From: Chloroflexota bacterium
GTDB taxonomy: Bacteria > Chloroflexota > Dormibacteria > Dormibacterales > Dormibacteraceae
Reading direction: 5' to 3'
Assembly (NCBI GenBank): GCA_005880915.1
Contig: VBIW01000046.1
Coordinates: forward strand, 1-64,000
Length of the DNA: 64,000 nucleotides
Both the position numbers and the translations under genes were made by a program. Each line of letters opens with the position of its first letter. Within the stretch, counting starts at the first letter, position 1. Below the pieces are notes generated by a model. It searched no databases. It saw nothing but the letters and a program-made list of their open reading frames with translations, and was not told the DNA's origin. Of this stretch, positions 1 to 64,000 are shown one piece after another.

Positions 1-76
1 CGGACGCCCCCACGAAGCTGAACCTGGTTGCCCGTTGATTCTACCCACCAGGACCTGCCCCTACACTGAACCGGAC

Positions 77-997
77 ATGGCCGTCGACCTCGAGCGCATC
101 GGACGCGCGAGCCTCAACGAGCTCGGCGACATCCGGATCGATGACGTGCTCTCGTTCATCGACCGCGGGATCGAGAACATGCCCAGCTACATGGACCTGT
201 ACCGGCGCTGGGAGGCCCAGCAGTGGGCGGTCGCCGACCTCGACTTCAGCCTCGACCGCAAGGACTGGCTGGAGTCGGACGAGCTCGACCGGAAGGCGAC
301 CCTGTGGTCGCACCGCTTGTTCTTCAACGGCGAGGAGCGCGTCACCGCCACCCTTGCGCCTTTCGTCTGGGCGGCTCCCACGCCGGAGATCGAGATCTTC
401 CTGTCGACCCAGATGGTGGACGAGGCTCGCCACACTGTCTTCTTCGAGAAGTGGTGGCACGACGTCGTGGGCACCGAGGCCCGGAACATGACGGAGCTCC
501 TGGTGGAGATCAGGCCCGAAGCCAACGAGGGCTACAACGCCCTCTTCTACGACCGCCTCCCCTCGACAGCTCAGAGACTGGCCAGCAATCCCAAAGACTT
601 CGACGCCTTCGTCGAAGGCGTCACGCTTTACCACATCGTCATCGAGGCGACGATCGCCCTGACCGGACAGCGCTTCGAGCTGGAGGCGATGCGCGAACAG
701 GGTCTCACCGACCGGGGTTTCTACCGAGGCTTCACCGCCGTCGCGCGGGATGAGTCGCGCCATGTCAATTTCGGGATCAAGATCCTGCAGGATGCCGTAC
801 GCGAAGACCCGCAACGGTTCGCGCCGATCATCCAGCGCACGCTCGTCGAGTGTCTGCCCCTGATCTCAGGCACCCTTGACCCGCCCGACCCTCGCTACAT
901 CACGGAGTTTGGTCATACGGAGAGCGAGATCCTGACCTTTGCCTTCGAATCCTTGAACAAGCGTCTCCGCGCGATTGGGATCAACCTCGCCGCCTGA
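77..997 (+). CDS. R2-like (ferritin-fold) di-metal oxidase
   Basis: A protein of about 306 aa with the ferritin-like di-metal fold of ribonucleotide reductase R2 and the R2-like ligand-binding oxidases (R2lox). All six metal ligands are visible in order: Glu in NGEERV, Glu and His in DEARH, Glu in VIEAT, Glu and His in DESRH. A Val two residues after the first Glu and a Tyr five residues before the third carboxylate match the pair that forms the ether cross-link of R2lox enzymes, so an oxidase is favoured over a true reductase subunit; no nrdA-like partner is in the window. I take the ATG at 77; an in-frame TTG at 35 would add 14 residues with no resemblance to the family. The substrate is unknown. 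The next gene overlaps its 3' end. Confidence 0.75.
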   Translation: MAVDLERIGRASLNELGDIRIDDVLSFIDRGIENMPSYMDLYRRWEAQQWAVADLDFSLDRKDWLESDELDRKATLWSHRLFFNGEERVTATLAPFVWAAPTPEIEIFLSTQMVDEARHTVFFEKWWHDVVGTEARNMTELLVEIRPEANEGYNALFYDRLPSTAQRLASNPKDFDAFVEGVTLYHIVIEATIALTGQRFELEAMREQGLTDRGFYRGFTAVARDESRHVNFGIKILQDAVREDPQRFAPIIQRTLVECLPLISGTLDPPDPRYITEFGHTESEILTFAFESLNKRLRAIGINLAA

Positions 998-1496
998 GCT
1001 CCGCGGCAAGAAGGTCGTCCTGCGCCCTGTCCGCGCCGGCGACGAAGCCAAGCTCCTCGAGATCTTCAGCGACCCCACCGTCGCGAAATGGTGGGGCGAC
1101 CCAGACAAAGCCGTCCTCGACACCATGAGCGCGGATGAGGGTGAGTCGCATTTCCTGATCGAGCACGACGGCCAGATCATCGGCATGGTCCAGGCCTACG
1201 AGGAGAGCGACTCCATGTATCGCCACGCCGGGATCGACATATCGGTGCGCTCGGAATGGCAGGGCCAGGGGCTCGGGCCCGACGCGATCAGGACGCTAGC
1301 GCGTTACCTGATCGACGAGCTCGGGCATCACCGGCTGACGATCGACCCCGCCGTTCACAACACCAATGCAATCAAGGCGTATGAAGAGGTCGGATTCAAG
1401 GCAGTGGGCGTGATGCGCAGATACGAGCGCGGACCGGACGGCGAGTGGCACGACGGGCTGCTGATGGACATGCTGGCGGAAGAGCTACGCGACTAG
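975..1496 (+). CDS. GNAT acetyltransferase, AAC(6')-like
   Basis: A 173-aa Gcn5-related N-acetyltransferase. The acetyl-CoA loop is QGQGLG near residue 97, followed by the block HRLTIDPAVHNTNAIKAYE and the tail WHDGLLMDML, a pattern typical of proteins annotated as aminoglycoside 6'-N-acetyltransferases. The fold assignment is firm; the substrate is not, because many soil proteins with this pattern do not act on aminoglycosides. The start is a TTG at 975 that overlaps the 3' end of the oxidase gene by 23 bases, and no ATG or GTG fits before the conserved region, so the two genes are probably translationally coupled. Confidence 0.75.
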   Translation: MGSTSPPELRGKKVVLRPVRAGDEAKLLEIFSDPTVAKWWGDPDKAVLDTMSADEGESHFLIEHDGQIIGMVQAYEESDSMYRHAGIDISVRSEWQGQGLGPDAIRTLARYLIDELGHHRLTIDPAVHNTNAIKAYEEVGFKAVGVMRRYERGPDGEWHDGLLMDMLAEELRD

Positions 1497-1524
1497 TCCT
1501 CGGGCTGCAGTCCCAAGTTGTTGA

Positions 1525-1986
1525 CTAGCCCCGCCGCACCGCTCGCGCGATCTCCCGCTTCGCCTCCCGCTCGGCGATCGACTCCCGCTTGTCGTACTCG
1601 CGCTTGCCGCGCGCCAGGCCGACCTCCACCTTGATGTGATTGCGCGTGATGTAGAGGCGAAGAGGGATCATCGTGTACCCCTTCTGCCTCAGCTTGCCGA
1701 TGAGGCTGGAGATCTGCTTCTTGTGCAGCAGGAGCTTGCGCGGCCGAACCGGCTCTTGATTCATCACGTTCCCCTGCGCATATGGCGAGATATGCACGTT
1801 CTCGAGCCATGCCTCACTGCCGTCGATGCGCACGAATCCATCGCGCAGGTTGGCCCGACCGTTGCGAATCGACTTCACCTCTGTTCCGGTCAGCATCACC
1901 CCGGCCTCCAGCTTCTCGTCGATGAAGTAGTCGTGAAAGGCGCGCCGGTTGACGGCGAGGTCGCGCTCACGCTCACGGTCAGGCAT
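1525..1986 (-). CDS. smpB: SsrA-binding protein SmpB
   Basis: A 153-aa SmpB, the partner of tmRNA in rescuing stalled ribosomes. It has the family hallmarks NRRAFHDYFI and GTEVKSIRNGRANLRDGFV near the N-terminus, and the basic C-terminal tail (REYDKRESIAEREAKREI) that enters the mRNA channel. It is the last gene of the long minus-strand block and its ATG overlaps the fmt stop region by 8 bases. No tmRNA gene (ssrA) was seen beside it. Confidence 0.95.
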   Translation of the reverse strand: MPDRERERDLAVNRRAFHDYFIDEKLEAGVMLTGTEVKSIRNGRANLRDGFVRIDGSEAWLENVHISPYAQGNVMNQEPVRPRKLLLHKKQISSLIGKLRQKGYTMIPLRLYITRNHIKVEVGLARGKREYDKRESIAEREAKREIARAVRRG

Positions 1987-2794
1987 CGCCGAGCACCTGC
2001 TTCGCTGCGGCGGGTCTCTTACCAGGCAGCTGCATCACCTCCGGTACGTATCGATCGCCGTCGACGTGTCCGGTCAGCACCTTGGCCCGGCCTCGGGGCG
2101 TGGGCAGTGTCACCCCCGGCCACGGCTGCAGAGCCCGCACCCGCCTGTCGATCTCCTGCGCGTCGAGACTCCAATCGAGCTCTCCCTCTTCCCTGGTCAG
2201 CTTGGGCGCCAGCGTTGCCTGCGCGTGATCCTGGTCCACCGACCGAGCATCGTCGAAGTTTTCCAGCGTCTCGACCAGGAGCTCTGCTCCCATCTCCGCG
2301 AGACGCTCCGTCAGCTGGACCGCGCCTTCACGGTCACCGATCGAGGTCGCGCGCATGGCGAGCACCGGGCCGTGGTCCATGTGCTCATCCATCTTCATGA
2401 TCGTGACGCCCGTCTTGTCGTCTCCGGCCAGGATCGCACGCGCGATTGGCGCTGCGCCGCGATGTCGCGGCAGCAGCGACGCATGAACGTTGACCGCGCC
2501 AAGCCGCGGAATCGACAGCACCGATTGCGGCAGGATCTGCCCGTACGCGACCACCACGAGCAGATCCGGCGAAATCGTGCGCAGCCGCTCCACCGCTTCG
2601 GGATCGCGAATCCGCTCGGGCTGAAAGACGGGCAACCCGAGCTCTTCCGCCGCTACCTTGACGGGGGGCGGTGTGACCTTCATGCGATGGGCCGGCCGGT
2701 CGGGCTGCGTGACCACGAGCGCGATCTCGTGGCCGGCCGCGTGGAGCGCGAGCAAGGACGGCACGGCGAAAGCGGAGGTTCCGGCGAAAACGAT
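1979..2794 (-). CDS. fmt: Methionyl-tRNA formyltransferase, non-standard start
   Basis: Transfers a formyl group to initiator Met-tRNA. The N-terminal block reads IVFAGTSAFAVPSLLALH, then TQPDRPA, and further on HASLLPRHRGAAPI and the catalytic segment TGVTIMKMDE. The in-frame TAA shared with def (2813-2815) lies 18 bases before the conserved block, and no ATG, GTG or TTG lies between. The first normal start, GTG 2764, would delete the first beta strand. I give ATC 2794 as the likely start; the codon at the usual Met position is TAC. The protein (271 aa) is shorter than the usual ~310 aa because the C-terminal tRNA-binding domain is compact. Follows def directly. Confidence 0.85.
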   Translation of the reverse strand: MVFAGTSAFAVPSLLALHAAGHEIALVVTQPDRPAHRMKVTPPPVKVAAEELGLPVFQPERIRDPEAVERLRTISPDLLVVVAYGQILPQSVLSIPRLGAVNVHASLLPRHRGAAPIARAILAGDDKTGVTIMKMDEHMDHGPVLAMRATSIGDREGAVQLTERLAEMGAELLVETLENFDDARSVDQDHAQATLAPKLTREEGELDWSLDAQEIDRRVRALQPWPGVTLPTPRGRAKVLTGHVDGDRYVPEVMQLPGKRPAAAKQVLGDA

Positions 2795-2812
2795 CCTGTA
2801 GAGAAAGGCCGC

Positions 2813-3325
2813 TTACCCGGAGGCCGCCGCGACGGCCTCTTCCTTTTCCTCGCCGACCAGGTCCTCAACCCGACGAAGCGTGTCGAGGCTGGTCAGCTTG
2901 TCGGTGAAAAGGACGCCGTCGAGGTGGTCGAGCTCGTGCTGGAAGGCGCGAGCAGTGAAGCCGGACGACTTGACGCGGATCTCCTTGCCGTGCCGGTTGC
3001 GGCCCTTGACGACCACGGTTTCGGCGCGCTCCACCTCGCCGATCCATCCTGGGTAGCTGAGGCACCCTTCCGGTCCGATCTGGACACCGTCCTTCTTGAC
3101 CAGCTCCGGGTTGACCAGGCCCCAGATCTGCTTGTCGTCGCCCTTGACCACGCAAACGCGCAGCGCGACGCCGATCTGGTTGGCGGCGAGGCCGGCGCCC
3201 GGGGCGTCGAGCATCGTCTCGACCAGGTCGTCGAGCAGGCGCTGGATCGACGCGTCGATACGCGTGACCTTCTTCGCCTTTTCGCGCAGGACGGGATGTT
3301 CGAAGGTGAGGATCGGACGGACCAT
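2813..3325 (-). CDS. def: Peptide deformylase
   Basis: A 170-aa metalloprotease that removes the N-formyl group from nascent proteins. All three family motifs are present: GAGLAANQIG, EGCLSYPG (Cys metal ligand) and HELDHLDG (two His ligands and the catalytic Glu). ATG 3325 puts the protein at family length; longer reading upstream adds an unrelated Arg/Gly-rich stretch. It precedes fmt, the usual pairing of formylation and deformylation. Confidence 0.95.
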   Translation of the reverse strand: MVRPILTFEHPVLREKAKKVTRIDASIQRLLDDLVETMLDAPGAGLAANQIGVALRVCVVKGDDKQIWGLVNPELVKKDGVQIGPEGCLSYPGWIGEVERAETVVVKGRNRHGKEIRVKSSGFTARAFQHELDHLDGVLFTDKLTSLDTLRRVEDLVGEEKEEAVAAASG

Positions 3326-3366
3326 TGAGCTCGATTTTACCCGCGGCCTGCCAGGACCCAATCTTT

Positions 3367-3813
3367 TTAGACGACCCACCGGGAGCGAACCATCACGTCC
3401 CGCCCCTCGATCTCGCCGTAGCCCTGGTAGGCCTGGATCCGGCTCGGCCTGAGGCGGAAGAACATCCACCCGGGACCTTCGTCGCGGGGGTCCCAGCCCA
3501 CCGCTGCAGCGAAACCCTGGCAGAGGTCGGCCGAATCCTCGACGGCGATGTTGTCGAGCATCTCGACGTCGAGGAGGATGGCGTCCGAGGGCGCGCCGTG
3601 GGCGACCTTGGCGCTCGGGTTCATGGCCAGGTTGCGCGCCGTCTTGGTCGACGCTCGCGTCGCAACCACCAGATCCGTACCGTCCCACCAGCCCGATACG
3701 GCGACGAGATGCGGGCGCCCCGCGACGTCGGCCGTGGCCAGCCAGACGTCGTGATGCTTCTCGAGCGCCGCCAGCGTGTCGGCTTTTCTCGTCGCTGTGT
3801 CTCTCAATTCCAT
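3367..3813 (-). CDS. Pyridoxamine-phosphate-oxidase-like flavin protein
   Basis: A 148-aa protein of the FMN-binding split-barrel family (PNPOx-like, often F420- or FMN-dependent in soil bacteria). Visible features are the early strand DVWLATADVAGRPHLVAVSG, then WWDGTDLVVATRASTKTARNL, matching the cofactor-binding strands, and the C-terminal WMFFRLRPSRIQAYQG. ATG 3813 is preceded by a G-rich ribosome site (AGGGGGC); an upstream in-frame start exists but adds no conserved sequence. It sits 7 bases after priA. The substrate cannot be told from sequence. Confidence 0.75.
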   Translation of the reverse strand: MELRDTATRKADTLAALEKHHDVWLATADVAGRPHLVAVSGWWDGTDLVVATRASTKTARNLAMNPSAKVAHGAPSDAILLDVEMLDNIAVEDSADLCQGFAAAVGWDPRDEGPGWMFFRLRPSRIQAYQGYGEIEGRDVMVRSRWVV

Positions 3814-3820
3814 GCCCCCT

Positions 3821-5803
3821 TCATGTGACTGGGTCGATGTCGTAACTCCAGCCTTTGCCTCGGGGCGCGAGGTGTCGAGCACGCTCGAGACCATCCCCCT
3901 TCAGCGTGACCTGCCAACGGTACTCGCCGCGGAGACGATGAATGAAGGCGGGAGAAGGACCCATCACGCGAATACCTTCGATCCCGTCTTTCAGCAGGCC
4001 CGCGGCGAGCGCCTCCGCCGCTTCGCGTGCGGAATCGGCCGCACGGGCGTCTTCTCGGTCGGTCCGGGTCAAGACGGCCAGCTCCGCGTACGGCGGGAAG
4101 ACGAAAGCCTTGCGGGCCGGGAGCTCTGCTGAGTAGAAACCCTCGTAGTCGCCCGCCGCAGCGCAGCGCAGGCTGTAGTGCTCGGGGTTGCTCGTCTGCA
4201 CGACGACACGCGATGCCAGCCCAGTGCGGCCGGCGCGACCGGCGACCTGCGCGACCATGGAGAAGGTGTTCTCCGCGGAGCGGTAGTCGGGGAAATGCAG
4301 CGGCAGGTCCGCGTCGACGACACCGACGCATGTGACCGCCGGCAGGTCCAGGCCACGAGCCACCAGCTGAGTACCGACCAGGATGTCGGCGCGCCGTTCG
4401 CTGAAGTCCTCCCAGACGCGGAAATAGGCGTCTGGTCCTTTCGCGACGTCGCTGTCGAGGCGCAGTACGCGGGCAGAAGGCCACAGGCGTTTCACCATGG
4501 TTTCCAGGCGCTGCGTGCCCATGCCCAGCCCGTGGATGTTCCGCGAGCCACAGTGATCGCAGACCGAGGGCATCGCTCGCGAGTAGCCGCAGTAGTGGCA
4601 GATCAATCCATCAATCTCGGCGTGGTGAACGAGCGCGACCGAGCAGCCGAGGCACTGCACCGACTTGCCGCAATCGCGGCACATCACGAAGGTCGACAGG
4701 CCGCGCCGGTTGAGGTAGAGGATGGTCTGCTCTTCTCTCTCGAGCGTCTGGGTCACCACCTCGACCAGCCGCCGCGACAGGGGTTGGCGGTTGCCCTCGG
4801 CCGCTTCATCGCGCATGTCGACGAGCTCCACCTCGGCATCGTGGCCGCGCACGCGGTGGGTCAGCCTGGCCAAAGCCATCTCGCCATTCGAAGCCTGGTG
4901 GTAAGTCACGACGCTGGGTGTGGCCGAGCCCGCCACCAGCCGTGCACCACTGACCGCTGCGAGGCGCCGCGCGACCCAGCCCGTCTCGTAGCGTGGCGTC
5001 CGGTCCTGCTTGTAGCTCGCAGACCCTTCTTCATCCAGGCATATCAGCCCAAGGCGCGGAATCGGCGCGAACACAGCGGACCTGCTGCCGAGGATCACCT
5101 GCGCCTGGCCGCGGCGCGTGCGCCACCACTGCTGCGCCCTCTCCAGCTCGGTGAGCTGCGTGTGCAGCACTGCGAGGGGAGCATTCAGCCGCGCGCGGAC
5201 ACGCTGCACAAGCTGCGGTGTGAGCGAGATGTCGGGCACGAGAAGCAGCACGCGCAGGCCCGCTGCCAGCGCGCGCTCGGCCGCCGCGAGGTAGACCTCG
5301 GTCTTGCCGCTGCCGATCACCCCGTGCAGCAGAGTCGTGGAGCTGGCCGCGATCATGTCGACGGCGGCTTTCTGTTCATCGGTCAGCTCGATTTGCTCGA
5401 CCTCAGGAGCCGGGCCAGTTGCCATCTCGAGCAGCCTCGTGTGGCGAGTCTGCCGGCCCGACGGTGCAGACCCGGCCGAACCGCTGCTCCGGACGCGCGG
5501 CGGCAGCATTGCCCGCAGCACCTCGATCAGCGGCACCCAGTAGTGGTCGGCGACGAGCCTGGCGAGAGCGATCTGATTGGGCAGCAGAAGCGGCTCGGCG
5601 CCCGCAGTCGCGATGGGTTTGGTGTCCACGCCCGGCTCTTCGGTGCCGAGCGAGACGACAAAGCCGTACGTGCTCCGCCGCCCGAACGGCACCGTCACGC
5701 GAGAGCCCGGCACGAGGTCCATTCCGTCGGGGACCGCGTAGGTGTAGCTCTCGCGGGCGATCCCGCGGGCGGCTTCCACAGCCACCTCGGCGTATAAGGC
5801 CAA
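3821..5803 (-). CDS. priA: Primosomal protein N' (PriA helicase)
   Basis: A 660-aa superfamily 2 helicase that reloads the replisome at stalled forks. Visible are the N-terminal DNA-binding domain, Walker A as GVIGSGKTEVY, the paired zinc clusters (CRDCGKSVQCLGC, then CHYC and CDHCG) and helicase motif VI QVAGRAGR. The Walker B region reads DEEGSASYKQ where the family has DEEH, so the motif II His is replaced by Gly. Translation starts at a TTG that abuts the coaBC stop codon (TAA-TTG). Somewhat shorter than E. coli PriA (732 aa). Confidence 0.93.
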   Translation of the reverse strand: MALYAEVAVEAARGIARESYTYAVPDGMDLVPGSRVTVPFGRRSTYGFVVSLGTEEPGVDTKPIATAGAEPLLLPNQIALARLVADHYWVPLIEVLRAMLPPRVRSSGSAGSAPSGRQTRHTRLLEMATGPAPEVEQIELTDEQKAAVDMIAASSTTLLHGVIGSGKTEVYLAAAERALAAGLRVLLLVPDISLTPQLVQRVRARLNAPLAVLHTQLTELERAQQWWRTRRGQAQVILGSRSAVFAPIPRLGLICLDEEGSASYKQDRTPRYETGWVARRLAAVSGARLVAGSATPSVVTYHQASNGEMALARLTHRVRGHDAEVELVDMRDEAAEGNRQPLSRRLVEVVTQTLEREEQTILYLNRRGLSTFVMCRDCGKSVQCLGCSVALVHHAEIDGLICHYCGYSRAMPSVCDHCGSRNIHGLGMGTQRLETMVKRLWPSARVLRLDSDVAKGPDAYFRVWEDFSERRADILVGTQLVARGLDLPAVTCVGVVDADLPLHFPDYRSAENTFSMVAQVAGRAGRTGLASRVVVQTSNPEHYSLRCAAAGDYEGFYSAELPARKAFVFPPYAELAVLTRTDREDARAADSAREAAEALAAGLLKDGIEGIRVMGPSPAFIHRLRGEYRWQVTLKGDGLERARHLAPRGKGWSYDIDPVT

Positions 5804-7036
5804 TTAGCGCTTCTTCAGGCGGGGCAGGACCAGGTCCAGGATGCGGTCGGACATCTCGCGCTTGGTCGCTTTCTCCAGGTCGTGGCGGGAACCGTCGGCG
5901 AAAAGCAGCACCCCCGCGTTGTAGTCGCTGCCGAAACCGATGTCACGACGCGAGATGTCGTTCGCGACGATCGCCTGCACGCCTTTGCGGTTCATCTTCT
6001 CCATTCCCTTGGTGTCGAGGTCGGAGTCTTCCGCCGCGAAGGCGATTCGAAACACCCTGGCGATCGATTCATCTGCCGCCAAGGAAGCGATGAGGTCCGG
6101 AATCGGCTCGAGGTCGAGTGTCAAGCTCGGGGTCTCCTCGCGGCGGATCTTTCGCGCCGCAGTCTTGGCCGGACGGAAGTCGCCGACCGCCGCCGCCATC
6201 AGAAGGAGGTCGGCACCAGGCAGCTGGGAGCGCATCTCGGCGAGCAGCTCAGAGGATGTATCCACGCGCTGCACCTCGATGCCGTGATGCTCGGGATGGT
6301 TGGCGGCCGTGATCAAGATCACGCTGGCGCCGCGATCTGCGGCCGCCGCTGCGAGGGCAAAGCCCATCTTGCCGCTGGAGTAGTTGCTGATGAAGCGCAC
6401 CGGGTCGATGGGCTCGCGCGTGCCACCGGCGGTGACCACCACCTTGCGACCCGAGAAGTCGTAGCGCGAGCGGATGGCGTGAACCATCGCGTTGAGGATC
6501 GTCGACGAGGTAGCGAGACGGCCGGCGCCCATGTGGCCGCTCGCGAGGTGCCCCGTCTCGGGCTCGACGACGGTGAACTGGCGGTGGCGCAGCGTGGCGA
6601 CGTTCTCCTGTACCGCCGGCTTCGCCCACATCGCGTCGTTCATCGCGGGCGCGATCACCACCGGGCACCGCGCGGCCAGCAGCGTCGCGGTCACTACGTC
6701 GTCCGAGCGGCCGCTTGCGATTCGTCCCATTACGTTGGCCGTCGCCGGCGCGACGAGGATCAGCTGAGCCCAATCGCCGAGGAAGACATGCGGCTCGGGG
6801 CTGCCGGTGGCGGACCACATGCCGGTCAGCACGGGGTTGCCGGTGACGCCCTGAAAAGACGGCGGGCCGACAAAGCGCATCGCCGAGGGCGTCATCGCGA
6901 CGCGCACGTCGCACCCGGCCTGCGTCAGCGCCGAAGCGAGGTCGACGACCTTGTACGCCGCAATTCCCCCGGATACCAGCAGCGCAATGCGCAGGCCGCG
7001 CAGCTCGTCGGGTACCGGCGTCGGGTCGAGTGGCAT
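5804..7036 (-). CDS. coaBC: Bifunctional CoaBC (coenzyme A biosynthesis)
   Basis: A 410-aa fusion of phosphopantothenoylcysteine decarboxylase (CoaC, residues 1-~185) and phosphopantothenate-cysteine ligase (CoaB, ~190-410). The CoaC half has the flavin-binding start LLVSGGIAAYK, PAMNDAMW with the active-site region, and the SGHMGAGRLA loop. The CoaB half has VVTAGGTREPIDPVRFISN. It lies between gmk and priA, where rpoZ is often also found but is absent here. Two 12-codon minicistrons sit just before its ATG. Confidence 0.95.
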   Translation of the reverse strand: MPLDPTPVPDELRGLRIALLVSGGIAAYKVVDLASALTQAGCDVRVAMTPSAMRFVGPPSFQGVTGNPVLTGMWSATGSPEPHVFLGDWAQLILVAPATANVMGRIASGRSDDVVTATLLAARCPVVIAPAMNDAMWAKPAVQENVATLRHRQFTVVEPETGHLASGHMGAGRLATSSTILNAMVHAIRSRYDFSGRKVVVTAGGTREPIDPVRFISNYSSGKMGFALAAAAADRGASVILITAANHPEHHGIEVQRVDTSSELLAEMRSQLPGADLLLMAAAVGDFRPAKTAARKIRREETPSLTLDLEPIPDLIASLAADESIARVFRIAFAAEDSDLDTKGMEKMNRKGVQAIVANDISRRDIGFGSDYNAGVLLFADGSRHDLEKATKREMSDRILDLVLPRLKKR

Positions 7037-7106
7037 TCAGTAAGTCACATCCTTATCGAGCTTGCTCGCCATTCAGTCAGTCCCATCCTGGTCGAGCTTG
7101 CTCGTC
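7035..7106 (-). repeat. Two 36-base tandem units, each a 12-codon minicistron, before coaBC
   Basis: Copies 7035-7070 and 7071-7106 agree at about 31 of 36 positions. Read on the minus strand in the coaBC frame they give two tiny reading frames, GTG 7108-7073 (MTSKLDQDGTD) and ATG 7072-7037 (MASKLDKDVTY). Each ends in TGA directly followed by the next ATG, the last being the coaBC start. They may be coupling or leader peptides, or the debris of a lost gene. No Shine-Dalgarno was seen before the first. Confidence 0.6.
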
Positions 7107-7114
7107 ACTGGGCG

Positions 7115-7684
7115 CTAAGTTACGCGCTGGCGTGCGCCGTCGATGATCCGGAGGATCTCTCCCACCGCCCGCTCGATGTCGTCGTTGGTCACGACGTGCT
7201 CGTACTCCGGCGCGTACTCCATCTCCCGCTTGGCGATCTCGCGCCGCGACGCAAGGTCCTCGGCTGACTCGCTGCCGCGGCGCTCCTGGCGCTCCTCGAG
7301 CTCGTGCTGCGACGGCGCGATGACGAAGATCGAGATCGCGTCGGGCACCAGGCGCCGAACCTGCTCGGCTCCCTGGACGTCGATCTTGAGCACCACGTCG
7401 CGCCCCTCGGCGCGTGCTCGCTCGACCCGGTCCCGGAAGGTGCCGTACAGGTGGCCGTTGTAGGTCGCATGCTCGAGAAAGGCGCCGTCTCGGACCAGCT
7501 CCTCGAACCGATCCCGGGTCAGGAAGCTGTAGTTCTCATCCGGCTTCTCGCCCGGCCGTGGCTTGCGCGTGGTGCCTGAGACGGAATAGACGAGGTTCGG
7601 GTCGAGCTCGAGCAGGCGGCGGATGAGCGTGTCTTTGCCGACGCCCGAGGGCCCGGAGATGACGATCAGGAGGCCGCGCCTCAC
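7115..7684 (-). CDS. gmk: Guanylate kinase
   Basis: A 189-aa kinase that converts GMP to GDP. The P-loop is GPSGVGKD at residues ~10-17; the GMP-binding segment contains SVSGTTRKPRPGE and YSFLTRDRFEELV, and the lid region contains ERQERRG. Its ATG overlaps the rluD stop (ATGA). It is followed by the tandem minicistrons and coaBC. Normal length for the family. Confidence 0.96.
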   Translation of the reverse strand: MRRGLLIVISGPSGVGKDTLIRRLLELDPNLVYSVSGTTRKPRPGEKPDENYSFLTRDRFEELVRDGAFLEHATYNGHLYGTFRDRVERARAEGRDVVLKIDVQGAEQVRRLVPDAISIFVIAPSQHELEERQERRGSESAEDLASRREIAKREMEYAPEYEHVVTNDDIERAVGEILRIIDGARQRVT

Positions 7685-8559
7685 TCGACGGAGCTCCAGT
7701 ACGCCCCGAAGTCCTCGGGCGGCCCGACCTCGAAACTCATCTCGGCAGCCGTGCGGGGGTGGCGCAGGCGCAGCCGCCAGGCGTGAAGCATCGGACGATC
7801 GAGACCCTCCTCACGTCCTCCGTACTCGGAGTCACCGGCCACCGGATGGCCGAGCGCCGCGAGGTGGACCCGGATCTGGTGCGTCCGGCCGGTGTCGAGG
7901 TCACAGCGCAAAAGCGTATGGGTTCGCCTCCTCTCCACGACCGCGTAGCGCGTGCGCGCGAAGCGCCCGCTCGCGACCACGGCCATCCGCTTGCGCTCCT
8001 GGGGATGGCGGCCGATCGGGCCCTCGAGCTCCCCCGAATCGGCCTTCACGCGGCCACGCACGATGGCAAGGTACGTCCGGCTGAGCGAGCGATCCTTGAG
8101 CTGCGCCGAAAGGGATCGGTGGCTCACGTCGTTGCGGGCGACCACGATCAGCCCCGAGGTCCCTTTGTCGAGACGGTGCACGACTCCTGGCCGCGACACA
8201 CCGCCGATCGCCGACCAATCGCCGCCGCGGCCGAGGAGCGCGTGGACCAAGGTGCCGGTGTAGTGGCCAGGCGCGGGGTGAACGACCATACCCGCAGGCT
8301 TGTTGATGACCGCGAGGTCCTCGTCCTCATAAATGACGTCGAGCGGGATCTGCTCCGCTCCGGCCTCGACGACGTACGCCTCGGGGATCTCGAAGTCGAC
8401 GACGTCCCCGGCCGCCACCCGGTCCGCGGGGTCGGCGGGACGCCCGTTGAGGAGGGCGAGGTGGCCTTTGATCAGCCTCGCGGCGGCCGAGCGGCTCAGG
8501 TCCGGCGCGTGCTCGGCCAGGAATCGATCGAGCCTGGGCGCCGCGGCCTCCGCGATCAG
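7681..8559 (-). CDS. rluD: RluD-type pseudouridine synthase, CTG start
   Basis: A 292-aa RluA/RluD-family enzyme that isomerises uridines in large-subunit rRNA. The catalytic motif is HRLDKGTSG. The N-terminal S4 RNA-binding domain (LDRFLAEHAP to LLNGRPADPADRV) is intact but lies upstream of the first standard start (GTG 8418). The only sensible start is CTG 8559, which overlaps the lspA TGA as CTGA. The lspA-rluD order is common in many bacteria. The exact target uridine is not certain. Confidence 0.88.
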   Translation of the reverse strand: MIAEAAAPRLDRFLAEHAPDLSRSAAARLIKGHLALLNGRPADPADRVAAGDVVDFEIPEAYVVEAGAEQIPLDVIYEDEDLAVINKPAGMVVHPAPGHYTGTLVHALLGRGGDWSAIGGVSRPGVVHRLDKGTSGLIVVARNDVSHRSLSAQLKDRSLSRTYLAIVRGRVKADSGELEGPIGRHPQERKRMAVVASGRFARTRYAVVERRRTHTLLRCDLDTGRTHQIRVHLAALGHPVAGDSEYGGREEGLDRPMLHAWRLRLRHPRTAAEMSFEVGPPEDFGAYWSSVE

Positions 8560-9017
8560 GCGGCGGGAGTTTTTCGTAACAGGTAGCCGGCGATCATCAG
8601 CACGACGCCGATCGAGATCGCCGAGTCCGCGACGTTGAACACCGGCCAGAAGTGAAAGTTGATGAAGTCGGTGACAGTGCCGTAGACGATCCGGTCGAAG
8701 CCGTTCCCCAGCGTGCCACCGAGGATCAGGCCGAGAACCGCGTCGTTCCAGAGTGTCCCGGGGTTGCGAGCGACGTAAACGACGAGTCCAATCGCGACCA
8801 CGATCGACGCGAGCGTGAAGATGGCCGTCCCGGCCTGCGCGATGCCGAACGCCGCGCCCGAGTTGCGAACGTTCGTCAATCCCACGACGTGACCGAGCAC
8901 GGGCACCTCCGTGCCGTATGCGATCTGGGCCGCCACGATGCTCTTCGTGATCCGGTCGAGCACGAAGACCGTCAGCGCGACGATGACGAACACGACCCGG
9001 CCGGTGGTTACCGTCAA
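8556..9017 (-). CDS. lspA: Lipoprotein signal peptidase
   Basis: A 153-aa membrane aspartyl protease (signal peptidase II) with four predicted transmembrane segments. Conserved blocks are VLDRITK, NVRNSGAAFGI, GGTLGNGFDRI (first catalytic Asp) and PVFNVADSAI (second catalytic Asp). The start is TTG, sharing bases with the ileS stop (TTGA). Confidence 0.95.
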   Translation of the reverse strand: MTVTTGRVVFVIVALTVFVLDRITKSIVAAQIAYGTEVPVLGHVVGLTNVRNSGAAFGIAQAGTAIFTLASIVVAIGLVVYVARNPGTLWNDAVLGLILGGTLGNGFDRIVYGTVTDFINFHFWPVFNVADSAISIGVVLMIAGYLLRKTPAA

Positions 9018-11854
9018 TGTCGCTTGATGCCGATCCAGATCTGTTCTCCCTCGAGCATCATCTGCTCGCCGTCGAAACCATCGTCGCGTCCGGGCGCGAG
9101 CGTAACGGAAAGGGTCTCCGTCTTGATGTAGTCGTCGTGACGCTCCAGCGCGCGTGAGAGCATGCCGTCCGATTCGTATCGCGTGTCAATCCGGTCCTCG
9201 ACGTTGAGCCCGATCTTCTTGCGCCGGTCCTGGATCGCCCGGACCACCTCGCGCGCGAGGCCTTCGAGCTTCAGCTCCTCCGTGATCACCGTGTCGAGCT
9301 GCACCTCCGGGGCGCCGAAGGTCAGCGTCTTCACGTTCAGCTCTTCGCGCACGATGGCCGCGATGTCATCCGGCAGCGGGGCGCCGGGCAGCGCGATGCC
9401 TGCGAGCGGCTGGCGCACCTTGAGCCGAGCGGCGTCGCGTGCAGCAAGCCCTGCCTCGACCGCCTGTCTCGCGCGGGCCATGTCGGTCTCGACCTGCGGA
9501 TCCTGGACGGGCGCCGGCTCCGGGAAGTCGGCGAGGTGCGCCGAAAGTCCCTCGGTCAGGTTGCGGTAGATGGCGTCGGCCACAAAGGGCGCGAACGGGG
9601 CCATCAGCCGCGAAACCGTGGTCAGCGCCTCGTAGAGAGTCTGGTAGGCGGCCAGCTTGTCGCGGTCCGATTGCGACTTCCAGAAACGCCGGCGCGAGCG
9701 CCGGATGTACCAGTTGGAGAGATCGTCGACGAAGCGCTGGATGCGCCGCGCCGGCTCGACCGCATCGTACGTGTCCAGGCCGCCGGTCACTACGCTGACC
9801 AGGCCGCTCAACTTCGACAGCAGCCAGCGATCCAGCACGTGGCGCTCGGCGACGGGGATCTGCGCCTGTGCAGGGTCGAACTTGTCCAGGCGGGCGTAGG
9901 TGACGAAGAACGAGTAGCAGTTCCACAGCGGGATGAAAAACTGCTGGACCGTCTCCTTGAGCACGGAGTCGCTTGTGCGGTAGTTCTCGCCGACCTGCGT
10001 CGATGTGTAGAAATACCAGCGCACCGCGTCGGACCCAAACGTGTCGAACAGGTAGTTCGGGTCGAGGATGTTGCCGCGTGACTTCGACGCCTTTTTGCCC
10101 GTCGGGTCGACCACATGGCCGAGGCAGATCACGTTCCTGTACGAATTCTGCTTGAAGAGGAGAGTGGATTCGGCCAGCAGCGTGTAGAACCATCCACGGG
10201 TCTGGTCGACCGCTTCGGATATGAAGTCGGCCGGGAAGGTCTGCTCGAAGATGTCTTTGCCCTTGCGGGGATAGGCTCGCTGCGCAAAGGGCATCGCGCC
10301 AGAGTCGAACCAGGTGTCCATCACCTCCGGCACGCGGTGCATAACGGCTCCGCACTTCTCACACGGCAGGGTCACCTCGTCGATGTAGGGCCGGTGAAGG
10401 TCGGCGTCGTCCTTCAAGCCGATCTCCGCGGCCGAGCTGATGCAGCGCTGCTCGTCGCAACCGTCGCAGACCCAGATGGGCACCGGCGTGCCCCAGTAGC
10501 GGCTCCGTGAGAACTGCCAATCGACGTTGTTCTCGAGCCAGTCGCCCATGCGGCCTGTCTTGATGTGGGCCGGCACCCAGTTGGTCGCATTGTTGTTGGC
10601 GATGAGCTCTGCCTTGCGCTCGGTCGTGCGGATGTACCAGGCGTCGAGCGCGTAATAGATCAGTGGCGTCTTGCAGCGCCAGCACTCCGGGTATGTGTGG
10701 AGGATCGTCTCCGCTCGGTAGAGCAGTCCGCGCTCGCGCAGGTCGTCGATGATCCGTGGATCCGCCTCCTTGACGTGCAGGCCGGCGAACTTATCGACGT
10801 AGGGCAAAAACTTGCCGTCGAGCCCGACGGTGTGCTTGAACGGGATGCCCTTCTCCTGGCAGAGCCGCAGGTCGTCGATACCGTAGAGCGCCGAGGTGTG
10901 CACCACCCCGGTGCCCTCGTCGATGGAAACGAAATCCGCGTCGACCACGTATTGGGCGCGGCCCTCCTCTGGCACCGAGTAGGGATACAGCGGCTCGTAC
11001 TCGAGCCCAAGGAGGTCGCGGCCCTTCATCCGCTCGACCACCTGCGGGGCTTCTTTGAGCACAGTGAGCCGCGCCTCGGCGAGGATGAGGTATTCGTCGC
11101 CTTCTTTCACCTTGATGTAGTCGAGGTCGGGCCCGACGGCGAGGGCCACGTTGCCGGGCAGCGTCCAGGGAGTGGTGGTCCAGGCGAGGACCGAGGTCTT
11201 GGGGTCTTTCTTGAGCCGGAAGCGGACGAACACGCTCGGGTCCGGCACGTTGTCGCGATAGCCCTGGGCAAGCTCGTGGCTGGAGAGCGGCGTGGCGCAG
11301 CGCGAGCAGTAAGGCGCGACGCGGAAGCCCTTGTAAACCAGGTTTTGCTTCCACATCTCGCTGAGCGCCCACCACACCGACTGGATGTAGTCGGAATTGA
11401 GCGTCCAGTAAGCATTCTCGTAGTCCTGCCAGAACGCCATCCGCTCGCTGAAGGCGACCCAGTCCTCGACGTACTCGTAAACGCTCTGCCGGGAGAGCTC
11501 GTTGAACCTCTCGACGCCGATCTCGTTTTCGATCGCGAACTTGCCCGAGATCTGGAGCTTCTTCTCGACCTCGATCTCGACCGGCAGGCCGTGCGTGTCC
11601 CAGCCTGCCTTGCGTTCGACATAGAACCCCTTCATCGTTTTGTACCGGCCGAAAAGGTCCTTGAACGCCCGGGCAAGGATGTGGTGCGTGGCGGGCTTGC
11701 CGTTGGCGGTGGGCGGACCTTCGTAGAAGACAAAGCGTGGCCGGCCTTCGCGCAGCTCGAGCGACTTCTGGAAGGTTCCCTCAGCTTTCCAGCGCTCCAT
11801 CAGCTCGACTTCGAGCGCGGGGAAGCTGACGCGTTGATCGACTTTTTCGAACAC
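9014..11854 (-). CDS. ileS: Isoleucyl-tRNA synthetase
   Basis: A class I synthetase of about 946 aa. The nucleotide-binding HIGH region reads NGKPATHHILARAFKDL, the GxHH-type variant in which the first His of HIGH is not retained, and the second signature is KASKSRGN in place of KMSKS. Zinc-ligand Cys pairs are visible (CEKCG, CWRCK). GTG 11854 is preceded by GGAG with a 5-base gap; longer reading into the T-box leader is not protein-like. A T-box lies directly upstream, so expression should respond to uncharged tRNA-Ile. Confidence 0.96.
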   Translation of the reverse strand: MFEKVDQRVSFPALEVELMERWKAEGTFQKSLELREGRPRFVFYEGPPTANGKPATHHILARAFKDLFGRYKTMKGFYVERKAGWDTHGLPVEIEVEKKLQISGKFAIENEIGVERFNELSRQSVYEYVEDWVAFSERMAFWQDYENAYWTLNSDYIQSVWWALSEMWKQNLVYKGFRVAPYCSRCATPLSSHELAQGYRDNVPDPSVFVRFRLKKDPKTSVLAWTTTPWTLPGNVALAVGPDLDYIKVKEGDEYLILAEARLTVLKEAPQVVERMKGRDLLGLEYEPLYPYSVPEEGRAQYVVDADFVSIDEGTGVVHTSALYGIDDLRLCQEKGIPFKHTVGLDGKFLPYVDKFAGLHVKEADPRIIDDLRERGLLYRAETILHTYPECWRCKTPLIYYALDAWYIRTTERKAELIANNNATNWVPAHIKTGRMGDWLENNVDWQFSRSRYWGTPVPIWVCDGCDEQRCISSAAEIGLKDDADLHRPYIDEVTLPCEKCGAVMHRVPEVMDTWFDSGAMPFAQRAYPRKGKDIFEQTFPADFISEAVDQTRGWFYTLLAESTLLFKQNSYRNVICLGHVVDPTGKKASKSRGNILDPNYLFDTFGSDAVRWYFYTSTQVGENYRTSDSVLKETVQQFFIPLWNCYSFFVTYARLDKFDPAQAQIPVAERHVLDRWLLSKLSGLVSVVTGGLDTYDAVEPARRIQRFVDDLSNWYIRRSRRRFWKSQSDRDKLAAYQTLYEALTTVSRLMAPFAPFVADAIYRNLTEGLSAHLADFPEPAPVQDPQVETDMARARQAVEAGLAARDAARLKVRQPLAGIALPGAPLPDDIAAIVREELNVKTLTFGAPEVQLDTVITEELKLEGLAREVVRAIQDRRKKIGLNVEDRIDTRYESDGMLSRALERHDDYIKTETLSVTLAPGRDDGFDGEQMMLEGEQIWIGIKRH

Positions 11855-11879
11855 TCTCACTCCACAGGAATACGTATTG

Positions 11880-12062
11880 ACGATTCCTGGGACGAGTCCT
11901 CGAAGAGACCCGCGGTACCACCCAGATTCCCGAGGCAACCACCTCGGACCCTCGTTGGGTTCCGGCTCGGGAGTGATCTCGACTTCGTCATCGGCCGCCC
12001 GGCTTTCACCTTTCCGGGCTCTCTGTGGGCCGCTCAGACGCGTCTACCTGTCTCCGTCAACG
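11880..12062 (-). promoter_or_regulatory. T-box leader of ileS
   Basis: On the minus strand the leader holds the T-box core GGGTGGTACCGCGG (around 11908-11922) followed by a CGTCCC segment that can pair back to its GGG. Upstream is a long GC-rich stem I region with an ATC triplet at 11977-11975 that could serve as the isoleucine specifier. There is no U-run after the core, so control of translation start, as in actinobacterial ileS T-boxes, fits better than transcription termination. Ends are approximate. Confidence 0.85.
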
Positions 12063-12079
12063 CCGAGCGAACTCTGATT

Positions 12080-12334
12080 TTACGTCAGGAAGTTGCGCAG
12101 CAGCCCGATCAGGATCGCGGCCGCGAGCCAGACCACAAGCGGCGAGAAGTCGATCCCGGACACGAGCGGGAGGCGGCGACGGATCGGACCGAGCACGGGC
12201 TCGGTTACCCGCCACGCGAGGCGCGAAACGGCGTTGGTCGGATACGGGCTTAGCCACGAAAAGATGACGCGGATGAACACGACGACGATGAAGGCCTGGA
12301 TCGCGTAGATGACCACGGTCAGGATGAGATTCAT
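12080..12334 (-). CDS. yggT: YggT family membrane protein
   Basis: An 84-aa integral membrane protein with two hydrophobic segments (residues ~3-25 and ~62-80) and the YggT signature FSWLSPYPTN and RRRLPLVSGIDFSPLVV. The role is not settled in the family; it regularly follows yggS and sepF in dcw clusters. Its ATG overlaps the yggS stop (ATGA). sepF, usually between these genes, is absent. Confidence 0.9.
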   Translation of the reverse strand: MNLILTVVIYAIQAFIVVVFIRVIFSWLSPYPTNAVSRLAWRVTEPVLGPIRRRLPLVSGIDFSPLVVWLAAAILIGLLRNFLT

Positions 12335-12969
12335 GGCCGCGGTCCGAACAGAACGCGGCCGAGACGCAGCATCGTGCTGCCCGCCCTCACCGCGTCTTCG
12401 AAGTCGCCGCTCATACCCATGGAAAGGATAGGGAGCGCAATTCCAAGCCGTTCCTGAGCTGCATCGCGCATCGCTTTCAGTTCCGTGAACGCCGGCTGTG
12501 GATCTCCGCTCGTCGGACCCATGGCCATCAAGCCTTGCAGCTGGAGCGCGCTCGCCGCCTCGTCGATCAAGGCGGCGGACCTGTCCGGATCGACCCCGCT
12601 CTTCTGCGACTCCCGCGCCACGTTGACCTCGATGAGCACGCGCTGCGCCGGGTCGAGGCGAGCCAGCGCCTGGACGAGGTGCGGCGAGTCGACCGACTGG
12701 ATGAGGGCGAACCGGTGCGCGGCGAGGCGGACCTTGTTGCTCTGCAGATGGCCGATCAGGTGCCAATCGCCGCCCTGCACCTGGCCCATCTTCTCCAGTG
12801 CCTCATGGACGCGATTCTCGCCGAGCTCGCCCAGGCCGGCGTCGAGCGATTGCCTGCAGACTTCCGGCCCGAATCCTTTTGTGACCGCGACGATGGTGAT
12901 CTCGTCCGGGTCGCCGCCGGCCCGCGCGATTCGGTCGCGGACCATCGCGAGGTTATCGGCAATGTTCAC
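12331..12969 (-). CDS. yggS: YggS/YlmE PLP-binding protein
   Basis: A 212-aa single-domain TIM-barrel protein of the alanine racemase N-terminal fold, involved in pyridoxal-phosphate homeostasis. The PLP lysine lies in VAVTKGF; further motifs are GENRVHEALEKM, WHLIGHLQSNK and LSMGMSGDFEDAVRAGSTMLRLG. The start is GTG 12969, sharing bases with the pgeF stop (GTGA). Confidence 0.93.
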   Translation of the reverse strand: MNIADNLAMVRDRIARAGGDPDEITIVAVTKGFGPEVCRQSLDAGLGELGENRVHEALEKMGQVQGGDWHLIGHLQSNKVRLAAHRFALIQSVDSPHLVQALARLDPAQRVLIEVNVARESQKSGVDPDRSAALIDEAASALQLQGLMAMGPTSGDPQPAFTELKAMRDAAQERLGIALPILSMGMSGDFEDAVRAGSTMLRLGRVLFGPRP

Positions 12970-13673
12970 GGCAAGGCGACGATGGCGCCGAAACGTTTGC
13001 CGTCCGGATGGCGACGGTGCGATGGAAAGAGGTAGCTCTCCTTGGTGCACATGCCGATGTCGTAGATCGCCTTGGCGCCGGCACCCTCGAGCTGGGCGGC
13101 ATTGGCCGCCGCCAGGTCGAGAAGCCATTTGCCTGCCCCTCCGGGGCTGATGAATCGGGCGTCGAATCTGGTCGCGACCTCCTCGCCGACCTCATAACAG
13201 CGGCCGCAGATCCCTGGCCCGATGCCTCCTCGAACGTGGCGGCAGCCGTACTCGTCCGCCATGTAGCCGACAGCCGCTGCCGCAACGCCCGCCAGGGTGC
13301 CGCGCCAACCCGCGTGGACCAGTCCCGCGACACGCTTTTCCGGATCCCACAGGACGATCGGGTAGCAGTCGGCGTACGTGGCGAACAAGGCCACTCCTCG
13401 GCGGTCGGTGAGCAGCGCGTCGACGTCGTCGACCGACCCCCCGGGCTCGTCGACACGAGCCACCGCGGCGCCATGCACCGAGCCAATGGTCGTGAGCTCC
13501 ACCCCATCGAGGCCAAGGGCGCTGGCGAACACGCGGCGGGAGTCCAAAACCGGGCCGGGATCCGGGGCGTGTTTCAGGCCGACCGAACCAACGGCGACCG
13601 TCGAGAAGCCGTGGACGAAACCCGGTTCATCAGCCAGCTCCGGAATCTGCAGCGCCGCCGGGGTTGTGGTCAC
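12966..13673 (-). CDS. pgeF: PgeF/YfiH laccase-domain protein
   Basis: A 235-aa protein of the multicopper-polyphenol-oxidase-like (YfiH/PgeF) family, which in E. coli edits misplaced serine in peptidoglycan precursors. Metal-site residues appear in SVHGAAV, TYADCYPIVL and HAGWRGT; the tail has GIGPGICGRCYEVG and CTKES. GTG start. Position after ftsZ-nrdR and before yggS is typical of dcw clusters. Confidence 0.9.
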   Translation of the reverse strand: MTTTPAALQIPELADEPGFVHGFSTVAVGSVGLKHAPDPGPVLDSRRVFASALGLDGVELTTIGSVHGAAVARVDEPGGSVDDVDALLTDRRGVALFATYADCYPIVLWDPEKRVAGLVHAGWRGTLAGVAAAAVGYMADEYGCRHVRGGIGPGICGRCYEVGEEVATRFDARFISPGGAGKWLLDLAAANAAQLEGAGAKAIYDIGMCTKESYLFPSHRRHPDGKRFGAIVALP

Positions 13674-13810
13674 GCCTGAAGATTACGAACCCCAAGACCT
13701 CGGGAACGGCTCGCCGTTCGACGGTCTACTTGATCCATGAAAGGCCTTGCCTTGGTGCTTTTCAGATCAGGCGAGCCCTGCGGCCCATGCTCTCCGGGAC
13801 CTAGATTCAC

Positions 13811-13876
13811 GCGTTAGGCGGCAAAGACGGCTACTTCAGGCCGGTGATGGGCGCGTTAGGCGCCAAACGCGTCTAC
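13811..13876. repeat. Short direct repeat between pgeF and nrdR
   Basis: Two 24-base copies (13811-13834 and 13853-13876) beginning GCGTTAGGCG and ending in CTAC agree at about 20 of 24 positions. They lie in the 213-base gap between nrdR and pgeF, where I see no gene. The function is unknown; they could be a protein-binding site or part of a promoter for pgeF. Confidence 0.4.
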
Positions 13877-13886
13877 CTCGAACGGG

Positions 13887-14348
13887 TCAGGAGCGTCGGG
13901 AGCTCAGGACCTGTTCGATCTCCCTCTTGACCTGCTGCAGGTCCATGAACTCGCGGTAGACGGAAGCGAAGCGGATGTAGGCGACCTCGTCCAGGTCGCG
14001 CAGCCGGTCCATCACCATCTCGCCGATCTCCCCGCTGGGAATCTCGACCCGGCCGGAACGGCGCAGCTCCGCCTCGATGTCGTCGACGATGGCGCGCAGC
14101 CGCTCAGGCGAGATGTCGCGCTTCTCGGTCGCCTTCTTCAGCCCGGTGAAAAGCTTCTGCGGGTCGAAATCCTCGCGCCGCCCATCCTTCTTCGTCACGA
14201 AGAACGGCACCGTCTCGATCCGCTCGTAGGTGGTGAAACGCTGCCCGCACTGCAGGCATTCGCGCCTCCGGCGAATCGCCTCCCCGACCTCCGAGTCGCG
14301 GGAGTCGACCACCTTCAGGTCGTGATGACCGCAGTACGGGCAACGCAA
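13887..14348 (-). CDS. nrdR: Transcriptional repressor NrdR
   Basis: A 153-aa repressor of ribonucleotide reductase genes. The N-terminal zinc ribbon is CPYCG ... CLQCGQRFTTYER, followed by an ATP-cone domain (residues ~47-137, VTKKDGRREDFDPQKL). The start is TTG 14348 with GGAG about 6 bases upstream. It follows ftsZ and was probably co-transcribed with it. Confidence 0.96.
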   Translation of the reverse strand: MRCPYCGHHDLKVVDSRDSEVGEAIRRRRECLQCGQRFTTYERIETVPFFVTKKDGRREDFDPQKLFTGLKKATEKRDISPERLRAIVDDIEAELRRSGRVEIPSGEIGEMVMDRLRDLDEVAYIRFASVYREFMDLQQVKREIEQVLSSRRS

Positions 14349-14366
14349 ATGAACTCCTCTGTATTG

Positions 14367-15443
14367 CTACATCCGGTTGCGCAGAAACGCCGGAATGTTG
14401 ATGTCGCCGAGCTCCTCGAGACCGAACTCGGGCCGCTCGATCGTACGACGCTGCGTCTCCTGCCTCGCGTCCTGTCGCGCGTCCTGCTGGGTCTTGCCGC
14501 CGAAGCCGGTGGCGATGACCGTGATCTTGATCTCGCCGGCCATGGTGTCGTCGCGGACGACACCAAAGATGATGTTGGCGCCTGGATCCGCCGCTGCGCG
14601 CACGATCTCGGCCGCCCTCTGGACTTCCTGCAGGGTGATGTCTTTGCCGGCGGTGATGTTGAATAGGATGCCTTTGGCGCCGTCGATGGACGTCTCGAGC
14701 AGTGGGCTCGAGACCGCTTGCTTGGCGGCGTCCTCGGCGCGGCTGTCGCCGGCTCCGTGCCCGATTCCCATCAGCGCCTCGCCGGCGTTCTCCATGATCG
14801 CCTTCACGTCGGCGAAGTCGAGGTTGATGACGCCTGGCTGAGTCACCAGGTCCGAGATGCCCTGGACGCCCTGGCGCAGGACATCGTCCGCCATCCGGAA
14901 GGCCTCCTCGAGCGTCGTCTTCGAGCTGGCCACCTGGGCCAGCCGGTCGTTGGGGATGACGATGAGCGCGTCGACCTGGGCGCGCAGCGCCTTGATGCCT
15001 TCCTCAGCGGTGTCGTTGCGGATCCGGCCCTCGAAAGCGAACGGCCGCGTGACCACCCCGATGGTCAGGGCCCCTGCCTCCTTGGCCAGCTCGGCCACGA
15101 TGGCCGCAGAACCGGTGCCCGTGCCACCGCCCATGCCGGCGGTGATGAACACCATGTCCGACTCCTGGACGACGGCCGTCAGCTCTGTCCGGCTCTCGTC
15201 GGCCGCGTCGCGGCCGCGCGTCCAGTCACCGCCCGCGCCCAATCCGCGCGTGACCTTGTTGCCGATCTGGACCTTGATATCGGCCTGACAGCGCTCGAGC
15301 GCTTGCTTGTCAGTGTTCACGGCGATGAACTGAACCTTCAAGGCTTTCGAGATCATGCGATTGACGGCGTTACCTCCGCCGCCACCGCAGCCGACGACCT
15401 TGATCCTTGCTCGCCCCTCGTGCAACTCGCTTTCTTTGCTCAT
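14367..15443 (-). CDS. ftsZ: Cell division protein FtsZ
   Basis: A tubulin-like GTPase of about 358 aa that forms the division ring. The GTP-binding loops VVGCGGGGGNAVNRM and GMGGGTGTGSA are intact. The C-terminal peptide INIPAFLRNRM, which binds FtsA, is present. The segment GAGGDWTRGRDAADESRTEL is slightly different from the common GDPEVGRKAAEES form. The ATG at 15443 lies 14 bases after a strong AGGAGG (15463-15458), whereas an in-frame CTG at 15452 is at the ideal 5-base distance and may be the real start. Confidence 0.96.
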   Translation of the reverse strand: MSKESELHEGRARIKVVGCGGGGGNAVNRMISKALKVQFIAVNTDKQALERCQADIKVQIGNKVTRGLGAGGDWTRGRDAADESRTELTAVVQESDMVFITAGMGGGTGTGSAAIVAELAKEAGALTIGVVTRPFAFEGRIRNDTAEEGIKALRAQVDALIVIPNDRLAQVASSKTTLEEAFRMADDVLRQGVQGISDLVTQPGVINLDFADVKAIMENAGEALMGIGHGAGDSRAEDAAKQAVSSPLLETSIDGAKGILFNITAGKDITLQEVQRAAEIVRAAADPGANIIFGVVRDDTMAGEIKITVIATGFGGKTQQDARQDARQETQRRTIERPEFGLEELGDINIPAFLRNRM

Positions 15444-15513
15444 ATCGATCAGGTGGTCCTCCTTCCTATGTGCTCTTGCCATGGCGAGCTCAAGCTGGTT
15501 TTTGGTGTTCTCT

Positions 15514-16746
15514 CTAGAAAAAATCTCGCAGCCACCTCACTGTTTTTTGATACGTGTTGCCGAACGTGGCCGGCTGCCGCGTGTTGCTGTAACCCGCGTG
15601 TGCACGAGCCCCCCATTTCACCAACCCGGCAGCGACCGCGAACGACGGTCCGTGTGCTTTGTCGGCGAGCCCGGTCAGACCGATCGGTTGACCGAGCCGC
15701 GCTGATGTGTTGAACACAGCCTGCGCGGAGTCCATCGTGCCCATCAGCCTCGAGCCGCCTCCGGCGACGACGACGCCCGCCGGCAGCAGCTGGTCGAAGC
15801 CCGACTTGCGAACCTCCTCGCGCGCCATCTGGAAGATCTCCACCATGCGCGGGCCGATGATCTCGGCGAGGAAGCGGCGCGGCAGCGCCTGGATGCGGTC
15901 GCCGCCAACCTGACGGACCTCGACCTTCTCTGCGTGGTCGATCACGTCGGGGAGCGCGTGGCCGTAGTTGAGCTTCAGGCTCTCTGCTTCGTCGAGCGTC
16001 GTACGCAGCCCGATGGCGATGTCGCTGGTTACGTGGTTGCCGCCGACGGGGAGAACCGCCAGGTGTCGCGCCGTGCCTTCGTTGAAGACCACTACGTTGG
16101 TGGTTCCCGCGCCGATCTCGACCAGGCACACGCCCAGCTCGATCTCCTGCTGGGTCAACACGCCCTCGCCGGCGGCGAGCCCGGCGCAGACCACATCTTC
16201 AACGTCGAAGCCGGCGCCGTGAACGCACTTGATCACATTCTGGACTGCAGTCTGGGCGCCGGTGATGATGTTGGTCTCGACCTCGAGCCTGCGGCCGGTC
16301 ATGCCGACTGCGTCGCGCACGCCGTCCTGCCCGTCCACGGTGTACGCGCGCGGGATGACGTGGATGACCTGGCGGTCGCTTGCAATGCTTATCGCGCGGC
16401 TCGCCTCGACGACGCGTTGCACGTCGTCATCGCCGATCTCGTGGTCGGGATGCGCGACCGCGACGACGCCTGTCGAGTTCTGGCTCCAGGTGTGGGTTCC
16501 GCCCAGTGAGACGACCACCGACTCGATGCGGTGGCCGGCCATCCGCTCCGCCGCCACGGTTGCGGCCTGGATCGATGCGATGGTTTTGTCGAGGTTCACC
16601 ACGACGCCTTTGCGCAGGCCGTCGGAAGGGCTTTCGCCCACGCCGAGGATGCTCACCGGAGCTCCCGGCTCATCAGACTCTGAGATGACCACCGCGACCC
16701 GGCTTGTGCCCAGGTCTAGACCGACGGTTTTCTTCCGCCGTGACAA
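15514..16746 (-). CDS. ftsA: Cell division protein FtsA
   Basis: An actin-fold membrane tether for FtsZ, about 410 aa. The nucleotide-binding start is KTVGLDLGTSRVAV, followed by the 1C (SHS2) domain and the second phosphate loop VEIGAGTTNVVVF. The C-terminal YQKTVRWLRDFF is the expected amphipathic membrane helix. The best start is TTG 16746; an AGGAGG lies 16 bases upstream and no ATG is nearby. Presence of FtsA argues against a true actinobacterium. Confidence 0.95.
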   Translation of the reverse strand: MSRRKKTVGLDLGTSRVAVVISESDEPGAPVSILGVGESPSDGLRKGVVVNLDKTIASIQAATVAAERMAGHRIESVVVSLGGTHTWSQNSTGVVAVAHPDHEIGDDDVQRVVEASRAISIASDRQVIHVIPRAYTVDGQDGVRDAVGMTGRRLEVETNIITGAQTAVQNVIKCVHGAGFDVEDVVCAGLAAGEGVLTQQEIELGVCLVEIGAGTTNVVVFNEGTARHLAVLPVGGNHVTSDIAIGLRTTLDEAESLKLNYGHALPDVIDHAEKVEVRQVGGDRIQALPRRFLAEIIGPRMVEIFQMAREEVRKSGFDQLLPAGVVVAGGGSRLMGTMDSAQAVFNTSARLGQPIGLTGLADKAHGPSFAVAAGLVKWGARAHAGYSNTRQPATFGNTYQKTVRWLRDFF

Positions 16747-16881
16747 AACTTGTGCTGGAACGCCTCCTGGAACGACGAGATCTACTGGCGGGTTGCCGGG
16801 ATTATATCGGCTCCAGGTCCGTTGCGGGGCCACATTTTGTGGGTTGGGCCCCACCGAGTTCTAGGACTTGTGTCTCCGGTG

Positions 16882-17682
16882 CTAAGGAATCGTCTTGGAG
16901 CAGGTCTTCTCCGCGGCGGTGATGCGGTCCATGTCGGGCTGCACGTACTGCGCGATCTCGGCGAACTTCACCATTCCCTGGCGGTAGAGGTCCATGTTGT
17001 TTCCGTTGACGAAGCCGCTGATCGCCTGAGAGACGCCCTGCTCCATGCCTTGCCAGTCGTACTTGAACTGCTGGACCTGGCGGGCGATGCAGGCTGGGAC
17101 GTGCGACTGGTCAAGGACGTCCTCGGTGGCGAGCATCGCCTTGTTCGTCGCGACGAGGGCGTCCTTGCAGCTTGGGGGCATGCCGGTCATGGTGCAGCTG
17201 TTCCCGACCCACTGCAGAGGGCCGATCGCAGCAGTCAGGGACGGCGCCAGGTCGACATTGATAAAGCGGTCTGCCTGCTCGTAGTCGGAGATGAGGGGCG
17301 TGGGTGTGGTGGCCACCACCTGGGCGCTGCTGGTCTGGAAGTAGGCGAGCTGTCCACGGACGTAGATCGCGGTGATCGCTATGACCACAAGAAGCAGCGC
17401 GCCAGTGAGGTAGATCCACTTCCGCGAAGCGGTGGACGGCGCCGTGTTCCATGCGGGGGCGGGCGCCGGTTCCGCGACGGCTGGAGGTGGGGGTTCGGGG
17501 GCGGCCGATCCAGGAGGTGAGGCCAACCAGGCCGGGGCCTGGTCGAGCCATTCGGGCTTGGCGGGGGCGGCCGGAGCGGCCGGTGGGGCCGGTGGGGCGG
17601 CTGGCCGGGAGGGCATCGGTTGCCAGCTCTGGCCGTTCCACCAGTAGTTTCCATCGGGTGAGATGGGCGGGGCTTGGGCCAT
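16882..17682 (-). CDS. Unknown one-TM protein with Pro-rich N-terminus, upstream of ftsA
   Basis: A 266-aa protein I do not recognise as a whole. Residues 1-23 (SPDGNYWWNGQSWQPM) resemble the short DUF2510-type W-rich motif of actinobacterial membrane proteins. A Pro/Ala-rich linker (24-85), one transmembrane helix (~89-107) and an extracytoplasmic domain with five or so Cys follow. It starts the ftsA-ftsZ block and may be tied to division, but this rests only on position. A -10 box (TACAAT) sits 8 bases before its ATG, suggesting a leaderless mRNA. Confidence 0.75.
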   Translation of the reverse strand: MAQAPPISPDGNYWWNGQSWQPMPSRPAAPPAPPAAPAAPAKPEWLDQAPAWLASPPGSAAPEPPPPAVAEPAPAPAWNTAPSTASRKWIYLTGALLLVVIAITAIYVRGQLAYFQTSSAQVVATTPTPLISDYEQADRFINVDLAPSLTAAIGPLQWVGNSCTMTGMPPSCKDALVATNKAMLATEDVLDQSHVPACIARQVQQFKYDWQGMEQGVSQAISGFVNGNNMDLYRQGMVKFAEIAQYVQPDMDRITAAEKTCSKTIP

Positions 17683-17690
17683 CGGCGTGG

Positions 17691-17719
17691 ATTGTATTAA
17701 CGAGGTTGTTAATTGTTTC
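17691..17719 (-). promoter_or_regulatory. Putative leaderless promoter of the ftsA-side operon
   Basis: On the minus strand a TACAAT -10 box (17696-17691) lies 8 bases before the ATG at 17682. A weak -35 (GAAACA) is 17 bases further upstream. Transcription should begin at or within a few bases of the start codon. Confidence 0.5.
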
Positions 17720-17738
17720 CGTCTTAAGGCCGTGCACC

Positions 17739-18212
17739 GCGCCTGGAGAACTTGGCTACTGGCTCTGAGGAGGGTGTGGTGGGTGCGTCTGGGTGGCCGG
17801 GGTCAGGCGCCTGGAGAACTTGGTGACGGGCTGTGAAGAGGGTGTGATGGGTGCGTCTGGGTGGCCGGAGGTCGGGCGCCTTGGAGAAGTTGGCTACGGG
17901 CGGTGAAGAGGGGTTGGTGCGTTTGGGTGGCCGGGGTCAGGGCCTTGGAGAACTTGGTGACGGGCTGTGAAGAGGGTGTGATGGGTGCGTCTGGGTGGCC
18001 GGAGGTCGGGCGCCTTGGAGAAGTTGGCTACGGGCTGTGAAAAGGGTGTGGTGGGTGCATCTGGGTGGCCGGGGAGCAGCGCATGGAGAAGTTGGCTACG
18101 GGCTGTGAAGAGGGTGTGGTGGGTGCGTCTGGGTGGCCGGGGTCGGGCGCCTGGAGGACTTGGCTACGGACTGTGAAGAGGGTGTGGTGGGTGTGTCTGG
18201 GTGGCCGGGTCA
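17739..18212. repeat. Seven tandem ~68-base repeats
   Basis: Units start at about 17739, 17807, 17876, 17941, 18010, 18079 and 18147, each 65-69 bases and beginning GCGCCTGGAGAACTTGG or a close variant, then CTGTGAAGAGGGTGTGG and GTCTGGGTGGCCGG; a partial eighth copy begins at 18213. Unit lengths vary by non-multiples of three, so they are not coding. The block lies between the unknown ftsA-side gene and the DUF222/HNH gene. Function unknown; slippage or a regulatory/nucleoid site are both possible. Confidence 0.9.
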
Positions 18213-18255
18213 GCGCTTGGTGAGGTCGGGTGAACCTTTCTGCATGTTAATTTAC

Positions 18256-18283
18256 TTGACATCGTACGTATGTTTGGTACAAT
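18256..18283 (+). promoter_or_regulatory. Near-consensus leaderless promoter of the HNH gene
   Basis: TTGACA (18256-18261) and TACAAT (18278-18283) with a 16-base spacer. The ATG at 18290 is 6 bases after the -10 box, so the transcript should start at the A of the start codon. The spacer contains the palindrome CGTACG, a possible operator. Confidence 0.8.
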
Positions 18284-18289
18284 ATTGAC

Positions 18290-19390
18290 ATGCTCGAGCT
18301 GGTTCCTCAGGAGGTCGACGTCGCCTACGAGATGGTCGGCATCCGGCAGGCCATCGACGAGCTCGAGCTCCAGTTCTCCCGCCTCGCCGCCACCTTCGAC
18401 AAAGGTGCCTACTGGGAGCAGGAGGGCTCCAACAGCCCGATCGACTGGATTCGCTTCAACTGCCACCTCACCTCCAACGCGGCCGGGGCACGGATCGCAG
18501 TCGGCGAGAACCTGGGACGCATGGCGGAGAGTGCGCAGGCCATGCAGGCAGGTGAGATCGGCTTCGCCCACCTGGTCGAGCTGGCGCGGACGGCTGATGC
18601 GGTGGGTAAGGCCTTTGACGAAACCAAGCTCCTGGAGCTGGCGCGCGAGAACTCACCCGGCAAGTTCCACTACAAGTGCATGCACTACCGCCACTCGGTC
18701 GACGCCAAGGCAGTCGCCGAAGAACAGGCCGAGCTGGCCGAGACGCGCTTCCTCCACCTGAACACGCAGGATGACGGCGGCCTTTTCATCACCGGGCTGC
18801 TCGACCCCGTCGGCGGCGCGCTGGTGCGCAACGCGCTGGAGCCGCTGGCGCGCAGCTCAGGCGCTGACGACTATCGCGATGCGCCCAAGCGCTGGGCCGA
18901 CGCCCTGGTCGAGCTGGCCTCGAGCAAGACCAGGATCCAGATGCAGGTCACGAGCTCGGTCGAGACTCTGCTCGACCTGGTCGGAGCACCGGGCGCGGAG
19001 ACCGAGTTCTCCCTCCCCATCTCCTCCAAGACAGTCGAGCGCTGGGCCTGCGACTCGAGCCTGAGCCGAATCCTGATGCAGGACTCGGTGGTGATCGACG
19101 TCGGCCGGAGCGAGCGGACGATCAAAGGACCACGGCGCCGGGCGCTGATCTCGCGGGACAAGCACTGCCAGTGGCCGGGTTGCGAGCGGACGGCGTCAAA
19201 GTGCGATGGACATCACGTCGTGCATTGGCTGCACGGCGGCGGCGGAGAGATCGAAAATCAGATCCTGCTCTGTCACCGGCATCACTGGATGGTGCATGAG
19301 GGCTGCTGGCAGCTGGTCAAGACCGATGATGGCCGGATCGTGACCATCGCACCGACAGTCACCTTCGGACTGCCGCGCGGGCCGGACTGA
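18290..19390 (+). CDS. DUF222 / HNH endonuclease-type protein
   Basis: A 366-aa protein with an N-terminal DUF222 domain (residues ~10-250, helical) and a C-terminal HNH domain: CQWPGCERTASKCDGHH, HWLHGGG and LCHRHHWMVHEG supply the metal Cys/His and the HNH residues. Such '13E12-type' proteins occur in many copies in actinobacterial and related genomes and behave like dispersed, possibly mobile, nucleases; the true role is unproven. It is the only plus-strand gene inside the dcw cluster and is flanked by a tandem repeat, so it was probably inserted. Confidence 0.85.
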   Translation: MLELVPQEVDVAYEMVGIRQAIDELELQFSRLAATFDKGAYWEQEGSNSPIDWIRFNCHLTSNAAGARIAVGENLGRMAESAQAMQAGEIGFAHLVELARTADAVGKAFDETKLLELARENSPGKFHYKCMHYRHSVDAKAVAEEQAELAETRFLHLNTQDDGGLFITGLLDPVGGALVRNALEPLARSSGADDYRDAPKRWADALVELASSKTRIQMQVTSSVETLLDLVGAPGAETEFSLPISSKTVERWACDSSLSRILMQDSVVIDVGRSERTIKGPRRRALISRDKHCQWPGCERTASKCDGHHVVHWLHGGGGEIENQILLCHRHHWMVHEGCWQLVKTDDGRIVTIAPTVTFGLPRGPD

Positions 19391-19391
19391 G

Positions 19392-19724
19392 TTAGAGATA
19401 GTGCCGGCGGATCGCTCCCAGGTTGTTGAAGATCCGAACGCCGAACGCCACGATCGCCGCGATCGAGAGGTCCACGCCCAGCTTGTCCCCAAAATAGGTC
19501 AGGCCTCCGGCCAGGGTCATGTTCGTGATCAAGCCACTGAAGAACACTCGCGGCTCGAAGGTGCCGGCGATGTAGGCCTTGAACGCGCCGAAGATCGAGT
19601 CGAGAGCCGCCAGCAGCGCCACCGCGGTGTAGCGCGCGTAGGTGATCGGGATCGTGACAGGCGACAGCAGGCCGAGGATCACGCCAAGGATCGCGAACAG
19701 GATCGCGACGATGATTACTTGCAT
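19392..19724 (-). CDS. sbp: Small basic protein (DUF1290)
   Basis: A 110-aa membrane protein with about three hydrophobic segments, matching the Sbp/DUF1290 family (ALDSIFGAFKAYIAG, FFSGLITNM, YFGDKLGVDL). It is found between ftsQ and ftsA in Gram-positive-type dcw clusters; its function is not known. ATG 19724 overlaps the ftsQ 3' end by 10 bases. The HNH gene ends 1 base away on the other strand. Confidence 0.9.
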   Translation of the reverse strand: MQVIIVAILFAILGVILGLLSPVTIPITYARYTAVALLAALDSIFGAFKAYIAGTFEPRVFFSGLITNMTLAGGLTYFGDKLGVDLSIAAIVAFGVRIFNNLGAIRRHYL

Positions 19725-20650
19725 GCGTTCGGGGACGGAGTCGCACCGGGCGACGGCGATGCCGGCGCCGGTTCGCGAGACTTGTAGCCGACCGCAGGCT
19801 CGGAGGGGTTCATGACGTTGACGTACTCGAGGTCGGTCGAGCTGTAGTCGACGTTGCCATTGCCCGCGATGGCTTTGAGGGCGGTCAACTTGTCCCGCAG
19901 AGCGGCGAACTCCTCGGGCGTCAGCACGCGGCCAAAGTAAACCTTCCACCCTCGCTTGGCCACCAACGTCAGGTCGCCGCAGGAATCGAAGATGAACGTT
20001 GCGACATCCTGGCCGATCAAGGTGGGCATCGCCCGCTGCATGTTCACCAGCGCGGTCAACAGCTGCGGGTCGAGCGCCCTGTCCCCCACCTTCGGGTCTT
20101 TACCTGCGGGTCCCTGGATCACGACCAGGCCGGCCGACGTGCTGGTCGGGCCCAAGACCACGGCCTGGCTGGACAAAAGAAAGACGTGTGTTGACGCGCC
20201 CGCGTGGTATGCGGCCACGGGCTGCCACTCGCTCACCTGCACGACGACGGTGCCTGGGAACTGCGGCTGAACGGTCGCTGTGCGCACCCACACCTGGTTG
20301 AGCAGGCGCTGCTGAGCCGACAGACCGTCGATCGAGATGATGGATGCGCTGCCCTGCAGGCCCGCCGCGTGGGCGACCTGGCTCGTGGTCATATGACGCG
20401 CACCAACCACCTCGACCGCGCGAACCGCCATGACCGGGCCGAACCACAGCCACGCCAGCAGCCCCGCCTCGACAACGGCCACAAGCGCGGCAAGCGCACG
20501 CCATCCCGGATGGACGTCCGGCTCGGCGGCGGAGGCGCGGATTGCCCGCTCGGAGCGCGTCCCCGGCTGGCCGCGCAGCGGTTCAGTTCGCTCGAGCTCC
20601 GCGGGCCAGTTCGGGCGAGGGCGGGCCGAGCTGCGGCGCCGAAACATCAT
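19715..20650 (-). CDS. ftsQ: Cell division protein FtsQ/DivIB
   Basis: A 311-aa bitopic membrane protein: a cytoplasmic basic N-terminus, one transmembrane helix (~52-73), a POTRA domain starting AVRAVEVVGARHMT (~76-143) and an FtsQ-type beta domain (~145-280), then a Pro/Ser tail. It scaffolds FtsL and FtsB at the septum. Its ATG overlaps the ddl stop (ATGA). Confidence 0.9.
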   Translation of the reverse strand: MMFRRRSSARPRPNWPAELERTEPLRGQPGTRSERAIRASAAEPDVHPGWRALAALVAVVEAGLLAWLWFGPVMAVRAVEVVGARHMTTSQVAHAAGLQGSASIISIDGLSAQQRLLNQVWVRTATVQPQFPGTVVVQVSEWQPVAAYHAGASTHVFLLSSQAVVLGPTSTSAGLVVIQGPAGKDPKVGDRALDPQLLTALVNMQRAMPTLIGQDVATFIFDSCGDLTLVAKRGWKVYFGRVLTPEEFAALRDKLTALKAIAGNGNVDYSSTDLEYVNVMNPSEPAVGYKSREPAPASPSPGATPSPNACK

Positions 20651-21600
20651 TTAGGCGGGGGCCCGCTGTGGTGCTGGTGCCGGCCGACTGCGTGATCGAC
20701 CAGTCGCTGGCACAGCTCATCAAACCCAATCCCGGCCGCGCGTGCGGCGTCCGGCAAAAGCGACAGCTCGGTCAGGCCCGGCACGGTGTTGATCTCGAGC
20801 ACCCACGGCGTGCCGGCCGCGTCGACGATGATGTCGACGCGCGCCATGCCCGAACAACCCAGCTCAGTGAATGCGCGCTCGGCGGCGTCTGAGGCCGACG
20901 CCCGTGCCGTTTCGGGGATGCGGGCCGGGATGATGTGGTGCGACTTCCCGGCCGTGTACTTCGCGTCGTAGTCGTAAACAGGGTTGTCGCTCACGATCTC
21001 GAGCGTCGGCAGGACCTGAAGCTCCGGTGTGGCCAGGACCCCGATTGTGACCTCGGTTCCTTTCGCGAATCGCTGCACCAGCACGCGGCGGTCATAGCGA
21101 CCTGCGAGCACGAGACCGCTGGCCACATCGTCTGCGTCCTTCGCAATGGTCAGCCCGATGGTCGACCCCTCGCGCACCGGCTTGACGACCAGTGGCAGCC
21201 CGAACCGAGCGACTACGCGCTCCACGACGTCCGCGGCCAACCCTTGCTTCATCTCCAGCTCCTCGAACTCAGGCACATGGAGGCCGATCGCCGCCATCAC
21301 CTTGCCGGCGCGCGACTTGTCCATGCACAGTGCCGAGGCAAGCACGCCGGAGCCGGTGTACGGAATTCCGAGGAGCTCGAGCATGCCCTGCACCGTGCCG
21401 TCTTCCCCGAGGCGGCCGTGGAGCGCGTTGAACACGCACTCGAAACCGCCGTCGCGTAAGACGTCCCACGTGCCCCCGTCGAGGTCGACAGGCGTGACGT
21501 CGTGGCCGCGCCCGCGCAAAGCCTTGGCGACCTGCTCGCCAGACCTGAGCGACACCTCGCGCTCGGCCGATTTACCTCCTCGAAGTACCGCCAGCCTCAT
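20647..21600 (-). CDS. ddl: D-alanine-D-alanine ligase
   Basis: A 317-aa ATP-grasp enzyme that makes the D-Ala-D-Ala dipeptide of peptidoglycan. Motifs: LRGGKSAEREVSLRSG (substrate loop), LHGRLGEDGTVQGMLE, KPVREGSTIGLTI and EINTVPGLTE (metal-binding Glu and Asn). ATG overlaps the murB stop (ATGA). Confidence 0.96.
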   Translation of the reverse strand: MRLAVLRGGKSAEREVSLRSGEQVAKALRGRGHDVTPVDLDGGTWDVLRDGGFECVFNALHGRLGEDGTVQGMLELLGIPYTGSGVLASALCMDKSRAGKVMAAIGLHVPEFEELEMKQGLAADVVERVVARFGLPLVVKPVREGSTIGLTIAKDADDVASGLVLAGRYDRRVLVQRFAKGTEVTIGVLATPELQVLPTLEIVSDNPVYDYDAKYTAGKSHHIIPARIPETARASASDAAERAFTELGCSGMARVDIIVDAAGTPWVLEINTVPGLTELSLLPDAARAAGIGFDELCQRLVDHAVGRHQHHSGPPPK

Positions 21601-22514
21601 TTCCAGCGGCCGACCATCTCGACTTCTGGCTCGAGCACGATGCCCGATCGCCTCTTCACCTCCGCGATGACGCGGTCGATGAGGTGGCGGACATCAACCG
21701 CGGTCGCTCCGCCTTCGTTGACGATGAAATTGCCATGCAGAGGCGAGATCACCGCCTTGCCTTCGCGCGCGCCTTTCAATCCCGCGGCCTGGACGAGACG
21801 ACCGGCCGAGTCGCCCGGCGGGTTCTTGAAGACGCTACCGCAGTTCTTGGTCTTGATCGGCTGTGTCTCGTTGCGCTCGCTGGTCAGCCGTGCCATGACC
21901 TCTTTCGCCAGCTCCCCATCGCCCCGCTCCAGGCGGATCGTGGCCGACACCACGAGCGCGCCGCGCAGAGGCCCTTCGCGCAGCGCAGACGTGCGATAGC
22001 CGAGCTGCAGCTCGGAGGGCTTCCATGTCTTCTTGCCGCCACCCGGCAGGTAGCCTTCGACCTCGACCAGCACTTCGCGGATCTCCTTGCCCCAGCACCC
22101 TGCGTCCTGGTACACGGCGCCGCCCACCGTCCCGGGGACGCCGATCGCCCACTCGAACCCGCGCAGGTTCGCGTCGGCGGCGATCCGGGCGAGGCGCATC
22201 ATCTTGAGACCGGCCGCGGCCTTTACTCGCGTGCCGTCGACCTCGTGCTCCCGACTCACCACGCGCAGGACAAGGCCTTCGACGCCCCGGTCCGCGACCA
22301 GCAGGTTGGTTCCCGCGCCAAGGAGCAGGTACGGGACGTCCCGCTCCTTCGCTCCTTCGAGCACCTTCTCGATGGCTTCGGCCCGCGACATCTCGAGAAA
22401 GAACTCCGCCGGGCCTCCGATGCCGAAGGACGTGCGCGACGCAAGCGGTTCGTCCTCCCGCACGGCGGGCAGGCCGCGCAGCCAGGCGAGGTTAGACCTT
22501 GTGCGCCAGGTCAT
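21597..22514 (-). CDS. murB: UDP-N-acetylenolpyruvoylglucosamine reductase
   Basis: A 305-aa FAD enzyme of the MurB family. FAD-binding blocks: TSFGIGGPAEFF, LLGAGTNLLVADRGV and AIGVPGTVGGAVYQDAGCWG, where the more usual form is NAGAYG. The C-terminal domain has NCGSVFKNPPGDSAG, with the catalytic Ser. ATG 22514 overlaps murC by 23 bases. Confidence 0.95.
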   Translation of the reverse strand: MTWRTRSNLAWLRGLPAVREDEPLASRTSFGIGGPAEFFLEMSRAEAIEKVLEGAKERDVPYLLLGAGTNLLVADRGVEGLVLRVVSREHEVDGTRVKAAAGLKMMRLARIAADANLRGFEWAIGVPGTVGGAVYQDAGCWGKEIREVLVEVEGYLPGGGKKTWKPSELQLGYRTSALREGPLRGALVVSATIRLERGDGELAKEVMARLTSERNETQPIKTKNCGSVFKNPPGDSAGRLVQAAGLKGAREGKAVISPLHGNFIVNEGGATAVDVRHLIDRVIAEVKRRSGIVLEPEVEMVGRWK

Positions 22515-23784
22515 CGCCCAACTTCTTGATGTCGCCGGCGCCCATCAGCAGGACGAGGTCGTCCGGTCCGACGATCTCCTCGAGCGCCTCTTTCGCTTTG
22601 ACGAAGTCACCCACGTAAATTCCGTTGGGAAGCTGATCCGCCAGCTCGGAGGCACGGACGCCCGACACGTTGTCCTCGCCCGCGCTGTACACGTCGAGCA
22701 CGAAGACCCTGTCTGCCCCTACGAAGGCGTGCGTGAAGTCCCGCATCAGCGCGTGCAGCCGTGAGTAGCGGTGCGGCTGGAAGACCACGATCAGGCGTCG
22801 GTGGCGGAGCTCGCGCGCGGCTTCGATGGTCGCGCGAACCTTGGTCGGATGATGAGCGTAGTCGTCATAGACCGTCCCTCCCTGGAACACCCCCAGAAAC
22901 TCGAGGCGCCGGTGGGCACCAGGAAAGGTCTTCAGCGCGGCCGCGACGTCGGCGAATTCGATGCCAATCTCAAGGGCCATCGCGGCGGCGCCGGTCGCAT
23001 TCTGGATGTTGTGGCGACCGGGCTGCCGAAGGTTGACGTGCCCGAGAAGGTCAAGGCCTCGATAGATCGGAAAAGGACGAACCGGCTCGGAGCGGTACGT
23101 TGCGTCGTGGCGAAAACCATAGGTGACCTTGCGCGCCTTCGGTTTCAGCTCGCGCGCGAGGTCGTCGTCCGCGCACAGGACGGCCAGGCCCTCCTTGGGC
23201 AGGCCTTCGATGAACCACTGGAAAAGATCGCGCACGGCGCTCAGGTCGCGGAAGTGGTCCGGATGGTCGAGCTCGATATTGGTGACGATCGCCCGCTGCG
23301 GGTGATGAAGCGTAAGAGTGCCGTCCGACTCGTCGGTCTCGGCGACCAACCACTCCGATTGCCCCGCGCGGGCGCTCGACCCGTCGCCGACCAGGACCGT
23401 CGGGTCGTAGCCGGCCGTGACGAGGATGTGGCCGAGCATGTGCGTGACTGTCGTCTTGCCTGCGGTGCCGGCGATGGCAATCGAATCCGAAGAGTTGATC
23501 AGGCGGGCGAGCATCTCAGCACGGCTGACGACTGTGACTCCCATCGCGCGCGCAGCGTCCAGCTCGGGTGACTTCTTGATCGCGCCGCTGTAGACCAGCA
23601 GATCCTGACCGAGCACGTGCTCCGGATCGTGACCGAGGAAGATCTTGACCCCGGCCTCCTCAAGCTCGTCAGTGGTCTGCGATTCCTTGACGTCGCAACC
23701 GCTCACCTCGTCGCCCCTCGCGAGAAAGACGCGCGCGAGGGCGGACACGCCCGCGCCTCCGGCGCCCATCAAGTGGACCTTCAT
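22492..23784 (-). CDS. murC: UDP-N-acetylmuramate-L-alanine ligase
   Basis: A 430-aa Mur ligase adding L-Ala to UDP-MurNAc. The N-terminal Rossmann start is HLMGAGGAGVSALA; the ATP loop is AGTAGKTTVTHM, with Ala where GTHGKTT is usual; the central part has ETDESDGTL and ELDHPDHF, and the C-terminal domain begins at DDYAHHPTKVRATI. Overlaps murG (ATGA) and murB. Confidence 0.95.
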   Translation of the reverse strand: MKVHLMGAGGAGVSALARVFLARGDEVSGCDVKESQTTDELEEAGVKIFLGHDPEHVLGQDLLVYSGAIKKSPELDAARAMGVTVVSRAEMLARLINSSDSIAIAGTAGKTTVTHMLGHILVTAGYDPTVLVGDGSSARAGQSEWLVAETDESDGTLTLHHPQRAIVTNIELDHPDHFRDLSAVRDLFQWFIEGLPKEGLAVLCADDDLARELKPKARKVTYGFRHDATYRSEPVRPFPIYRGLDLLGHVNLRQPGRHNIQNATGAAAMALEIGIEFADVAAALKTFPGAHRRLEFLGVFQGGTVYDDYAHHPTKVRATIEAARELRHRRLIVVFQPHRYSRLHALMRDFTHAFVGADRVFVLDVYSAGEDNVSGVRASELADQLPNGIYVGDFVKAKEALEEIVGPDDLVLLMGAGDIKKLGDDLAHKV

Positions 23785-24830
23785 CCGTTCGCCACCTCAT
23801 GCAGGACGGCCAGCACGCGCTGCGCCGCGTCCCGCCGGCCGGCCGCCGCCGATGCTTTAGCCATCGCCCGCAGCCGATCGGCATCGAGGCTTTCGATCGC
23901 GCGCAACAGCGTTTCGCCGGAGAGCTCAACGTCGGGGATCTGGATCGCGGCGCCCGCCTCGACCATCGCCGTTGCGTTTTCTTCCTGGTGGCCTCCGCCG
24001 AACGTTCCAGGGACGAGGATCATCGGCAGCCCGACGGCAGTCGCCTCGGCAATCGTGCCCACACCTGCTCGGCTCACCAGCAGGTCGGCGCGGGCCATGA
24101 GCGCAGGCATGTCATCGCTGAATGTGAGCCCGGAGTAGCGGTCGTGTGAGTCGCGGACCTCGGCGATGCCCGTCGCGCCCTGAGCGCCGGCGACGTGGAT
24201 CACCTCTTCAAAACGCGCGCCAAGCCCATCGAGCGCAGACCACACCGCCTGGTTGAGGTGGCGCGCACCCTGGCTGCCTCCGGTCACGAGCAGGACGCGC
24301 GGCGGCACGTTCGGCGTGCGCGGGGCGAAGCCATCGCGCAGAGGCACGCCCGTGACCACTATGTGCCCATGCTTCAGACGTTGTTCAGTCCCGGGCAGCG
24401 TCGTACATACCGCTGCGGCGCCCGCGGCGAAATATCTCGTGGCCAGGCCGGGGCGGACGTCTTTCTCGTGCAATACATAAGGAATACGGCGCATTCGCGC
24501 CGCTGCGACGGCGGGCGCCATCACGTAGCCGCCCATGCCCAGCACCACGTCGGGCCGGAACCGGTCCGCGATCCCGAGCGCTGAACGCAGTGCGAGCGGT
24601 ATGAGAGCCGGCAGGGCCAGGTTCTTCCAGGGCGCGTCGCGGTCGAGGCCCCGAATGCGGACGGTCTCCAGCTCGAAGCCGGCAGCGGGGACGAGCCGCT
24701 CCTCGGGACCGCCGGAGCGGCCGACCATGAGCACAGCACCTCCCGGCTCCTCAGCGCGAAACGCTCGGGCGACCGCGAGAGCCGGAAACAGGTGCCCGCC
24801 GGTCCCGCCGCCCGCGATCAAAAGTCTCAT
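23781..24830 (-). CDS. murG: Undecaprenyl-PP-MurNAc-pentapeptide GlcNAc transferase
   Basis: A 349-aa GT-B glycosyltransferase that makes lipid II. The glycine-rich loop GGGTGGHLFPALAVAR opens the protein, followed by LGMGGYVMAPAVAAA, LHEKDVRPG and VTGGSQGARHLNQAV; the UDP-GlcNAc site includes SRAGVGTIAEATAVGLPMILVP. ATG 24830 has GGAGG four bases upstream, so this start is firm, although it lies 80 bases inside ftsW. Confidence 0.96.
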   Translation of the reverse strand: MRLLIAGGGTGGHLFPALAVARAFRAEEPGGAVLMVGRSGGPEERLVPAAGFELETVRIRGLDRDAPWKNLALPALIPLALRSALGIADRFRPDVVLGMGGYVMAPAVAAARMRRIPYVLHEKDVRPGLATRYFAAGAAAVCTTLPGTEQRLKHGHIVVTGVPLRDGFAPRTPNVPPRVLLVTGGSQGARHLNQAVWSALDGLGARFEEVIHVAGAQGATGIAEVRDSHDRYSGLTFSDDMPALMARADLLVSRAGVGTIAEATAVGLPMILVPGTFGGGHQEENATAMVEAGAAIQIPDVELSGETLLRAIESLDADRLRAMAKASAAAGRRDAAQRVLAVLHEVANG

Positions 24831-26013
24831 CTGACCTCCGATTGTTCCCTAATGCCGAACCTGAGCCGTGGCGGGCGATGCTCAGCAGGACCCCGACCGC
24901 CGCCAGCGACGTAGCCAGGGCGGTTCCTCCGTAGCTGAAAAAAGGCAGGGGAACGCCCGTGATCGGCAGGGTGTTGGTCACGGTCGCCATGTTCAGGAGC
25001 GCCTCGAAGGTGACCCAGGTCGTGATCGAGGCGGCGAGCGCCATGCCGAACCTGTCGGGGGCGCGCAGCGATGCTCGGTACCCGCGCAGCCCGAAGACGA
25101 GGAATCCGAGCATCACCAGCGTCGTGCCGATAATCCCCGTCTCCTCGCCGATGATGGCGAAGATGAAGTCGGTGTGAGCCTCCGGGAGCCAACCGTACTT
25201 CTCGATCGAATGACCAATGCCGACGCCGAAGATGCCGCCCGAAGCCAGCCCGTAGAGCGACTGCGTGGCCTGGAAGCCTGCGCCGAGAGGATCTGCCCAC
25301 GGGTTCTTGAACGCGGTCAGACGGGCGAATCGGTACGGCTCGAGCAGGGTGACAGCGACAAGGCCAAGGCCGAGCGCACCCACGAGCAGGATGATGTGGC
25401 GGAGCCGACCGCCGCCGGCCCAGTACGCGGAAAGGAAGATCGCGACGGTGACCACGGCCGTGCCCAGGTCTCGTTCCAGCATTAAAAGGACGAGCACGCC
25501 CGCGAGCATTGCCGCGAACGGAACGAAGACGTGCTGAAAGTCCCCCATTCGCTGCGAGTTGCGGTCGACCCAGTGCGCGACGAAGACGGCGAAGGCAAGC
25601 TTGCCCAGCTCCGAAGGCTGAAACGTGCCGAGCGGCCCGGCGTCGAACCAGCGGCGGGCGCCGTTGACGCTCACGCCGAGATGCGGCACGAGCACGAGGA
25701 GCATCAGGATCCCGGCCGCGACTGCGCCCGCTGGAGCCAGCGGCCGGATCCGGCGGTAATCGATTCGGCCGAGCACGAACAGCGCGACGAACCCGATCGC
25801 GAGCCATGCGGCCTGCCGTTCCGCGTAATAGAAGGTCGACTGATGCTGGTTGTAGGCGAAGGCGACGCTGGCGCTGGTCACCATGACGAGGCCCCCTGCG
25901 CATAGAAGCACGGTCGTGAACAGGAGCAGCCGGTCCGGCTGCGGACGCTCGCGGGCGGTCGAGCTGCGGGCAGACCCCGTCCAGGACGCGCTACCCGCGC
26001 CTCTTGAACTCAC
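24751..26013 (-). CDS. ftsW: Lipid II polymerase FtsW (SEDS family)
   Basis: A 420-aa SEDS protein with about ten transmembrane helices that polymerises glycan strands at the septum. Conserved sites: VNGARRWFDAGPLGTFQPSE, LERDLGTAVV, KNPWADPLG, AHTDFIFAIIGEETG and GVPLPFFSYGGTAL. The C-terminal 26 residues, rich in Arg, are encoded by DNA that also encodes the start of murG. GTG start shared with the murD stop (GTGA). Confidence 0.95.
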   Translation of the reverse strand: MSSRGAGSASWTGSARSSTARERPQPDRLLLFTTVLLCAGGLVMVTSASVAFAYNQHQSTFYYAERQAAWLAIGFVALFVLGRIDYRRIRPLAPAGAVAAGILMLLVLVPHLGVSVNGARRWFDAGPLGTFQPSELGKLAFAVFVAHWVDRNSQRMGDFQHVFVPFAAMLAGVLVLLMLERDLGTAVVTVAIFLSAYWAGGGRLRHIILLVGALGLGLVAVTLLEPYRFARLTAFKNPWADPLGAGFQATQSLYGLASGGIFGVGIGHSIEKYGWLPEAHTDFIFAIIGEETGIIGTTLVMLGFLVFGLRGYRASLRAPDRFGMALAASITTWVTFEALLNMATVTNTLPITGVPLPFFSYGGTALATSLAAVGVLLSIARHGSGSALGNNRRSDETFDRGRRDRRAPVSGSRGRPSVSR

Positions 26014-27266
26014 GCGGCAAACCGCTTTCGGACCAGCTCTTTGAACTGGTTGCCGCGGTCCTCGAAGTCCTTGAACATGTCAAAGCTCTTGTAGGCCGGG
26101 CTCAGGAGGACGACGCTGCCCAGCCTCGCGAGGCCTGCCGCGGTCGACACCGCCTCCTCCAGGTTCTGCGCGCGCACGACCTTCGGATGGGAGCGCAGCT
26201 CCTCCGCCAGCTTGTCCGCCGAGGCGCCGATGAGGATCACGGCCTCGGTGTTCGCGAGGACGTCGGCGGTCCAATCGTGCAGGTCGAAGTCGCTGCCGTA
26301 GCCGCCCGCGATGAGGATGACCGGCGCCCCGGGGAAGGCGTTGAGGGCCACGCGGCCAGCGTCCGGGTTGGTCGCCTTCGAGTCGTTGTACCAGCGCACG
26401 CCGGCCCATTCCCCGACGAGCTCGAGCCTGTGCTCGACGCCTCGGAACGAGCGGATGGCTTCGTTGATGGCGTCGTCTGGCAGGCCCGCGATGCGTCCCA
26501 CCGCCGCGGCGGCGAGCGCGTTCTCCATGTTGTGCCGCCCTGGCAGCGGCATCGGCGGCAGCGGCTGGTGCTGGTCGAACCACACCACCTGCCCACTCGC
26601 CCTTGACGCGAGACCGCGCACGATCTCGTCCCGGCCGTTGAGGACTGCGTAGTCCGCGCCCTCGATCGCGCGCGCCTTGAGGTCGACGTAGCGCTCCATG
26701 GTTCGGTGCCGATCGAGGTGGTCGGGAGTGATGTTGAGAACCACGCCGGCGTGCAGGTGAGGCTTGTCGACCGACTCGAGCTGAAAGCTCGACAGCTCGA
26801 GCACAACGAAGTGCTCGAGCCTGATCTCGTCCACGCGATCGAGCACGGTGTCGCCGATGTTGCCGCCGACGACGACAGGACGCGGTCCCGCCGAGAGCAC
26901 AGCGCCCGTCAATGCGGTGGTGGTGGTTTTTCCGTTCGTCCCGGTAATGCCGACGACGGTGCCCTTGCACAGCTTGAGGAAGAGGTCGATCTCGCTCGAG
27001 ACCTTGATGCCTTTGGCCCGGGCATCGTTCAGCAAGTCGGAGTCCCAGGGCACGCCGGGGCTGGCATAGACGATGTCGACGCCCTCGAGCGCGCGGGCGT
27101 CATAACCGCCGAGCTGGAGGTCTACGCCGGACGGCATCTGGCTGAGGGTCGACTGCAGGTCGGCGGCCGGCTTGCGGTCCACGACGCGAACTTTCTGGCC
27201 TTCAGCTGTGAGGTGCAGCGCGAGCGCGACGCCGCTGCGCGCCGCGCCCACCACCAGTGCCGTCAA
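26010..27266 (-). CDS. murD: UDP-MurNAc-L-Ala-D-Glu ligase
   Basis: A 418-aa Mur ligase adding D-Glu. The ATP loop is ITGTNGKTTTTALTG; central sites are ELSSFQLESV and NITPDHLDRH; the C-terminal domain starts near WYNDSKATNPDAGRVAL. The start is TTG 27266, sharing bases with the mraY stop (TTGA). Confidence 0.95.
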   Translation of the reverse strand: MTALVVGAARSGVALALHLTAEGQKVRVVDRKPAADLQSTLSQMPSGVDLQLGGYDARALEGVDIVYASPGVPWDSDLLNDARAKGIKVSSEIDLFLKLCKGTVVGITGTNGKTTTTALTGAVLSAGPRPVVVGGNIGDTVLDRVDEIRLEHFVVLELSSFQLESVDKPHLHAGVVLNITPDHLDRHRTMERYVDLKARAIEGADYAVLNGRDEIVRGLASRASGQVVWFDQHQPLPPMPLPGRHNMENALAAAAVGRIAGLPDDAINEAIRSFRGVEHRLELVGEWAGVRWYNDSKATNPDAGRVALNAFPGAPVILIAGGYGSDFDLHDWTADVLANTEAVILIGASADKLAEELRSHPKVVRAQNLEEAVSTAAGLARLGSVVLLSPAYKSFDMFKDFEDRGNQFKELVRKRFAA

Positions 27267-28201
27267 ACCAATAGCCGCACGAGAGCTACTGCAGCGATCG
27301 CCGAGACCAACCCCGCCCCCCAGAAGGAGAGCGCGATGCGGTTCTCAGACCAACCCTCGTGCTGGAACGTGTAGTGGATCGGGGTCATGGTGAAAACGCG
27401 GCGTCCGCCGCTGGCTTTGAAGTAAGCCACCTGAATGATGACAGAGAGGGTCTCGAGTACAAACACAAGAGCGACGATCGGCAGCAGCAGAAGCATGCCC
27501 TGCTGGATCGCCATCGCAGCGAGCGCATAGCCGATGGCGAGCGACCCGGTGTCGCCCATGAACACGCGGGCGGGATGGCGATTGAAAACAAGGAAGGCGA
27601 TCAACGCGCCACACAGGACCATCGCCACCGCCTTTTCGCCGGCCGGCGCGTTCGGCATGAAGATCGCCATGGCCCCGACCCCGATGACCGACAGGCCGGC
27701 GGCAAGGCCATCCATCCCGTCAGTGATGTTCACGGCGTTGGCTGTGGCGACCACGGCCACGACTGCGAGCGGAAAGATGACCCACGGCGTAGCCGGCAGA
27801 AAGAGCTGATGGGTGCCCTGGACGGTGGCGAGCCACGCCACCGGAATCGCCAGGAGGAGCTGGATCGGAAGCTTCAGACGTGCTGGGATTCCGCGCGTTC
27901 CGACACGCAGCTTGCTTCGGTCGTCGGCGAAACCAATCACGCCGCCAGCGACAAGCGCCGCTACTGAGGACAGCGCGCCGGGGTGTCCTGCGATCGTCGC
28001 GAGGATCCCGCCGAGGATCGCGAGCGAGACGAACAGGATGCCTCCCCCTGTAGGGGTGCCGGCCTTCTTCTGATGGGAGTCCGGCAGCTCTTCCTGGATC
28101 ACCTGGCCCGCGCGCAGCGCGCGAAGTGTGCGAATGATCGTCGGGTAGAGGATCAGCGCGAGGACGAAGCCGACAACGAGGGTGACGAGGTCGAGAATCA
28201 A
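27263..28201 (-). CDS. mraY: Phospho-MurNAc-pentapeptide transferase MraY
   Basis: A 312-aa polytopic membrane enzyme that makes lipid I. Diagnostic segments are KKAGTPTGGGILF, GFADDRSKL (catalytic Asp pair region), NAVNITDGMDGLA and FMGDTGSLAIG, and HYTFQHEGWSE near the C-terminus. TTG start sharing bases with the murF stop (TTGA). Confidence 0.96.
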   Translation of the reverse strand: MILDLVTLVVGFVLALILYPTIIRTLRALRAGQVIQEELPDSHQKKAGTPTGGGILFVSLAILGGILATIAGHPGALSSVAALVAGGVIGFADDRSKLRVGTRGIPARLKLPIQLLLAIPVAWLATVQGTHQLFLPATPWVIFPLAVVAVVATANAVNITDGMDGLAAGLSVIGVGAMAIFMPNAPAGEKAVAMVLCGALIAFLVFNRHPARVFMGDTGSLAIGYALAAMAIQQGMLLLLPIVALVFVLETLSVIIQVAYFKASGGRRVFTMTPIHYTFQHEGWSENRIALSFWGAGLVSAIAAVALVRLLV

Positions 28202-29535
28202 GCTGCGGTCAGCTCGTTGACCAGCTCATCCAGACGCACACCGTGCGACCCTTTGATCAGAACTCGGTCGCCGGGCGAGGCGTTGCGGCGCACCCAATCG
28301 GCCGCGGCAGCGCGATCGGGCACGACCTCACCGCCGCCGACCTCGGCCATGATCCGCGCGTTGTCGCCGTCGACGACGCAGAAGGCGTCGAAAACGTCGG
28401 CGGCCTTGACCCCGATTCGACGGTGCGCCTCCGCGGTCATCGGTCCCAGCTCGCGCATCTCGCCCAACACCGCGAGCAGGCGGCCTTGTCGAGGACCCTC
28501 GGCGACGGTATCGAACGCCGCGAGCATCGATTCAGGGCTGGCGTTGTACGCGTCGTCGATGATCGTGTAGCCCCCGGGAGTGGCCACCTCCTGCAGGCGG
28601 TGCTCGACCTGGACCTCGCCGAGCGCGGCAGCGCCAACCGCGAGCGGCACGCCGGCGAACTCGCACGCGGCGAGCGCGGCTGCAGCGTTGAGAGCCTGGT
28701 GGCGTCCGTGCAGGGAAAGCCTTACCTCAACTCCTCGCACCGAGAAATCGGAGCCACCGCCACTCAACGCTCGATACTGCTCGACCCTGTAGTCGCCTTC
28801 TTGCTCGCCGAAGGTCGCTATGCGCGCCGAGGTCATCTGCGCCAGCAGCGGATAGAACTCGTTGTCTGCATTGAGGACGGCGAGTCCCTGCTCGGGCAGA
28901 GCCGCGGCCAGCTCGCCCTTGGCGCGCGCCAGCTCCTCGCGCGACTGGAAGAACTCGATGTGGACCACGCCGACGTTTGTCACTACGCCGATTACCGGCT
29001 TCGCGAGCGCGGCCAGACGCGCGATATCACCGGCACGCTGCATGCCCATCTCGAGCACGAGTGCGGAGTGATGCGGTTCGAGGCTCAGGATCGTGAGCGG
29101 CACACCCGTCTCAGTGTTGAGGTTGCCCTCTGTGCGCAAGACGTTGAAGTGGGTGGCGAGTATCGCGGCCACCATCTCTTTGGTCGACGTCTTGCCGTTG
29201 CTGCCGGTCACCGCGACGACGAGGGGCTGAACGCGGCGCAGCGCATGCGCCGCGAGCGAGTAGAGGGCCGCCCACGTGTCCGGGACCAGCACCTCGACGA
29301 TGCCAGGGGGAAGCTCGGCTTTGCGCTGTACGACCACTGCGGCCGCGCCGCGGGAGATCGCGTCGGCGACGTAGTCGTGGCCGTCCTTGTCCGCCCCGCG
29401 GAGGGCAAAGAAGATCCCGCCTGACTTCACCTCGCGCGAGTCGGTGTGGAACGTAGAGAACGTCTCGCCGACCTGGGTGCCGCCAACTTCACCGCCGCCC
29501 GTCGCCTCTAGGATCTCGAGGAGGCTCAGCCTCAT
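28198..29535 (-). CDS. murF: UDP-MurNAc-tripeptide-D-Ala-D-Ala ligase
   Basis: A 445-aa Mur ligase that adds D-Ala-D-Ala. The N-terminal domain has TDSREVKSGGIFFAL; the ATP loop is VTGSNGKTSTKEM; then NLNTETGVPLTIL and the C-terminal DDAYNASPESM. It directly follows ftsI with a 173-base gap; murE, which normally sits between them, is missing. Confidence 0.95.
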   Translation of the reverse strand: MRLSLLEILEATGGGEVGGTQVGETFSTFHTDSREVKSGGIFFALRGADKDGHDYVADAISRGAAAVVVQRKAELPPGIVEVLVPDTWAALYSLAAHALRRVQPLVVAVTGSNGKTSTKEMVAAILATHFNVLRTEGNLNTETGVPLTILSLEPHHSALVLEMGMQRAGDIARLAALAKPVIGVVTNVGVVHIEFFQSREELARAKGELAAALPEQGLAVLNADNEFYPLLAQMTSARIATFGEQEGDYRVEQYRALSGGGSDFSVRGVEVRLSLHGRHQALNAAAALAACEFAGVPLAVGAAALGEVQVEHRLQEVATPGGYTIIDDAYNASPESMLAAFDTVAEGPRQGRLLAVLGEMRELGPMTAEAHRRIGVKAADVFDAFCVVDGDNARIMAEVGGGEVVPDRAAAADWVRRNASPGDRVLIKGSHGVRLDELVNELTAA

Positions 29536-29596
29536 GTGTATGTCCCCTGCGAACCATTAGTGGTCATGACGGCTATCAACACTAAGTGCAGTTGCA

Positions 29597-29615
29597 GCCC
29601 GGATTCACTCCGGGC
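29597..29615. other. Perfect hairpin in the ftsI-murF gap
   Basis: GCCCGGA (29597-29603) and TCCGGGC (29609-29615) form a 7-bp stem with a 5-base loop. No U-run follows on either strand, so it is not a clear terminator. It sits in the 173 bases where murE would be expected; I see no coding remnant there. Confidence 0.5.
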
Positions 29616-29708
29616 GTCCCCAAGCGCCGCCACGTTGCAACCAAGACGCGACCTGTGGAAGCCCAGAGGCGGTTCCGCGGGGGAGATCCGCAGATCTCAC
29701 CCGCGCTC

Positions 29709-31472
29709 TTAGTGGCCGTCCGGTGTTATGTGCCAGTCAACGACCATGGTCTGCGCAATCTTCTGCCAGATCGGTTCCGCGGTCATATAGCCGTCGTTCA
29801 GGGTCCAGTCCCGGTCGGCGCCCGGGTAGTGCGGCTTGCGTACCACCACCAGCATCGTGAAGCGCGGGTGCAGGGCGGGGAGGTAGCCGACGAACGAAGT
29901 CCACACGTCGCCCGTGTACTGGCCATCGACGGGGATCTGCGAGGTTCCGGTCTTGCCGCACTGGTCGAGCTGAAAGCCTGGTACGCGCGAGGTCCATCCC
30001 GAGCCGTGCTGCACGACCTGCTGCATCATCGTCGTCATCTTCGCCGCCGTCTCCGGCGTGATCACCTGGCGCTGGGGCTGCAACAGCACCGGGTTGACCT
30101 GCGTTCCCACTCGCTCCACCACATGCGGCGGCGCATACCTCCCTCCGTTGGCGACCACGTTGATCGCCGACAACATCTGGACCATGTTCACGTCGATTCC
30201 CTGGCCGAACGAGGTGGTGGCGTATTGCGAGTCCCCCATCGCCGACGCGGACGGCGGCGGGATGAAGCTCTCGCCTGCGACGTCGATGCCGCTCGGCTGG
30301 GTCAGCCCGAATGCCTGCAGGTTCTTGTAGAAAGCGTCGTGACCTTCCGCCTGCATGGCCTTGATCGCGCCCACGTTGTATGAGCTCTCGAGGACGCGCG
30401 TGTAATCGATGTTCCCGTGGTTGCGCCGGTCCCAGTCGTAGATCCGGTAGCCTCCGACTGTGATCACGCCGGGATCGTTGATCACCGTGTTCGGAGCGAT
30501 CGCACCTGCGTTGATGGCGCCCGACAGCGTCACCACCTTCATCACAGAGCCAGGCTCGTACACATAGCTGAGGACGTTGTCCTTGAACGTGGCAGGGTCG
30601 GTGTGGTTGAAATCGTTCGCGCTGTAGCTCGGGTAATCGGCCCACGCGACGATCCCGCCCGTCGCGGGATCCATGATCAGGACGCTTCCGCTCTCAGCGT
30701 TGTCCTTCTTGACGCCGTCGGCGAGGAGCTGCTCGGCCGCGTACTGGATGTTGGCGTCGACCGAAAGCACCAGGTCCGAGCCGTTGACTGGGTTCTGGTG
30801 GGTGTGGGTGCCGAGCACGATCTCCCGGTTGGCAAGATCGCGATAGCTCGAGATGTAGCCCGGGGTCCCCGCCAGCAACTTCTGGTACTCCTGCTCGAGG
30901 CCGTAGTTCCCGTTGCCGTTCCAGTCGACAAAGCCGAGGAGGTTCGCGGCCAGCGTGGTGCCCTGCCCGACACCGGGCAGATAGGAGCGCTGGGTCTCTT
31001 CCTGCAAGCCGACACCGGGTAGTTTCAGCAGGCGCAGCTGGTCGGCCTTCGCTTTCGGAAACCGGCGCTGGATGTAAGCGAACTTGGCGCTCGATTGGAG
31101 AGTCGTCATCACCGCCGTCTTGTCCACGCCGAGTACGGAGGAGAGCCCGCTTGCCACACGGTCGCGCTCGCCTGCCGTGATCTGGTCGGGCGATACGAAG
31201 GCCGAGTAGACCGTGGTGTTGACCACCAGCTGGGTCATGTTGCGGTCGAAGATCGCCCCCCGTAATGCCGGCAGCGACGCGTAGTCGTGGTACTGGGCCT
31301 GGGCCGCGGTGGTCAGGATGCCGTGCTGTGCCACCTGCCAGTAGGCGAGGCGAGACCAGACCATTCCGGCCAGCACGATCGCGACCAAGAGCATGGAGAC
31401 GACGCGAAGACGAGCCGAGCCAACACGCTCAACCCGTCCAGGGCGCTTCGACGTGAGCGCCCTTGTGCTCAC
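29709..31472 (-). CDS. ftsI: Septal transpeptidase FtsI (PBP class B)
   Basis: A 587-aa class B penicillin-binding protein: short basic N-terminus, one transmembrane helix (~25-43), dimerisation domain (ALRGAIFDRN) and transpeptidase domain with the active-site motif EPGSVMKV (SxxK), SSYNVG (SxN) and CGKTGTSQ (KTG). No PASTA domains. It cross-links septal peptidoglycan with FtsW. The likely start is GTG 31472, which shares one base with the ftsL TAG stop. Confidence 0.93.
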   Translation of the reverse strand: MSTRALTSKRPGRVERVGSARLRVVSMLLVAIVLAGMVWSRLAYWQVAQHGILTTAAQAQYHDYASLPALRGAIFDRNMTQLVVNTTVYSAFVSPDQITAGERDRVASGLSSVLGVDKTAVMTTLQSSAKFAYIQRRFPKAKADQLRLLKLPGVGLQEETQRSYLPGVGQGTTLAANLLGFVDWNGNGNYGLEQEYQKLLAGTPGYISSYRDLANREIVLGTHTHQNPVNGSDLVLSVDANIQYAAEQLLADGVKKDNAESGSVLIMDPATGGIVAWADYPSYSANDFNHTDPATFKDNVLSYVYEPGSVMKVVTLSGAINAGAIAPNTVINDPGVITVGGYRIYDWDRRNHGNIDYTRVLESSYNVGAIKAMQAEGHDAFYKNLQAFGLTQPSGIDVAGESFIPPPSASAMGDSQYATTSFGQGIDVNMVQMLSAINVVANGGRYAPPHVVERVGTQVNPVLLQPQRQVITPETAAKMTTMMQQVVQHGSGWTSRVPGFQLDQCGKTGTSQIPVDGQYTGDVWTSFVGYLPALHPRFTMLVVVRKPHYPGADRDWTLNDGYMTAEPIWQKIAQTMVVDWHITPDGH

Positions 31473-32005
31473 TACTTCTTGGTTGCCGCCATCACGTCGC
31501 GCGTGCCGCCGACGGTGTTGACGATGGCCGCCACCGCGCGCATCCACAGCGGTGTGCTGTCTACGGGTGAGGCGCCGACGGGTGTGGCCAGGTCGACCGC
31601 CACCTCCTGGCCGGCAACGAAGCTCGATGGGACGACGCGCGCCATTCCGCTTTGTGCCGCTTGCTGCTGGACCTGCGCTGGCGCGTGAAGGGTGACCTCC
31701 TGGTAGCGCAGCTGGTCTTGCTCCGCGATCAGTTGACGCTGCTGGTCCTGCAGGCGCGTGATGTCATAGGACGCCGCGGTGATCTGGGCCGCGATCGCGA
31801 GGTAGAAGAGCAGGCCGATCAACACCGCGCCGACGCCGAGGTAGGCGTGGCCGAACAGGTTCAGCCGCAGCCGCTCGGCTGCGACCGTTCCGGCGACCTG
31901 AACGAAACCGCGCGTGCGCCGTCGCCGCCTTGGAGGGGCGGTGACATGGGGCGCAGCGCCGGTCGTGCCCAGGCGCCGTCGGGCCAATATGCGGGTCGAT
32001 ATCAA
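31472..32005 (-). CDS. ftsL: FtsL-like division protein
   Basis: A 177-aa small bitopic protein by position and shape FtsL: Arg-rich cytoplasmic N-terminus (~1-48), one transmembrane helix (~53-75), then a coiled-coil stretch (ITRLQDQQRQLIAEQDQLRY). The tail is longer than usual (to 177). Sequence identity in this family is always low, so the call rests on layout and its place between rsmH and ftsI. TTG start; other in-frame starts are possible. Confidence 0.75.
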   Translation of the reverse strand: MISTRILARRRLGTTGAAPHVTAPPRRRRRTRGFVQVAGTVAAERLRLNLFGHAYLGVGAVLIGLLFYLAIAAQITAASYDITRLQDQQRQLIAEQDQLRYQEVTLHAPAQVQQQAAQSGMARVVPSSFVAGQEVAVDLATPVGASPVDSTPLWMRAVAAIVNTVGGTRDVMAATKK

Positions 32006-32061
32006 AACGTTTTCCTCATTGATTGCTTCGACGTGTGCTACGTAGGCCCCTCTCCCCTGAG

Positions 32062-32144
32062 CCCTCTCCCCTGGGGGGAGAGGGTGACTTTCAAACTCGA
32101 CCGGTCTGGCGCCTGGTGGCCGGAGGGGTTAGCCGGCCACCAGG
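32062..32144. repeat. Two strong inverted repeats between rsmH and ftsL
   Basis: First, CCCTCTCCCC (32062-32071) with GGGGAGAGGG (32075-32084), a perfect 10-bp stem. Second, CCTGGTGGCCGG (32112-32123) with CCGGCCACCAGG (32133-32144), a perfect 12-bp stem and 9-base loop. Neither has a U-run. They fill most of the 149-base gap and could slow transcription, protect rsmH mRNA ends, or be small dispersed palindromes. Confidence 0.75.
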
Positions 32145-32154
32145 ACTTGTGGAT

Positions 32155-33078
32155 TCAGATCTTTTCCGCGACCCGCAGGCGGGCGGAACGGGCGCGGGGG
32201 TTGGCGGCCACCTCCTCTTCGGAGGGGCGCACTGGATGACGGGTCACGATGCGAAGGGTTGCCCGGTGGCCGCAGGTGCAGACTGGCTGCTGGGGTGGGC
32301 AGATACAGTCTTTGGACTCGACGTTGAAGAATGACTTGACCAAGCGGTCTTCCAGGGAATGGAAGCTGATCGTCGCCATACGACCACCGGGTTGGAGTGT
32401 CGAAAGAGCTGCTCTGAGTCCTGAGTCGATCTCGCCGAGCTCGTCGTTGACGGCGATGCGGAGGCCCTGAAACGTCCTTGTCGCGACGTTGATGTCGCGG
32501 GGCCACGCTCTGCGTGGGATCGCGGCCTCCACTGATTGGGCCAGGTCGCGTGTGGTGCGAAGCGGGCGCCGCGCCACGATGAATTGCGCAATCCGGCGAG
32601 CCCAACGTTCTTCGCCGTACTGGCGCAGGATTCGCTCGATCTCGGCGATGTCGTACTCATTCACGATCTTCGCCGCGGTGAGCTCAGTCGAAGGGTCCAT
32701 CCGCATGTCAAGCGGCCCGTCCGCGCGGAAGCTGAAACCGCGCTCGGGGTCGTCGATCTGCGTGCTGGAGAGACCGAAGTCGAAGAGGATCAGGTCGGCC
32801 GGCACAAATCCGTGCTGGGATGCCATCTCGCCAAGCTCGGAAAAAGGCCCGCGGGTTACAACGGCCGCGGGACCAAACGCAGCCAGCGACTCCCGGCCGG
32901 CCTCGACTGCGGCGGGGTCGCGGTCGATCCCAAGCAGCCGGCCGCCAGGTGTGATCCTCTCCAGGATCTGGCGGGCATGGCCCGCCTGCCCGAGGGTGCA
33001 GTCGATCGCGACCGCCCCCGCTCGGGGCTGGAGCAGCTCTATTACCTCTTGTGAAAGTGCTGGAACGTGCGGACTAAT
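32155..33078 (-). CDS. rsmH: 16S rRNA m4C1402 methyltransferase RsmH, ATT start
   Basis: A 307-aa SAM-dependent methyltransferase (MraW). The conserved N-terminus HVPALSQEVIELL is followed by AIDCTLGQAGHARQIL (SAM loop), GIDRDPAAV, then LFDFGLSSTQID, PERGFSFR and GPLDMRMDP. An in-frame TGA lies only three codons before the ATT at 33078, and no ATG, GTG or TTG occurs between it and the conserved region. ATT is therefore the probable initiation codon; it overlaps the mraZ TAG stop by one base. Confidence 0.9.
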   Translation of the reverse strand: MSPHVPALSQEVIELLQPRAGAVAIDCTLGQAGHARQILERITPGGRLLGIDRDPAAVEAGRESLAAFGPAAVVTRGPFSELGEMASQHGFVPADLILFDFGLSSTQIDDPERGFSFRADGPLDMRMDPSTELTAAKIVNEYDIAEIERILRQYGEERWARRIAQFIVARRPLRTTRDLAQSVEAAIPRRAWPRDINVATRTFQGLRIAVNDELGEIDSGLRAALSTLQPGGRMATISFHSLEDRLVKSFFNVESKDCICPPQQPVCTCGHRATLRIVTRHPVRPSEEEVAANPRARSARLRVAEKI

Positions 33079-33505
33079 GCCCTTGGATCACCCTGTCAGC
33101 GAATTCGGTAAAGCGTCCTTGCGCGTCGGCGCTGTAGCTGTCCCATCGGTCCGCGGGCCAGATTTCCACTCGCGGGCCGGCGCCGATCACCATCGCCGTC
33201 GACGACGTCTCGATCCCCGCCAGCCGGCGCTGTTCGGGCGCCAGGCCGATCCGGCCCTGGCCGTCCGGCTCGAACGGGTCCGAGAGCGAATAGAGCGTTC
33301 GCGCCACCGCGCGCTGATCCGGGCCCGGCAGCGGGTTCTGGAGCTGCGCGCCGAGCGCTGCCCACAGGTCCGGCGGATAGATCGCGAGCACGTTGTCCTG
33401 GCTCACTGAGACATAGCTTCCCTCGGGAAGCTGCTTGCGAAACTGCGCGGGAATCGCCAGCCGCCCTTTGTCGTCCACCTTCACCCGATGCGCTCCCGTG
33501 AACAC
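33074..33505 (-). CDS. mraZ: Transcriptional regulator MraZ
   Basis: A 143-aa regulator with two SpoVT/AbrB-type halves; the DxxxR motifs are VDDKGRLAIP (~10-19) and PDGQGRIGLA (~79-88). It represses the dcw operon in other bacteria. It is the first gene of the cluster, with GTG start at 33505 and a GGGAGG about 11 bases upstream. A TTGACA promoter lies about 280 bases upstream. Confidence 0.93.
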   Translation of the reverse strand: MFTGAHRVKVDDKGRLAIPAQFRKQLPEGSYVSVSQDNVLAIYPPDLWAALGAQLQNPLPGPDQRAVARTLYSLSDPFEPDGQGRIGLAPEQRRLAGIETSSTAMVIGAGPRVEIWPADRWDSYSADAQGRFTEFADRVIQGH

Positions 33506-33508
33506 GTG

Positions 33509-33742
33509 TCATCGGGCCTCCCAGTACTGGAGCTGGCGGCGCTGCCTGCGGGCACAAAGGCTGCAGCCGCATCCATGGAGCTCGAGCGGCAGGCGGTTCC
33601 CGTTCTTGTCGAAACGGTGGTTGACGCCGAGGTCGTCATTCGCAGCGCTTGCGGCGCCGCCATCGCGGCTGCGGGGAGAAGTGGCGTAGAGAAGGTGTAT
33701 GGCGTGCCTTACTTGGACGTAGGGTGCGACGTATGGTTCCAT
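33509..33742 (-). CDS. Possible small Cys-motif protein upstream of mraZ
   Basis: A 77-aa reading frame from ATG 33742, ending 3 bases before the mraZ start. The C-terminus has GCGCSLCARRQ, a possible metal site. It lies within the predicted 5' leader of the dcw operon and could be translationally coupled to mraZ. I do not recognise it, and no strong ribosome site is seen. Confidence 0.3.
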   Translation of the reverse strand: MEPYVAPYVQVRHAIHLLYATSPRSRDGGAASAANDDLGVNHRFDKNGNRLPLELHGCGCSLCARRQRRQLQYWEAR

Positions 33743-33792
33743 GTTTGCCGGATTCACCACTTCTCCCCACTGATCACCGCGATTCGCCGCAG

Positions 33793-33821
33793 ACAGTAAC
33801 AACGCCAGGTAAGCCTGTCAA
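33793..33821 (-). promoter_or_regulatory. Putative promoter of the dcw cluster
   Basis: TTGACA (33821-33816) and TACTGT (33798-33793), 17-base spacer, on the minus strand. About 20-30 bases downstream (33757-33775) is the motif TGGGGAGAAGTGGTGAA, which loosely resembles the spaced TGGG repeats bound by MraZ; that reading is tentative. The surrounding stretch to 33990 is relatively AT-rich and holds no gene. Confidence 0.6.
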
Positions 33822-33990
33822 TACCTTTACCACAAGATCTAGGCGGGTCAAGCTGGCACTAGTCACCACCAAGCCCACCATCTAGGGGTTAGGTCTTTAC
33901 CCGCTTCTATATATAGGGCTGGAATGTGATAGTCACGAACATTAGTTTGGTCCGAAGATATTCCGGCGGTGAATCGTCGCTTACTTGTGT

Positions 33991-34827
33991 TTACCCACTC
34001 CGCTTGAGCAGACCGAGTCGTTTGGCCCGCCTTTCAGCCCACCCGAAGACAAGGACACTCGCCGGGATCATCAACGCGCCCATGCCAACGAGGATGGCGA
34101 TCGTAGGCAGCTCCTCCCGCAGCCCCGCTCCCTCCAGCAGGCTGGACCGGATGCCCGCCAGGGCGTAGGTCAGCGGGCTAGCGGCGCCGGCGAGCTGCAT
34201 GGGGACCGGCAGCACCGTCAGGGGGTAGTAGACGCCCGAGACCAGCAGCAGAAAGCCCTGCAGCGCGATCGACATCTGCTCGCCCTTCTGAGGCGACAGC
34301 AGGGGCAGCACGGCGGTGAGAATGCTCAAGCCGATCAGCGGCAGCGTCGACGCGACAAGCACTCCCAGAGCGCCCGCCACGTTGGCGTGGGAGAAGTCGA
34401 GATTGAACATGAATGCGGCGACGATGAATACGACGAGGGTGCGCGCCAGGCCGTAGCCGATGGCAAAGAGGCAGATGCCCATCAGGTGGGTCATCCGGCG
34501 CACAGGCGCCATGAACGTGTACTCGATCGTTCCTTCCCACCTTTCCCACGAGATGGCGTAGGCCGCCTCCATAAAGACGAGGGACAGATATCCCCAAAGC
34601 AAAGCGCCGATCAACAGGTAGAGCTGGGCGCGGCGCAGATCGAACGCCCCACTCCCCACTCCGAGCGCGCCGAGGCCCGATGCGAGGAACCCGATGGAGA
34701 GCACGCTGACAAGGCTGTAGAACAGCCAGACGATCTCCCACACCCAGTAACGCTTGACGACATGGAGCTGCCGCTCGGCAAAACCGAACAGCGCGTTGAG
34801 CTCCGTGTGCCTTATCCCAACGCTCAT
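33991..34827 (-). CDS. ABC-2 type exporter permease
   Basis: A 278-aa membrane protein with about six transmembrane segments, typical of ABC-2 (drug/polysaccharide) permeases. It overlaps the ATPase gene (ATGA), so the pair forms one exporter. The substrate is not evident; the leader upstream of the ATPase suggests drug-type control. Confidence 0.8.
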   Translation of the reverse strand: MSVGIRHTELNALFGFAERQLHVVKRYWVWEIVWLFYSLVSVLSIGFLASGLGALGVGSGAFDLRRAQLYLLIGALLWGYLSLVFMEAAYAISWERWEGTIEYTFMAPVRRMTHLMGICLFAIGYGLARTLVVFIVAAFMFNLDFSHANVAGALGVLVASTLPLIGLSILTAVLPLLSPQKGEQMSIALQGFLLLVSGVYYPLTVLPVPMQLAGAASPLTYALAGIRSSLLEGAGLREELPTIAILVGMGALMIPASVLVFGWAERRAKRLGLLKRSG

Positions 34828-35648
34828 GTGGCAACTGCCTCCTTTTCCTCTTCCTCGGCCTCGAGGGTCTTGCCCGTGAGGTGCATGAAGACGTCCTCGA
34901 GCGTGTCGCCCTCGAACTGCCGACAGAGCTCGTCCGGTGTTCCATCGGCCAGCACGCGGCCCCCGTCCATCATCAGGACGCGATCACACAGCGCGGCCGC
35001 CTCGTCCATATCGTGTGTGCAGAGCAGGACCGTGATCTCGCGACCGGCGCGCAGCGTCTCGAGCACGGTCTGAACTTCCTTCTTGGAACGCGGGTCGAGA
35101 CCGGTCGTGGGCTCGTCCATCAGCAGCAGCGAAGGGGCCGTCAGGAAGCTGCGCGCGATGGCGACCTTCTGCTGCTGGCCTCGGGACAGCTGCTTCATCG
35201 GCTGGTCGATGACGTCGATAGGGAGGCCGAGGCTTTCGAGGACGTCGACCACGCGCCTGCGCGTGCCCTTGGCGCCGCTGCCGTACAGGCGCGCGGCGTA
35301 GAGCATGTTCTCCCAGGGGCTCAGCTCCTTGAAGAAGGCGGCCTCGACCGAGACACGGTTGACGTGCCGGCGGACCTGGAGCGGCTGGGAGACCACGTCC
35401 CAGCCGAACACCAGCGCCGCGCCGGCGTCCGGGGTCAGCAGCGTGCCCAGGATCCGGATCAGTGTCGATTTGCCGCTGCCGTTGGGGCCGAGGATGCCCG
35501 TGATGCCGCCCGCCTCGACGGTCAGATCGAGCTCATGGAGCGCGACCTTGTCTTTGACCTCACGCCGCCACCAGGGCGCGCCGACTTCGCGTTCGCGCCG
35601 CTGGAACGCTTTCCTGACGCCTTTGATCTCAATTGCTGGGCTCGTCAT
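34824..35648 (-). CDS. ABC exporter ATPase (DrrA-like)
   Basis: A 274-aa ATPase. Walker A is GPNGSGKST, the signature is LSRGQQQKVAIARS, Walker B is LLLMDEPTTGLD, and the H-loop is CTHDMDEA. The best start is ATG 35648 with GGAG 5 bases upstream. It is preceded by an intrinsic terminator and a mini-ORF, which suggests attenuation control. Confidence 0.9.
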   Translation of the reverse strand: MTSPAIEIKGVRKAFQRREREVGAPWWRREVKDKVALHELDLTVEAGGITGILGPNGSGKSTLIRILGTLLTPDAGAALVFGWDVVSQPLQVRRHVNRVSVEAAFFKELSPWENMLYAARLYGSGAKGTRRRVVDVLESLGLPIDVIDQPMKQLSRGQQQKVAIARSFLTAPSLLLMDEPTTGLDPRSKKEVQTVLETLRAGREITVLLCTHDMDEAAALCDRVLMMDGGRVLADGTPDELCRQFEGDTLEDVFMHLTGKTLEAEEEEKEAVAT

Positions 35649-35703
35649 CACATCTCCACGAATTTCTGGTCTGCTCGCCCCCATCCGCCGGCTTTGCCGG
35701 CGA

Positions 35704-35724
35704 CCTCCCCGGCGAGCGGGAAGG
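35704..35724. repeat. Dispersed imperfect palindrome, copy 1
   Basis: A 21-base element (CCTCCCCGG then CGAGCGGGAAGG) repeated exactly at 57673-57693. The two ends can pair as a 7-bp stem. Both copies lie in gaps on the 5' side of minus-strand genes. It is related in character to the CCCTCTCCCC palindrome at 32062. Confidence 0.6.
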
Positions 35725-35726
35725 TG

Positions 35727-35772
35727 AAAAAAGAAAAGGACCGTGGCGGTGCCCAACGACCGCACGGTCCTT
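35727..35772 (-). terminator. Intrinsic terminator in the ABC exporter leader
   Basis: On the minus strand AAGGACCGTG (35772-35763) pairs perfectly with CACGGTCCTT (35745-35736); an inner 4-bp stem extends it, and a U-rich tail (TTTTCTTTTTT) follows. It lies between the mini-ORF and the ATPase gene, the position of an attenuator. Confidence 0.85.
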
Positions 35773-35814
35773 GTTTGAGGTTCTGGCTTCTAGCTGTCTG
35801 TTATCGGACCAGAC

Positions 35815-35880
35815 TCAATAGTGTGCGGCTGGGCGCGCTTCACCCTTGACGGTGAAGCGGGTCTTTTCGGTGTCGCCCAT
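35815..35880 (-). CDS. Putative 21-aa leader peptide of the ABC exporter operon
   Basis: ATG 35880 is preceded by AGGAG with a 7-base gap and encodes MGDTEKTRFTVKGEARPAAH plus Tyr, then TGA. A perfect 9-bp hairpin (35836-35859, CGCTTCACC with GGTGAAGCG) lies within it. The terminator begins 42 bases after the stop. A ribosome stalled on this peptide could change the folding of the leader. Confidence 0.6.
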   Translation of the reverse strand: MGDTEKTRFTVKGEARPAAHY

Positions 35881-35897
35881 TAACACACTCCTATGGA

Positions 35898-35955
35898 CAC
35901 ACCCGGATGGGTGTGGAGACTGACCTAGACTAATCGCCAATAAACCCCAAGTCAA
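35898..35955 (-). promoter_or_regulatory. Promoter and first leader hairpin of the ABC exporter
   Basis: TTGACT (35955-35950), 17-base spacer, TAGTCT (35932-35927, overlapping the oligopeptidase stop). The transcript should start near 35920. CACACCC/GGGTGTG (35898-35915) forms a perfect 7-bp hairpin near its 5' end, just before the leader-peptide ribosome site. Confidence 0.55.
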
Positions 35956-37996
35956 GGCTTAGCTGCCTCAGCACGAACGACGTGACGAAGGCCTCCTCGC
36001 GCCACGAGTCATAGCGCCCCGAAGGACCCATGTGTCCTGAGCCCATCTGCGTCTGAAGCAGGATCGCGCCCGCTCCACGGTTCATCGCGCGGAGCTTGGC
36101 CACCCACTTCGCGGGCTCCCAGTACGACACCCGCGGGTCGTTGAGTCCCGCCATCACGAGCAGCGCCGGGTAATCGGCGTTGCGAACGTTGTCGTAGGGC
36201 GAGTAGCTCTTGATGTAGTGGTAGTAATCGGGCTGCCGCGGATCGCCCCACTCGTCGTACTCGTTAACAGTCAGCGGAAGCTTGTCGTCGAGCATGGTTG
36301 TAAGGGCGTCGACGAACGGCACCTGCGCCACCGCGCAGCCAAAGAGGTCGGGCCTCTGGTTCAGCACCGCGCCGATCAAGAGACCGCCCGCGCTGCGGCC
36401 GCGGATCGCGAGACGGTCGGGCACCGTGTAGCCCTGCGCGACGAGGTGCTGTGCGCATGCGATGAAATCGTCGAAAGTGTTGCGCTTGTGGAGCAGCCGC
36501 CCGTTTTCGTACCACTCCCTCCCCATCTCGCCTCCACCCCGCACGTGCGCGATCGCGAAGATGAAACCGCGGTCCAGCAGGCTTAGGCGGTTGGAATCGA
36601 ACATGGGATCACTCGACTGCTCGTACGCGCCGTAGCCGTAGAGCAGCAGAGGAGAATCCTTCCGATGCAAGTCCCGGCGATAGACCAGCGAGATCGGAAC
36701 CTCGACTCCGTCTTGTGACCTCGCCCACACACGTTCCGTGTCGTAGTCCTTGCGGTCATAGCCTCCCCGCACCGGCTGCTCCTTGACGATCGTCCGCTCA
36801 CGGGTGTCCATGTCGTAGTCGACCGCGGACCACGGTGCGTTGAGCGACGTGTAAAAGAAGCGCATGACGCGGCTCTCGTAGTCGGGGCTCGAGCCGGGGA
36901 AAGCCGTATATGCGGCGTCCGGCTGGTCCAGCACGTGCAGGTCGCCCGTCAATGAATGGAGCACCTCGAGTCGCTGCAGCCCGTCCGACCGCTGGCCCAA
37001 TACGACGTGACCGCGGTGGACGTCGATGAAGTTGAGCCGTACGCCGGGGCGCTCGGGCACGAGCTCCGTCCAGGATGACCGGCCGGGACTCGAGACGGGC
37101 GCGGCCATCAACCTGAAGTTGGTCGCGCCGTCGTTGGTCAGGATCAGGAAACGGTCTTCCTGGTGGTCGACCGAATACTCGATGTCCGTCCGGCGCGGCT
37201 CGATCATGACGAGCTCTCCTTCCGGCGCATCAGCGCTCAGGAAGAGGCATTCGCTCGTCACCTGGCTGGAGCTCGTGATGAATATGTAGCGCTCGCTCTT
37301 CGAGGACTCGACGCTCAGCTCGAAGCGCTCGTCGTCCTCCTGCAGAACGAGCACGTCCTCCTTCGCCGCGGTGCCGAGACGGTGCCGCAAGATCTGGTAG
37401 GGACGCATCGCCGCGTCGGGCCGCGCATAGAAGAAGGTCCTGCTGTCCGCCGACCATGCCGCGCCGTAATAGACGCCGGGCAGCACATCATCGAGATCGC
37501 GGCCGGACGCCAGGTCGCGGAACCGGAGCTCGTGCAGCTCCGAGCCGTCGGTGTCGACGGCGTATGCAAGCAGGTTCTCGTCGGGGCTTCGCTCGACGTA
37601 GCCGAGCTCGAAATACTCATGCCCTTTTGCGAGCTCGTTGGCGTCGAGGATGATCTCCTCGGGAGCCTCCATCGAATCGCGTCTGCGGCAGTAGATCTCG
37701 TAGTCCAGGCCTTCGACTGTCCGGGTGTAGCTCCACCAGCCCTTGTAGAAGGTGGGCGCCGAGTAGTCGGTTTCCTGGACCCGGCCGACGATCTCGCGGT
37801 ACAACCTGTCCCGGAGCTCGGCGGTGTCTGCCATGACCGCGTCGGCATACGCGTTTTCGGCTTCCAGGTAGGCGATCACCTCGGGATTTTCTTTGTCCCG
37901 AAGCCAGTAGTAGGTGTCGACGCGACGGTCGCCGACCGCCTCCAGGACTTGTGGGCGCTGGGGGGCAACCGGAGGCCGGGCCGGGGTGACCTTCAC
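35930..37996 (-). CDS. ptrB: Oligopeptidase B (prolyl oligopeptidase family)
   Basis: A 688-aa serine peptidase of family S9A. An N-terminal beta-propeller (~residues 70-400) is followed by the catalytic alpha/beta-hydrolase domain. The nucleophile lies in GRSAGGLLIG; the conserved AHVRGGGEMGREWYENG precedes it, the His is in GSGHMGPSGRYD. Oligopeptidase B cleaves after basic residues in short peptides. No signal peptide is seen, so it should be cytoplasmic. Confidence 0.92.
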   Translation of the reverse strand: MKVTPARPPVAPQRPQVLEAVGDRRVDTYYWLRDKENPEVIAYLEAENAYADAVMADTAELRDRLYREIVGRVQETDYSAPTFYKGWWSYTRTVEGLDYEIYCRRRDSMEAPEEIILDANELAKGHEYFELGYVERSPDENLLAYAVDTDGSELHELRFRDLASGRDLDDVLPGVYYGAAWSADSRTFFYARPDAAMRPYQILRHRLGTAAKEDVLVLQEDDERFELSVESSKSERYIFITSSSQVTSECLFLSADAPEGELVMIEPRRTDIEYSVDHQEDRFLILTNDGATNFRLMAAPVSSPGRSSWTELVPERPGVRLNFIDVHRGHVVLGQRSDGLQRLEVLHSLTGDLHVLDQPDAAYTAFPGSSPDYESRVMRFFYTSLNAPWSAVDYDMDTRERTIVKEQPVRGGYDRKDYDTERVWARSQDGVEVPISLVYRRDLHRKDSPLLLYGYGAYEQSSDPMFDSNRLSLLDRGFIFAIAHVRGGGEMGREWYENGRLLHKRNTFDDFIACAQHLVAQGYTVPDRLAIRGRSAGGLLIGAVLNQRPDLFGCAVAQVPFVDALTTMLDDKLPLTVNEYDEWGDPRQPDYYHYIKSYSPYDNVRNADYPALLVMAGLNDPRVSYWEPAKWVAKLRAMNRGAGAILLQTQMGSGHMGPSGRYDSWREEAFVTSFVLRQLSLDLGFIGD

Positions 37997-38016
37997 CCAC
38001 CCAACTCTAGGGTGAG

Positions 38017-38397
38017 CTAGCGGGACCTCGCGAGCTTGAACGCCTTGCGCACCATCTGTTTAACCGCCGGCCGCTCAGCGTCGGCGGGCGAGCGCAGCGT
38101 GATGGATCTCATCGCCTTGCCGCCCCCTTCGAGCAGGCCGCTGCCGTCGTCCAGCTCGACGCCCCGGTAGAAGTAGAGCGTCGAGTGGTTCGTGAAGGTC
38201 CCGATTCCGACCACGTCCTCATCGCCGGCCTTGTAGCGGACGAGCTTCCACATCATGCTCCGCGAGCGCGGGGGCGCCATTGCATAGGCCACCTCTTCAG
38301 CACCTGGCGCGACCTCCGTGACCACCTTGATCGCCGCCTGGACGTTGGCGCGGACGGCAGGCGCCACCTGTCTCAGCTGCTCCGTGAGCTTGGTCAT
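38017..38397 (-). CDS. DUF1801 family protein
   Basis: A 126-aa protein with the DUF1801 (YdhG-like) pattern: an N-terminal helix, then AYAMAPPRSRSMMWKLVRYKAGD, GIGTFTNHSTLYF, a Gly-rich turn (GSGLLEGGGKAMRSITL) and a basic C-terminal helix. The role of the family is not known. Same strand as the flanking genes but probably its own unit. Confidence 0.75.
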   Translation of the reverse strand: MTKLTEQLRQVAPAVRANVQAAIKVVTEVAPGAEEVAYAMAPPRSRSMMWKLVRYKAGDEDVVGIGTFTNHSTLYFYRGVELDDGSGLLEGGGKAMRSITLRSPADAERPAVKQMVRKAFKLARSR

Positions 38398-38514
38398 GAT
38401 CGTCAGTTAAGACCATGCCGCGGGCCGATTCTCATCGGTCGCCTGCCATTGGCGCTCGACGTGGCGGAATTTCACACCGTTGGGGTCAACGGCGCGTAAT
38501 CGGGGTCGGCTGAG

Positions 38515-39237
38515 TCAGTTTGGCTGAAGAGCCTTGATCAGCTGGCCTGACCTGCCGATGACCCAGCCAAGCCACGCCGCCCAGACCAGCGCCAGGACTG
38601 CTCCCAACGCGACCAGACCTGACCCGAGCTCGCTCGAAAAAAAGACGCCTAGATCGAACAGCACGAGGTTGGCCAGGCCCAACCAGTAGAGGACAGCGAG
38701 CGCGATGCTGAGCCAACCCAACCCTCGCGGAAGCGATGGCTGGCGCAGGACGAGGCGTCCTGTGAGGTACGTGCCTAGGCTCGCGAAGATGAGATATCCG
38801 CGCTCCAGCCAGTTGATGACGCCCGACCAGATGCCCGAAGAGGTCCCAAGCACATTCAGGTCCGGCGCGTTCAGGCCGGTGCTGTCGCGCACCACAGCCT
38901 GCGCCGAGCCGACCTGGGCCAGCATCCACAGCATGCCCACGATGCCCGCCGCCAGAAACCACGTGTACAGGAGCTCGGTGCGGACGCCACGTCCGAAAAA
39001 TTCCCGCAAAACGACTGCGATCGCGATCAGGCAAACGAAGGCGGCCATGAACAGCAGGAAAGAGACATAGAGCTCCGGCCAGACCTGCCGAATGTAGGCG
39101 TAATGCTTGGCCAGGTCGGGATCCGTGGGCGGAATGCCGACGCTCACGACGGTGACGAGCACCCCCGCAGCGATCGCGAGGGCGCCATAGGACCAGGTCA
39201 CAAACCGTCCAGTGCGGGCCCACGCAGAGTCGGTCAT
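38515..39237 (-). CDS. Membrane protein, DUF4386-like
   Basis: A 240-aa integral membrane protein with about six transmembrane helices. The layout and segments such as LLYTWFLAAGIVGMLW and LTGRLVLRQPSLPRGLGWLS resemble DUF4386-type proteins; the assignment is loose. Its ATG 39237 overlaps the ABC permease stop (ATGA), so it belongs to the PadR-controlled operon. Confidence 0.65.
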   Translation of the reverse strand: MTDSAWARTGRFVTWSYGALAIAAGVLVTVVSVGIPPTDPDLAKHYAYIRQVWPELYVSFLLFMAAFVCLIAIAVVLREFFGRGVRTELLYTWFLAAGIVGMLWMLAQVGSAQAVVRDSTGLNAPDLNVLGTSSGIWSGVINWLERGYLIFASLGTYLTGRLVLRQPSLPRGLGWLSIALAVLYWLGLANLVLFDLGVFFSSELGSGLVALGAVLALVWAAWLGWVIGRSGQLIKALQPN

Positions 39238-41555
39238 TCCGCGTGCAGAACCTCGACCACATTGGTGCGCGCTGCCCACCGGCCCGGTATCAAGGCCGCC
39301 GCTATTGCTACGACGACCCCGAGGAGCGGTATCAGAACGAGCTCAAGCGCGCTGAATACCCGGTATGCGGCAGGCGGTGTGTCGTTGCCGGCCGAGCTGC
39401 TGATCACGTCGTTCAGAATGTGATGCAGTACCAGGCCGGCAGGCATGGCCACCAAACCACCGACCAACGCGAGGAGCGCGGCCGACGCGCTCACCATGAC
39501 CATCACCTGTCGAGGACTCATGCCCAGAGCCTTCAGCGTTGCCGTATCGCGGATGCGCTCTCGTGTGTTCAGAAGCAAGGTGTTGAACACTCCGCCGACG
39601 CCGATGAGCGCAAGCACCCCCGCGAGGATCAGCAGCACCAGGTCGATGATCTTGACCGGGGCGATGGTGGACGTATCGCTCGCGTGCACGTCGATAAGAT
39701 CCGGCTCTGCGGCTGCGACGCGCCGCACGTAAGTGGAGACGTCGGAACCGCTCGTAAGCGTCACGTCGTAGACGAAGGGTTCGACCGCCGGGGTCACCAA
39801 TCCCATCGTCGCAATGTCCATGAAGAGCGAATGACCCAGGTTGTTAATGTCGTAGGTCTCGCCGACCAGGCGGAGCTGCAGGGGCTGCCCATTGGCTGTA
39901 CCCGTGAAGGTGTCACCGATCTTCAGGTGCGCGTCGTGCATCAAGGCCGCCGGGGCTACCACCTCACCTGGCGCTGAGTACCAGCGGCCGGCGACGACCA
40001 TGTAGCCCAACCGCGACGAGTCGCCGCGGAACAAGTGCGTGTTCACGGGGTCGCCAACACCCGGGACGATTACGTTCTGGCCGCCAAATGCGACCACACG
40101 TGCCGTTTCCGGCTGGGCGTTCAACAATCGCATCACGTCGGAATCGGGGTATGCGCTGCTGCGAGTGACCATCACCTGGTAGTTGCCGGCGCCGGTCTCA
40201 CTGTTGTTTATGAGCTCGAAGCTTCGCGGCAACCCTACCGCGACCACGACCGTTGCAACCCCCAGCAGGACTGTGACCAGCGTCAGGATGGCTCGAAGCG
40301 GCCGGGCGAACGCATCGCCGATGCCCAGGACGACTGGCCGTGGAAGCCGGACACGTGCCGCAGCGCGCCGGAGCGTGCGCCCACCGGCGCCGCGAGGTCC
40401 GGACGCCTTCGTGATAGCGACTATCGGCTTGAGCAGCCCGGCCCGCATGGCGGGCACTGTGGCGGCGACCGCCACGACCAGAAGTCCACCGGCAAGGATG
40501 AGAAAGTCCAGCCCGATCGAGAACGTGGGCGTATACGCGAGCCCAAGCGCATGAGAGCTGTTCGCCAGCAGCGGTTGGCTGGCGAGCGTCCCCGCGACCA
40601 CGCCGACCAGGCATGCAGCCAGCGCAGGGATGACGATCTGGAGGGCGAAGACTTCGACCACCTGGTATGGCGTGAACCCGACTGCCCTCATGATCCCGAT
40701 CTCGCGATAGGCCGAGATCACGATTCCGGTCACCAGCGTGGCGACGATCGCGACCGTCGCCGCGAGAGCAAAGACGCTGAACGCAACCAACACGCCGGTG
40801 AGGATCTGGTTGGTGATGTTGAAGATGCTTCGAATCAGGATGTAGTTCAAAGATCCGGAGACGCTTCCCGGTGGGAGGCTCGCTTTCAAGCGGTCGAGAG
40901 AGGCCCGTAGCTGGCTGCTCGTCGGGTCGCTGCTGAAGCGGTAGTCCATCAACAAGAAGGACGAGTCTGCGGTCGCAAGGGCTGGCACCGCAGCAGGCAG
41001 CATCCACGCGCGTTGGCTGCTCAGATCGGCGCTCCCCTCATCGATATCGACAGCCTCGCCGACCACGGTGAGCGTCGGGGTGTGCGCGACGCTGGTGACC
41101 TTGATGCGGTCCCCCACGGAGATCTTGTTCAGCTCGGAGAAAGACCTGGTCAGCACGATCTCGTCGTTGGCAAGTGGCCACCGACCCGACGTAACGCTGA
41201 GGACTTCGACCGCTCCGCCGGGGTTGTCACGACCAACCGCGTCGACGTAGAACTTTCGGTCGCCAAACCGGAACTGAATGTTGCTCGCAGGGTACGGACC
41301 GCCTGAAGCCGCAGCGCCGATGAGCGCCGGCGTATTGCCAAGCAGGTGCCGGTCGGTGGTCGGGTTGAACGCCACCTGCAGATGTGCGCCCCTCTGCTTT
41401 TCGAAAGCGATCTGGTACGGGTCACGCGTCTGCGACATGAGCGTCATCGCCGTGGTTCCCGCAGCCATGGCAAAGAGAACGGTCAGGAAGATCACGGCGG
41501 CTTGAAGCCGCCGGCGGCGCAGGTCCGCCACGGCCTTGACGACGACGGCCTTCAT
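39234..41555 (-). CDS. FtsX/MacB-type ABC permease
   Basis: A 773-aa permease with the FtsX-domain layout: one N-terminal helix, a large extracytoplasmic part, three helices near 250-360, a second periplasmic part and three C-terminal helices (GVGGVFNTLLLNTRERIRDTATLKALGMSPRQVM). Duplicated FtsX domains are typical of lipid or peptide exporters in Gram-positive-type bacteria. Overlaps the ATPase gene (ATGA). Confidence 0.87.
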   Translation of the reverse strand: MKAVVVKAVADLRRRRLQAAVIFLTVLFAMAAGTTAMTLMSQTRDPYQIAFEKQRGAHLQVAFNPTTDRHLLGNTPALIGAAASGGPYPASNIQFRFGDRKFYVDAVGRDNPGGAVEVLSVTSGRWPLANDEIVLTRSFSELNKISVGDRIKVTSVAHTPTLTVVGEAVDIDEGSADLSSQRAWMLPAAVPALATADSSFLLMDYRFSSDPTSSQLRASLDRLKASLPPGSVSGSLNYILIRSIFNITNQILTGVLVAFSVFALAATVAIVATLVTGIVISAYREIGIMRAVGFTPYQVVEVFALQIVIPALAACLVGVVAGTLASQPLLANSSHALGLAYTPTFSIGLDFLILAGGLLVVAVAATVPAMRAGLLKPIVAITKASGPRGAGGRTLRRAAARVRLPRPVVLGIGDAFARPLRAILTLVTVLLGVATVVVAVGLPRSFELINNSETGAGNYQVMVTRSSAYPDSDVMRLLNAQPETARVVAFGGQNVIVPGVGDPVNTHLFRGDSSRLGYMVVAGRWYSAPGEVVAPAALMHDAHLKIGDTFTGTANGQPLQLRLVGETYDINNLGHSLFMDIATMGLVTPAVEPFVYDVTLTSGSDVSTYVRRVAAAEPDLIDVHASDTSTIAPVKIIDLVLLILAGVLALIGVGGVFNTLLLNTRERIRDTATLKALGMSPRQVMVMVSASAALLALVGGLVAMPAGLVLHHILNDVISSSAGNDTPPAAYRVFSALELVLIPLLGVVVAIAAALIPGRWAARTNVVEVLHAE

Positions 41556-42283
41556 CGGGACGCCTCCTCGCCATGCACCCGGATCACCTCCGAAGGCGCG
41601 CGCTCCGGGCTCTCGAGATGTGCGTCGTCGACGATCTTTCCGTCCATCACGCTGATCACCCGCGCCGCGTGTCGCGTCGCCAGCTTGGCGTCGTGAGTGA
41701 CGAGCAGGATCGTCTGGCCCTCGCGATGCAGCCCGCCAAGGAGCTCCATCACCTGCTCGCCACTGTGTGTGTCCAGCGCGCCAGTGGGCTCATCGGCGAG
41801 CAGCAGCGTCGGGTTGTTGATAAGGGCGCGTGCGACCGCGACACGCTGCTGCTGGCCCCCGCTGAGCCGGGCCGGATAGCGGTCTGCGACCTCCTCGATG
41901 CCGAGCGTCGCCAGCAGCTCGCGTCCGCGCTCGGTCGACGCATTGCCTTTGAGCTGAGCCGGGATGAGGACGTTCTCGAGGGCGGTCAGGTTGGGGAGCA
42001 GGTAGAAGAACTGGAAGACGAAGCCGATCTGGTCGCGCCGGAACCTGGCCAGGCCCGCCTCACCCAACTTTCCCAGGTCAGTCCCGCTGACGGACACGCT
42101 GCCCGACGTCGGACGGTCCAGACCCGCGACGAGGTTGAGCATCGTGGACTTGCCGCTTCCTGAAGGGCCCATGATCGCGGTGAACTCGCCCTTTTCGACG
42201 GTGACCGATACGCCGTTGAGGGCGCCGGTGATCCCGCCCTGGTAGACCTTCGTTACGTCGGCGAGCCGCACTAGCTCGGTCAT
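41552..42283 (-). CDS. ABC ATPase, MacB/LolD type
   Basis: A 243-aa ATPase. Walker [11 protein letters not shown]-loop with [17 protein letters not shown], signature [15 protein letters not shown], Walker [13 protein letters not shown] and H-loop VTHDAKLA. The start is ATG 42283, sharing bases with the padR stop (ATGA). Confidence 0.93.
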
Positions 42284-42813
42284 TCCGTTGCTACGCCCTC
42301 CTCCCCGAAACGCTCTGAAGAAAGTTCGTCCATCCATTTGAGGTCTGCCTCCGTGTGAAGTAATGCGCCGCGCACGAGCCGCGCCAGGTCGATGCGGCCG
42401 TCACGACGCGCCTGTTCTTCCAGCCGGTTGAGGTCCCGAAGGCGCTGCAGGTAGGCGCGCTTCTGGCGCGCGAGAAGTCCGTGCAGATTGCCGTTCGCGA
42501 TCCGGGTCGCGAGAAGGAGCTTCACGTAGATCTCCTCGTGGAGCTGCTGAGGTCCGGAGTCAGGCTCGCCGAGCCACTGCTCGAGCGCCTTCTGGCCGTC
42601 GGGCGAGAGCTCGTACTGCAACTTCCCGCGGCCGCCTCGCGGGCCGACTGGCCGGACGAGCCCATCGCGCTCGAGGCGCTGGAGGGTGGTGTAGATCTGC
42701 CCGATATTGACTTCCCAGGTCCCCCCCAGCATCGCTTCAAAGCGGTTCTTCACCTCATATCCGTGGAGCGGCTCCCCCTTCAGGAGTCCCAGCACGCCGT
42801 ACTTAAGCGACAA
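42280..42813 (-). CDS. PadR family transcriptional regulator
   Basis: A 177-aa PadR-type regulator: winged helix at the N-terminus (SLKYGVLGLLKGEPLHGYEV, then GQIYTTLQRLERDGLV) and a C-terminal helical dimerisation domain. It is the first gene of an operon with the ABC ATPase, permease and DUF4386 protein and probably controls it. TTG start, which puts SLKYGVLG at its usual place. Confidence 0.92.
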   Translation of the reverse strand: MSLKYGVLGLLKGEPLHGYEVKNRFEAMLGGTWEVNIGQIYTTLQRLERDGLVRPVGPRGGRGKLQYELSPDGQKALEQWLGEPDSGPQQLHEEIYVKLLLATRIANGNLHGLLARQKRAYLQRLRDLNRLEEQARRDGRIDLARLVRGALLHTEADLKWMDELSSERFGEEGVATE

Positions 42814-42826
42814 TCTCTCGTCTAAC

Positions 42827-42875
42827 CATACTCAGTATGTATGCCGAGTATGCATCGCCCTCATACGCTTGTCAA
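42827..42875 (-). promoter_or_regulatory. padR promoter and operator
   Basis: On the minus strand TTGACA (42875-42870), 17-base spacer and CATACT (42852-42847). The predicted start of transcription falls at ~42840, directly on a perfect inverted repeat CATACT-C-AGTATG (42827-42839). The arrangement fits autorepression by PadR. Confidence 0.7.
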
Positions 42876-42931
42876 GGCTCCTGATCGATGATTTCTGTCG
42901 AGTCGCGAAGTCAGGTCTGCAGGAGGGGCGA

Positions 42932-43723
42932 ATGAACACCTTGAGATCGAAGGACGGAACCACCATCGCGTTCGACAAGCAGGGCGGCGGCCCGCCCCTG
43001 ATCGTGGTCGACGGGGCGATGAGCACGCGCTCCGGAGGGTCGAAGCCTGAGCTCGCCCGGCTTCTCGCCGAGCACCTGACGGTCTACACCTATGACCGTC
43101 GCGGCCGCGGTGACAGTGCAGACACCCAGCCCTATGCGGTCGAGCGAGAGATCGAAGACATCGACGCCCTGATCCACGAGGCGGGTGGATCGGCTTTCTT
43201 GTACGGCCACTCGTCCGGTGGGTGCCTGGCCATGGACGCAGCCGTGGCCCTTGGTGACAAGCGGATCCCGAAGCTGGCGATGTATGAGGCTCCGTACAAC
43301 GACGACCCAGCGGCTCAGGAGATCTATCGGGAGTACATCCACAACCTCACCGACGCCCTCGGATCCAATCGCCGAGGCGACGCTGTTGCCCTGTTCATGG
43401 CACTCGTCGGAACGCCCGCCGAGCAGATCCAGGGAATGAGGCACGCCCCGTTCTGGGCCGGGATGGAGGCGATCGCCCCAACCCTGGCCTACGACCACAC
43501 GGGGATCATGGGCAAGGACGGCACGATTCCCAGGGATCTGGCGGCCCGAGTCCGCGTGCCGACGCTGCTGATCGTCGGCGGCAGCGGGGCACCGTTCATG
43601 CTCGAGACGGCAAAGACCTTGAGCAAGGTCATTCGAGGCGCTGAGCTGCGCACGCTCGGTGGACAGACCCACAACGTTGAGCCGGACGCGATCGCCCCGG
43701 TTTTGGTCGAGTTCTTCGCCTAG
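42932..43723 (+). CDS. Alpha/beta hydrolase
   Basis: A 263-aa alpha/beta-hydrolase. Nucleophile elbow GHSSGG, oxyanion region GGGPPLIVVDGA, YDRRGRGDS after strand 4, and the likely catalytic His in GGQTHNVEP. ATG 42932 is preceded by AGGAGG with a good gap. Divergent from padR; the substrate is unknown. Confidence 0.88.
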   Translation: MNTLRSKDGTTIAFDKQGGGPPLIVVDGAMSTRSGGSKPELARLLAEHLTVYTYDRRGRGDSADTQPYAVEREIEDIDALIHEAGGSAFLYGHSSGGCLAMDAAVALGDKRIPKLAMYEAPYNDDPAAQEIYREYIHNLTDALGSNRRGDAVALFMALVGTPAEQIQGMRHAPFWAGMEAIAPTLAYDHTGIMGKDGTIPRDLAARVRVPTLLIVGGSGAPFMLETAKTLSKVIRGAELRTLGGQTHNVEPDAIAPVLVEFFA

Positions 43724-43724
43724 G

Positions 43725-44933
43725 TCAGCGCCTGACGCGTACGCCCTGCGCGACGAGAGCTATAAGACCGAGCCCAACGACGCCGAGTCCGTAGGCCACG
43801 GTTGTGGCGTGAAGACCGAATGATGTCGTGGCCACGCCGGCGGCCAGAGCCGGGAGGCTGAAGGCCAGGTAGGCGATGACGAGAGCTGAGGCCAACAGCT
43901 CGCTTCGCTCGCCGGGCCCCGCGATCCGTGCCAGCGTCCCGAACGAGCCGAGGGCGGACGCTCCGAAACCTACGCCCGCGACAACTGTTCCAACAGCAGC
44001 CAAAGCAACGGCGTGGGCTTCCACGCCCGCAAGCGACAGGGCAATCCCGCCGGCGAGGGTAATGGCGCTGATTCCCAGCACCCTCCTGGTGGGCGAGTGG
44101 CGGAGTGCGAAAGCCGATATGGCTCCCGTGCCGCACAACAAAGTGACGACGAGGCCGCCGATCAGGTGGTTGGTTAGGCCGAAAATGCCCACCGCGACCG
44201 ATGGACCCAGCGACAGATAGAGCCCGCCGAGCGCCCAACTGGCAACGATGATCGGGACCAGGGTGTAGACGTCGGGGCGAAGGCGGTTCGGAATGCCGAC
44301 CGCAGGAACCAGCGAGGCCAGGGCGCCGGGGCGTCCGGCCGATGTCTCGGGCATGAGGAAGACGGCCACTGCGGCGAGGCCTGCTCCGACCAGCAGAAGT
44401 GCGAAGACGAGATGTGTTGGGCCCGGTGCGAACTGGACCAGGGCCCCACAGCCGAGCGAGCCGATCGCCAGGCCGCTGATGGGCGCGATTCCGTTGACGA
44501 GGCCGGCGCGGCCGGGAGCGTGGGATGGGTTCAGGTCGACCAGCGTTGCGCCAAGGGTCGAGAAGGCAGTGCCGGTGGCGATGCCCTGCGCGACCCGTGC
44601 GACGAGAAGGCCGACGACATTGCCGGCGACGAGAAACGCAACGAAGGCAAGGGCTTCCAGTGCGATCGCTGCGCCGAGCACCGGGCGACGACCGATGTGG
44701 TCGGAGAGAGCGCCCACCGTGAGGAGCGAGCCGATCAAGCCGAAGACATACACCGCGAAGATGACCGTAAGTGTCGTAGGCGAAAAGCCCCATGCCTTCT
44801 GGTAGACGACGTACAGCGGCGTGGGTGCGCTCGCCGCCGCCGCGAAGAGGACGAAGATCGCGCTGGCGGCCGCGAAAGCATTCGCGGAGGAAGGGCGGCC
44901 CGACGGGCCAACCTCCCCGTACCGCGTCTGCAC
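43725..44933 (-). CDS. MFS transporter
   Basis: A 402-aa major facilitator protein with 12 predicted helices. The loop 2-3 signature is GALSDHIGRRPVLG, followed by VARVAQGIATGTAFS. Probably an efflux pump, regulated with the tautomerase gene by the divergent TetR. The start is uncertain; I take GTG 44933, because longer reading overlaps the tautomerase 3' end. Confidence 0.83.
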   Translation of the reverse strand: MQTRYGEVGPSGRPSSANAFAAASAIFVLFAAAASAPTPLYVVYQKAWGFSPTTLTVIFAVYVFGLIGSLLTVGALSDHIGRRPVLGAAIALEALAFVAFLVAGNVVGLLVARVAQGIATGTAFSTLGATLVDLNPSHAPGRAGLVNGIAPISGLAIGSLGCGALVQFAPGPTHLVFALLLVGAGLAAVAVFLMPETSAGRPGALASLVPAVGIPNRLRPDVYTLVPIIVASWALGGLYLSLGPSVAVGIFGLTNHLIGGLVVTLLCGTGAISAFALRHSPTRRVLGISAITLAGGIALSLAGVEAHAVALAAVGTVVAGVGFGASALGSFGTLARIAGPGERSELLASALVIAYLAFSLPALAAGVATTSFGLHATTVAYGLGVVGLGLIALVAQGVRVRR

Positions 44934-44959
44934 CGCGACGCTGGTTGCGTTGATGGTGG

Positions 44960-45382
44960 CTACTTTCCCGCTAGCTCGCGGCGGGCCGCCGCGACGATGT
45001 CGGCGCCGGTGTTCGCATGTCCGTTGATACCCCACCCGCCTTCAGGTGATTCCGTGATCAGAACCCATGTGCGCTCGGTTAGCTCCGGATCCCCCGCGGC
45101 CGCCGCGACGATGTCGGTCAGCTCTCGCACCACGCCAAGCTGCTTGTCGCGATCGAGAACGCCGATCGGCGTCAGGACCTGGACGCGGACGTAGTTGCTG
45201 TCACCCGCGACATTGGATACCGCGTCGGCGGGTAGGTCGTGAATGAATGCAGCGGTGTTGTTCCTGAACATCGAGATGTCCGGCACCTTCTCCCACCGCA
45301 TAACGGCCGCGGCCAGGTCCCTGGCCAGGTCGTGCTTGTTGCTGAAGGTGCCCTCGGCGGCGTAAACGTCGATCATTGGCAC
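44960..45382 (-). CDS. Tautomerase family protein (MIF/4-OT superfamily)
   Basis: A 140-aa tautomerase. GTG 45382 is chosen because it puts Pro directly after the initiator (MPMIDVYAAEG), where these enzymes carry their catalytic N-terminal proline. GGGAG lies 8 bases upstream. The second half (VRVQVLTPIGVLDRDKQLGVV to RTWVLITESPEGGWG) repeats the fold. The physiological substrate is not known. Confidence 0.8.
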   Translation of the reverse strand: MPMIDVYAAEGTFSNKHDLARDLAAAVMRWEKVPDISMFRNNTAAFIHDLPADAVSNVAGDSNYVRVQVLTPIGVLDRDKQLGVVRELTDIVAAAAGDPELTERTWVLITESPEGGWGINGHANTGADIVAAARRELAGK

Positions 45383-45447
45383 GAGTTTGTCTCCCTTGAA
45401 ATTGCGATAGTCGTCGCACCGATGCTGCCACTCTGCCCGCCCCATCG

Positions 45448-45501
45448 ACAGAACGGTCTGTATAGTAACACGCCCGAACTGATTTAGACAGACCGGTCTG
45501 T
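45448..45501. promoter_or_regulatory. Two TetR operators between tautomerase and tetR
   Basis: ACAGACCGGTCTGT (45488-45501) is a perfect 14-bp palindrome, and ACAGAACGGTCTGT (45448-45461) differs at one base. Their centres are 40 bp apart. The pair lies in the divergent promoter region and should bind the TetR regulator to control both directions. Confidence 0.85.
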
Positions 45502-45512
45502 AGACTTATGCC

Positions 45513-46139
45513 ATGGCTGTGAAAACCAAAGAGGTGGGGGCGACTGCTTCCCGCCGAGCGCCTGCCCGCGAGCGCTTGCTGGCGGCCGCCGACAAGCTCT
45601 TCTACGCCGAAGGCGTACACGTCGTCGGCGTCGACCGGATCGTTGAAGAGGCCGGCGTCACAAAGGCCTCGCTCTACAACACCTTTGGCAGCAAGGACGA
45701 GCTGGTCCGCGCCTATCTGGAAAACCACCTGCGCCGGCGGCAAAAGCGTGTGGCGAGCATCCTGGCCGCACACACGTCGCCACGGGAGCAGATCGTCGCG
45801 ATGTTTGCCGAGGTCGAACACCTCCTCGACGGCTCCGAGTTTCGAGGCTGCCGTTTCATCAGCGCCGCCGCCGAAGCGCGACCCGGCGACGCAGGCGAAG
45901 CCGTCGCAGCGGCGTATCGCGCCTGGCTCTGGTCCGTCTTCACAGATCTCGCCCGTGCGGCCGGAGCGAAGGATCCCAAGCTATTCGGCCGGCAGCTGTT
46001 CTTGCTGTACGACGGCGGCGCCGTGGCAGCGCGAATGGATGACGATCGGCGAGCCGCGGCCAAGGCAGTCCGTGCCGCGGCCGTGGCATTGCTCGACGCC
46101 GCGATCCCAGCCACGACCGGCAAGCGACGGGCGCCCTGA
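45513..46139 (+). CDS. TetR family repressor
   Basis: A 208-aa regulator with an N-terminal TetR helix-turn-helix: RERLLAAADKLFYAEG, then GVDRIVEEAGVTKASLYNTFGSKDELV. The C-terminal domain (residues ~85-200) should bind a ligand. Divergent from the tautomerase-MFS genes. ATG 45513 is only 11 bases after the nearer operator, so its mRNA may be leaderless. Confidence 0.93.
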   Translation: MAVKTKEVGATASRRAPARERLLAAADKLFYAEGVHVVGVDRIVEEAGVTKASLYNTFGSKDELVRAYLENHLRRRQKRVASILAAHTSPREQIVAMFAEVEHLLDGSEFRGCRFISAAAEARPGDAGEAVAAAYRAWLWSVFTDLARAAGAKDPKLFGRQLFLLYDGGAVAARMDDDRRAAAKAVRAAAVALLDAAIPATTGKRRAP

Positions 46140-46147
46140 TTTCCTGA

Positions 46148-46324
46148 ATGTTGATCCCGCCGCTGGCACTTGCGGTCGGGGCTCTCGGTTTCCTCATCCG
46201 CCGCCATCGGCGCGTGATGCTTAACGTTGCGATCGGGGTACAGAACCTCGCGCGCCTCGAAGCTGACCTCGAGGACGCTGTGGACAGCGCGGCCGCGGCC
46301 GCGCGGAAACCGTGGTGGCGCTGA
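46148..46324 (+). CDS. Possible 58-aa membrane peptide
   Basis: A short reading frame from ATG 46148: one hydrophobic stretch (PPLALAVGALGFLI) followed by a basic turn and an Ala/Arg-rich helix. It starts 8 bases after tetR. No good ribosome site is seen and I do not recognise it; it may be chance coding. Confidence 0.25.
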   Translation: MLIPPLALAVGALGFLIRRHRRVMLNVAIGVQNLARLEADLEDAVDSAAAAARKPWWR

Positions 46325-46343
46325 CCGGAAGCGGCAGACACTG

Positions 46344-46498
46344 AGCCGCCCAGCGTCACTTCACCGCTCGACGGCGGCGCTCTTGTTTGGAGTCGCCGCA
46401 CTCGCAGTCGTTGCGCTTCATCTAGCAACCAACAGACTTTGGGCTTCCACACCGATGAGCTCTACTACCTCACCTGCGGCCTACATCCGGATCTGGGG
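46344..46498 (+). pseudogene. Remnant of a GT39-type membrane glycosyltransferase
   Basis: One frame gives a hydrophobic helix ending AVVALHLATNR; after a frame change near 46435 the next frame gives LGFHTDELYYLTCGLHPDLG. Together they match the well-known N-terminus of ArnT/PMT-like (GT39) enzymes (helix, then a GY/F-x-x-DELY block with the catalytic Asp). After 46498 the similarity stops. It is therefore a frameshifted, truncated fragment. Confidence 0.65.
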
Positions 46499-46565
46499 AA
46501 CAGCTCCGCAACTTCTCCTGAACAAACGATGCCCCCGTTTGTAGTTGAGGCGGGCTGCCGTCCGG

Positions 46566-47207
46566 CTAGTTCGTGAACCTGCCACTAAGCGTTCGGAGAG
46601 CCGATCTCGAGTGGATCGCCAGCTTTGCGTATGTGTTTGCCAGGTGGCTCTCCACGGTCCGCTCACTGATATGAAGTTGATTTCCGATCTCGACCGCGGT
46701 GTAGCCGCGAGAGGCGAATGTCGCCACCTCGAGCTCGCGCCGAGTCAACGCGTCGATGCCCTCAGGGACTGCGAAAGCCAGGCCTGGCCACTCTCTTCGC
46801 CGCGCGCCCGTTAGACCATCACGCTGCGAGATACGGAGCACCTTGGCCAGCGCGATCGCGTATGACCTCACGGCGACCGCGATCACGAGCCCGACGCCAC
46901 CGACGAGCAAAACTGTGGGCCGGCTTCCCGCTTCGCCGGCCAGGATCACCCCGAAGACAACGGCCGCGGTAAGGCTGACCGCGGATGCCATTCGCGTTGA
47001 GAGCGTCCACATCGCCGCGATCAGCGGCAGGAGGGCGAGTGAAGCGACCACGTCGTTCGGGGTAAGCATTTCGATCACAAGAACGACAACCAGAGCAAAG
47101 CCGCAGATCGAGGCCGTCGCGACGTCCCATCTGCCAGTGGCCAGCGCGCACGGCCGGATCAGGAGGGTGGCGGATCGAGCGCCGAGATTCCGGTGTGCCT
47201 TGGGCAT
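46566..47207 (-). CDS. Membrane-anchored LuxR-type regulator
   Basis: A 213-aa protein: about four hydrophobic helices (residues ~30-120), then a LuxR/FixJ helix-turn-helix at the C-terminus (LTRRELEVATFASRGYTAVEIGNQ, followed by HISERTVESHLANTYAKL). No sensor kinase or receiver domain is visible, so it may sense a membrane signal itself. Divergent from the secreted-protein gene at 47410. Confidence 0.75.
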   Translation of the reverse strand: MPKAHRNLGARSATLLIRPCALATGRWDVATASICGFALVVVLVIEMLTPNDVVASLALLPLIAAMWTLSTRMASAVSLTAAVVFGVILAGEAGSRPTVLLVGGVGLVIAVAVRSYAIALAKVLRISQRDGLTGARRREWPGLAFAVPEGIDALTRRELEVATFASRGYTAVEIGNQLHISERTVESHLANTYAKLAIHSRSALRTLSGRFTN

Positions 47208-47409
47208 TCGCAGGGCATCGCCTCCAACTGGCTTCGGTCGATGTGCGGCGCATCATACCCCAGGCCCTGGCGGTGCAGGAAATCCGGTACTGATGGGTCG
47301 AATCGGTACAAAAACCCGTACTGCTCACGGATGACGCCTCGGCGCGCGAACACGAAGCTTTGGGTCAATTCGCGTTCTGGATCGCTTCGCGTGCTTTGGA
47401 GGGTTGGCG

Positions 47410-47916
47410 ATGAGACAGCTGCGACGCATCGGCTTGGCTTTTGGGGCAGCCTTGCTAGTTTTTCTGCCGCAGACGGCGGGAGCGACCCAACCGTTGCGGT
47501 TCCCGTCGGGAGCCTTCGTCGGAACGTTCGCCGCCGGCCAGGTCTGCTCGTTCGCGGTCGACACAGCGCCTGTCGGCGCGACCCAGACGGAAACGCTGTA
47601 CTTCGACCGAAGCGGCAATGTCATAAAGATCGGGTTCACTGGCGTGTCGTACATCTCCTTAACAAACGACACGACAAAAAAGACCATCGTCGTCAACGCC
47701 AGCGGTACGGGCGCGCTTTACCCGCAGGGTGACGGATCTTTCCTCGGCAGCGGCGGCGGACCGGGCCTCTTCGCGCTGTTCCCCACCGACTCCGGCGGTC
47801 CAGCTTTGCTCCAGATCCGCGGGCGAGAGACCTTTACGATCAGTCCCTCCGGCCAGATCCAGAACCTGGTCGTCGTCGGCACGGTGACTGACCTCTGCGC
47901 TGTGCTCGGGAGCTGA
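47410..47916 (+). CDS. Secreted hypothetical protein
   Basis: A 168-aa protein with an N-terminal signal peptide (MRQLRRIGLAFGAALLVFL, probable cleavage after TAGA). The mature part is beta-rich, with no domain I recognise. ATG 47410 has GGAGG 7 bases upstream. It may be under control of the neighbouring LuxR-type gene. Confidence 0.7.
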   Translation: MRQLRRIGLAFGAALLVFLPQTAGATQPLRFPSGAFVGTFAAGQVCSFAVDTAPVGATQTETLYFDRSGNVIKIGFTGVSYISLTNDTTKKTIVVNASGTGALYPQGDGSFLGSGGGPGLFALFPTDSGGPALLQIRGRETFTISPSGQIQNLVVVGTVTDLCAVLGS

Positions 47917-47932
47917 CCCGACCAGCGGCGGG

Positions 47933-47963
47933 CGGAGGCGTCCTCAGGTGGCGCCTCCGTTTC
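47933..47963 (+). terminator. Likely terminator after the secreted-protein gene
   Basis: CGGAGGCG (47933-47940) and CGCCTCCG (47952-47959) form a perfect 8-bp stem followed by TTTC. The U-run is short, so the terminator is probable, not certain. Confidence 0.5.
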
Positions 47964-48093
47964 ACGACCAGCACGTGCCGAGCCGCCGCCTGAGCCAGCC
48001 TGCGAGGCCAACAGGCGAAGCACGAAGTCCTGCATTACGTTGCCGGTGTCGTCCTTCGCTGTAGCGACCGCACGCGCCCGATAGGGGTATACC

Positions 48094-48897
48094 TTGCGTG
48101 TACACGGAGTGACCTCTGAAGCGCCGCCGGTGACTGGTCTTGCTCTCCAGGTCAATGACCTGCACGTGAGCTACGGCCCCAAGCGAGCGGTGGACGGGGT
48201 CTCGCTCGATATCAACCAAGGCGAGATCTTCGGTCTTCTGGGTCCGAACGGGGCCGGCAAGACAAGCACTCTGAGCGCGATCGAGGGACTGCTCAAGCCG
48301 ACCTCCGGCTCGATCCTGATCCACCAGGTCGACGTTCGAGCCCACCCCGGGCAGGCCAAATCGCTGATCGGGGTTCAGCTCCAGTCCACGAGCTTTCAGT
48401 CCGAGCTCAAGATCAGCGAGATCGTCAAGCTGTACGCCGGTCTGTACGGGGTGCCGCTCACCAAGCCTGCGATCTCCAACAGCCTGACCGAAATCCACCT
48501 GGGCGACGAAGCGTCCAGGCGCTTCAGCCAGCTCTCAGGCGGGCAGCAGAAGCGCCTGGCGCTGCTAATCGCGACAGTCCACGACCCTCCGCTCGTCCTG
48601 CTTGACGAGCCGACGTCAGGCCTCGACCCGCAGGCGAGGCGTCAGCTCTGGGACCGAATCGAGCGGTTCCGCAAAGAGGGGCGCAGCATCCTTCTCACCA
48701 CACATTCGATGGAGGAGGCGCAGGCAGTTTGTGATCGCGTCGCCATCATGGATCACGGCAAGATCCTGACGGTAGGCACGCCGGCCGCTCTCATCGCAGC
48801 CCATCGCGATGATCCTCAAGTCCGCCAGGCGGCCCACGGCGAGGTCACTCTGGAGGACGTCTTCATCGCGCTAACCGGACGGGAATTGCGTGACTGA
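48094..48897 (+). CDS. ABC exporter ATPase
   Basis: A 267-aa ATPase of the drug-exporter type. Walker A GPNGAGKTS, signature LSGGQQKRLALLIA, Walker B LVLLDEPTSGLD, H-loop TTHSMEEA. The start is TTG 48094 or GTG 48109; neither has a strong ribosome site. It overlaps the permease gene by 8 bases. Confidence 0.88.
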   Translation: MRVHGVTSEAPPVTGLALQVNDLHVSYGPKRAVDGVSLDINQGEIFGLLGPNGAGKTSTLSAIEGLLKPTSGSILIHQVDVRAHPGQAKSLIGVQLQSTSFQSELKISEIVKLYAGLYGVPLTKPAISNSLTEIHLGDEASRRFSQLSGGQQKRLALLIATVHDPPLVLLDEPTSGLDPQARRQLWDRIERFRKEGRSILLTTHSMEEAQAVCDRVAIMDHGKILTVGTPAALIAAHRDDPQVRQAAHGEVTLEDVFIALTGRELRD

Positions 48898-49678
48898 TGA
48901 AGTGAGAGTTCGCGAGGGTCGATCGGTGGCGGTCCCCACCTGGTCGTCATCGCTCAAGGTTCTCCTGCGTGCAGATACCACGGCTCAGGTGCGTACTTCT
49001 CTGTCTTTGGTGCTCACCTTTGCCCTTCCTCTGATCTTGTTGGTCGCCACTGGACTCGGCAAGAACTCGGCGGTACTGGGCGGTCCCGCGTTCCGTATCA
49101 GCCTCGCGCTGACCGTGGGGCTGGTCTCGATCGGGACCGTCGGCTACTCGCTGGCGATCGCGCGCGACCGCGATACCGGCGTCTTTCAACGGCTTCGGGT
49201 GACACCGGCACCGACCTGGACCATCATGGTCAGTCGCTGGATCGTGCAACTCGGCGCAGTTCTGGTCATGGCGATCGTGGTTCTGGTGGTTGCCGCCCTC
49301 TTCGTGGGGGTCACCCTGCCACCGCAGGACTACCTGTTCACAATTCTGGTCGCGTTGCTCGGATCTGCCGTCTTCCTAAGCATTGGCCAAGCGATTGTGG
49401 GACTGATTGCATCGGCAGACACGCTCAACGCGGCTGGCCGCCTCCTTTACGTACCCCTGATCGGTCTCAGCCTCTTCGGAAATACAGATCGCCTCGGAAC
49501 GACGGTCGAGCTGGTGTCCCGCTGGTCTCCTGGCGGCTGTCTCGAGACGTTGCTTTCGGCCGCCATGGGTGCGACTGCGTGGACCGGTCAAAGCTGGGGT
49601 GCGCTCTTCGCCAGCTTCGGCTACACCGCGGTGTTCGCAGTGATCGGGATTCGCTGGTTCCAATGGGGGGCCCGCTGA
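48890..49678 (+). CDS. ABC-2 type exporter permease
   Basis: A 262-aa permease with six predicted helices and the ABC-2 pattern, including AIARDRDTGVFQRLRVTPAP. Pairs with the ATPase just upstream; start GTG 48890 lies inside the ATPase 3' end. Substrate unknown. Confidence 0.85.
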   Translation: MTDEVRVREGRSVAVPTWSSSLKVLLRADTTAQVRTSLSLVLTFALPLILLVATGLGKNSAVLGGPAFRISLALTVGLVSIGTVGYSLAIARDRDTGVFQRLRVTPAPTWTIMVSRWIVQLGAVLVMAIVVLVVAALFVGVTLPPQDYLFTILVALLGSAVFLSIGQAIVGLIASADTLNAAGRLLYVPLIGLSLFGNTDRLGTTVELVSRWSPGGCLETLLSAAMGATAWTGQSWGALFASFGYTAVFAVIGIRWFQWGAR

Positions 49679-49724
49679 CCCCGTCCCAGTCCCGGCTCGT
49701 GCGTCACGAAGTACTGCTCGCGAA

Positions 49725-50462
49725 TCAGTCCGGGTATTCGTCCTTCCGCCAGCTGCGAGGTTCGGCGGGTTGGGCCTTCGGCGTTCGCTCGAGCAAGAAG
49801 CTGTAGTACGGCGCCACGAACGGGTCGGGCGCGGACACGGTGTAGGTGTGGTAGACAGTCCCGTTCTCGCGTGCGAAGGCGATCCAGCTCGGGTTCTCGC
49901 GCAAACCGTCCTTCAGCGCAGCCCCGGTCTGGCGCGACCATTCCTCGAGCCAGTCGGGAGGGTTGTCGATCATCTCTTTGACCTCGGAAATCTGCTCCGC
50001 CTGTTCCTCGGTCAGCGCGAGGCCGAAGTCGAACGCGAACTCGCTGTTGTAGGTGGAGACATAGGGGAACTGCCAGCCCATCCGCTGCTTGTAGGCCGTC
50101 AGTCGCTCGATCGGGGCCCGCGAAAAACAGATCAGCGTCACGTCGCGGTGGCTCAGGTGAACTATCGAGCCGTCGAGCCCGTCGCCCAGGCTGGTGCAGC
50201 CGGGGCAGGCGCCCACCGTGTAGTCGGGGCCGAACATGATGTTGTAGGCGAGCAGCTGTGATCGCCCGTCGAAGAGCTCGGCCAGGGTCTTCTTGCCGTC
50301 CTCGGTGTCGAACTCGTACTCCTTCTCGACCCGGACCCAGGGCAGATCGCGACGCGTCTTCGTGATCTCCTCGTTTCGCTTCGCATGCTCTGCCTCGAGC
50401 TTCGCGAGCTCGTCCCGGGCCACCTGCCACTCCTCGCGGGTTCCAGTCCTGTGTTCCGACAT
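49725..50462 (-). CDS. DUF899 family thioredoxin-like protein
   Basis: A 245-aa protein of the DUF899 family, a thioredoxin-fold group. Visible pieces: RRDLPWVRVEKEYEF, the CPGCTSLGDGLDG redox-like motif, and SRAPIERLTAYKQRMGW. The cellular role is not established. It is the only gene of its unit; convergent with the ABC permease. Confidence 0.85.
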   Translation of the reverse strand: MSEHRTGTREEWQVARDELAKLEAEHAKRNEEITKTRRDLPWVRVEKEYEFDTEDGKKTLAELFDGRSQLLAYNIMFGPDYTVGACPGCTSLGDGLDGSIVHLSHRDVTLICFSRAPIERLTAYKQRMGWQFPYVSTYNSEFAFDFGLALTEEQAEQISEVKEMIDNPPDWLEEWSRQTGAALKDGLRENPSWIAFARENGTVYHTYTVSAPDPFVAPYYSFLLERTPKAQPAEPRSWRKDEYPD

Positions 50463-50635
50463 CTCATCTCCCTCGGTCCGACTCCGGCGCTCCCGCCACG
50501 AGCCGTACCCGTATCCGATCCGACGCTCACGGGGTCACGAAATGAGACCCCCCACCACCCGGAAACTAATCGCAACCGTCCTCCGGGGGAAGCTGCCGCG
50601 GGTACCGCGGCTCGCACCGAAGAACCGTTCCCCAC

Positions 50636-50682
50636 TTGTGGGGCGAGCTTGAGCCGATATGATACAACCATATGGTTGTATC
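50636..50682 (+). promoter_or_regulatory. arsR promoter with a 22-bp palindromic operator over the start codon
   Basis: -35 TTGTGG (50636-50641) and -10 TATGAT (50658-50663), 16-base spacer; ATG 50672 is 8 bases after the -10 box. The perfect 22-bp palindrome 50661-50682 (half-site GATACAACCAT) covers the end of the -10 box and the start codon. The ArsR product could thus block its own promoter. Confidence 0.75.
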
Positions 50683-51049
50683 AATCCAGATCGCGCCGCT
50701 GGACTTCGACCGCGTCTTCGCAGCCCTCGCGGATCACACACGACGCGATATCGTCCGACGTGCCATCCGCGGCGAGGAGGGGGTCGTCGAGCTGGCCAGC
50801 CATTACCCGATGAGCTTCGCGGCGGTCCAGAAGCATGTCGCGGTTCTCGAGAGCGCTGGCTTGATCACGAAGCAGCGCATCGGCCGACGCAAGGTCGTCC
50901 GCACCAGCCTCGAGGCCCTTCTTGTCGCACGCCGGCTGCTCGACCAGTACGAGGAGCTTTGGCGGGCTCGGATCGACCGCATGCATGAGCTCATCGCCGA
51001 GACGGCCGGCGCCATCGACACCGTGGAGACAAAGGAGAACAAAGGATGA
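50672..51049 (+). CDS. ArsR family regulator
   Basis: A 125-aa winged-helix regulator: FAALADHTRRDIVRRAI, then ELASHYPMSFAAVQKHVAVLESAGL (recognition helix) and an RIGRRKVVR wing. There are no ArsR-type Cys metal ligands, so it belongs to the ArsR group paired with SRPBCC proteins. Co-transcribed with the AHSA1-like gene (ATGA overlap). Confidence 0.92.
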   Translation: MVVSIQIAPLDFDRVFAALADHTRRDIVRRAIRGEEGVVELASHYPMSFAAVQKHVAVLESAGLITKQRIGRRKVVRTSLEALLVARRLLDQYEELWRARIDRMHELIAETAGAIDTVETKENKG

Positions 51050-51549
51050 CCGTCACCGCTGTCCGCAAGGATCCCCAGAGGCTCACCCTGACCGTTGAGG
51101 CCGAATTCGGGGCATCGGTCGAGCGCATCTGGCAGCTTTGGGCGGATCCGCGCAAGCTCGAGCGCTGGTGGGGACCGCCGACCTACCCTGCCACCTTCAC
51201 CAAACACGATCTGACTCCCGGCGGTCGCGTCGAGTCCTACATGACCGGGCCCGCGGGCGACAAGCCGCACGGCTACTGGGACGTCCTCGAGGTCGAGCCG
51301 CCGCATCGCGTTCTCTTCCGCGCCGGCTTTGCCAACGCGGACGGCACGCCCAACTCGGACATGCCGGTAAACACGATCCGGGTCGACATCGAGGAGGTCG
51401 CCCAGGGACGCACGCGCATGTCGATCGAGATCGCGTTCCCCAACACCGAGGCCATGGAGCAGGTCCTCGCCATGGGCACCGAAGAGGGACTGGTTCAGGC
51501 CGTCAGCCAGATCGATGCCATCCTCGCCGAAGAAACTATCCAGCGCTAG
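51046..51549 (+). CDS. AHSA1/SRPBCC domain protein
   Basis: A 167-aa START-like (SRPBCC, AHSA1) protein. The N-terminal FGASVERIWQLWADPRKLERWWGPP is diagnostic, followed by GGRVESYMTGP and the C-terminal helix with EGLVQAVSQIDAILAE. These proteins regularly follow this type of ArsR gene; a small-molecule binding role is likely but unproven. Confidence 0.9.
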   Translation: MTVTAVRKDPQRLTLTVEAEFGASVERIWQLWADPRKLERWWGPPTYPATFTKHDLTPGGRVESYMTGPAGDKPHGYWDVLEVEPPHRVLFRAGFANADGTPNSDMPVNTIRVDIEEVAQGRTRMSIEIAFPNTEAMEQVLAMGTEEGLVQAVSQIDAILAEETIQR

Positions 51550-51632
51550 ATCCAGAGGAGAGCCGTGGTGACCACATTGACCTCGTCAACCTGCCAACCA
51601 ACGACAAACTCAGTGAGAAGGGAGCGGCGACC

Positions 51633-52244
51633 ATGAAGCTGATGACCACCACGCAGGTCTCCGTTGACGGAGTGATGCAAGGGCCTGGCGGTCCGGGCGA
51701 GGACGAGCGGGGCGTATTCGAGCGCGGCGGATGGGCCCATTTCGACCAGGAAGCCGGGAAGGTCATGGACGAGATCTTTCGACGCGCCGACGCGTTCTTG
51801 TTCGGCCGCCGGACCTACGAGATCTTCGCCGGCTCCTGGGGAACGTGGAAGGATCCGGGCGACAGCCCGATCTGGACGGCCTTGCACACCAAGCCCAAGT
51901 ACGTCGCATCGACCACACTCACCGACCCGCAGTGGACGAACACGACCGTCCTCTCCGGTGATGTCGCGGCTGCCGTCCGCGAGCTGAAGGCCAAGCCGGG
52001 ACGCGAGCTGCAGGTCCAAGGCAGCGGCGCCCTCATCCGCTGGCTGCTCGACAACCAGCTCGTCGACGAGATCACCCTGTTCACCTTCCCGGTGGTCGTC
52101 GGCCAGGGCACGCGGCTGTTCCCCGACACCGGGCCGGATCTAGCGCTTGATCTGGTCGACTCGCGAGCCACCCCGAAGGGGATAACGATCCAGGTCTACC
52201 GGCTTGCCGGGCACCCGCAGTATGCAACCGCCGCCGCGCCCTGA
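51633..52244 (+). CDS. Dihydrofolate reductase-like (RibD C-terminal) protein
   Basis: A 203-aa protein of the RibD C-terminal/DHFR-like family: TTTQVSVDGVMQGPGG, FLFGRRTYEIFAGSW, VQGSGALIRWLL and FPVVVGQGTRLF. It binds NADPH in related enzymes; substrate unknown. ATG 51633 with GGGAG 8 bases upstream. Last gene of the ArsR operon. Confidence 0.88.
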   Translation: MKLMTTTQVSVDGVMQGPGGPGEDERGVFERGGWAHFDQEAGKVMDEIFRRADAFLFGRRTYEIFAGSWGTWKDPGDSPIWTALHTKPKYVASTTLTDPQWTNTTVLSGDVAAAVRELKAKPGRELQVQGSGALIRWLLDNQLVDEITLFTFPVVVGQGTRLFPDTGPDLALDLVDSRATPKGITIQVYRLAGHPQYATAAAP

Positions 52245-52352
52245 ATCACGTAGCAGTTTTCCCGCAATAAGCCGAGCGAGAGAGTGGGACTTGCGCTTGG
52301 CGCGAGCCGTGAGTACGTCAGCTTCGACCGAGAGAGGCCTGTGGCCCAGGCC

Positions 52353-52814
52353 TCAGACCTTGCGGTGCCCGCCGTCAGCGGTGCTCTGCCGGATCAAATG
52401 CATCCGGGACGTCCACTGAGCGAGCAGCTCCTCGAGCATCTGCACGTCGGTCGCCGTCTCGAACCGATCGTCGGCTTCACGCCAAGACATCCCAGACCTC
52501 ATTCGGTCCAGCGAGGCGGTCGCACAATCGATTAGGTCCGCGTAGACCTGAAGCCAGAAATCGCCGTTCTCCAACGCCAGCTCGTCCAGCCCGGTCCTGC
52601 GCAGGGCGGCTTCTGTGCGGTTGAGCTCGGAACGAAAGTGTTCGACACGTTTCAAGTCCTTCCTGGCGCGCGTGCGCCGGTAAGAGTGATTCGCCGAATT
52701 CAAGAGCAGCAGCTTCGATTGGAACAGCAGCGCGTGCGATTCCGCGATCCTCATGCCGCTCGACGCCAAGAGGGACCGCCCGCGGCTCGACTTTCGATGC
52801 CTTACGGCGGCCAT
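52353..52814 (-). CDS. Hypothetical protein
   Basis: A 153-aa protein that I do not recognise; basic N-terminus, then mainly helical (FRSELNRTEAALRRTGLDEL, and WREADDRFETATDVQMLEEL). ATG 52814 is assumed; a further start 45 bases upstream is possible. Coding is likely but not certain. Confidence 0.45.
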   Translation of the reverse strand: MAAVRHRKSSRGRSLLASSGMRIAESHALLFQSKLLLLNSANHSYRRTRARKDLKRVEHFRSELNRTEAALRRTGLDELALENGDFWLQVYADLIDCATASLDRMRSGMSWREADDRFETATDVQMLEELLAQWTSRMHLIRQSTADGGHRKV

Positions 52815-52952
52815 GCTCCGCCTGTGTGCGTGACTGTTCGATGAGTCCCTTGCCCGCATGATCCACCAACGTGTGGCCGTGTACTAGCGTGCGGCCCCGT
52901 ATTACAGAAACGCCCTGGCGAAAGGGCATACCGAGACTGAATTCGGGCGCGG

Positions 52953-53276
52953 CTACCTGTCTTGTCGCGCTTCGAATTCAGCGTGCCAGAACTCGCGGCG
53001 CCCGAGCAGGCGTTCGTACTCGGCGCGGAGCATCGCCTCGTCGTCTTTCACCTCGGCATCTCCTTCTGGAGGCACGTGGACCTTCTGCGACTCGAGGTCG
53101 GTCAGGATCTTCTGCTTCAAGCGGCAGAGCTCGTCGTAGGTCTCGAGCCAGCGTCGGGCGTCGTTGACGTCGCCGGAATGGGCTGAGGAGGCTTCGCCTG
53201 GCAGCAGCTTGTCACCATCGTCTTCCCCCACATGAGGAGAAACGGCCGACGGGCGCCCCGTCCCCGGGCACATCAA
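52953..53276 (-). CDS. Small helical hypothetical protein
   Basis: A 107-aa protein. After a weak N-terminal stretch, residues ~36-107 are strongly helical and charged (WLETYDELCRLKQKILTDLE, then EYERLLGRREFWHAEFEAR). The length and helix content suggest a real small protein; no family recognised. The true start may lie further in. Confidence 0.55.
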   Translation of the reverse strand: MMCPGTGRPSAVSPHVGEDDGDKLLPGEASSAHSGDVNDARRWLETYDELCRLKQKILTDLESQKVHVPPEGDAEVKDDEAMLRAEYERLLGRREFWHAEFEARQDR

Positions 53277-53380
53277 GTGCGGATGGATGGTGTGCGTTGA
53301 CCTGAACGTGCGGACGTTTGCGTTTGGAGCGATCTCGACGGTTCTGCCCGGTCGCGCCTAACCCCTTATTACACGCGTCG

Positions 53381-53404
53381 CCGCCCTTCAACCAAACAGG
53401 GCGG
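53381..53404 (-). other. Hairpin after the RNase P RNA gene
   Basis: CCGCCCT (53381-53387) and AGGGCGG (53398-53404) form a perfect 7-bp stem just downstream of rnpB on the minus strand. No U-run follows; it could help 3' end formation. Confidence 0.5.
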
Positions 53405-53410
53405 GAAGAG

Positions 53411-53798
53411 GTGGGCCGAGGGCGGACTGTAAGCCGGGTTCTGTGTCCCTCGCGGGACGGTGACCATCTGTCTGGGGCGCCGGTTGCCCGGCGTCTCTAG
53501 CGACCGATACCCGAGGACTGGGCGAGCCGCCCTTAAAACGTCCTCCTATTTGGTCTTGCTCCGGGCGGGGTTTACCTGGCCGGCCGGTCACCCGGCCGCC
53601 GGTGGGCTCTTACCCCACCTTTTCACCCTTACCTGACAGCGTCTCTCCGGAGATAGCCGCTGCCGGGCGGTAATTTTCTGTGGCACTTTCCTTCGGGTCG
53701 CCCCGACTGGGTGTTACCCAGCGCCCTGCTCTATGGAGCCCGGACTTTCCTCCAACGCTATTTACTTCGCCGGCGGTCACCCGTCCGCCTCGGCCCGC
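53411..53798 (-). ncRNA. rnpB: RNase P RNA (type A)
   Basis: The catalytic RNA of RNase P, on the minus strand. Conserved pieces in order: GGAGGAAAGTCCGGGCTCC, CGAAGGAAAGTGCCACAGAA, GGGTGAAAAGGTGGGGTAAG, GAGCAAGACCAAATAGGAGG, CAGACAGATGGTCACC and ACAGAACCCGGCTTACAG. The ends pair as helix P1 (GGGCCGAGG near 53796 with CCTCGGCCC near 53413). Boundaries are good to a few bases. It lies between the small hypothetical and rnhA. Confidence 0.97.
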
Positions 53799-53805
53799 AG
53801 CTAGT

Positions 53806-54234
53806 TTACCCGCCGAACTTGGTCTTCTTAACGTGCTCGTCGATCGCCATGTTCACGAGCTTGTCTGCGCCCCGATTTTCCTCCCGCGGGATGTGCTTGA
53901 CAGTCACCTTGTCACCGAACTGGTTGAGCAGGTCGGTCGCCTGCCTGTGCAGGTCGACCAGCTCAGGCTCCTTGACCTTCCACCGCCCGTTTACCTGCTC
54001 CACCACGAGCTTGGAATCCAGATAAACCTCGAGCTTGTCCGGTTTCCAACCTTCGACCGCTTTGAGCCCTTCGATCAGGGCGCGATACTCGGCCTGGTTG
54101 TTGGTCGCCACGCCAAGCCACCGATGCAGCGCTCGCAGTCTGTTTCCCTGATCGTCTTCGATCAGCACGCCGAGGGCTGCCGGTCCCGGATTGCCGCGAG
54201 CTCCGCCGTCCGCGCGCACGCGGAGCGTCTTCAG
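53806..54234 (-). CDS. rnhA: Ribonuclease HI, CTG start
   Basis: About 142 aa of the RNase HI fold. Active-site residues: Asp in RADGGARGNPG, Glu in QAEYRALIEGL, Asp in YLDSKLVVEQVNG and Asp in ENRGADKLVN. The first strand LRVRADGG needs a start upstream of GTG 54219; the only candidate is CTG 54234, which overlaps the zinc-ribbon gene TGA as CTGA. The order zinc-ribbon, RNase H, rnpB is known in Actinobacteria. Confidence 0.88.
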   Translation of the reverse strand: MKTLRVRADGGARGNPGPAALGVLIEDDQGNRLRALHRWLGVATNNQAEYRALIEGLKAVEGWKPDKLEVYLDSKLVVEQVNGRWKVKEPELVDLHRQATDLLNQFGDKVTVKHIPREENRGADKLVNMAIDEHVKKTKFGG

Positions 54235-54923
54235 GCCATCACCAGGATCCGGCCGCAGTTCTCGCACTGCACGATCGCATCGCCCTTGCGCAGCATCTGC
54301 ATGCCCGACGAGGTGACCGTGACGTGGCAGGCGAGGCACTGGTTGCGATCGACCTCCGCCACCGGCGGATGAACACGCACCCGCAGGTAAGCGTTTTGAT
54401 CCGGTGACGGCACCTGGGCCCAGATCGCCTGGCTGTCGGCCTGGACAATTGCGAGCTCGGCCTGCCACGACTCGAGGTTTTGACGCAGCGTCGGTTCGTC
54501 CGAGGTCGCGCGCGTGCGTGCGTCGTCGAGCCTCTCGGAAGCTTCGCGCACGGCAACGTCCGCTGCTTCGGCCTCGTCCATAAGGCGCAGCTGGGCGTCC
54601 TCCTCCTCGGCGAAGCTAGCCTTCATGTGCTTCACCTCGTCGCTCAGTTGCATGAGTTCCGTGGGGTTGCGGATGCGGCCGCTCATGAGCTCCTTCTCGC
54701 GCGATCGCATTCTCGTCCGGTGCGTTTCTCGCTCGCGATCGGAGTCCATGAGGCGGAGCTGGATGGCCTGTTCGCCCGCACGCGCCGCGGCAAGAGCTTC
54801 CTCCGCCGCGACCACGTCCGGGTTCACGTTCAGCAGAGATTCAACGCGTTCGATCTCGTCGCGCAGCTCTCGCTCTTTCTCGACCAGCCGTTGATAGGCC
54901 AGCAGGAGCTGCGCCGACTTCAT
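54231..54923 (-). CDS. C4-type zinc-ribbon, coiled-coil protein
   Basis: A 230-aa protein with a long coiled coil (residues ~10-175) and a C-terminal zinc ribbon with CLACH and CENCG pairs. Such proteins usually sit beside RNase H genes; a nucleic-acid role is assumed. Its ATG overlaps the biotin-carrier stop (ATGA). Confidence 0.85.
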   Translation of the reverse strand: MKSAQLLLAYQRLVEKERELRDEIERVESLLNVNPDVVAAEEALAAARAGEQAIQLRLMDSDRERETHRTRMRSREKELMSGRIRNPTELMQLSDEVKHMKASFAEEEDAQLRLMDEAEAADVAVREASERLDDARTRATSDEPTLRQNLESWQAELAIVQADSQAIWAQVPSPDQNAYLRVRVHPPVAEVDRNQCLACHVTVTSSGMQMLRKGDAIVQCENCGRILVMA

Positions 54924-55132
54924 TCGAGGATGACCAGGACCTGGCCCTCCTTGACGACCTCACCCTCCTTCACGCGGACCTCCTTGACGGTCCCCGCGCG
55001 TGGTGCGGTCACTGGGATCTCCATCTTCATCGACTCGAGGATAAGGAGCTCGTCCTCCTCCCCCACCTCGGCGCCCGGCTGCGTCTTGATCTTCCAGACG
55101 CTCCCGACCAGCTCGGCTTTCACTTCGGTCAT
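54920..55132 (-). CDS. Biotin carrier protein (small)
   Basis: A 70-aa biotinyl domain; the biotinylated lysine is in ESMKMEIPV. It lies just after the carboxyltransferase gene and presumably serves it. The family is often part of a larger biotin carboxylase subunit; here it is free-standing. Confidence 0.9.
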   Translation of the reverse strand: MTEVKAELVGSVWKIKTQPGAEVGEEDELLILESMKMEIPVTAPRAGTVKEVRVKEGEVVKEGQVLVILE

Positions 55133-55151
55133 CTCGTCTCCAAATAGTCGT

Positions 55152-56693
55152 TCATACGGGAATGTTCCCGTGCTTGCGCCAGGGCCGGTCGATCTTCTTG
55201 CTTCGCGCCTGGTCGATTCCCTTGATGATCACGCGCCTCGTCTCTGCCGGGTCGATCACGTCATCGATCATCGCCCAGCCCGCGGCGAGGTATGGATTGA
55301 TCTGCGCCCGGATCGTCTCGATCAGCTGCGCGCGCGTGGCCTCAGGGTCTTCCGAAGCCTCGACCTGCTTGTTGAAGATGATGTTGACCGCGCCTTCCGG
55401 TCCCATCACCGAGATCTCGGCGAGAGGCCACGCCACTATGGTGTCCGGCTCGTAGCCCTTGCCGCACATCACGTAGTAGCCCGCCCCGTAAGCCTTGCGC
55501 ATGATCACGGTGACCTTGGGCACCGTTGCCTCTGAGGTCGCGTACAGCATCTTGGCGCCGTGCCTGATGATGCCTTCCTTTTCGACCTGCGACCCGACCA
55601 TGAATCCCGGCACGTCCATCAGGTAGACGAGAGGGACGTTGAACGCGTCGCACATGCGGATGAAGCGGGCGGCCTTGTCCGCCGAGTCGGAATCGAGAGC
55701 CCCGCCCTTTTGCATCGGCTGATTTGCGACGACGCCGGTCGCGTGACCTCCAACGCGTGCAAACCCGATGACGATGTTCTTCGCCCAGGTCGGCTTGACC
55801 TCGAACCACGAGTCGTGGTCGAAGATCGCCTTGATGACCTTGCGCACGTCGTAAGCCGCACGCGGGCTGACAGGCACAATCTTCTCGAGGCCCTCGACCG
55901 CGCGGTCGGCGGGATCGCCGGTGTCGGCAAACGGCGGGGCCTCGGCGTTGCTCGAGGGCAGGTAAGACAGGAAGCGGCGCACCGTGGCGATGCACTCCGC
56001 GTCGTTCTCCACCTCGTTGTCTCCCACGCCCGACTCGTAGCAGTGGACCTGCGATCCGCCCATGTCGTGGTCGGTTACGTCTTCTCCAGTCGCCGCCTTC
56101 ACCAGGCGCGCGCCGCCGAGCGCCATCGAAGACGTGCCCTTGACCATCGGGACGAAGTCGGCGAGGCCGGGGATGTACGCGGTGCCCGCGGCGCAGGGAC
56201 CGAGCATCGCGGCGACCTGCGGGATGACCCCCGACATGTGGACCTGGTCAGCGAACAGCCACCCAGTGCCGGCGAATGTCGACCCCGACGCCTCTTGGAT
56301 CCGCGCGCCCGCCGAATCGAGCAGCCACACCAGCGGTTTGCGGTAGCGGACGGCCAGCTCGCGGACTCGGGCGGCCTTGAACTGCTCCCCCACCGCGCCC
56401 ATCGATCCAGCCATGACCGTGAAGTCGTAGGCGATCACCCAGACCTGTCGGCCATCGACGTCGCCGTGGCCGGTGACCACGCCATCGGCCGGTGCCGTGT
56501 CGGAACCGTCCCTGTTCTGTGCGAGGAGGCCAAGCTCAACGAAGGTGCCCGGGTCGAACAGGAGGTCGATGCGCTCGCGGGCCGTGAGCTTGCCGCGCTC
56601 GTGCTGCTTGGCGATCTTCTCCAAGCCGCCCATGGCCAGGTTCTTCTTGCGCTTCGTGTGAAGCTCACCGACTCGTGCTTCGTAATCGTCCAC
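55152..56693 (-). CDS. Acyl-CoA carboxylase beta subunit (carboxyltransferase)
   Basis: A 513-aa carboxyltransferase of the propionyl-/methylmalonyl-CoA type: ARERIDLLFDPGTF, AYDFTVMAGSMG, and the acyl-CoA pocket LLDSAGARIQE and LMDVPGFMVG. It works with a biotinylated carrier (next gene) and a biotin carboxylase, which is not in the window. Substrate choice (propionyl, acetyl or methylmalonyl) cannot be fixed from sequence alone. Confidence 0.92.
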   Translation of the reverse strand: MDDYEARVGELHTKRKKNLAMGGLEKIAKQHERGKLTARERIDLLFDPGTFVELGLLAQNRDGSDTAPADGVVTGHGDVDGRQVWVIAYDFTVMAGSMGAVGEQFKAARVRELAVRYRKPLVWLLDSAGARIQEASGSTFAGTGWLFADQVHMSGVIPQVAAMLGPCAAGTAYIPGLADFVPMVKGTSSMALGGARLVKAATGEDVTDHDMGGSQVHCYESGVGDNEVENDAECIATVRRFLSYLPSSNAEAPPFADTGDPADRAVEGLEKIVPVSPRAAYDVRKVIKAIFDHDSWFEVKPTWAKNIVIGFARVGGHATGVVANQPMQKGGALDSDSADKAARFIRMCDAFNVPLVYLMDVPGFMVGSQVEKEGIIRHGAKMLYATSEATVPKVTVIMRKAYGAGYYVMCGKGYEPDTIVAWPLAEISVMGPEGAVNIIFNKQVEASEDPEATRAQLIETIRAQINPYLAAGWAMIDDVIDPAETRRVIIKGIDQARSKKIDRPWRKHGNIPV

Positions 56694-56770
56694 CGGGCGA
56701 ATTCTGGCAGAGCTTTCGTCCCCACCCGGCGGCTCCGATGCCGACCTTCCGCCAACCGGGGCGGTGAAAT

Positions 56771-57649
56771 CTATTGACCCACCAGAAGGTCCTCGCGGCC
56801 GCGCCAGCGGTCGAGGAACCGATACATGTTGCGTCTGGAGAGGCGTTCGCGCTCACGTGGCTCCGTCGAATCCCACAGCCGGTGCTCGTGCTTCTCGAGC
56901 GGCAGACCGGACACGGCGACCGCCCGTCCTCCCCTGTCGCGTAATCGGAAGCTCAATTCCACGTCAGCGATGCGGTAGAAGCGGAACCGGGGATCGAACC
57001 CGCCCACGGCCAACGCATCGTCGCGGCGAAAGGCCATGCAGTAGCCTTCGATCGCGTCCACTTCGGGGCCGGCACTCTCCTCGAACTCTTTCATCGTGCT
57101 CTGGCCGCGGAGGCCGAACGGACCGGCAACAACCACCGTCGGGTCGGCGAGCACCTCGAGCAATGGCGCGATCGCATCTCCCTTCAGCTCCACGCCCGGG
57201 TCGAAGAGGACCACGACCTCCCCTGCGGCCGCCTCGATTCCGGCGTTGACTGCGGCCGCGAAACCGAGCGGTGGATCAAGCGCGATTACCCGCAGCCGCT
57301 CGGCCGCGCGCCCAGCGAGCCAGCCCGCGATTTGCGGGTCGCCGGAGTTGTCGACGACCACGGTCTCGAAGTCCGCCTTGCAGTAGGTGAAGACGGAGAA
57401 CAGCCAACGTTCGGCGTCGGCGCGCCAGCCGTGAACCACGGCGAGCAGGGTGACGGCGCGAGGCGAGGGTTTTGGTCGGTCTGTAGGCGGAGCGCTGATG
57501 GCCTGCAGCTCGCTCCCGGTCGCGCTGTCGACGACGTCCCACCCTGCGGCGCGAAGTTGATCGCGGATCGCGTCCGCGGCTTCGAAGTCTCGAGCCTGTC
57601 GGCGCTCAACGCGCTCAGCGAGAAGCGATTCGGCTTCTTGTCTGTTCAA
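56771..57649 (-). CDS. Family 2 glycosyltransferase with CysRS-like N-terminus
   Basis: A 292-aa protein. Residues 1-~45 (QARDFEAADAIRDQLRAAGW) match the C-terminal helical tail of cysteinyl-tRNA synthetases. From ~65 on there is a GT2 fold: ETVVVDNSGD, LGFAAAVNAGIEAAAGEVVVL (DxD position reads FDPGVE), then EGYCMAFRRDDALAVGGFD. The joining of the two parts is unusual; the sugar donor is unknown. Confidence 0.8.
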   Translation of the reverse strand: MNRQEAESLLAERVERRQARDFEAADAIRDQLRAAGWDVVDSATGSELQAISAPPTDRPKPSPRAVTLLAVVHGWRADAERWLFSVFTYCKADFETVVVDNSGDPQIAGWLAGRAAERLRVIALDPPLGFAAAVNAGIEAAAGEVVVLFDPGVELKGDAIAPLLEVLADPTVVVAGPFGLRGQSTMKEFEESAGPEVDAIEGYCMAFRRDDALAVGGFDPRFRFYRIADVELSFRLRDRGGRAVAVSGLPLEKHEHRLWDSTEPRERERLSRRNMYRFLDRWRGREDLLVGQ

Positions 57650-57672
57650 GTTCGGACGGTCCCCACCCTAGC

Positions 57673-57693
57673 CCTCCCCGGCGAGCGGGAAGG
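57673..57693. repeat. Dispersed imperfect palindrome, copy 2
   Basis: Exact 21-base match to 35704-35724. It lies in the short gap between etfA and the glycosyltransferase gene. Confidence 0.6.
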
Positions 57694-57703
57694 GGAAAGG
57701 CTG

Positions 57704-58666
57704 CTATCCGTTCTTTTTGGCTTTGACTGCAGCGGTCAGGGCGGGCACGATCTTAAGTGCGTCACCCACCACCCCTAGGTCCGCCATCTTCATGATCGGC
57801 GCCTCGGCGTCCTTGTTGATTGCGATGATGATCTTGGACGTCTTCATGCCAACCGTGTGTTGCATCGCGCCCGAAATGCCCACCGCGATGTAGACACCAG
57901 GACGCACAGACTTGCCGGTCTGTCCGACCTGCATCGAGTACGGCACCCATCCCGCATCGACTACCGCGCGGCTCGCCCCGACAGCGCCACCCAGGGCGCT
58001 GGCCAGGTCTTCGAGCAGTGGAAAGTTCTGAGGTCCGCCCATGCCGCGGCCGCCGCTGATCACGACCCGGGCCTCTTCGAGCTTTACCTTCTCCGACGCC
58101 TCCACCACCCGCTCGGTGATGTGCGCGCGTTTCGACGAGTCCGCCACCGAGATATCGAGCTGCTTGACCTCGGCGGCGCCGCCTGATTCGGAAGCTTCGA
58201 ACGATTTGGGGCGCACGAGAACAATCGCCGGCTTGCCGTTGGCCTTCATCGAGGCGACCTTCGCCCCACCGAAGTAAGGCACTTTGGCAACAAAGCTGCC
58301 GCCATTTGAGACCACGTCGCTTGCATTCGAGATGAGTCCTGTGCCCAATCGAGCAGCCAGGCGGCCCGCCACTTCGCGCGAATCCGGTGAGAAGCCAAAG
58401 AGGATCAGGTCCGGCTTTTCCTTCTCGTACAGCGAGGCGATGGCGTCGGTGGCGGGTTCGGCGATGTAGTCGTCGAACGCCTTGTCTTCATTGATGTGCA
58501 CGACCTTGGCGCCGTGCTTGCCCAGCGATGCAGCCGCCTCTTTTGCGCCAGAGCCCAGCGCGACGGCGTAGACATCGCCCAGCTCGCGCGCCTTGGCCAT
58601 CAGCTCGAGCGAGGTGGTCGCGACCTTGCCGGCGCTGAGCTCCGCATAAACCAGGATGCTCGGCAT
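57704..58666 (-). CDS. etfA: Electron transfer flavoprotein alpha subunit
   Basis: A 320-aa FAD-binding subunit: the N-terminal AANH-like domain (LVYAELSAGKVATTSLE) and the C-terminal FAD domain with VISGGRGMGGPQNF, AVGASRAVVDAGW, GQTGKSVRPGVYIAVGISGAMQH and AINKDAEAPI. It carries electrons from acyl-CoA dehydrogenases to the quinone pool. Immediately downstream of etfB. Confidence 0.95.
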   Translation of the reverse strand: MPSILVYAELSAGKVATTSLELMAKARELGDVYAVALGSGAKEAAASLGKHGAKVVHINEDKAFDDYIAEPATDAIASLYEKEKPDLILFGFSPDSREVAGRLAARLGTGLISNASDVVSNGGSFVAKVPYFGGAKVASMKANGKPAIVLVRPKSFEASESGGAAEVKQLDISVADSSKRAHITERVVEASEKVKLEEARVVISGGRGMGGPQNFPLLEDLASALGGAVGASRAVVDAGWVPYSMQVGQTGKSVRPGVYIAVGISGAMQHTVGMKTSKIIIAINKDAEAPIMKMADLGVVGDALKIVPALTAAVKAKKNG

Positions 58667-58668
58667 TG

Positions 58669-59427
58669 CTAGAGGACCTTCGCCTCGGCGAGGACCTTGA
58701 CGATGCGTTCGACCGCGCTGCCGTCGTCCTCGATGACCTCGCCTGCCTTTCGCGTCTCGGCGTCGACGACGCCTTCGATGGTCTCGGCCGGCTCGCTCTT
58801 CTCCACTCCGAGGTCGCTCAGCGAGACCTGCTTGATCTCCTTTGAGCGCGCCGCCATGATGCCCTTGAGTGACGCATATCGCGGCTCGGCGATCCCAGCC
58901 GTGACGGTGACGAGCGCGGGAGTCGAAGCCTCGACGACCTGGTAGCCGTCGGCGGTCTGGCGATGCACCTTCACCGTCGAACCGTCGATCTCGACTTTCT
59001 TAGCGAAAGTCAGCTGTGGGAACCCGAGGAGCTCGGCAAGCATCGGCGGCACCATGCCGGTGCTGCCGTCGTAGGACTCGGTCGCGCAGATCACGAGGTC
59101 GGGTTCCTCAGCCTTGATCGCGGCCGCGAGGGCGCGCGCTGTGAGAAGGGCATCGGCGCCGGCGAGACCCGGATCCGTAATCAGGACGCCGCGGTCCGCG
59201 CCCATCGACAGGGCCTTGCGAAGACCGTCTTTGGCACGCTCCGGGCCCATCGAAACAATCACGACCTCGCCGCCGTGCGCCTCTTTCAGCTGGAGGCCTT
59301 CCTCCACGCCGCACTCATCGCCGGGGTCGAGCACAACCTCTTTCTCGCGGGAGATGGTGTTGTCCGCCTCGAGGGTGAGGCTTGAATTGGGGTCTGGGAC
59401 TTGTTTGACGGTGACGACGATCTTCAA
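58669..59427 (-). CDS. etfB: Electron transfer flavoprotein beta subunit
   Basis: A 252-aa AMP-binding subunit: KIVVTVKQVPDPNSSL, NDP/AMP region with VVIVSMGPERAKDGLRKALS, and ICATESYDGSTGMVPPMLAE. TTG 59427 gives the usual beginning of EtfB. Pairs with etfA (2-base gap). Confidence 0.94.
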   Translation of the reverse strand: MKIVVTVKQVPDPNSSLTLEADNTISREKEVVLDPGDECGVEEGLQLKEAHGGEVVIVSMGPERAKDGLRKALSMGADRGVLITDPGLAGADALLTARALAAAIKAEEPDLVICATESYDGSTGMVPPMLAELLGFPQLTFAKKVEIDGSTVKVHRQTADGYQVVEASTPALVTVTAGIAEPRYASLKGIMAARSKEIKQVSLSDLGVEKSEPAETIEGVVDAETRKAGEVIEDDGSAVERIVKVLAEAKVL

Positions 59428-59440
59428 GGCGCTGCAGCCA

Positions 59441-60016
59441 TTATCGCTGCGCCGAAAGCGCGGCATGGAAGCGCTCGAGGTCGGCCGGCGTGTTGAGGCT
59501 TTCGAACTGCGCAGGATCGAGATCCTCCAGCCACGTGACGTCGAGCTGCTCCGCCACGTCGTGCGCGGTGTAGTGTCCCGCGTCCAGCGCGCCAACGATC
59601 GCCGGCAGAGCCGTCTTGCTGTAGGCGCCGCACACGGGCTCGAACAGACCGTCGTGGCGCGGTATGGCGGCGTCACAGCTCCGCGCCGCCGCGACGGCAA
59701 GCTCGGCCGCGGACTGGGTGACGTACGGCATGTCGCATGCGACCGCGAACAGAACGTCGCGATGAGACCCGATCAGGCCCGCCTCCAATCCTGCGAGCGG
59801 ACCGGCGTTTCGCTTCCGGTCGAATACAACCCGGTAGGGAATGTGCTGCTCCATCTGCTCTGGCTCGCTGAAGGAGACCATCACCTCCGAGAACGCAGGA
59901 GCGAGCCTTTCCACCACGTACCGAAGCAGGACGGTATTCCCGACCTCGATCCACGGCTTGGACCTGCCCATGCGCCGGCTGCCGCCGCCGGCGAGCACCA
60001 ACAGAGTCGCTTCCAT
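59441..60016 (-). CDS. mobA: Molybdenum cofactor guanylyltransferase
   Basis: A 191-aa NTP-transferase of the MobA type: LVLAGGGSRRMGRSKPWIEV (GTP loop), RNAGPLAGLEAGL and FAVACDMPYVTQ (metal Asp). It attaches GMP to molybdopterin. Its start overlaps the start region of the divergent amidohydrolase gene. Confidence 0.88.
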   Translation of the reverse strand: MEATLLVLAGGGSRRMGRSKPWIEVGNTVLLRYVVERLAPAFSEVMVSFSEPEQMEQHIPYRVVFDRKRNAGPLAGLEAGLIGSHRDVLFAVACDMPYVTQSAAELAVAAARSCDAAIPRHDGLFEPVCGAYSKTALPAIVGALDAGHYTAHDVAEQLDVTWLEDLDPAQFESLNTPADLERFHAALSAQR

Positions 60017-60032
60017 GAAGATAAGTGTGGTT

Positions 60033-60875
60033 GTGAAGGCGATCGATTTTCACGTTCACCTTCCGACGCCTGACTGGCTCGACGTTTCGATGCAGGGTTA
60101 CGTCGAGGCTGCGGAGTCATATTTCCGTTCCAAGGTCGCCCGGAAAACGATCGAGGAATTGGCCCGCGATTACGGCGCGATGGACATCGTCGCCGTGCTG
60201 CTCGCCTGGGACGCCGAAACCGCGACCGGGCGGCCCCGCGTGCCCAACGACCTGGTCGCGCAGGCCGTGCACGACTATCCAGAGTCCTTCATCGGCTTCG
60301 GCAGCGTCGACCCGCTGAAGGGCGATCGTGCAGTCGCCGAGCTCGACCGGATCGCCGAGCTGGGCTTGAAAGGGGTCAAGCTGCATCCTTCGCTCCAGGC
60401 GTTCGCACCCAACGAAGAGCGCCACTGGCCGCTGTACGAGAAATGCCAGGAGCTGGGCCTGATCGTGCTGTTCCACACCGGGACAAGCGGGATCGGTGCC
60501 GGCCAGCCCGGCGGCCAGGGCATCCGCATCGACTTCGCGCGCCCGATCTGGCTCGACGCTCCGGCGGCGGCGTTCCCCGACCTGAAGATCATCGCCGCGC
60601 ATTTCGGCTACCCGTGGCACCTCGAGCTTCTGGCGATGGCACTGCACAAGACCAACATCTACATCGACATCTCAGGATGGGCGCCGCGCTACATCCCGAC
60701 CGAGGTCATGCGCGACATGAAAGGCCGCCTCCAGGACCAGTTTGTGTTCGGCAGCGACTACCCGTTCATCCAGCCGCAGCGCTGCCTCGACGAGCTCGAG
60801 ACCCTTGACATCCCGCAACCGGTGCTGCAGAAGGTGCTCACGGGCAACGGCAAGCGGCTACTGGGGATCGCCTAG
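60033..60875 (+). CDS. Amidohydrolase (TIM-barrel, ACMSD-like)
   Basis: A ~280-aa amidohydrolase-2 family enzyme with DFHVHLP (metal His pair), KGVKLHPSLQ, AAHFGYPWHLEL (His) and FGSDYPF (metal Asp). GTG 60033 is preferred, but ATG 60015 and GTG 60027 are in frame; the last two reach into mobA. Substrate unknown; decarboxylase or hydrolase. Confidence 0.85.
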   Translation: MKAIDFHVHLPTPDWLDVSMQGYVEAAESYFRSKVARKTIEELARDYGAMDIVAVLLAWDAETATGRPRVPNDLVAQAVHDYPESFIGFGSVDPLKGDRAVAELDRIAELGLKGVKLHPSLQAFAPNEERHWPLYEKCQELGLIVLFHTGTSGIGAGQPGGQGIRIDFARPIWLDAPAAAFPDLKIIAAHFGYPWHLELLAMALHKTNIYIDISGWAPRYIPTEVMRDMKGRLQDQFVFGSDYPFIQPQRCLDELETLDIPQPVLQKVLTGNGKRLLGIA

Positions 60876-60890
60876 CTTGTAAACTAACGC

Positions 60891-60918
60891 TTGACACCCA
60901 GCGCCGCCTGGCTATCTT
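60891..60918 (+). promoter_or_regulatory. Leaderless-type promoter
   Basis: TTGACA (60891-60896), 16-base spacer and TATCTT (60913-60918). The ATG at 60928 is 9 bases after the -10 box, so the mRNA leader should be 0-3 bases. Confidence 0.65.
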
Positions 60919-60927
60919 GCTGCGCAG

Positions 60928-61506
60928 ATGGCCGCGGAGATCCACCGCCGGATTTTGCTCGCCGAGTCGGACCTTCTCCTGGACGACGTTGAGACGCTCA
61001 GACTGAGCGACGAGTCTGAGGCTCCCCTCAGTTTGCGGGAGGCGATCCGGGCCATGCAGATCCGCCTCGGCCGGCGCAACCCCCCTCTCCCACCTGCGAC
61101 CCTCGATGCCGCGCACGACCTCGTGTTCGCGGTGCAGCAGAGGCTGATGGCGGCCAACTCGAAGAATCCGCGGCCCGCCCGCCACGCGAGCCGGCCGAGC
61201 GGGCAGGCGCTTTTCACCGTCGTCCGCGAAGACCGCAAGTGGAAGGTGCTCAGTCTCCCTGGTCCGGGCGCCGACGATGCCGAGTGGCTCGAGCTCGTCG
61301 AGTCGACCGTCGAGCGAGCCTGGGACCGATGGTGCTACGCCCAGCACCAGGCGAGTCGCGCCGCGCGCCTCCACGCACGGCCACAAGTCGCGCTCGCGGT
61401 CGCCCGCGCCGCCTGGAACAACTACTGGCTGCTGCTCCAGGACGCGGACCGGATCAAGGAGCGACTCATCGCCTCGCGCGGGCGGCTTGCTGGAGGTACT
61501 TCCTGA
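60928..61506 (+). CDS. Hypothetical protein
   Basis: A 192-aa protein that I do not recognise; mostly helical and Arg/Ala-rich with a middle strand segment QALFTVVREDRKWKVLSLPG. A clear promoter (60891-60918) supports expression. Its 3' end overlaps the opposite-strand gene at 61466 by 41 bases. Confidence 0.65.
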   Translation: MAAEIHRRILLAESDLLLDDVETLRLSDESEAPLSLREAIRAMQIRLGRRNPPLPPATLDAAHDLVFAVQQRLMAANSKNPRPARHASRPSGQALFTVVREDRKWKVLSLPGPGADDAEWLELVESTVERAWDRWCYAQHQASRAARLHARPQVALAVARAAWNNYWLLLQDADRIKERLIASRGRLAGGTS

Positions 61507-61690
61507 GCTCGTCGGCCTTGATCGGCGCGTCCGACGCACGGACACGCGCCGCGAACAGCTGCAGGAAGCGGCGCAGGCCAACGTCGTCCAGCATCGTCGC
61601 CGCCTCGATGATCTCCGCCGCCGCGTCCCGGTGCCCCGGATCGAGGACCCTGGCCAGGCTTTGCGCGAAGTCGTCGGGCAGCTCACGCAT
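61466..61690 (-). CDS. Small helical hypothetical protein
   Basis: A 74-aa helical protein (RELPDDFAQSLARVLDPG, then IIEAATMLDDVGLRRFLQLF). Composition is protein-like. ATG 61690; convergent overlap of 41 bases with the neighbouring gene. Function unknown. Confidence 0.55.
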   Translation of the reverse strand: MRELPDDFAQSLARVLDPGHRDAAAEIIEAATMLDDVGLRRFLQLFAARVRASDAPIKADELRKYLQQAARARR

Positions 61691-61713
61691 GGTGTTCTGG
61701 TGACAATAAGGCG

Positions 61714-63669
61714 GTGCAGCCTGTCGTCATCGGGGACGTGATCTGGGAGCCAACTCCCGACGTCATCGAAAGAAGCCGGCTCAAGCGGTTTATGGACCGC
61801 CACGGGATCGAGACCCTCGATGAGCTGCTCAAACGCGCCGACGACGACATCGAGTGGTTCTGGGATGCGGCGATCAAGGACATCGACGTGGCGTTCTACC
61901 GGCAATACCACAAGGTCGTCGACCTCTCCCGTGGCAAGCAGTGGGCGACGTGGTGGGTCGGGGCGCGGATGAACATCATCCAGAGCTGCCTCGACCGGCA
62001 CCGCGACGGTGAGCTCCACGACAAGACGGCGATCATCTGGGAGGGCGAGCCGGGAGACACGCGCACGCTGAGCTACAGAGAGCTGGACAAGCAGGTGTCG
62101 CGCCTGGCGGGCGGACTCCGCAGGATGGGCATCGGGCAGGGCGACCGGATCGGGATATTCATGCCGATGTGCCCCGAGGTCGCCGTCTCGGTCCTCGCCG
62201 CGGCCAAGATCGGCGCGGTCATCATCCCCCTCTTTTCGGGCTACGGTCCGGAAGCGATCGCCACGCGGTTGCGCGACGGCGAGGCGAAGGTCCTGATCTG
62301 CGCCGACGGCTTTTACCGCCGAGGCCAGGTTGTCGCGATGAAGGAGACAGCCGATCGCGCCCTGGTCAGCTGCCCATCGGTCAAAAAGGTGATCGTGCAC
62401 CGGCGCGTCGTCCGCGAGATCCCGTGGTCACACGGACGCGACGAGGTCTGGGAGGTGCTCCTGGAGGACTATCCGGACCGCCTCCCCACCGAAGAGCTCG
62501 ACCCAGAGGACCCGATGATGATCATCTACACGTCGGGCACCACGGGCAAACCCAAAGGCACGCTTCACGTGCATGGGGGTTTCCCTGTCAAGGCCGCGCA
62601 GGACATGGCGCACGGCTTCGATGTAGGACCCGATGACGTCGTGTTCTGGTACACGGACATCGGCTGGATGATGGGCCCCTGGCTCATCTTCGGGACCCTG
62701 TTGCTCGGCGCGACAATGGTGCTGTACGAGGGCACGCCCGATTTCCCGGCGGCAGACCGGCTGTGGCGCATGGTTGAGCATCACAAGGTCACCGTGCTCG
62801 GCGTTTCCCCGACGCTGGTGCGCAGCCTCATGACCCATGGCGACGAGGTGCCGGCGCACCACGACCTCTCCAGCCTCCGCATTCTCGGCGGCACCGGCGA
62901 GCCGTGGAACCCCGAGCCGTTCAACTGGTTCTTCCAGCACATCGGAGGCGGCCGGATCCCGGTCATCAACTACACAGGCGGAACCGAGATCTCCGGCGGC
63001 ATTCTCTGCGGCAACGTGATCACCCATCTGCGCGCCTGTTCGTTCGCGGGGCCCTTGCCGGGCATCGCCGCCGACGTGCTCGACGCAGAAGGCCGATCGG
63101 TGCGCGGCGAAGTAGGTGAGCTCGTCATCCGCAATCCGTGGCCCGGTATGACGCGCGGCTTCTGGGGTGACCGCCAGCGCTATCTCGACACGTACTGGAG
63201 CCGGTTCGAGAACGTCTGGGTGCATGGCGACTGGGCGTATGTCGATCCAGCGGATGGCCTCTGGTACGTGCTGGGCCGGTCTGACGACACGATCAAGATC
63301 GCGGGCAAGCGACTCGGTCCGGCCGAGGTGGAGTCCGTTTTGGTGGGCCATGCCTCGGTTGCGGAGGCGGCGGCGATCGGCGTGCCTGACGAGCTGAAGG
63401 GTGAGGTGCTTGTGTGCTTCGTAATTCTCCGACCCAACCAGAAACCGAGCGAGGAGCTCGCCACCGAGCTCCAGGACCTTGTCGCCGCCGCGCTGGGCAA
63501 GCCTCTACGGCCCAAGGCGGTCCACTTCGTCGGCGACCTTCCACGCACGCGCAACGCGAAGATCCTGCGCCGCGTCGTCAAGTCAGTCTACATCGGGAAG
63601 GACCCCGGCGACCTGTCCTCGCTCGAGAACCCAAGCGCTCTGGCGGCGATCGGCGCCACTAGAAGCTGA
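61714..63669 (+). CDS. Acetyl-CoA synthetase-like AMP-forming ligase
   Basis: A 651-aa ANL-superfamily enzyme. AMP-binding loop YTSGTTGKPKGTLH; GWMMGPW; TGGTEISGG; the hinge GRSDDTIKIAGKRLGPAEVE; and the C-terminal catalytic Lys in RNAKILRR, as in acetyl-CoA synthetases. The acyl group could be acetate, propionate or a related short acid. GTG 61714 start. Overlaps the DsrE gene by 11 bases, convergently. Confidence 0.9.
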   Translation: MQPVVIGDVIWEPTPDVIERSRLKRFMDRHGIETLDELLKRADDDIEWFWDAAIKDIDVAFYRQYHKVVDLSRGKQWATWWVGARMNIIQSCLDRHRDGELHDKTAIIWEGEPGDTRTLSYRELDKQVSRLAGGLRRMGIGQGDRIGIFMPMCPEVAVSVLAAAKIGAVIIPLFSGYGPEAIATRLRDGEAKVLICADGFYRRGQVVAMKETADRALVSCPSVKKVIVHRRVVREIPWSHGRDEVWEVLLEDYPDRLPTEELDPEDPMMIIYTSGTTGKPKGTLHVHGGFPVKAAQDMAHGFDVGPDDVVFWYTDIGWMMGPWLIFGTLLLGATMVLYEGTPDFPAADRLWRMVEHHKVTVLGVSPTLVRSLMTHGDEVPAHHDLSSLRILGGTGEPWNPEPFNWFFQHIGGGRIPVINYTGGTEISGGILCGNVITHLRACSFAGPLPGIAADVLDAEGRSVRGEVGELVIRNPWPGMTRGFWGDRQRYLDTYWSRFENVWVHGDWAYVDPADGLWYVLGRSDDTIKIAGKRLGPAEVESVLVGHASVAEAAAIGVPDELKGEVLVCFVILRPNQKPSEELATELQDLVAAALGKPLRPKAVHFVGDLPRTRNAKILRRVVKSVYIGKDPGDLSSLENPSALAAIGATRS

Positions 63670-64000
63670 GGACCTTATCCGCCTCCATCGTCAGCCGGAC
63701 CAGGTCAGGCGGCGTGATGTATTTCGCGTTCGGTGTGAGCATCTCCGGCAAGACCCCACGGGCCTCGGCACAGCCTTTTCAAACGTAGATAGGGATCTCT
63801 TTGTCGAGGCACTTGTCGAGCAGCTCCCGCAACGGTGGGATCCCAAGTCCGAGCACGTTGGCGATCACGTCGGGCTTGACGAGCTCCGCGGCGTCGCCTG
63901 CCAACGCTATTGCGACCTCGGTCCCCGCGGGCTTGGCCCCGTTGACCGCGATGTGGAATGGAATGCTCGCGCGCGTTGGGTCCTCGGGTCCCGCGGCGGT
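63659..64000 (-). CDS. DsrE-family protein, probable selenoprotein (partial)
   Basis: The C-terminal 113 codons of a DsrE-family protein, running off the right edge. Frame and pattern are clear: FHIAVNGAKPAGTEVAIAL, then ELVKPDVIANVLGLGIPPL, DKEIPIYV, then TGA (63781-63779), KGCAEARGVLPEML and PDLVRLTMEADKVLSF before the TAG stop. Related DsrE proteins have CxxC at the TGA position, so here U-x-x-C is likely. The reading continues with strong similarity on the far side. A hairpin fitting the bacterial SECIS rules lies 19 bases after the TGA. The alternative is a nonsense-mutated pseudogene. Confidence 0.75.
63749..63767 (-). promoter_or_regulatory. Putative bacterial SECIS hairpin
   Basis: Minus strand: CGAGGCCC (63767-63760), loop GTG (63759-63757), GGGTCTTG (63756-63749), an 8-bp stem including two G-U pairs. 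The loop begins with G, and it starts 19 bases after the TGA, both in line with the known bacterial SECIS features. Confidence 0.6.

Follow-up and report, generated by a model that had tools for sequence, protein, structure and literature searches.

A DsrE/YchN-family gene of a Chloroflexota bacterium with an in-frame TGA that is very probably read as selenocysteine

Here, we present an analysis of a DsrE/YchN-family gene at the end of a 64,000-nucleotide stretch of DNA (the window; contig VBIW01000046.1, positions 1 to 64,000) from a Chloroflexota bacterium. Based on comparative sequence evidence, this is very probably a genuine selenoprotein gene, in which a UGA codon is read as selenocysteine (Sec) under the guidance of a hairpin and the product is a DsrE-fold protein with a UxxC motif. 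Taken by itself, the insertion of Sec at codon 81 appears almost certain. In the proposed mechanism, SelB and Sec-tRNA(UCA) would read UGA codon 81 as Sec, and comparison of related sequences suggests that a hairpin with a GUG loop 19 nt downstream guides this insertion. In these genomes, annotations probably show the protein as a fragment or overlook it, because a standard gene finder would halt at UGA. The features are listed in Table 1.

Table 1. Coordinates of the predicted selenoprotein gene, its elements and its convergent neighbour
Feature	Positions in the window	Strand	Remark
DsrE/YchN-family gene, predicted selenoprotein (part in window)	63659..64000	-	Frame passes TGA and stops at TAG 63661-63659
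Predicted selenocysteine codon TGA (Sec81, first residue of UxxC)	63779..63781	-	TGA in 45/45 strong class matches
Second redox Cys of UxxC (Cys84)	63770..63772	-	Invariant in 37-row alignment
bSECIS-like hairpin	63749..63767	-	8-bp stem, GUG apical loop 63759-63757
AMP-binding enzyme, acetyl/acyl-CoA synthetase type	61714..63669	+	Pfam PF00501, PF13193, PF16177

The first-pass annotation, made from the window alone, had described a frame running through a TGA with family-like sequence on both sides, and our data agree. In the window, 73 open codons precede the TGA and 39 follow it up to the TAG. The read-through protein scores 37.2 bits with the Pfam DsrE model (PF02635; cut-off, 22.7); because the match spans residues 4-113 of 113, family sequence is present on both sides of the TGA. 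Extending the gene past 64000, a check proposed at that stage, showed that it occupies 63659-64021 of the minus strand on a contig that reaches 72154. The GTG at 64021-64019, just past the window, is the probable start, giving a product of 120 residues with the TGA as codon 81. The motif at the site is V-U-K-G-C. In an alignment with Escherichia coli YchN (1jx7; E = 1.1e-5), the TGA codon corresponds to the first Cys of CKTC, and 53 of the 62 homologous loci that lack the TGA and were read at this position have Cys; the codon is thus located where relatives carry the first Cys of CxxC, as originally suggested. Likewise, the second Cys is retained (U-K-G-C) and is unchanged in all 37 alignment rows, including five Cys-form paralogues.

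AlphaFold2, supplied with 37 aligned sequences, modeled the protein with a pLDDT of 97.4. In the predicted structure, Sec81 closes the strand formed by residues 78-81 and is followed by a helix (residues 82-87). In a Foldseek comparison with the PDB, ranks 1-10 are all of the DsrE/YchN/TusBCD type, with 3mc3, 1jx7, 3pnx and 2hy5 as the top matches, while rank 11 is a designed cage. According to this model, the product is a small DsrE/YchN-fold protein. In the predicted structure, Sec81 and Cys84 form a UxxC pair, and we consider it probable that the selenol of Sec81 and Cys84 make up a redox pair. Sec81 would be the nucleophile, either taking sulfane sulfur or selenium or reducing a disulfide or persulfide, and Cys84 would resolve the intermediate as a selenenylsulfide.

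Characterised members of DsrEFH and TusBCD relay sulfur by means of an active Cys. We tentatively suggest that the window protein might act in a sulfur or selenium relay rather than in general thiol reduction. It is also conceivable, with a probability somewhat short of even, that Sec is inserted but that the protein is a general thiol/peroxide reductase or a metal/metalloid binder; the fold, which is that of the sulfur-relaying DsrEFH and TusBCD proteins, argues against such a non-carrier function. Consistent with a non-carrier function, passages of two surveys list UxxC selenoproteins as thiol-redox proteins and discuss some selenoproteins in relation to metal resistance (PMC1088965, PMC13188914), and no sulfur-oxidation gene was seen adjoining the DsrE selenoprotein gene. 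We also clustered the neighbours of 38 loci, many of which are cut by contig ends, and inspected all clusters with at least three loci. Among these 38 loci, there was no adjacent same-strand partner naming a substrate. The AMP-binding gene is convergent with the selenoprotein gene and overlaps its end by 11 bases; it is present in 23 of the 38 loci, in 21 of them directly downstream on the opposite strand and in the other two (L090 and L093) on the same strand and more distant. An MFS gene is present in 24/38 loci by cluster; if the antisense overlaps in L095 and L096 are subtracted, it lies upstream on the other strand in 22. The remaining loci have no common adjacent partner, and we rejected the neighbour genes as a guide to function. 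We conclude that the AMP-binding neighbour is outside the selenoprotein system.

The hairpin had been described as an 8-bp stem with a GTG loop 19 bases downstream of the TGA. Stem and loop are as described, while the distance applies to the loop only: the stem starts 11 bases past the TGA, and the GUG loop 19 nt past it. As given in the relevant section of a recent inventory, the bSECIS model specifies a loop of 3-9 nt, a stem of 4-16 bp, a G at loop position 1 or 2, a UGA-to-loop distance of 16-37 nt and an MFE of <= -7.5 (PMC13188914). With a 3-nt GUG loop, an 8-bp stem, a distance of 19 nt and a bare-stem energy of -10.0 kcal/mol, the hairpin lies within these limits for loop, stem, G, distance and MFE, supporting the suggested fit to a bacterial SECIS model. 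A search of 63600-64000 against Rfam gave three matches, all under their gathering scores, which we took as chance. We also considered the folding energy as proof of the hairpin and rejected it, since the z-scores are weak or near zero (-1.06, +0.06 and +1.53 for 40, 50 and 82 nt, respectively) and 244 of the 1622 TGAs on both strands of the G+C-rich window (15%) pass our version of the bSECIS limits. It is because of its conservation that the hairpin stands out beyond chance.

Across 59 distinct 39-base sequences, 91.5% of the stem cells hold standard pairs (95.6% for the inner 7 pairs) vs 29.9-61.0% when the stem is slid out of register. The covariation score of 0.179 was reached in none of 500 shuffles (mean 0.115), which leave relatedness in place; with the same shuffles, the four pairs with changes on both sides were equalled in 110/500 and the level of further pair types in 19/500. 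The clearest pair, 18-30, is standard in every sequence, with G-C in 53 and C-G in the other 6; pair 17-31 is A-U in 45, U-A in 3, C-G in 1, G-U in 1 and unpaired in 9. The outermost pair is unpaired in 22/59, and the core, CCC GUG GGG, is near-invariant. Synonymous codon use was compared in 30 sequences, of which 27 entered the pN/pS count (L041, L047 and L048 were left out). In the hairpin codons, pS is 0.14 vs 0.43-0.47 elsewhere in the gene. The four-fold sites of the hairpin are fixed or nearly so, in the codons of Ala6 (GCC 30/30), Arg7 (CGT 28/30), Gly8 (GGG 30/30) and Val9 (GTC 30/30). Of the 32 comparable sites, the 28 others have a synonymous entropy of 1.3 bits (median); equally low sites outside the hairpin are Val-1 (GTT 30/30) and Val36 (GTC 25/26). 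Altogether, these patterns support that the hairpin is constrained at the RNA level beyond protein coding, with compensatory pair changes in distant relatives. Separately, we notice that Val-1 is the codon immediately 5' of the Sec codon (63782-63784, minus strand). Elsewhere in the gene, conserved Val codons are mostly variable or GTC, and this codon itself varies among more distant relatives; the base preceding a UGA may influence read-through.

A six-frame search of 110 genomes of the class gave matches in 56. Strong matches (E <= 1.5e-23) were present in 45 of the 110, the window's genome counted, each with one internal TGA, and in 45/45 this TGA is at the site, as verified codon by codon for 30 and by profile alignment for 15. 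The carriers comprise 35/42 genomes of f1, the window's own family, nine of f4 and one of f2. The remaining 18 match rows have no internal stop; they consist of 17 weak matches (E = 9.8e-10 to 3.9e-4) and G078, a contig-end fragment beyond the TGA site that is 97% identical and was left out. In a scan of genome contigs, 38 of 38 relatives have TGA at the site; this set overlaps the class set, and many of its members are class genomes listed with a public name. By title, 29 of these relatives are Chloroflexi bacterium, five Candidatus Dormiibacterota or Dormibacteraeota, three Terrabacteria group bacterium ANGP1 and one Bacillota. From sample depths and title words such as 'Pasture' and 'palsa', the carriers appear to be soil bacteria. 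At the level of the phylum (400 genomes, E <= 1e-6), we obtained 41 TGA rows with 54-216 bits and 54 stop-free rows, G078 included, with at most 62.9 bits. Four phylum genomes have two different TGA-form DsrE genes each, namely G279 (L117/L151), G195 (L118/L153), G230 (L145/L147) and G159 (L150/L154), and the match in G195:C74 contains two TGAs.

The 62 non-TGA loci that were read have Cys (53) or Ser (9) at the site; all are distant DsrE proteins, mostly of the CxxC or CQPS type. They include all 53 non-TGA phylum rows (44 Cys and 9 Ser; G078 excluded) and 14 of the 17 weak class rows, all Cys, five of which are also among the phylum rows; the three unread class matches are G072:C49, G035 and G012. 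Four genomes (G077, G087, G090 and G108) have both a distant Cys protein and the TGA form. Aligning homologues had been proposed as a way to look for Cys/TGA exchange, and the Cys residues at these loci and in YchN bear it out: in the DsrE family at large, the aligned position is, as far as the homologues indicate, a Cys/Sec site. A close Cys orthologue was not found in the class, phylum or contig searches; one of the two contig-scan patterns was written with Cys, but the back-translation used by the scanning tool is undocumented, and this absence is therefore a lead rather than proof. L203 (G017:C151), a weak match of 21.5 bits, has the motif VPIYVCGFC, which resembles the Sec form more than the motifs of the other Cys proteins do, and is possibly a Cys relative. 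In a tree of 88 distinct rows (66 TGA, 13 Cys and 9 Ser), all Cys rows cluster together, apart from the TGA rows, with support 99/99, and the Ser rows likewise fall into a single group. The tree covers 88 of 131 loci, which include identical genes obtained through two collections, after identical and short rows were dropped, and 22 of the 62 non-TGA loci. We rejected this tree as evidence for a single origin of Sec, as it has 113 columns, unsettled bootstrap values and long branches that meet, and the U group requires two changes.

The TGC/TGT codons at the 53 distant Cys loci leave room for the idea that this is a Cys gene whose TGC/TGT became TGA through decay by point mutation or through mis-sequencing, or that the frame comprises two short genes rather than one. 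We regard this as extremely improbable. A sequencing error in one assembly does not explain TGA in all 45 strong class matches; TGA is also present in other lineages, although many of the genomes are MAGs from one sampling project. Moreover, pN/pS hardly differs between the part before the TGA (0.29) and the part after the hairpin (0.28), and these near-equal values argue that the same protein-level selection continues past the TGA. We prefer to interpret the TGA as a Sec codon. Going further, the gene could belong to an old DsrE/YchN subfamily in which Sec is obligatory, which we consider rather doubtful. In all close forms found (45 of 110 class genomes and further lineages), the site has TGA and never Cys, together with the near-invariant hairpin core. 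If Sec were obligatory, the protein might perform a chemistry that is impossible for Cys, e.g., transport of selenium or of highly reactive sulfane sulfur. A selenoprotein in which no Cys has been seen in place of Sec across a deep clade makes a good case for analyzing what Sec adds over Cys.

The Sec machinery, which the first-pass annotation had proposed to look for, is present over the cut-offs in the window's genome. A tRNA-Sec with anticodon tca scores 72.4 bits vs a gathering score of 47, selA and selB are side by side on C48 and both over the curated cut-off, and selD is also over its curated cut-off. Among 14 control genomes, the cut-offs were passed by tRNA-Sec in five, selB in two, selA in one and selD in two. 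Because the tRNA-Sec model passes in 5/14 controls, the identity of the tRNA rests on its score of 72.4 bits together with ARAGORN, which on seven loci called six tRNA-Sec with tca and assigned the seventh, a weak match, to tRNA-Ser. Among the 45 carriers, selA is over the cut-off in 38 and tRNA-Sec has at least 54 bits in 32. One or the other is found in 42/45 carriers vs 42/65 non-carriers (Fisher p = 0.0005, uncorrected for kinship). We rejected the machinery as a strict partner of the DsrE gene over the class, as three carriers (G006, G080 and G107; 59-74% complete) have neither marker.

In-frame read-through of the TGA would also be expected if this lineage had given TGA a new meaning (Trp, Gly or Cys) or if a suppressor tRNA other than tRNA-Sec decoded it. 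We regard this as hardly credible because TGA is the plain stop of the same DsrE gene in 3/30 sequences in which the inner TGA is read through, arguing that the code is not reassigned; moreover, the TCA-anticodon tRNA that was found is tRNA-Sec, and a constrained hairpin would be out of place in a plain change of code. Reading of the inner TGA as Sec remains our preferred interpretation.

Two further genes with in-frame TGAs were observed in the window's genome. The selD gene has its own TGA (L051:1531-1533, G000:C220) in the motif HGAGUACK. A molybdopterin protein on C32 (L165, match frame at 1501) has one in SCNRTUHAPS, a motif that we take to be that of an FdhA-type formate dehydrogenase, and the frames after this FdhA-like gene resemble NuoE/NuoF. 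Given the Sec machinery and the TGAs in the DsrE-type, selD and FdhA-like genes, the genome likely makes at least three selenoproteins. In addition, there is a second, partial match to the selB profile (L012, G000:C69:5931-7076) with 197 bits, which is below the cut-off, and one TAA inside; because the assembly is 8.59% contaminated, this match may be foreign, or it may represent another elongation factor.

The earlier surmise that the family may not be new is correct. A DsrE-like UxxC selenoprotein family was first listed in 2005 with two sequences from the Sargasso Sea (PMC1088965), followed by one sequence from Desulfovibrio vulgaris in 2006 (PMC1794560), two groups in the GOS data in 2008 ('DsrE 2' with 19 and 'DsrE 1' with 2 sequences; PMC2398784) and an entry in a 2026 inventory (PMC13188914), as given in the parts of these papers that list families. 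In the text of the deep-Sep paper, the terms DsrE, Chloroflex, YchN and sulfurtransferase were not found, and the open-licence papers searched for Dormibacter/Dormiibacter (both spellings) together with selenium contained nothing relevant. As publications on the family date back to 2005, the kind is already known, and the window gene apparently joins it as a Sec-only subfamily. The lineage, the evidence from covariation and the demonstration of how deeply the Sec form is conserved are new.

Among known systems, E. coli YchN (1jx7) has the same fold as the window protein (TM 0.79/0.80), and the Cys of its CKTC aligns with Sec81; however, it has Cys where the window protein has Sec, and the two share 23% identity. 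The fold is also common to DsrE of DsrEFH (2hy5) and to TusBCD (2d1p). These proteins are parts of hetero-oligomers, whereas the window gene has no adjoining sister subunit of TusBCD or DsrEFH, its neighbours being the MFS and AMP-binding genes on the other strand. Among the NCBIfam models, two TusB models alone match, both below cut-off (TusB, 24.2 vs 49.2). In YedF/FdhU, which part of one report connects with selenium genes, the DsrE-like domain bears CGxC (PMC5322559). YedF/FdhU has two domains (SirA-like and DsrE-like) and a Cys motif, whereas the window protein consists of one DsrE domain, with UxxC. The published DsrE-like selenoproteins, compared here by motif, Pfam family and counts alone as given in the sections listing them, are of the same kind: they share with the window protein PF02635, the UxxC motif and a bacterial SECIS after the UGA. 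In those sections, the lists of such proteins are short, whereas the Sec form of the window's family is conserved over many related genomes.
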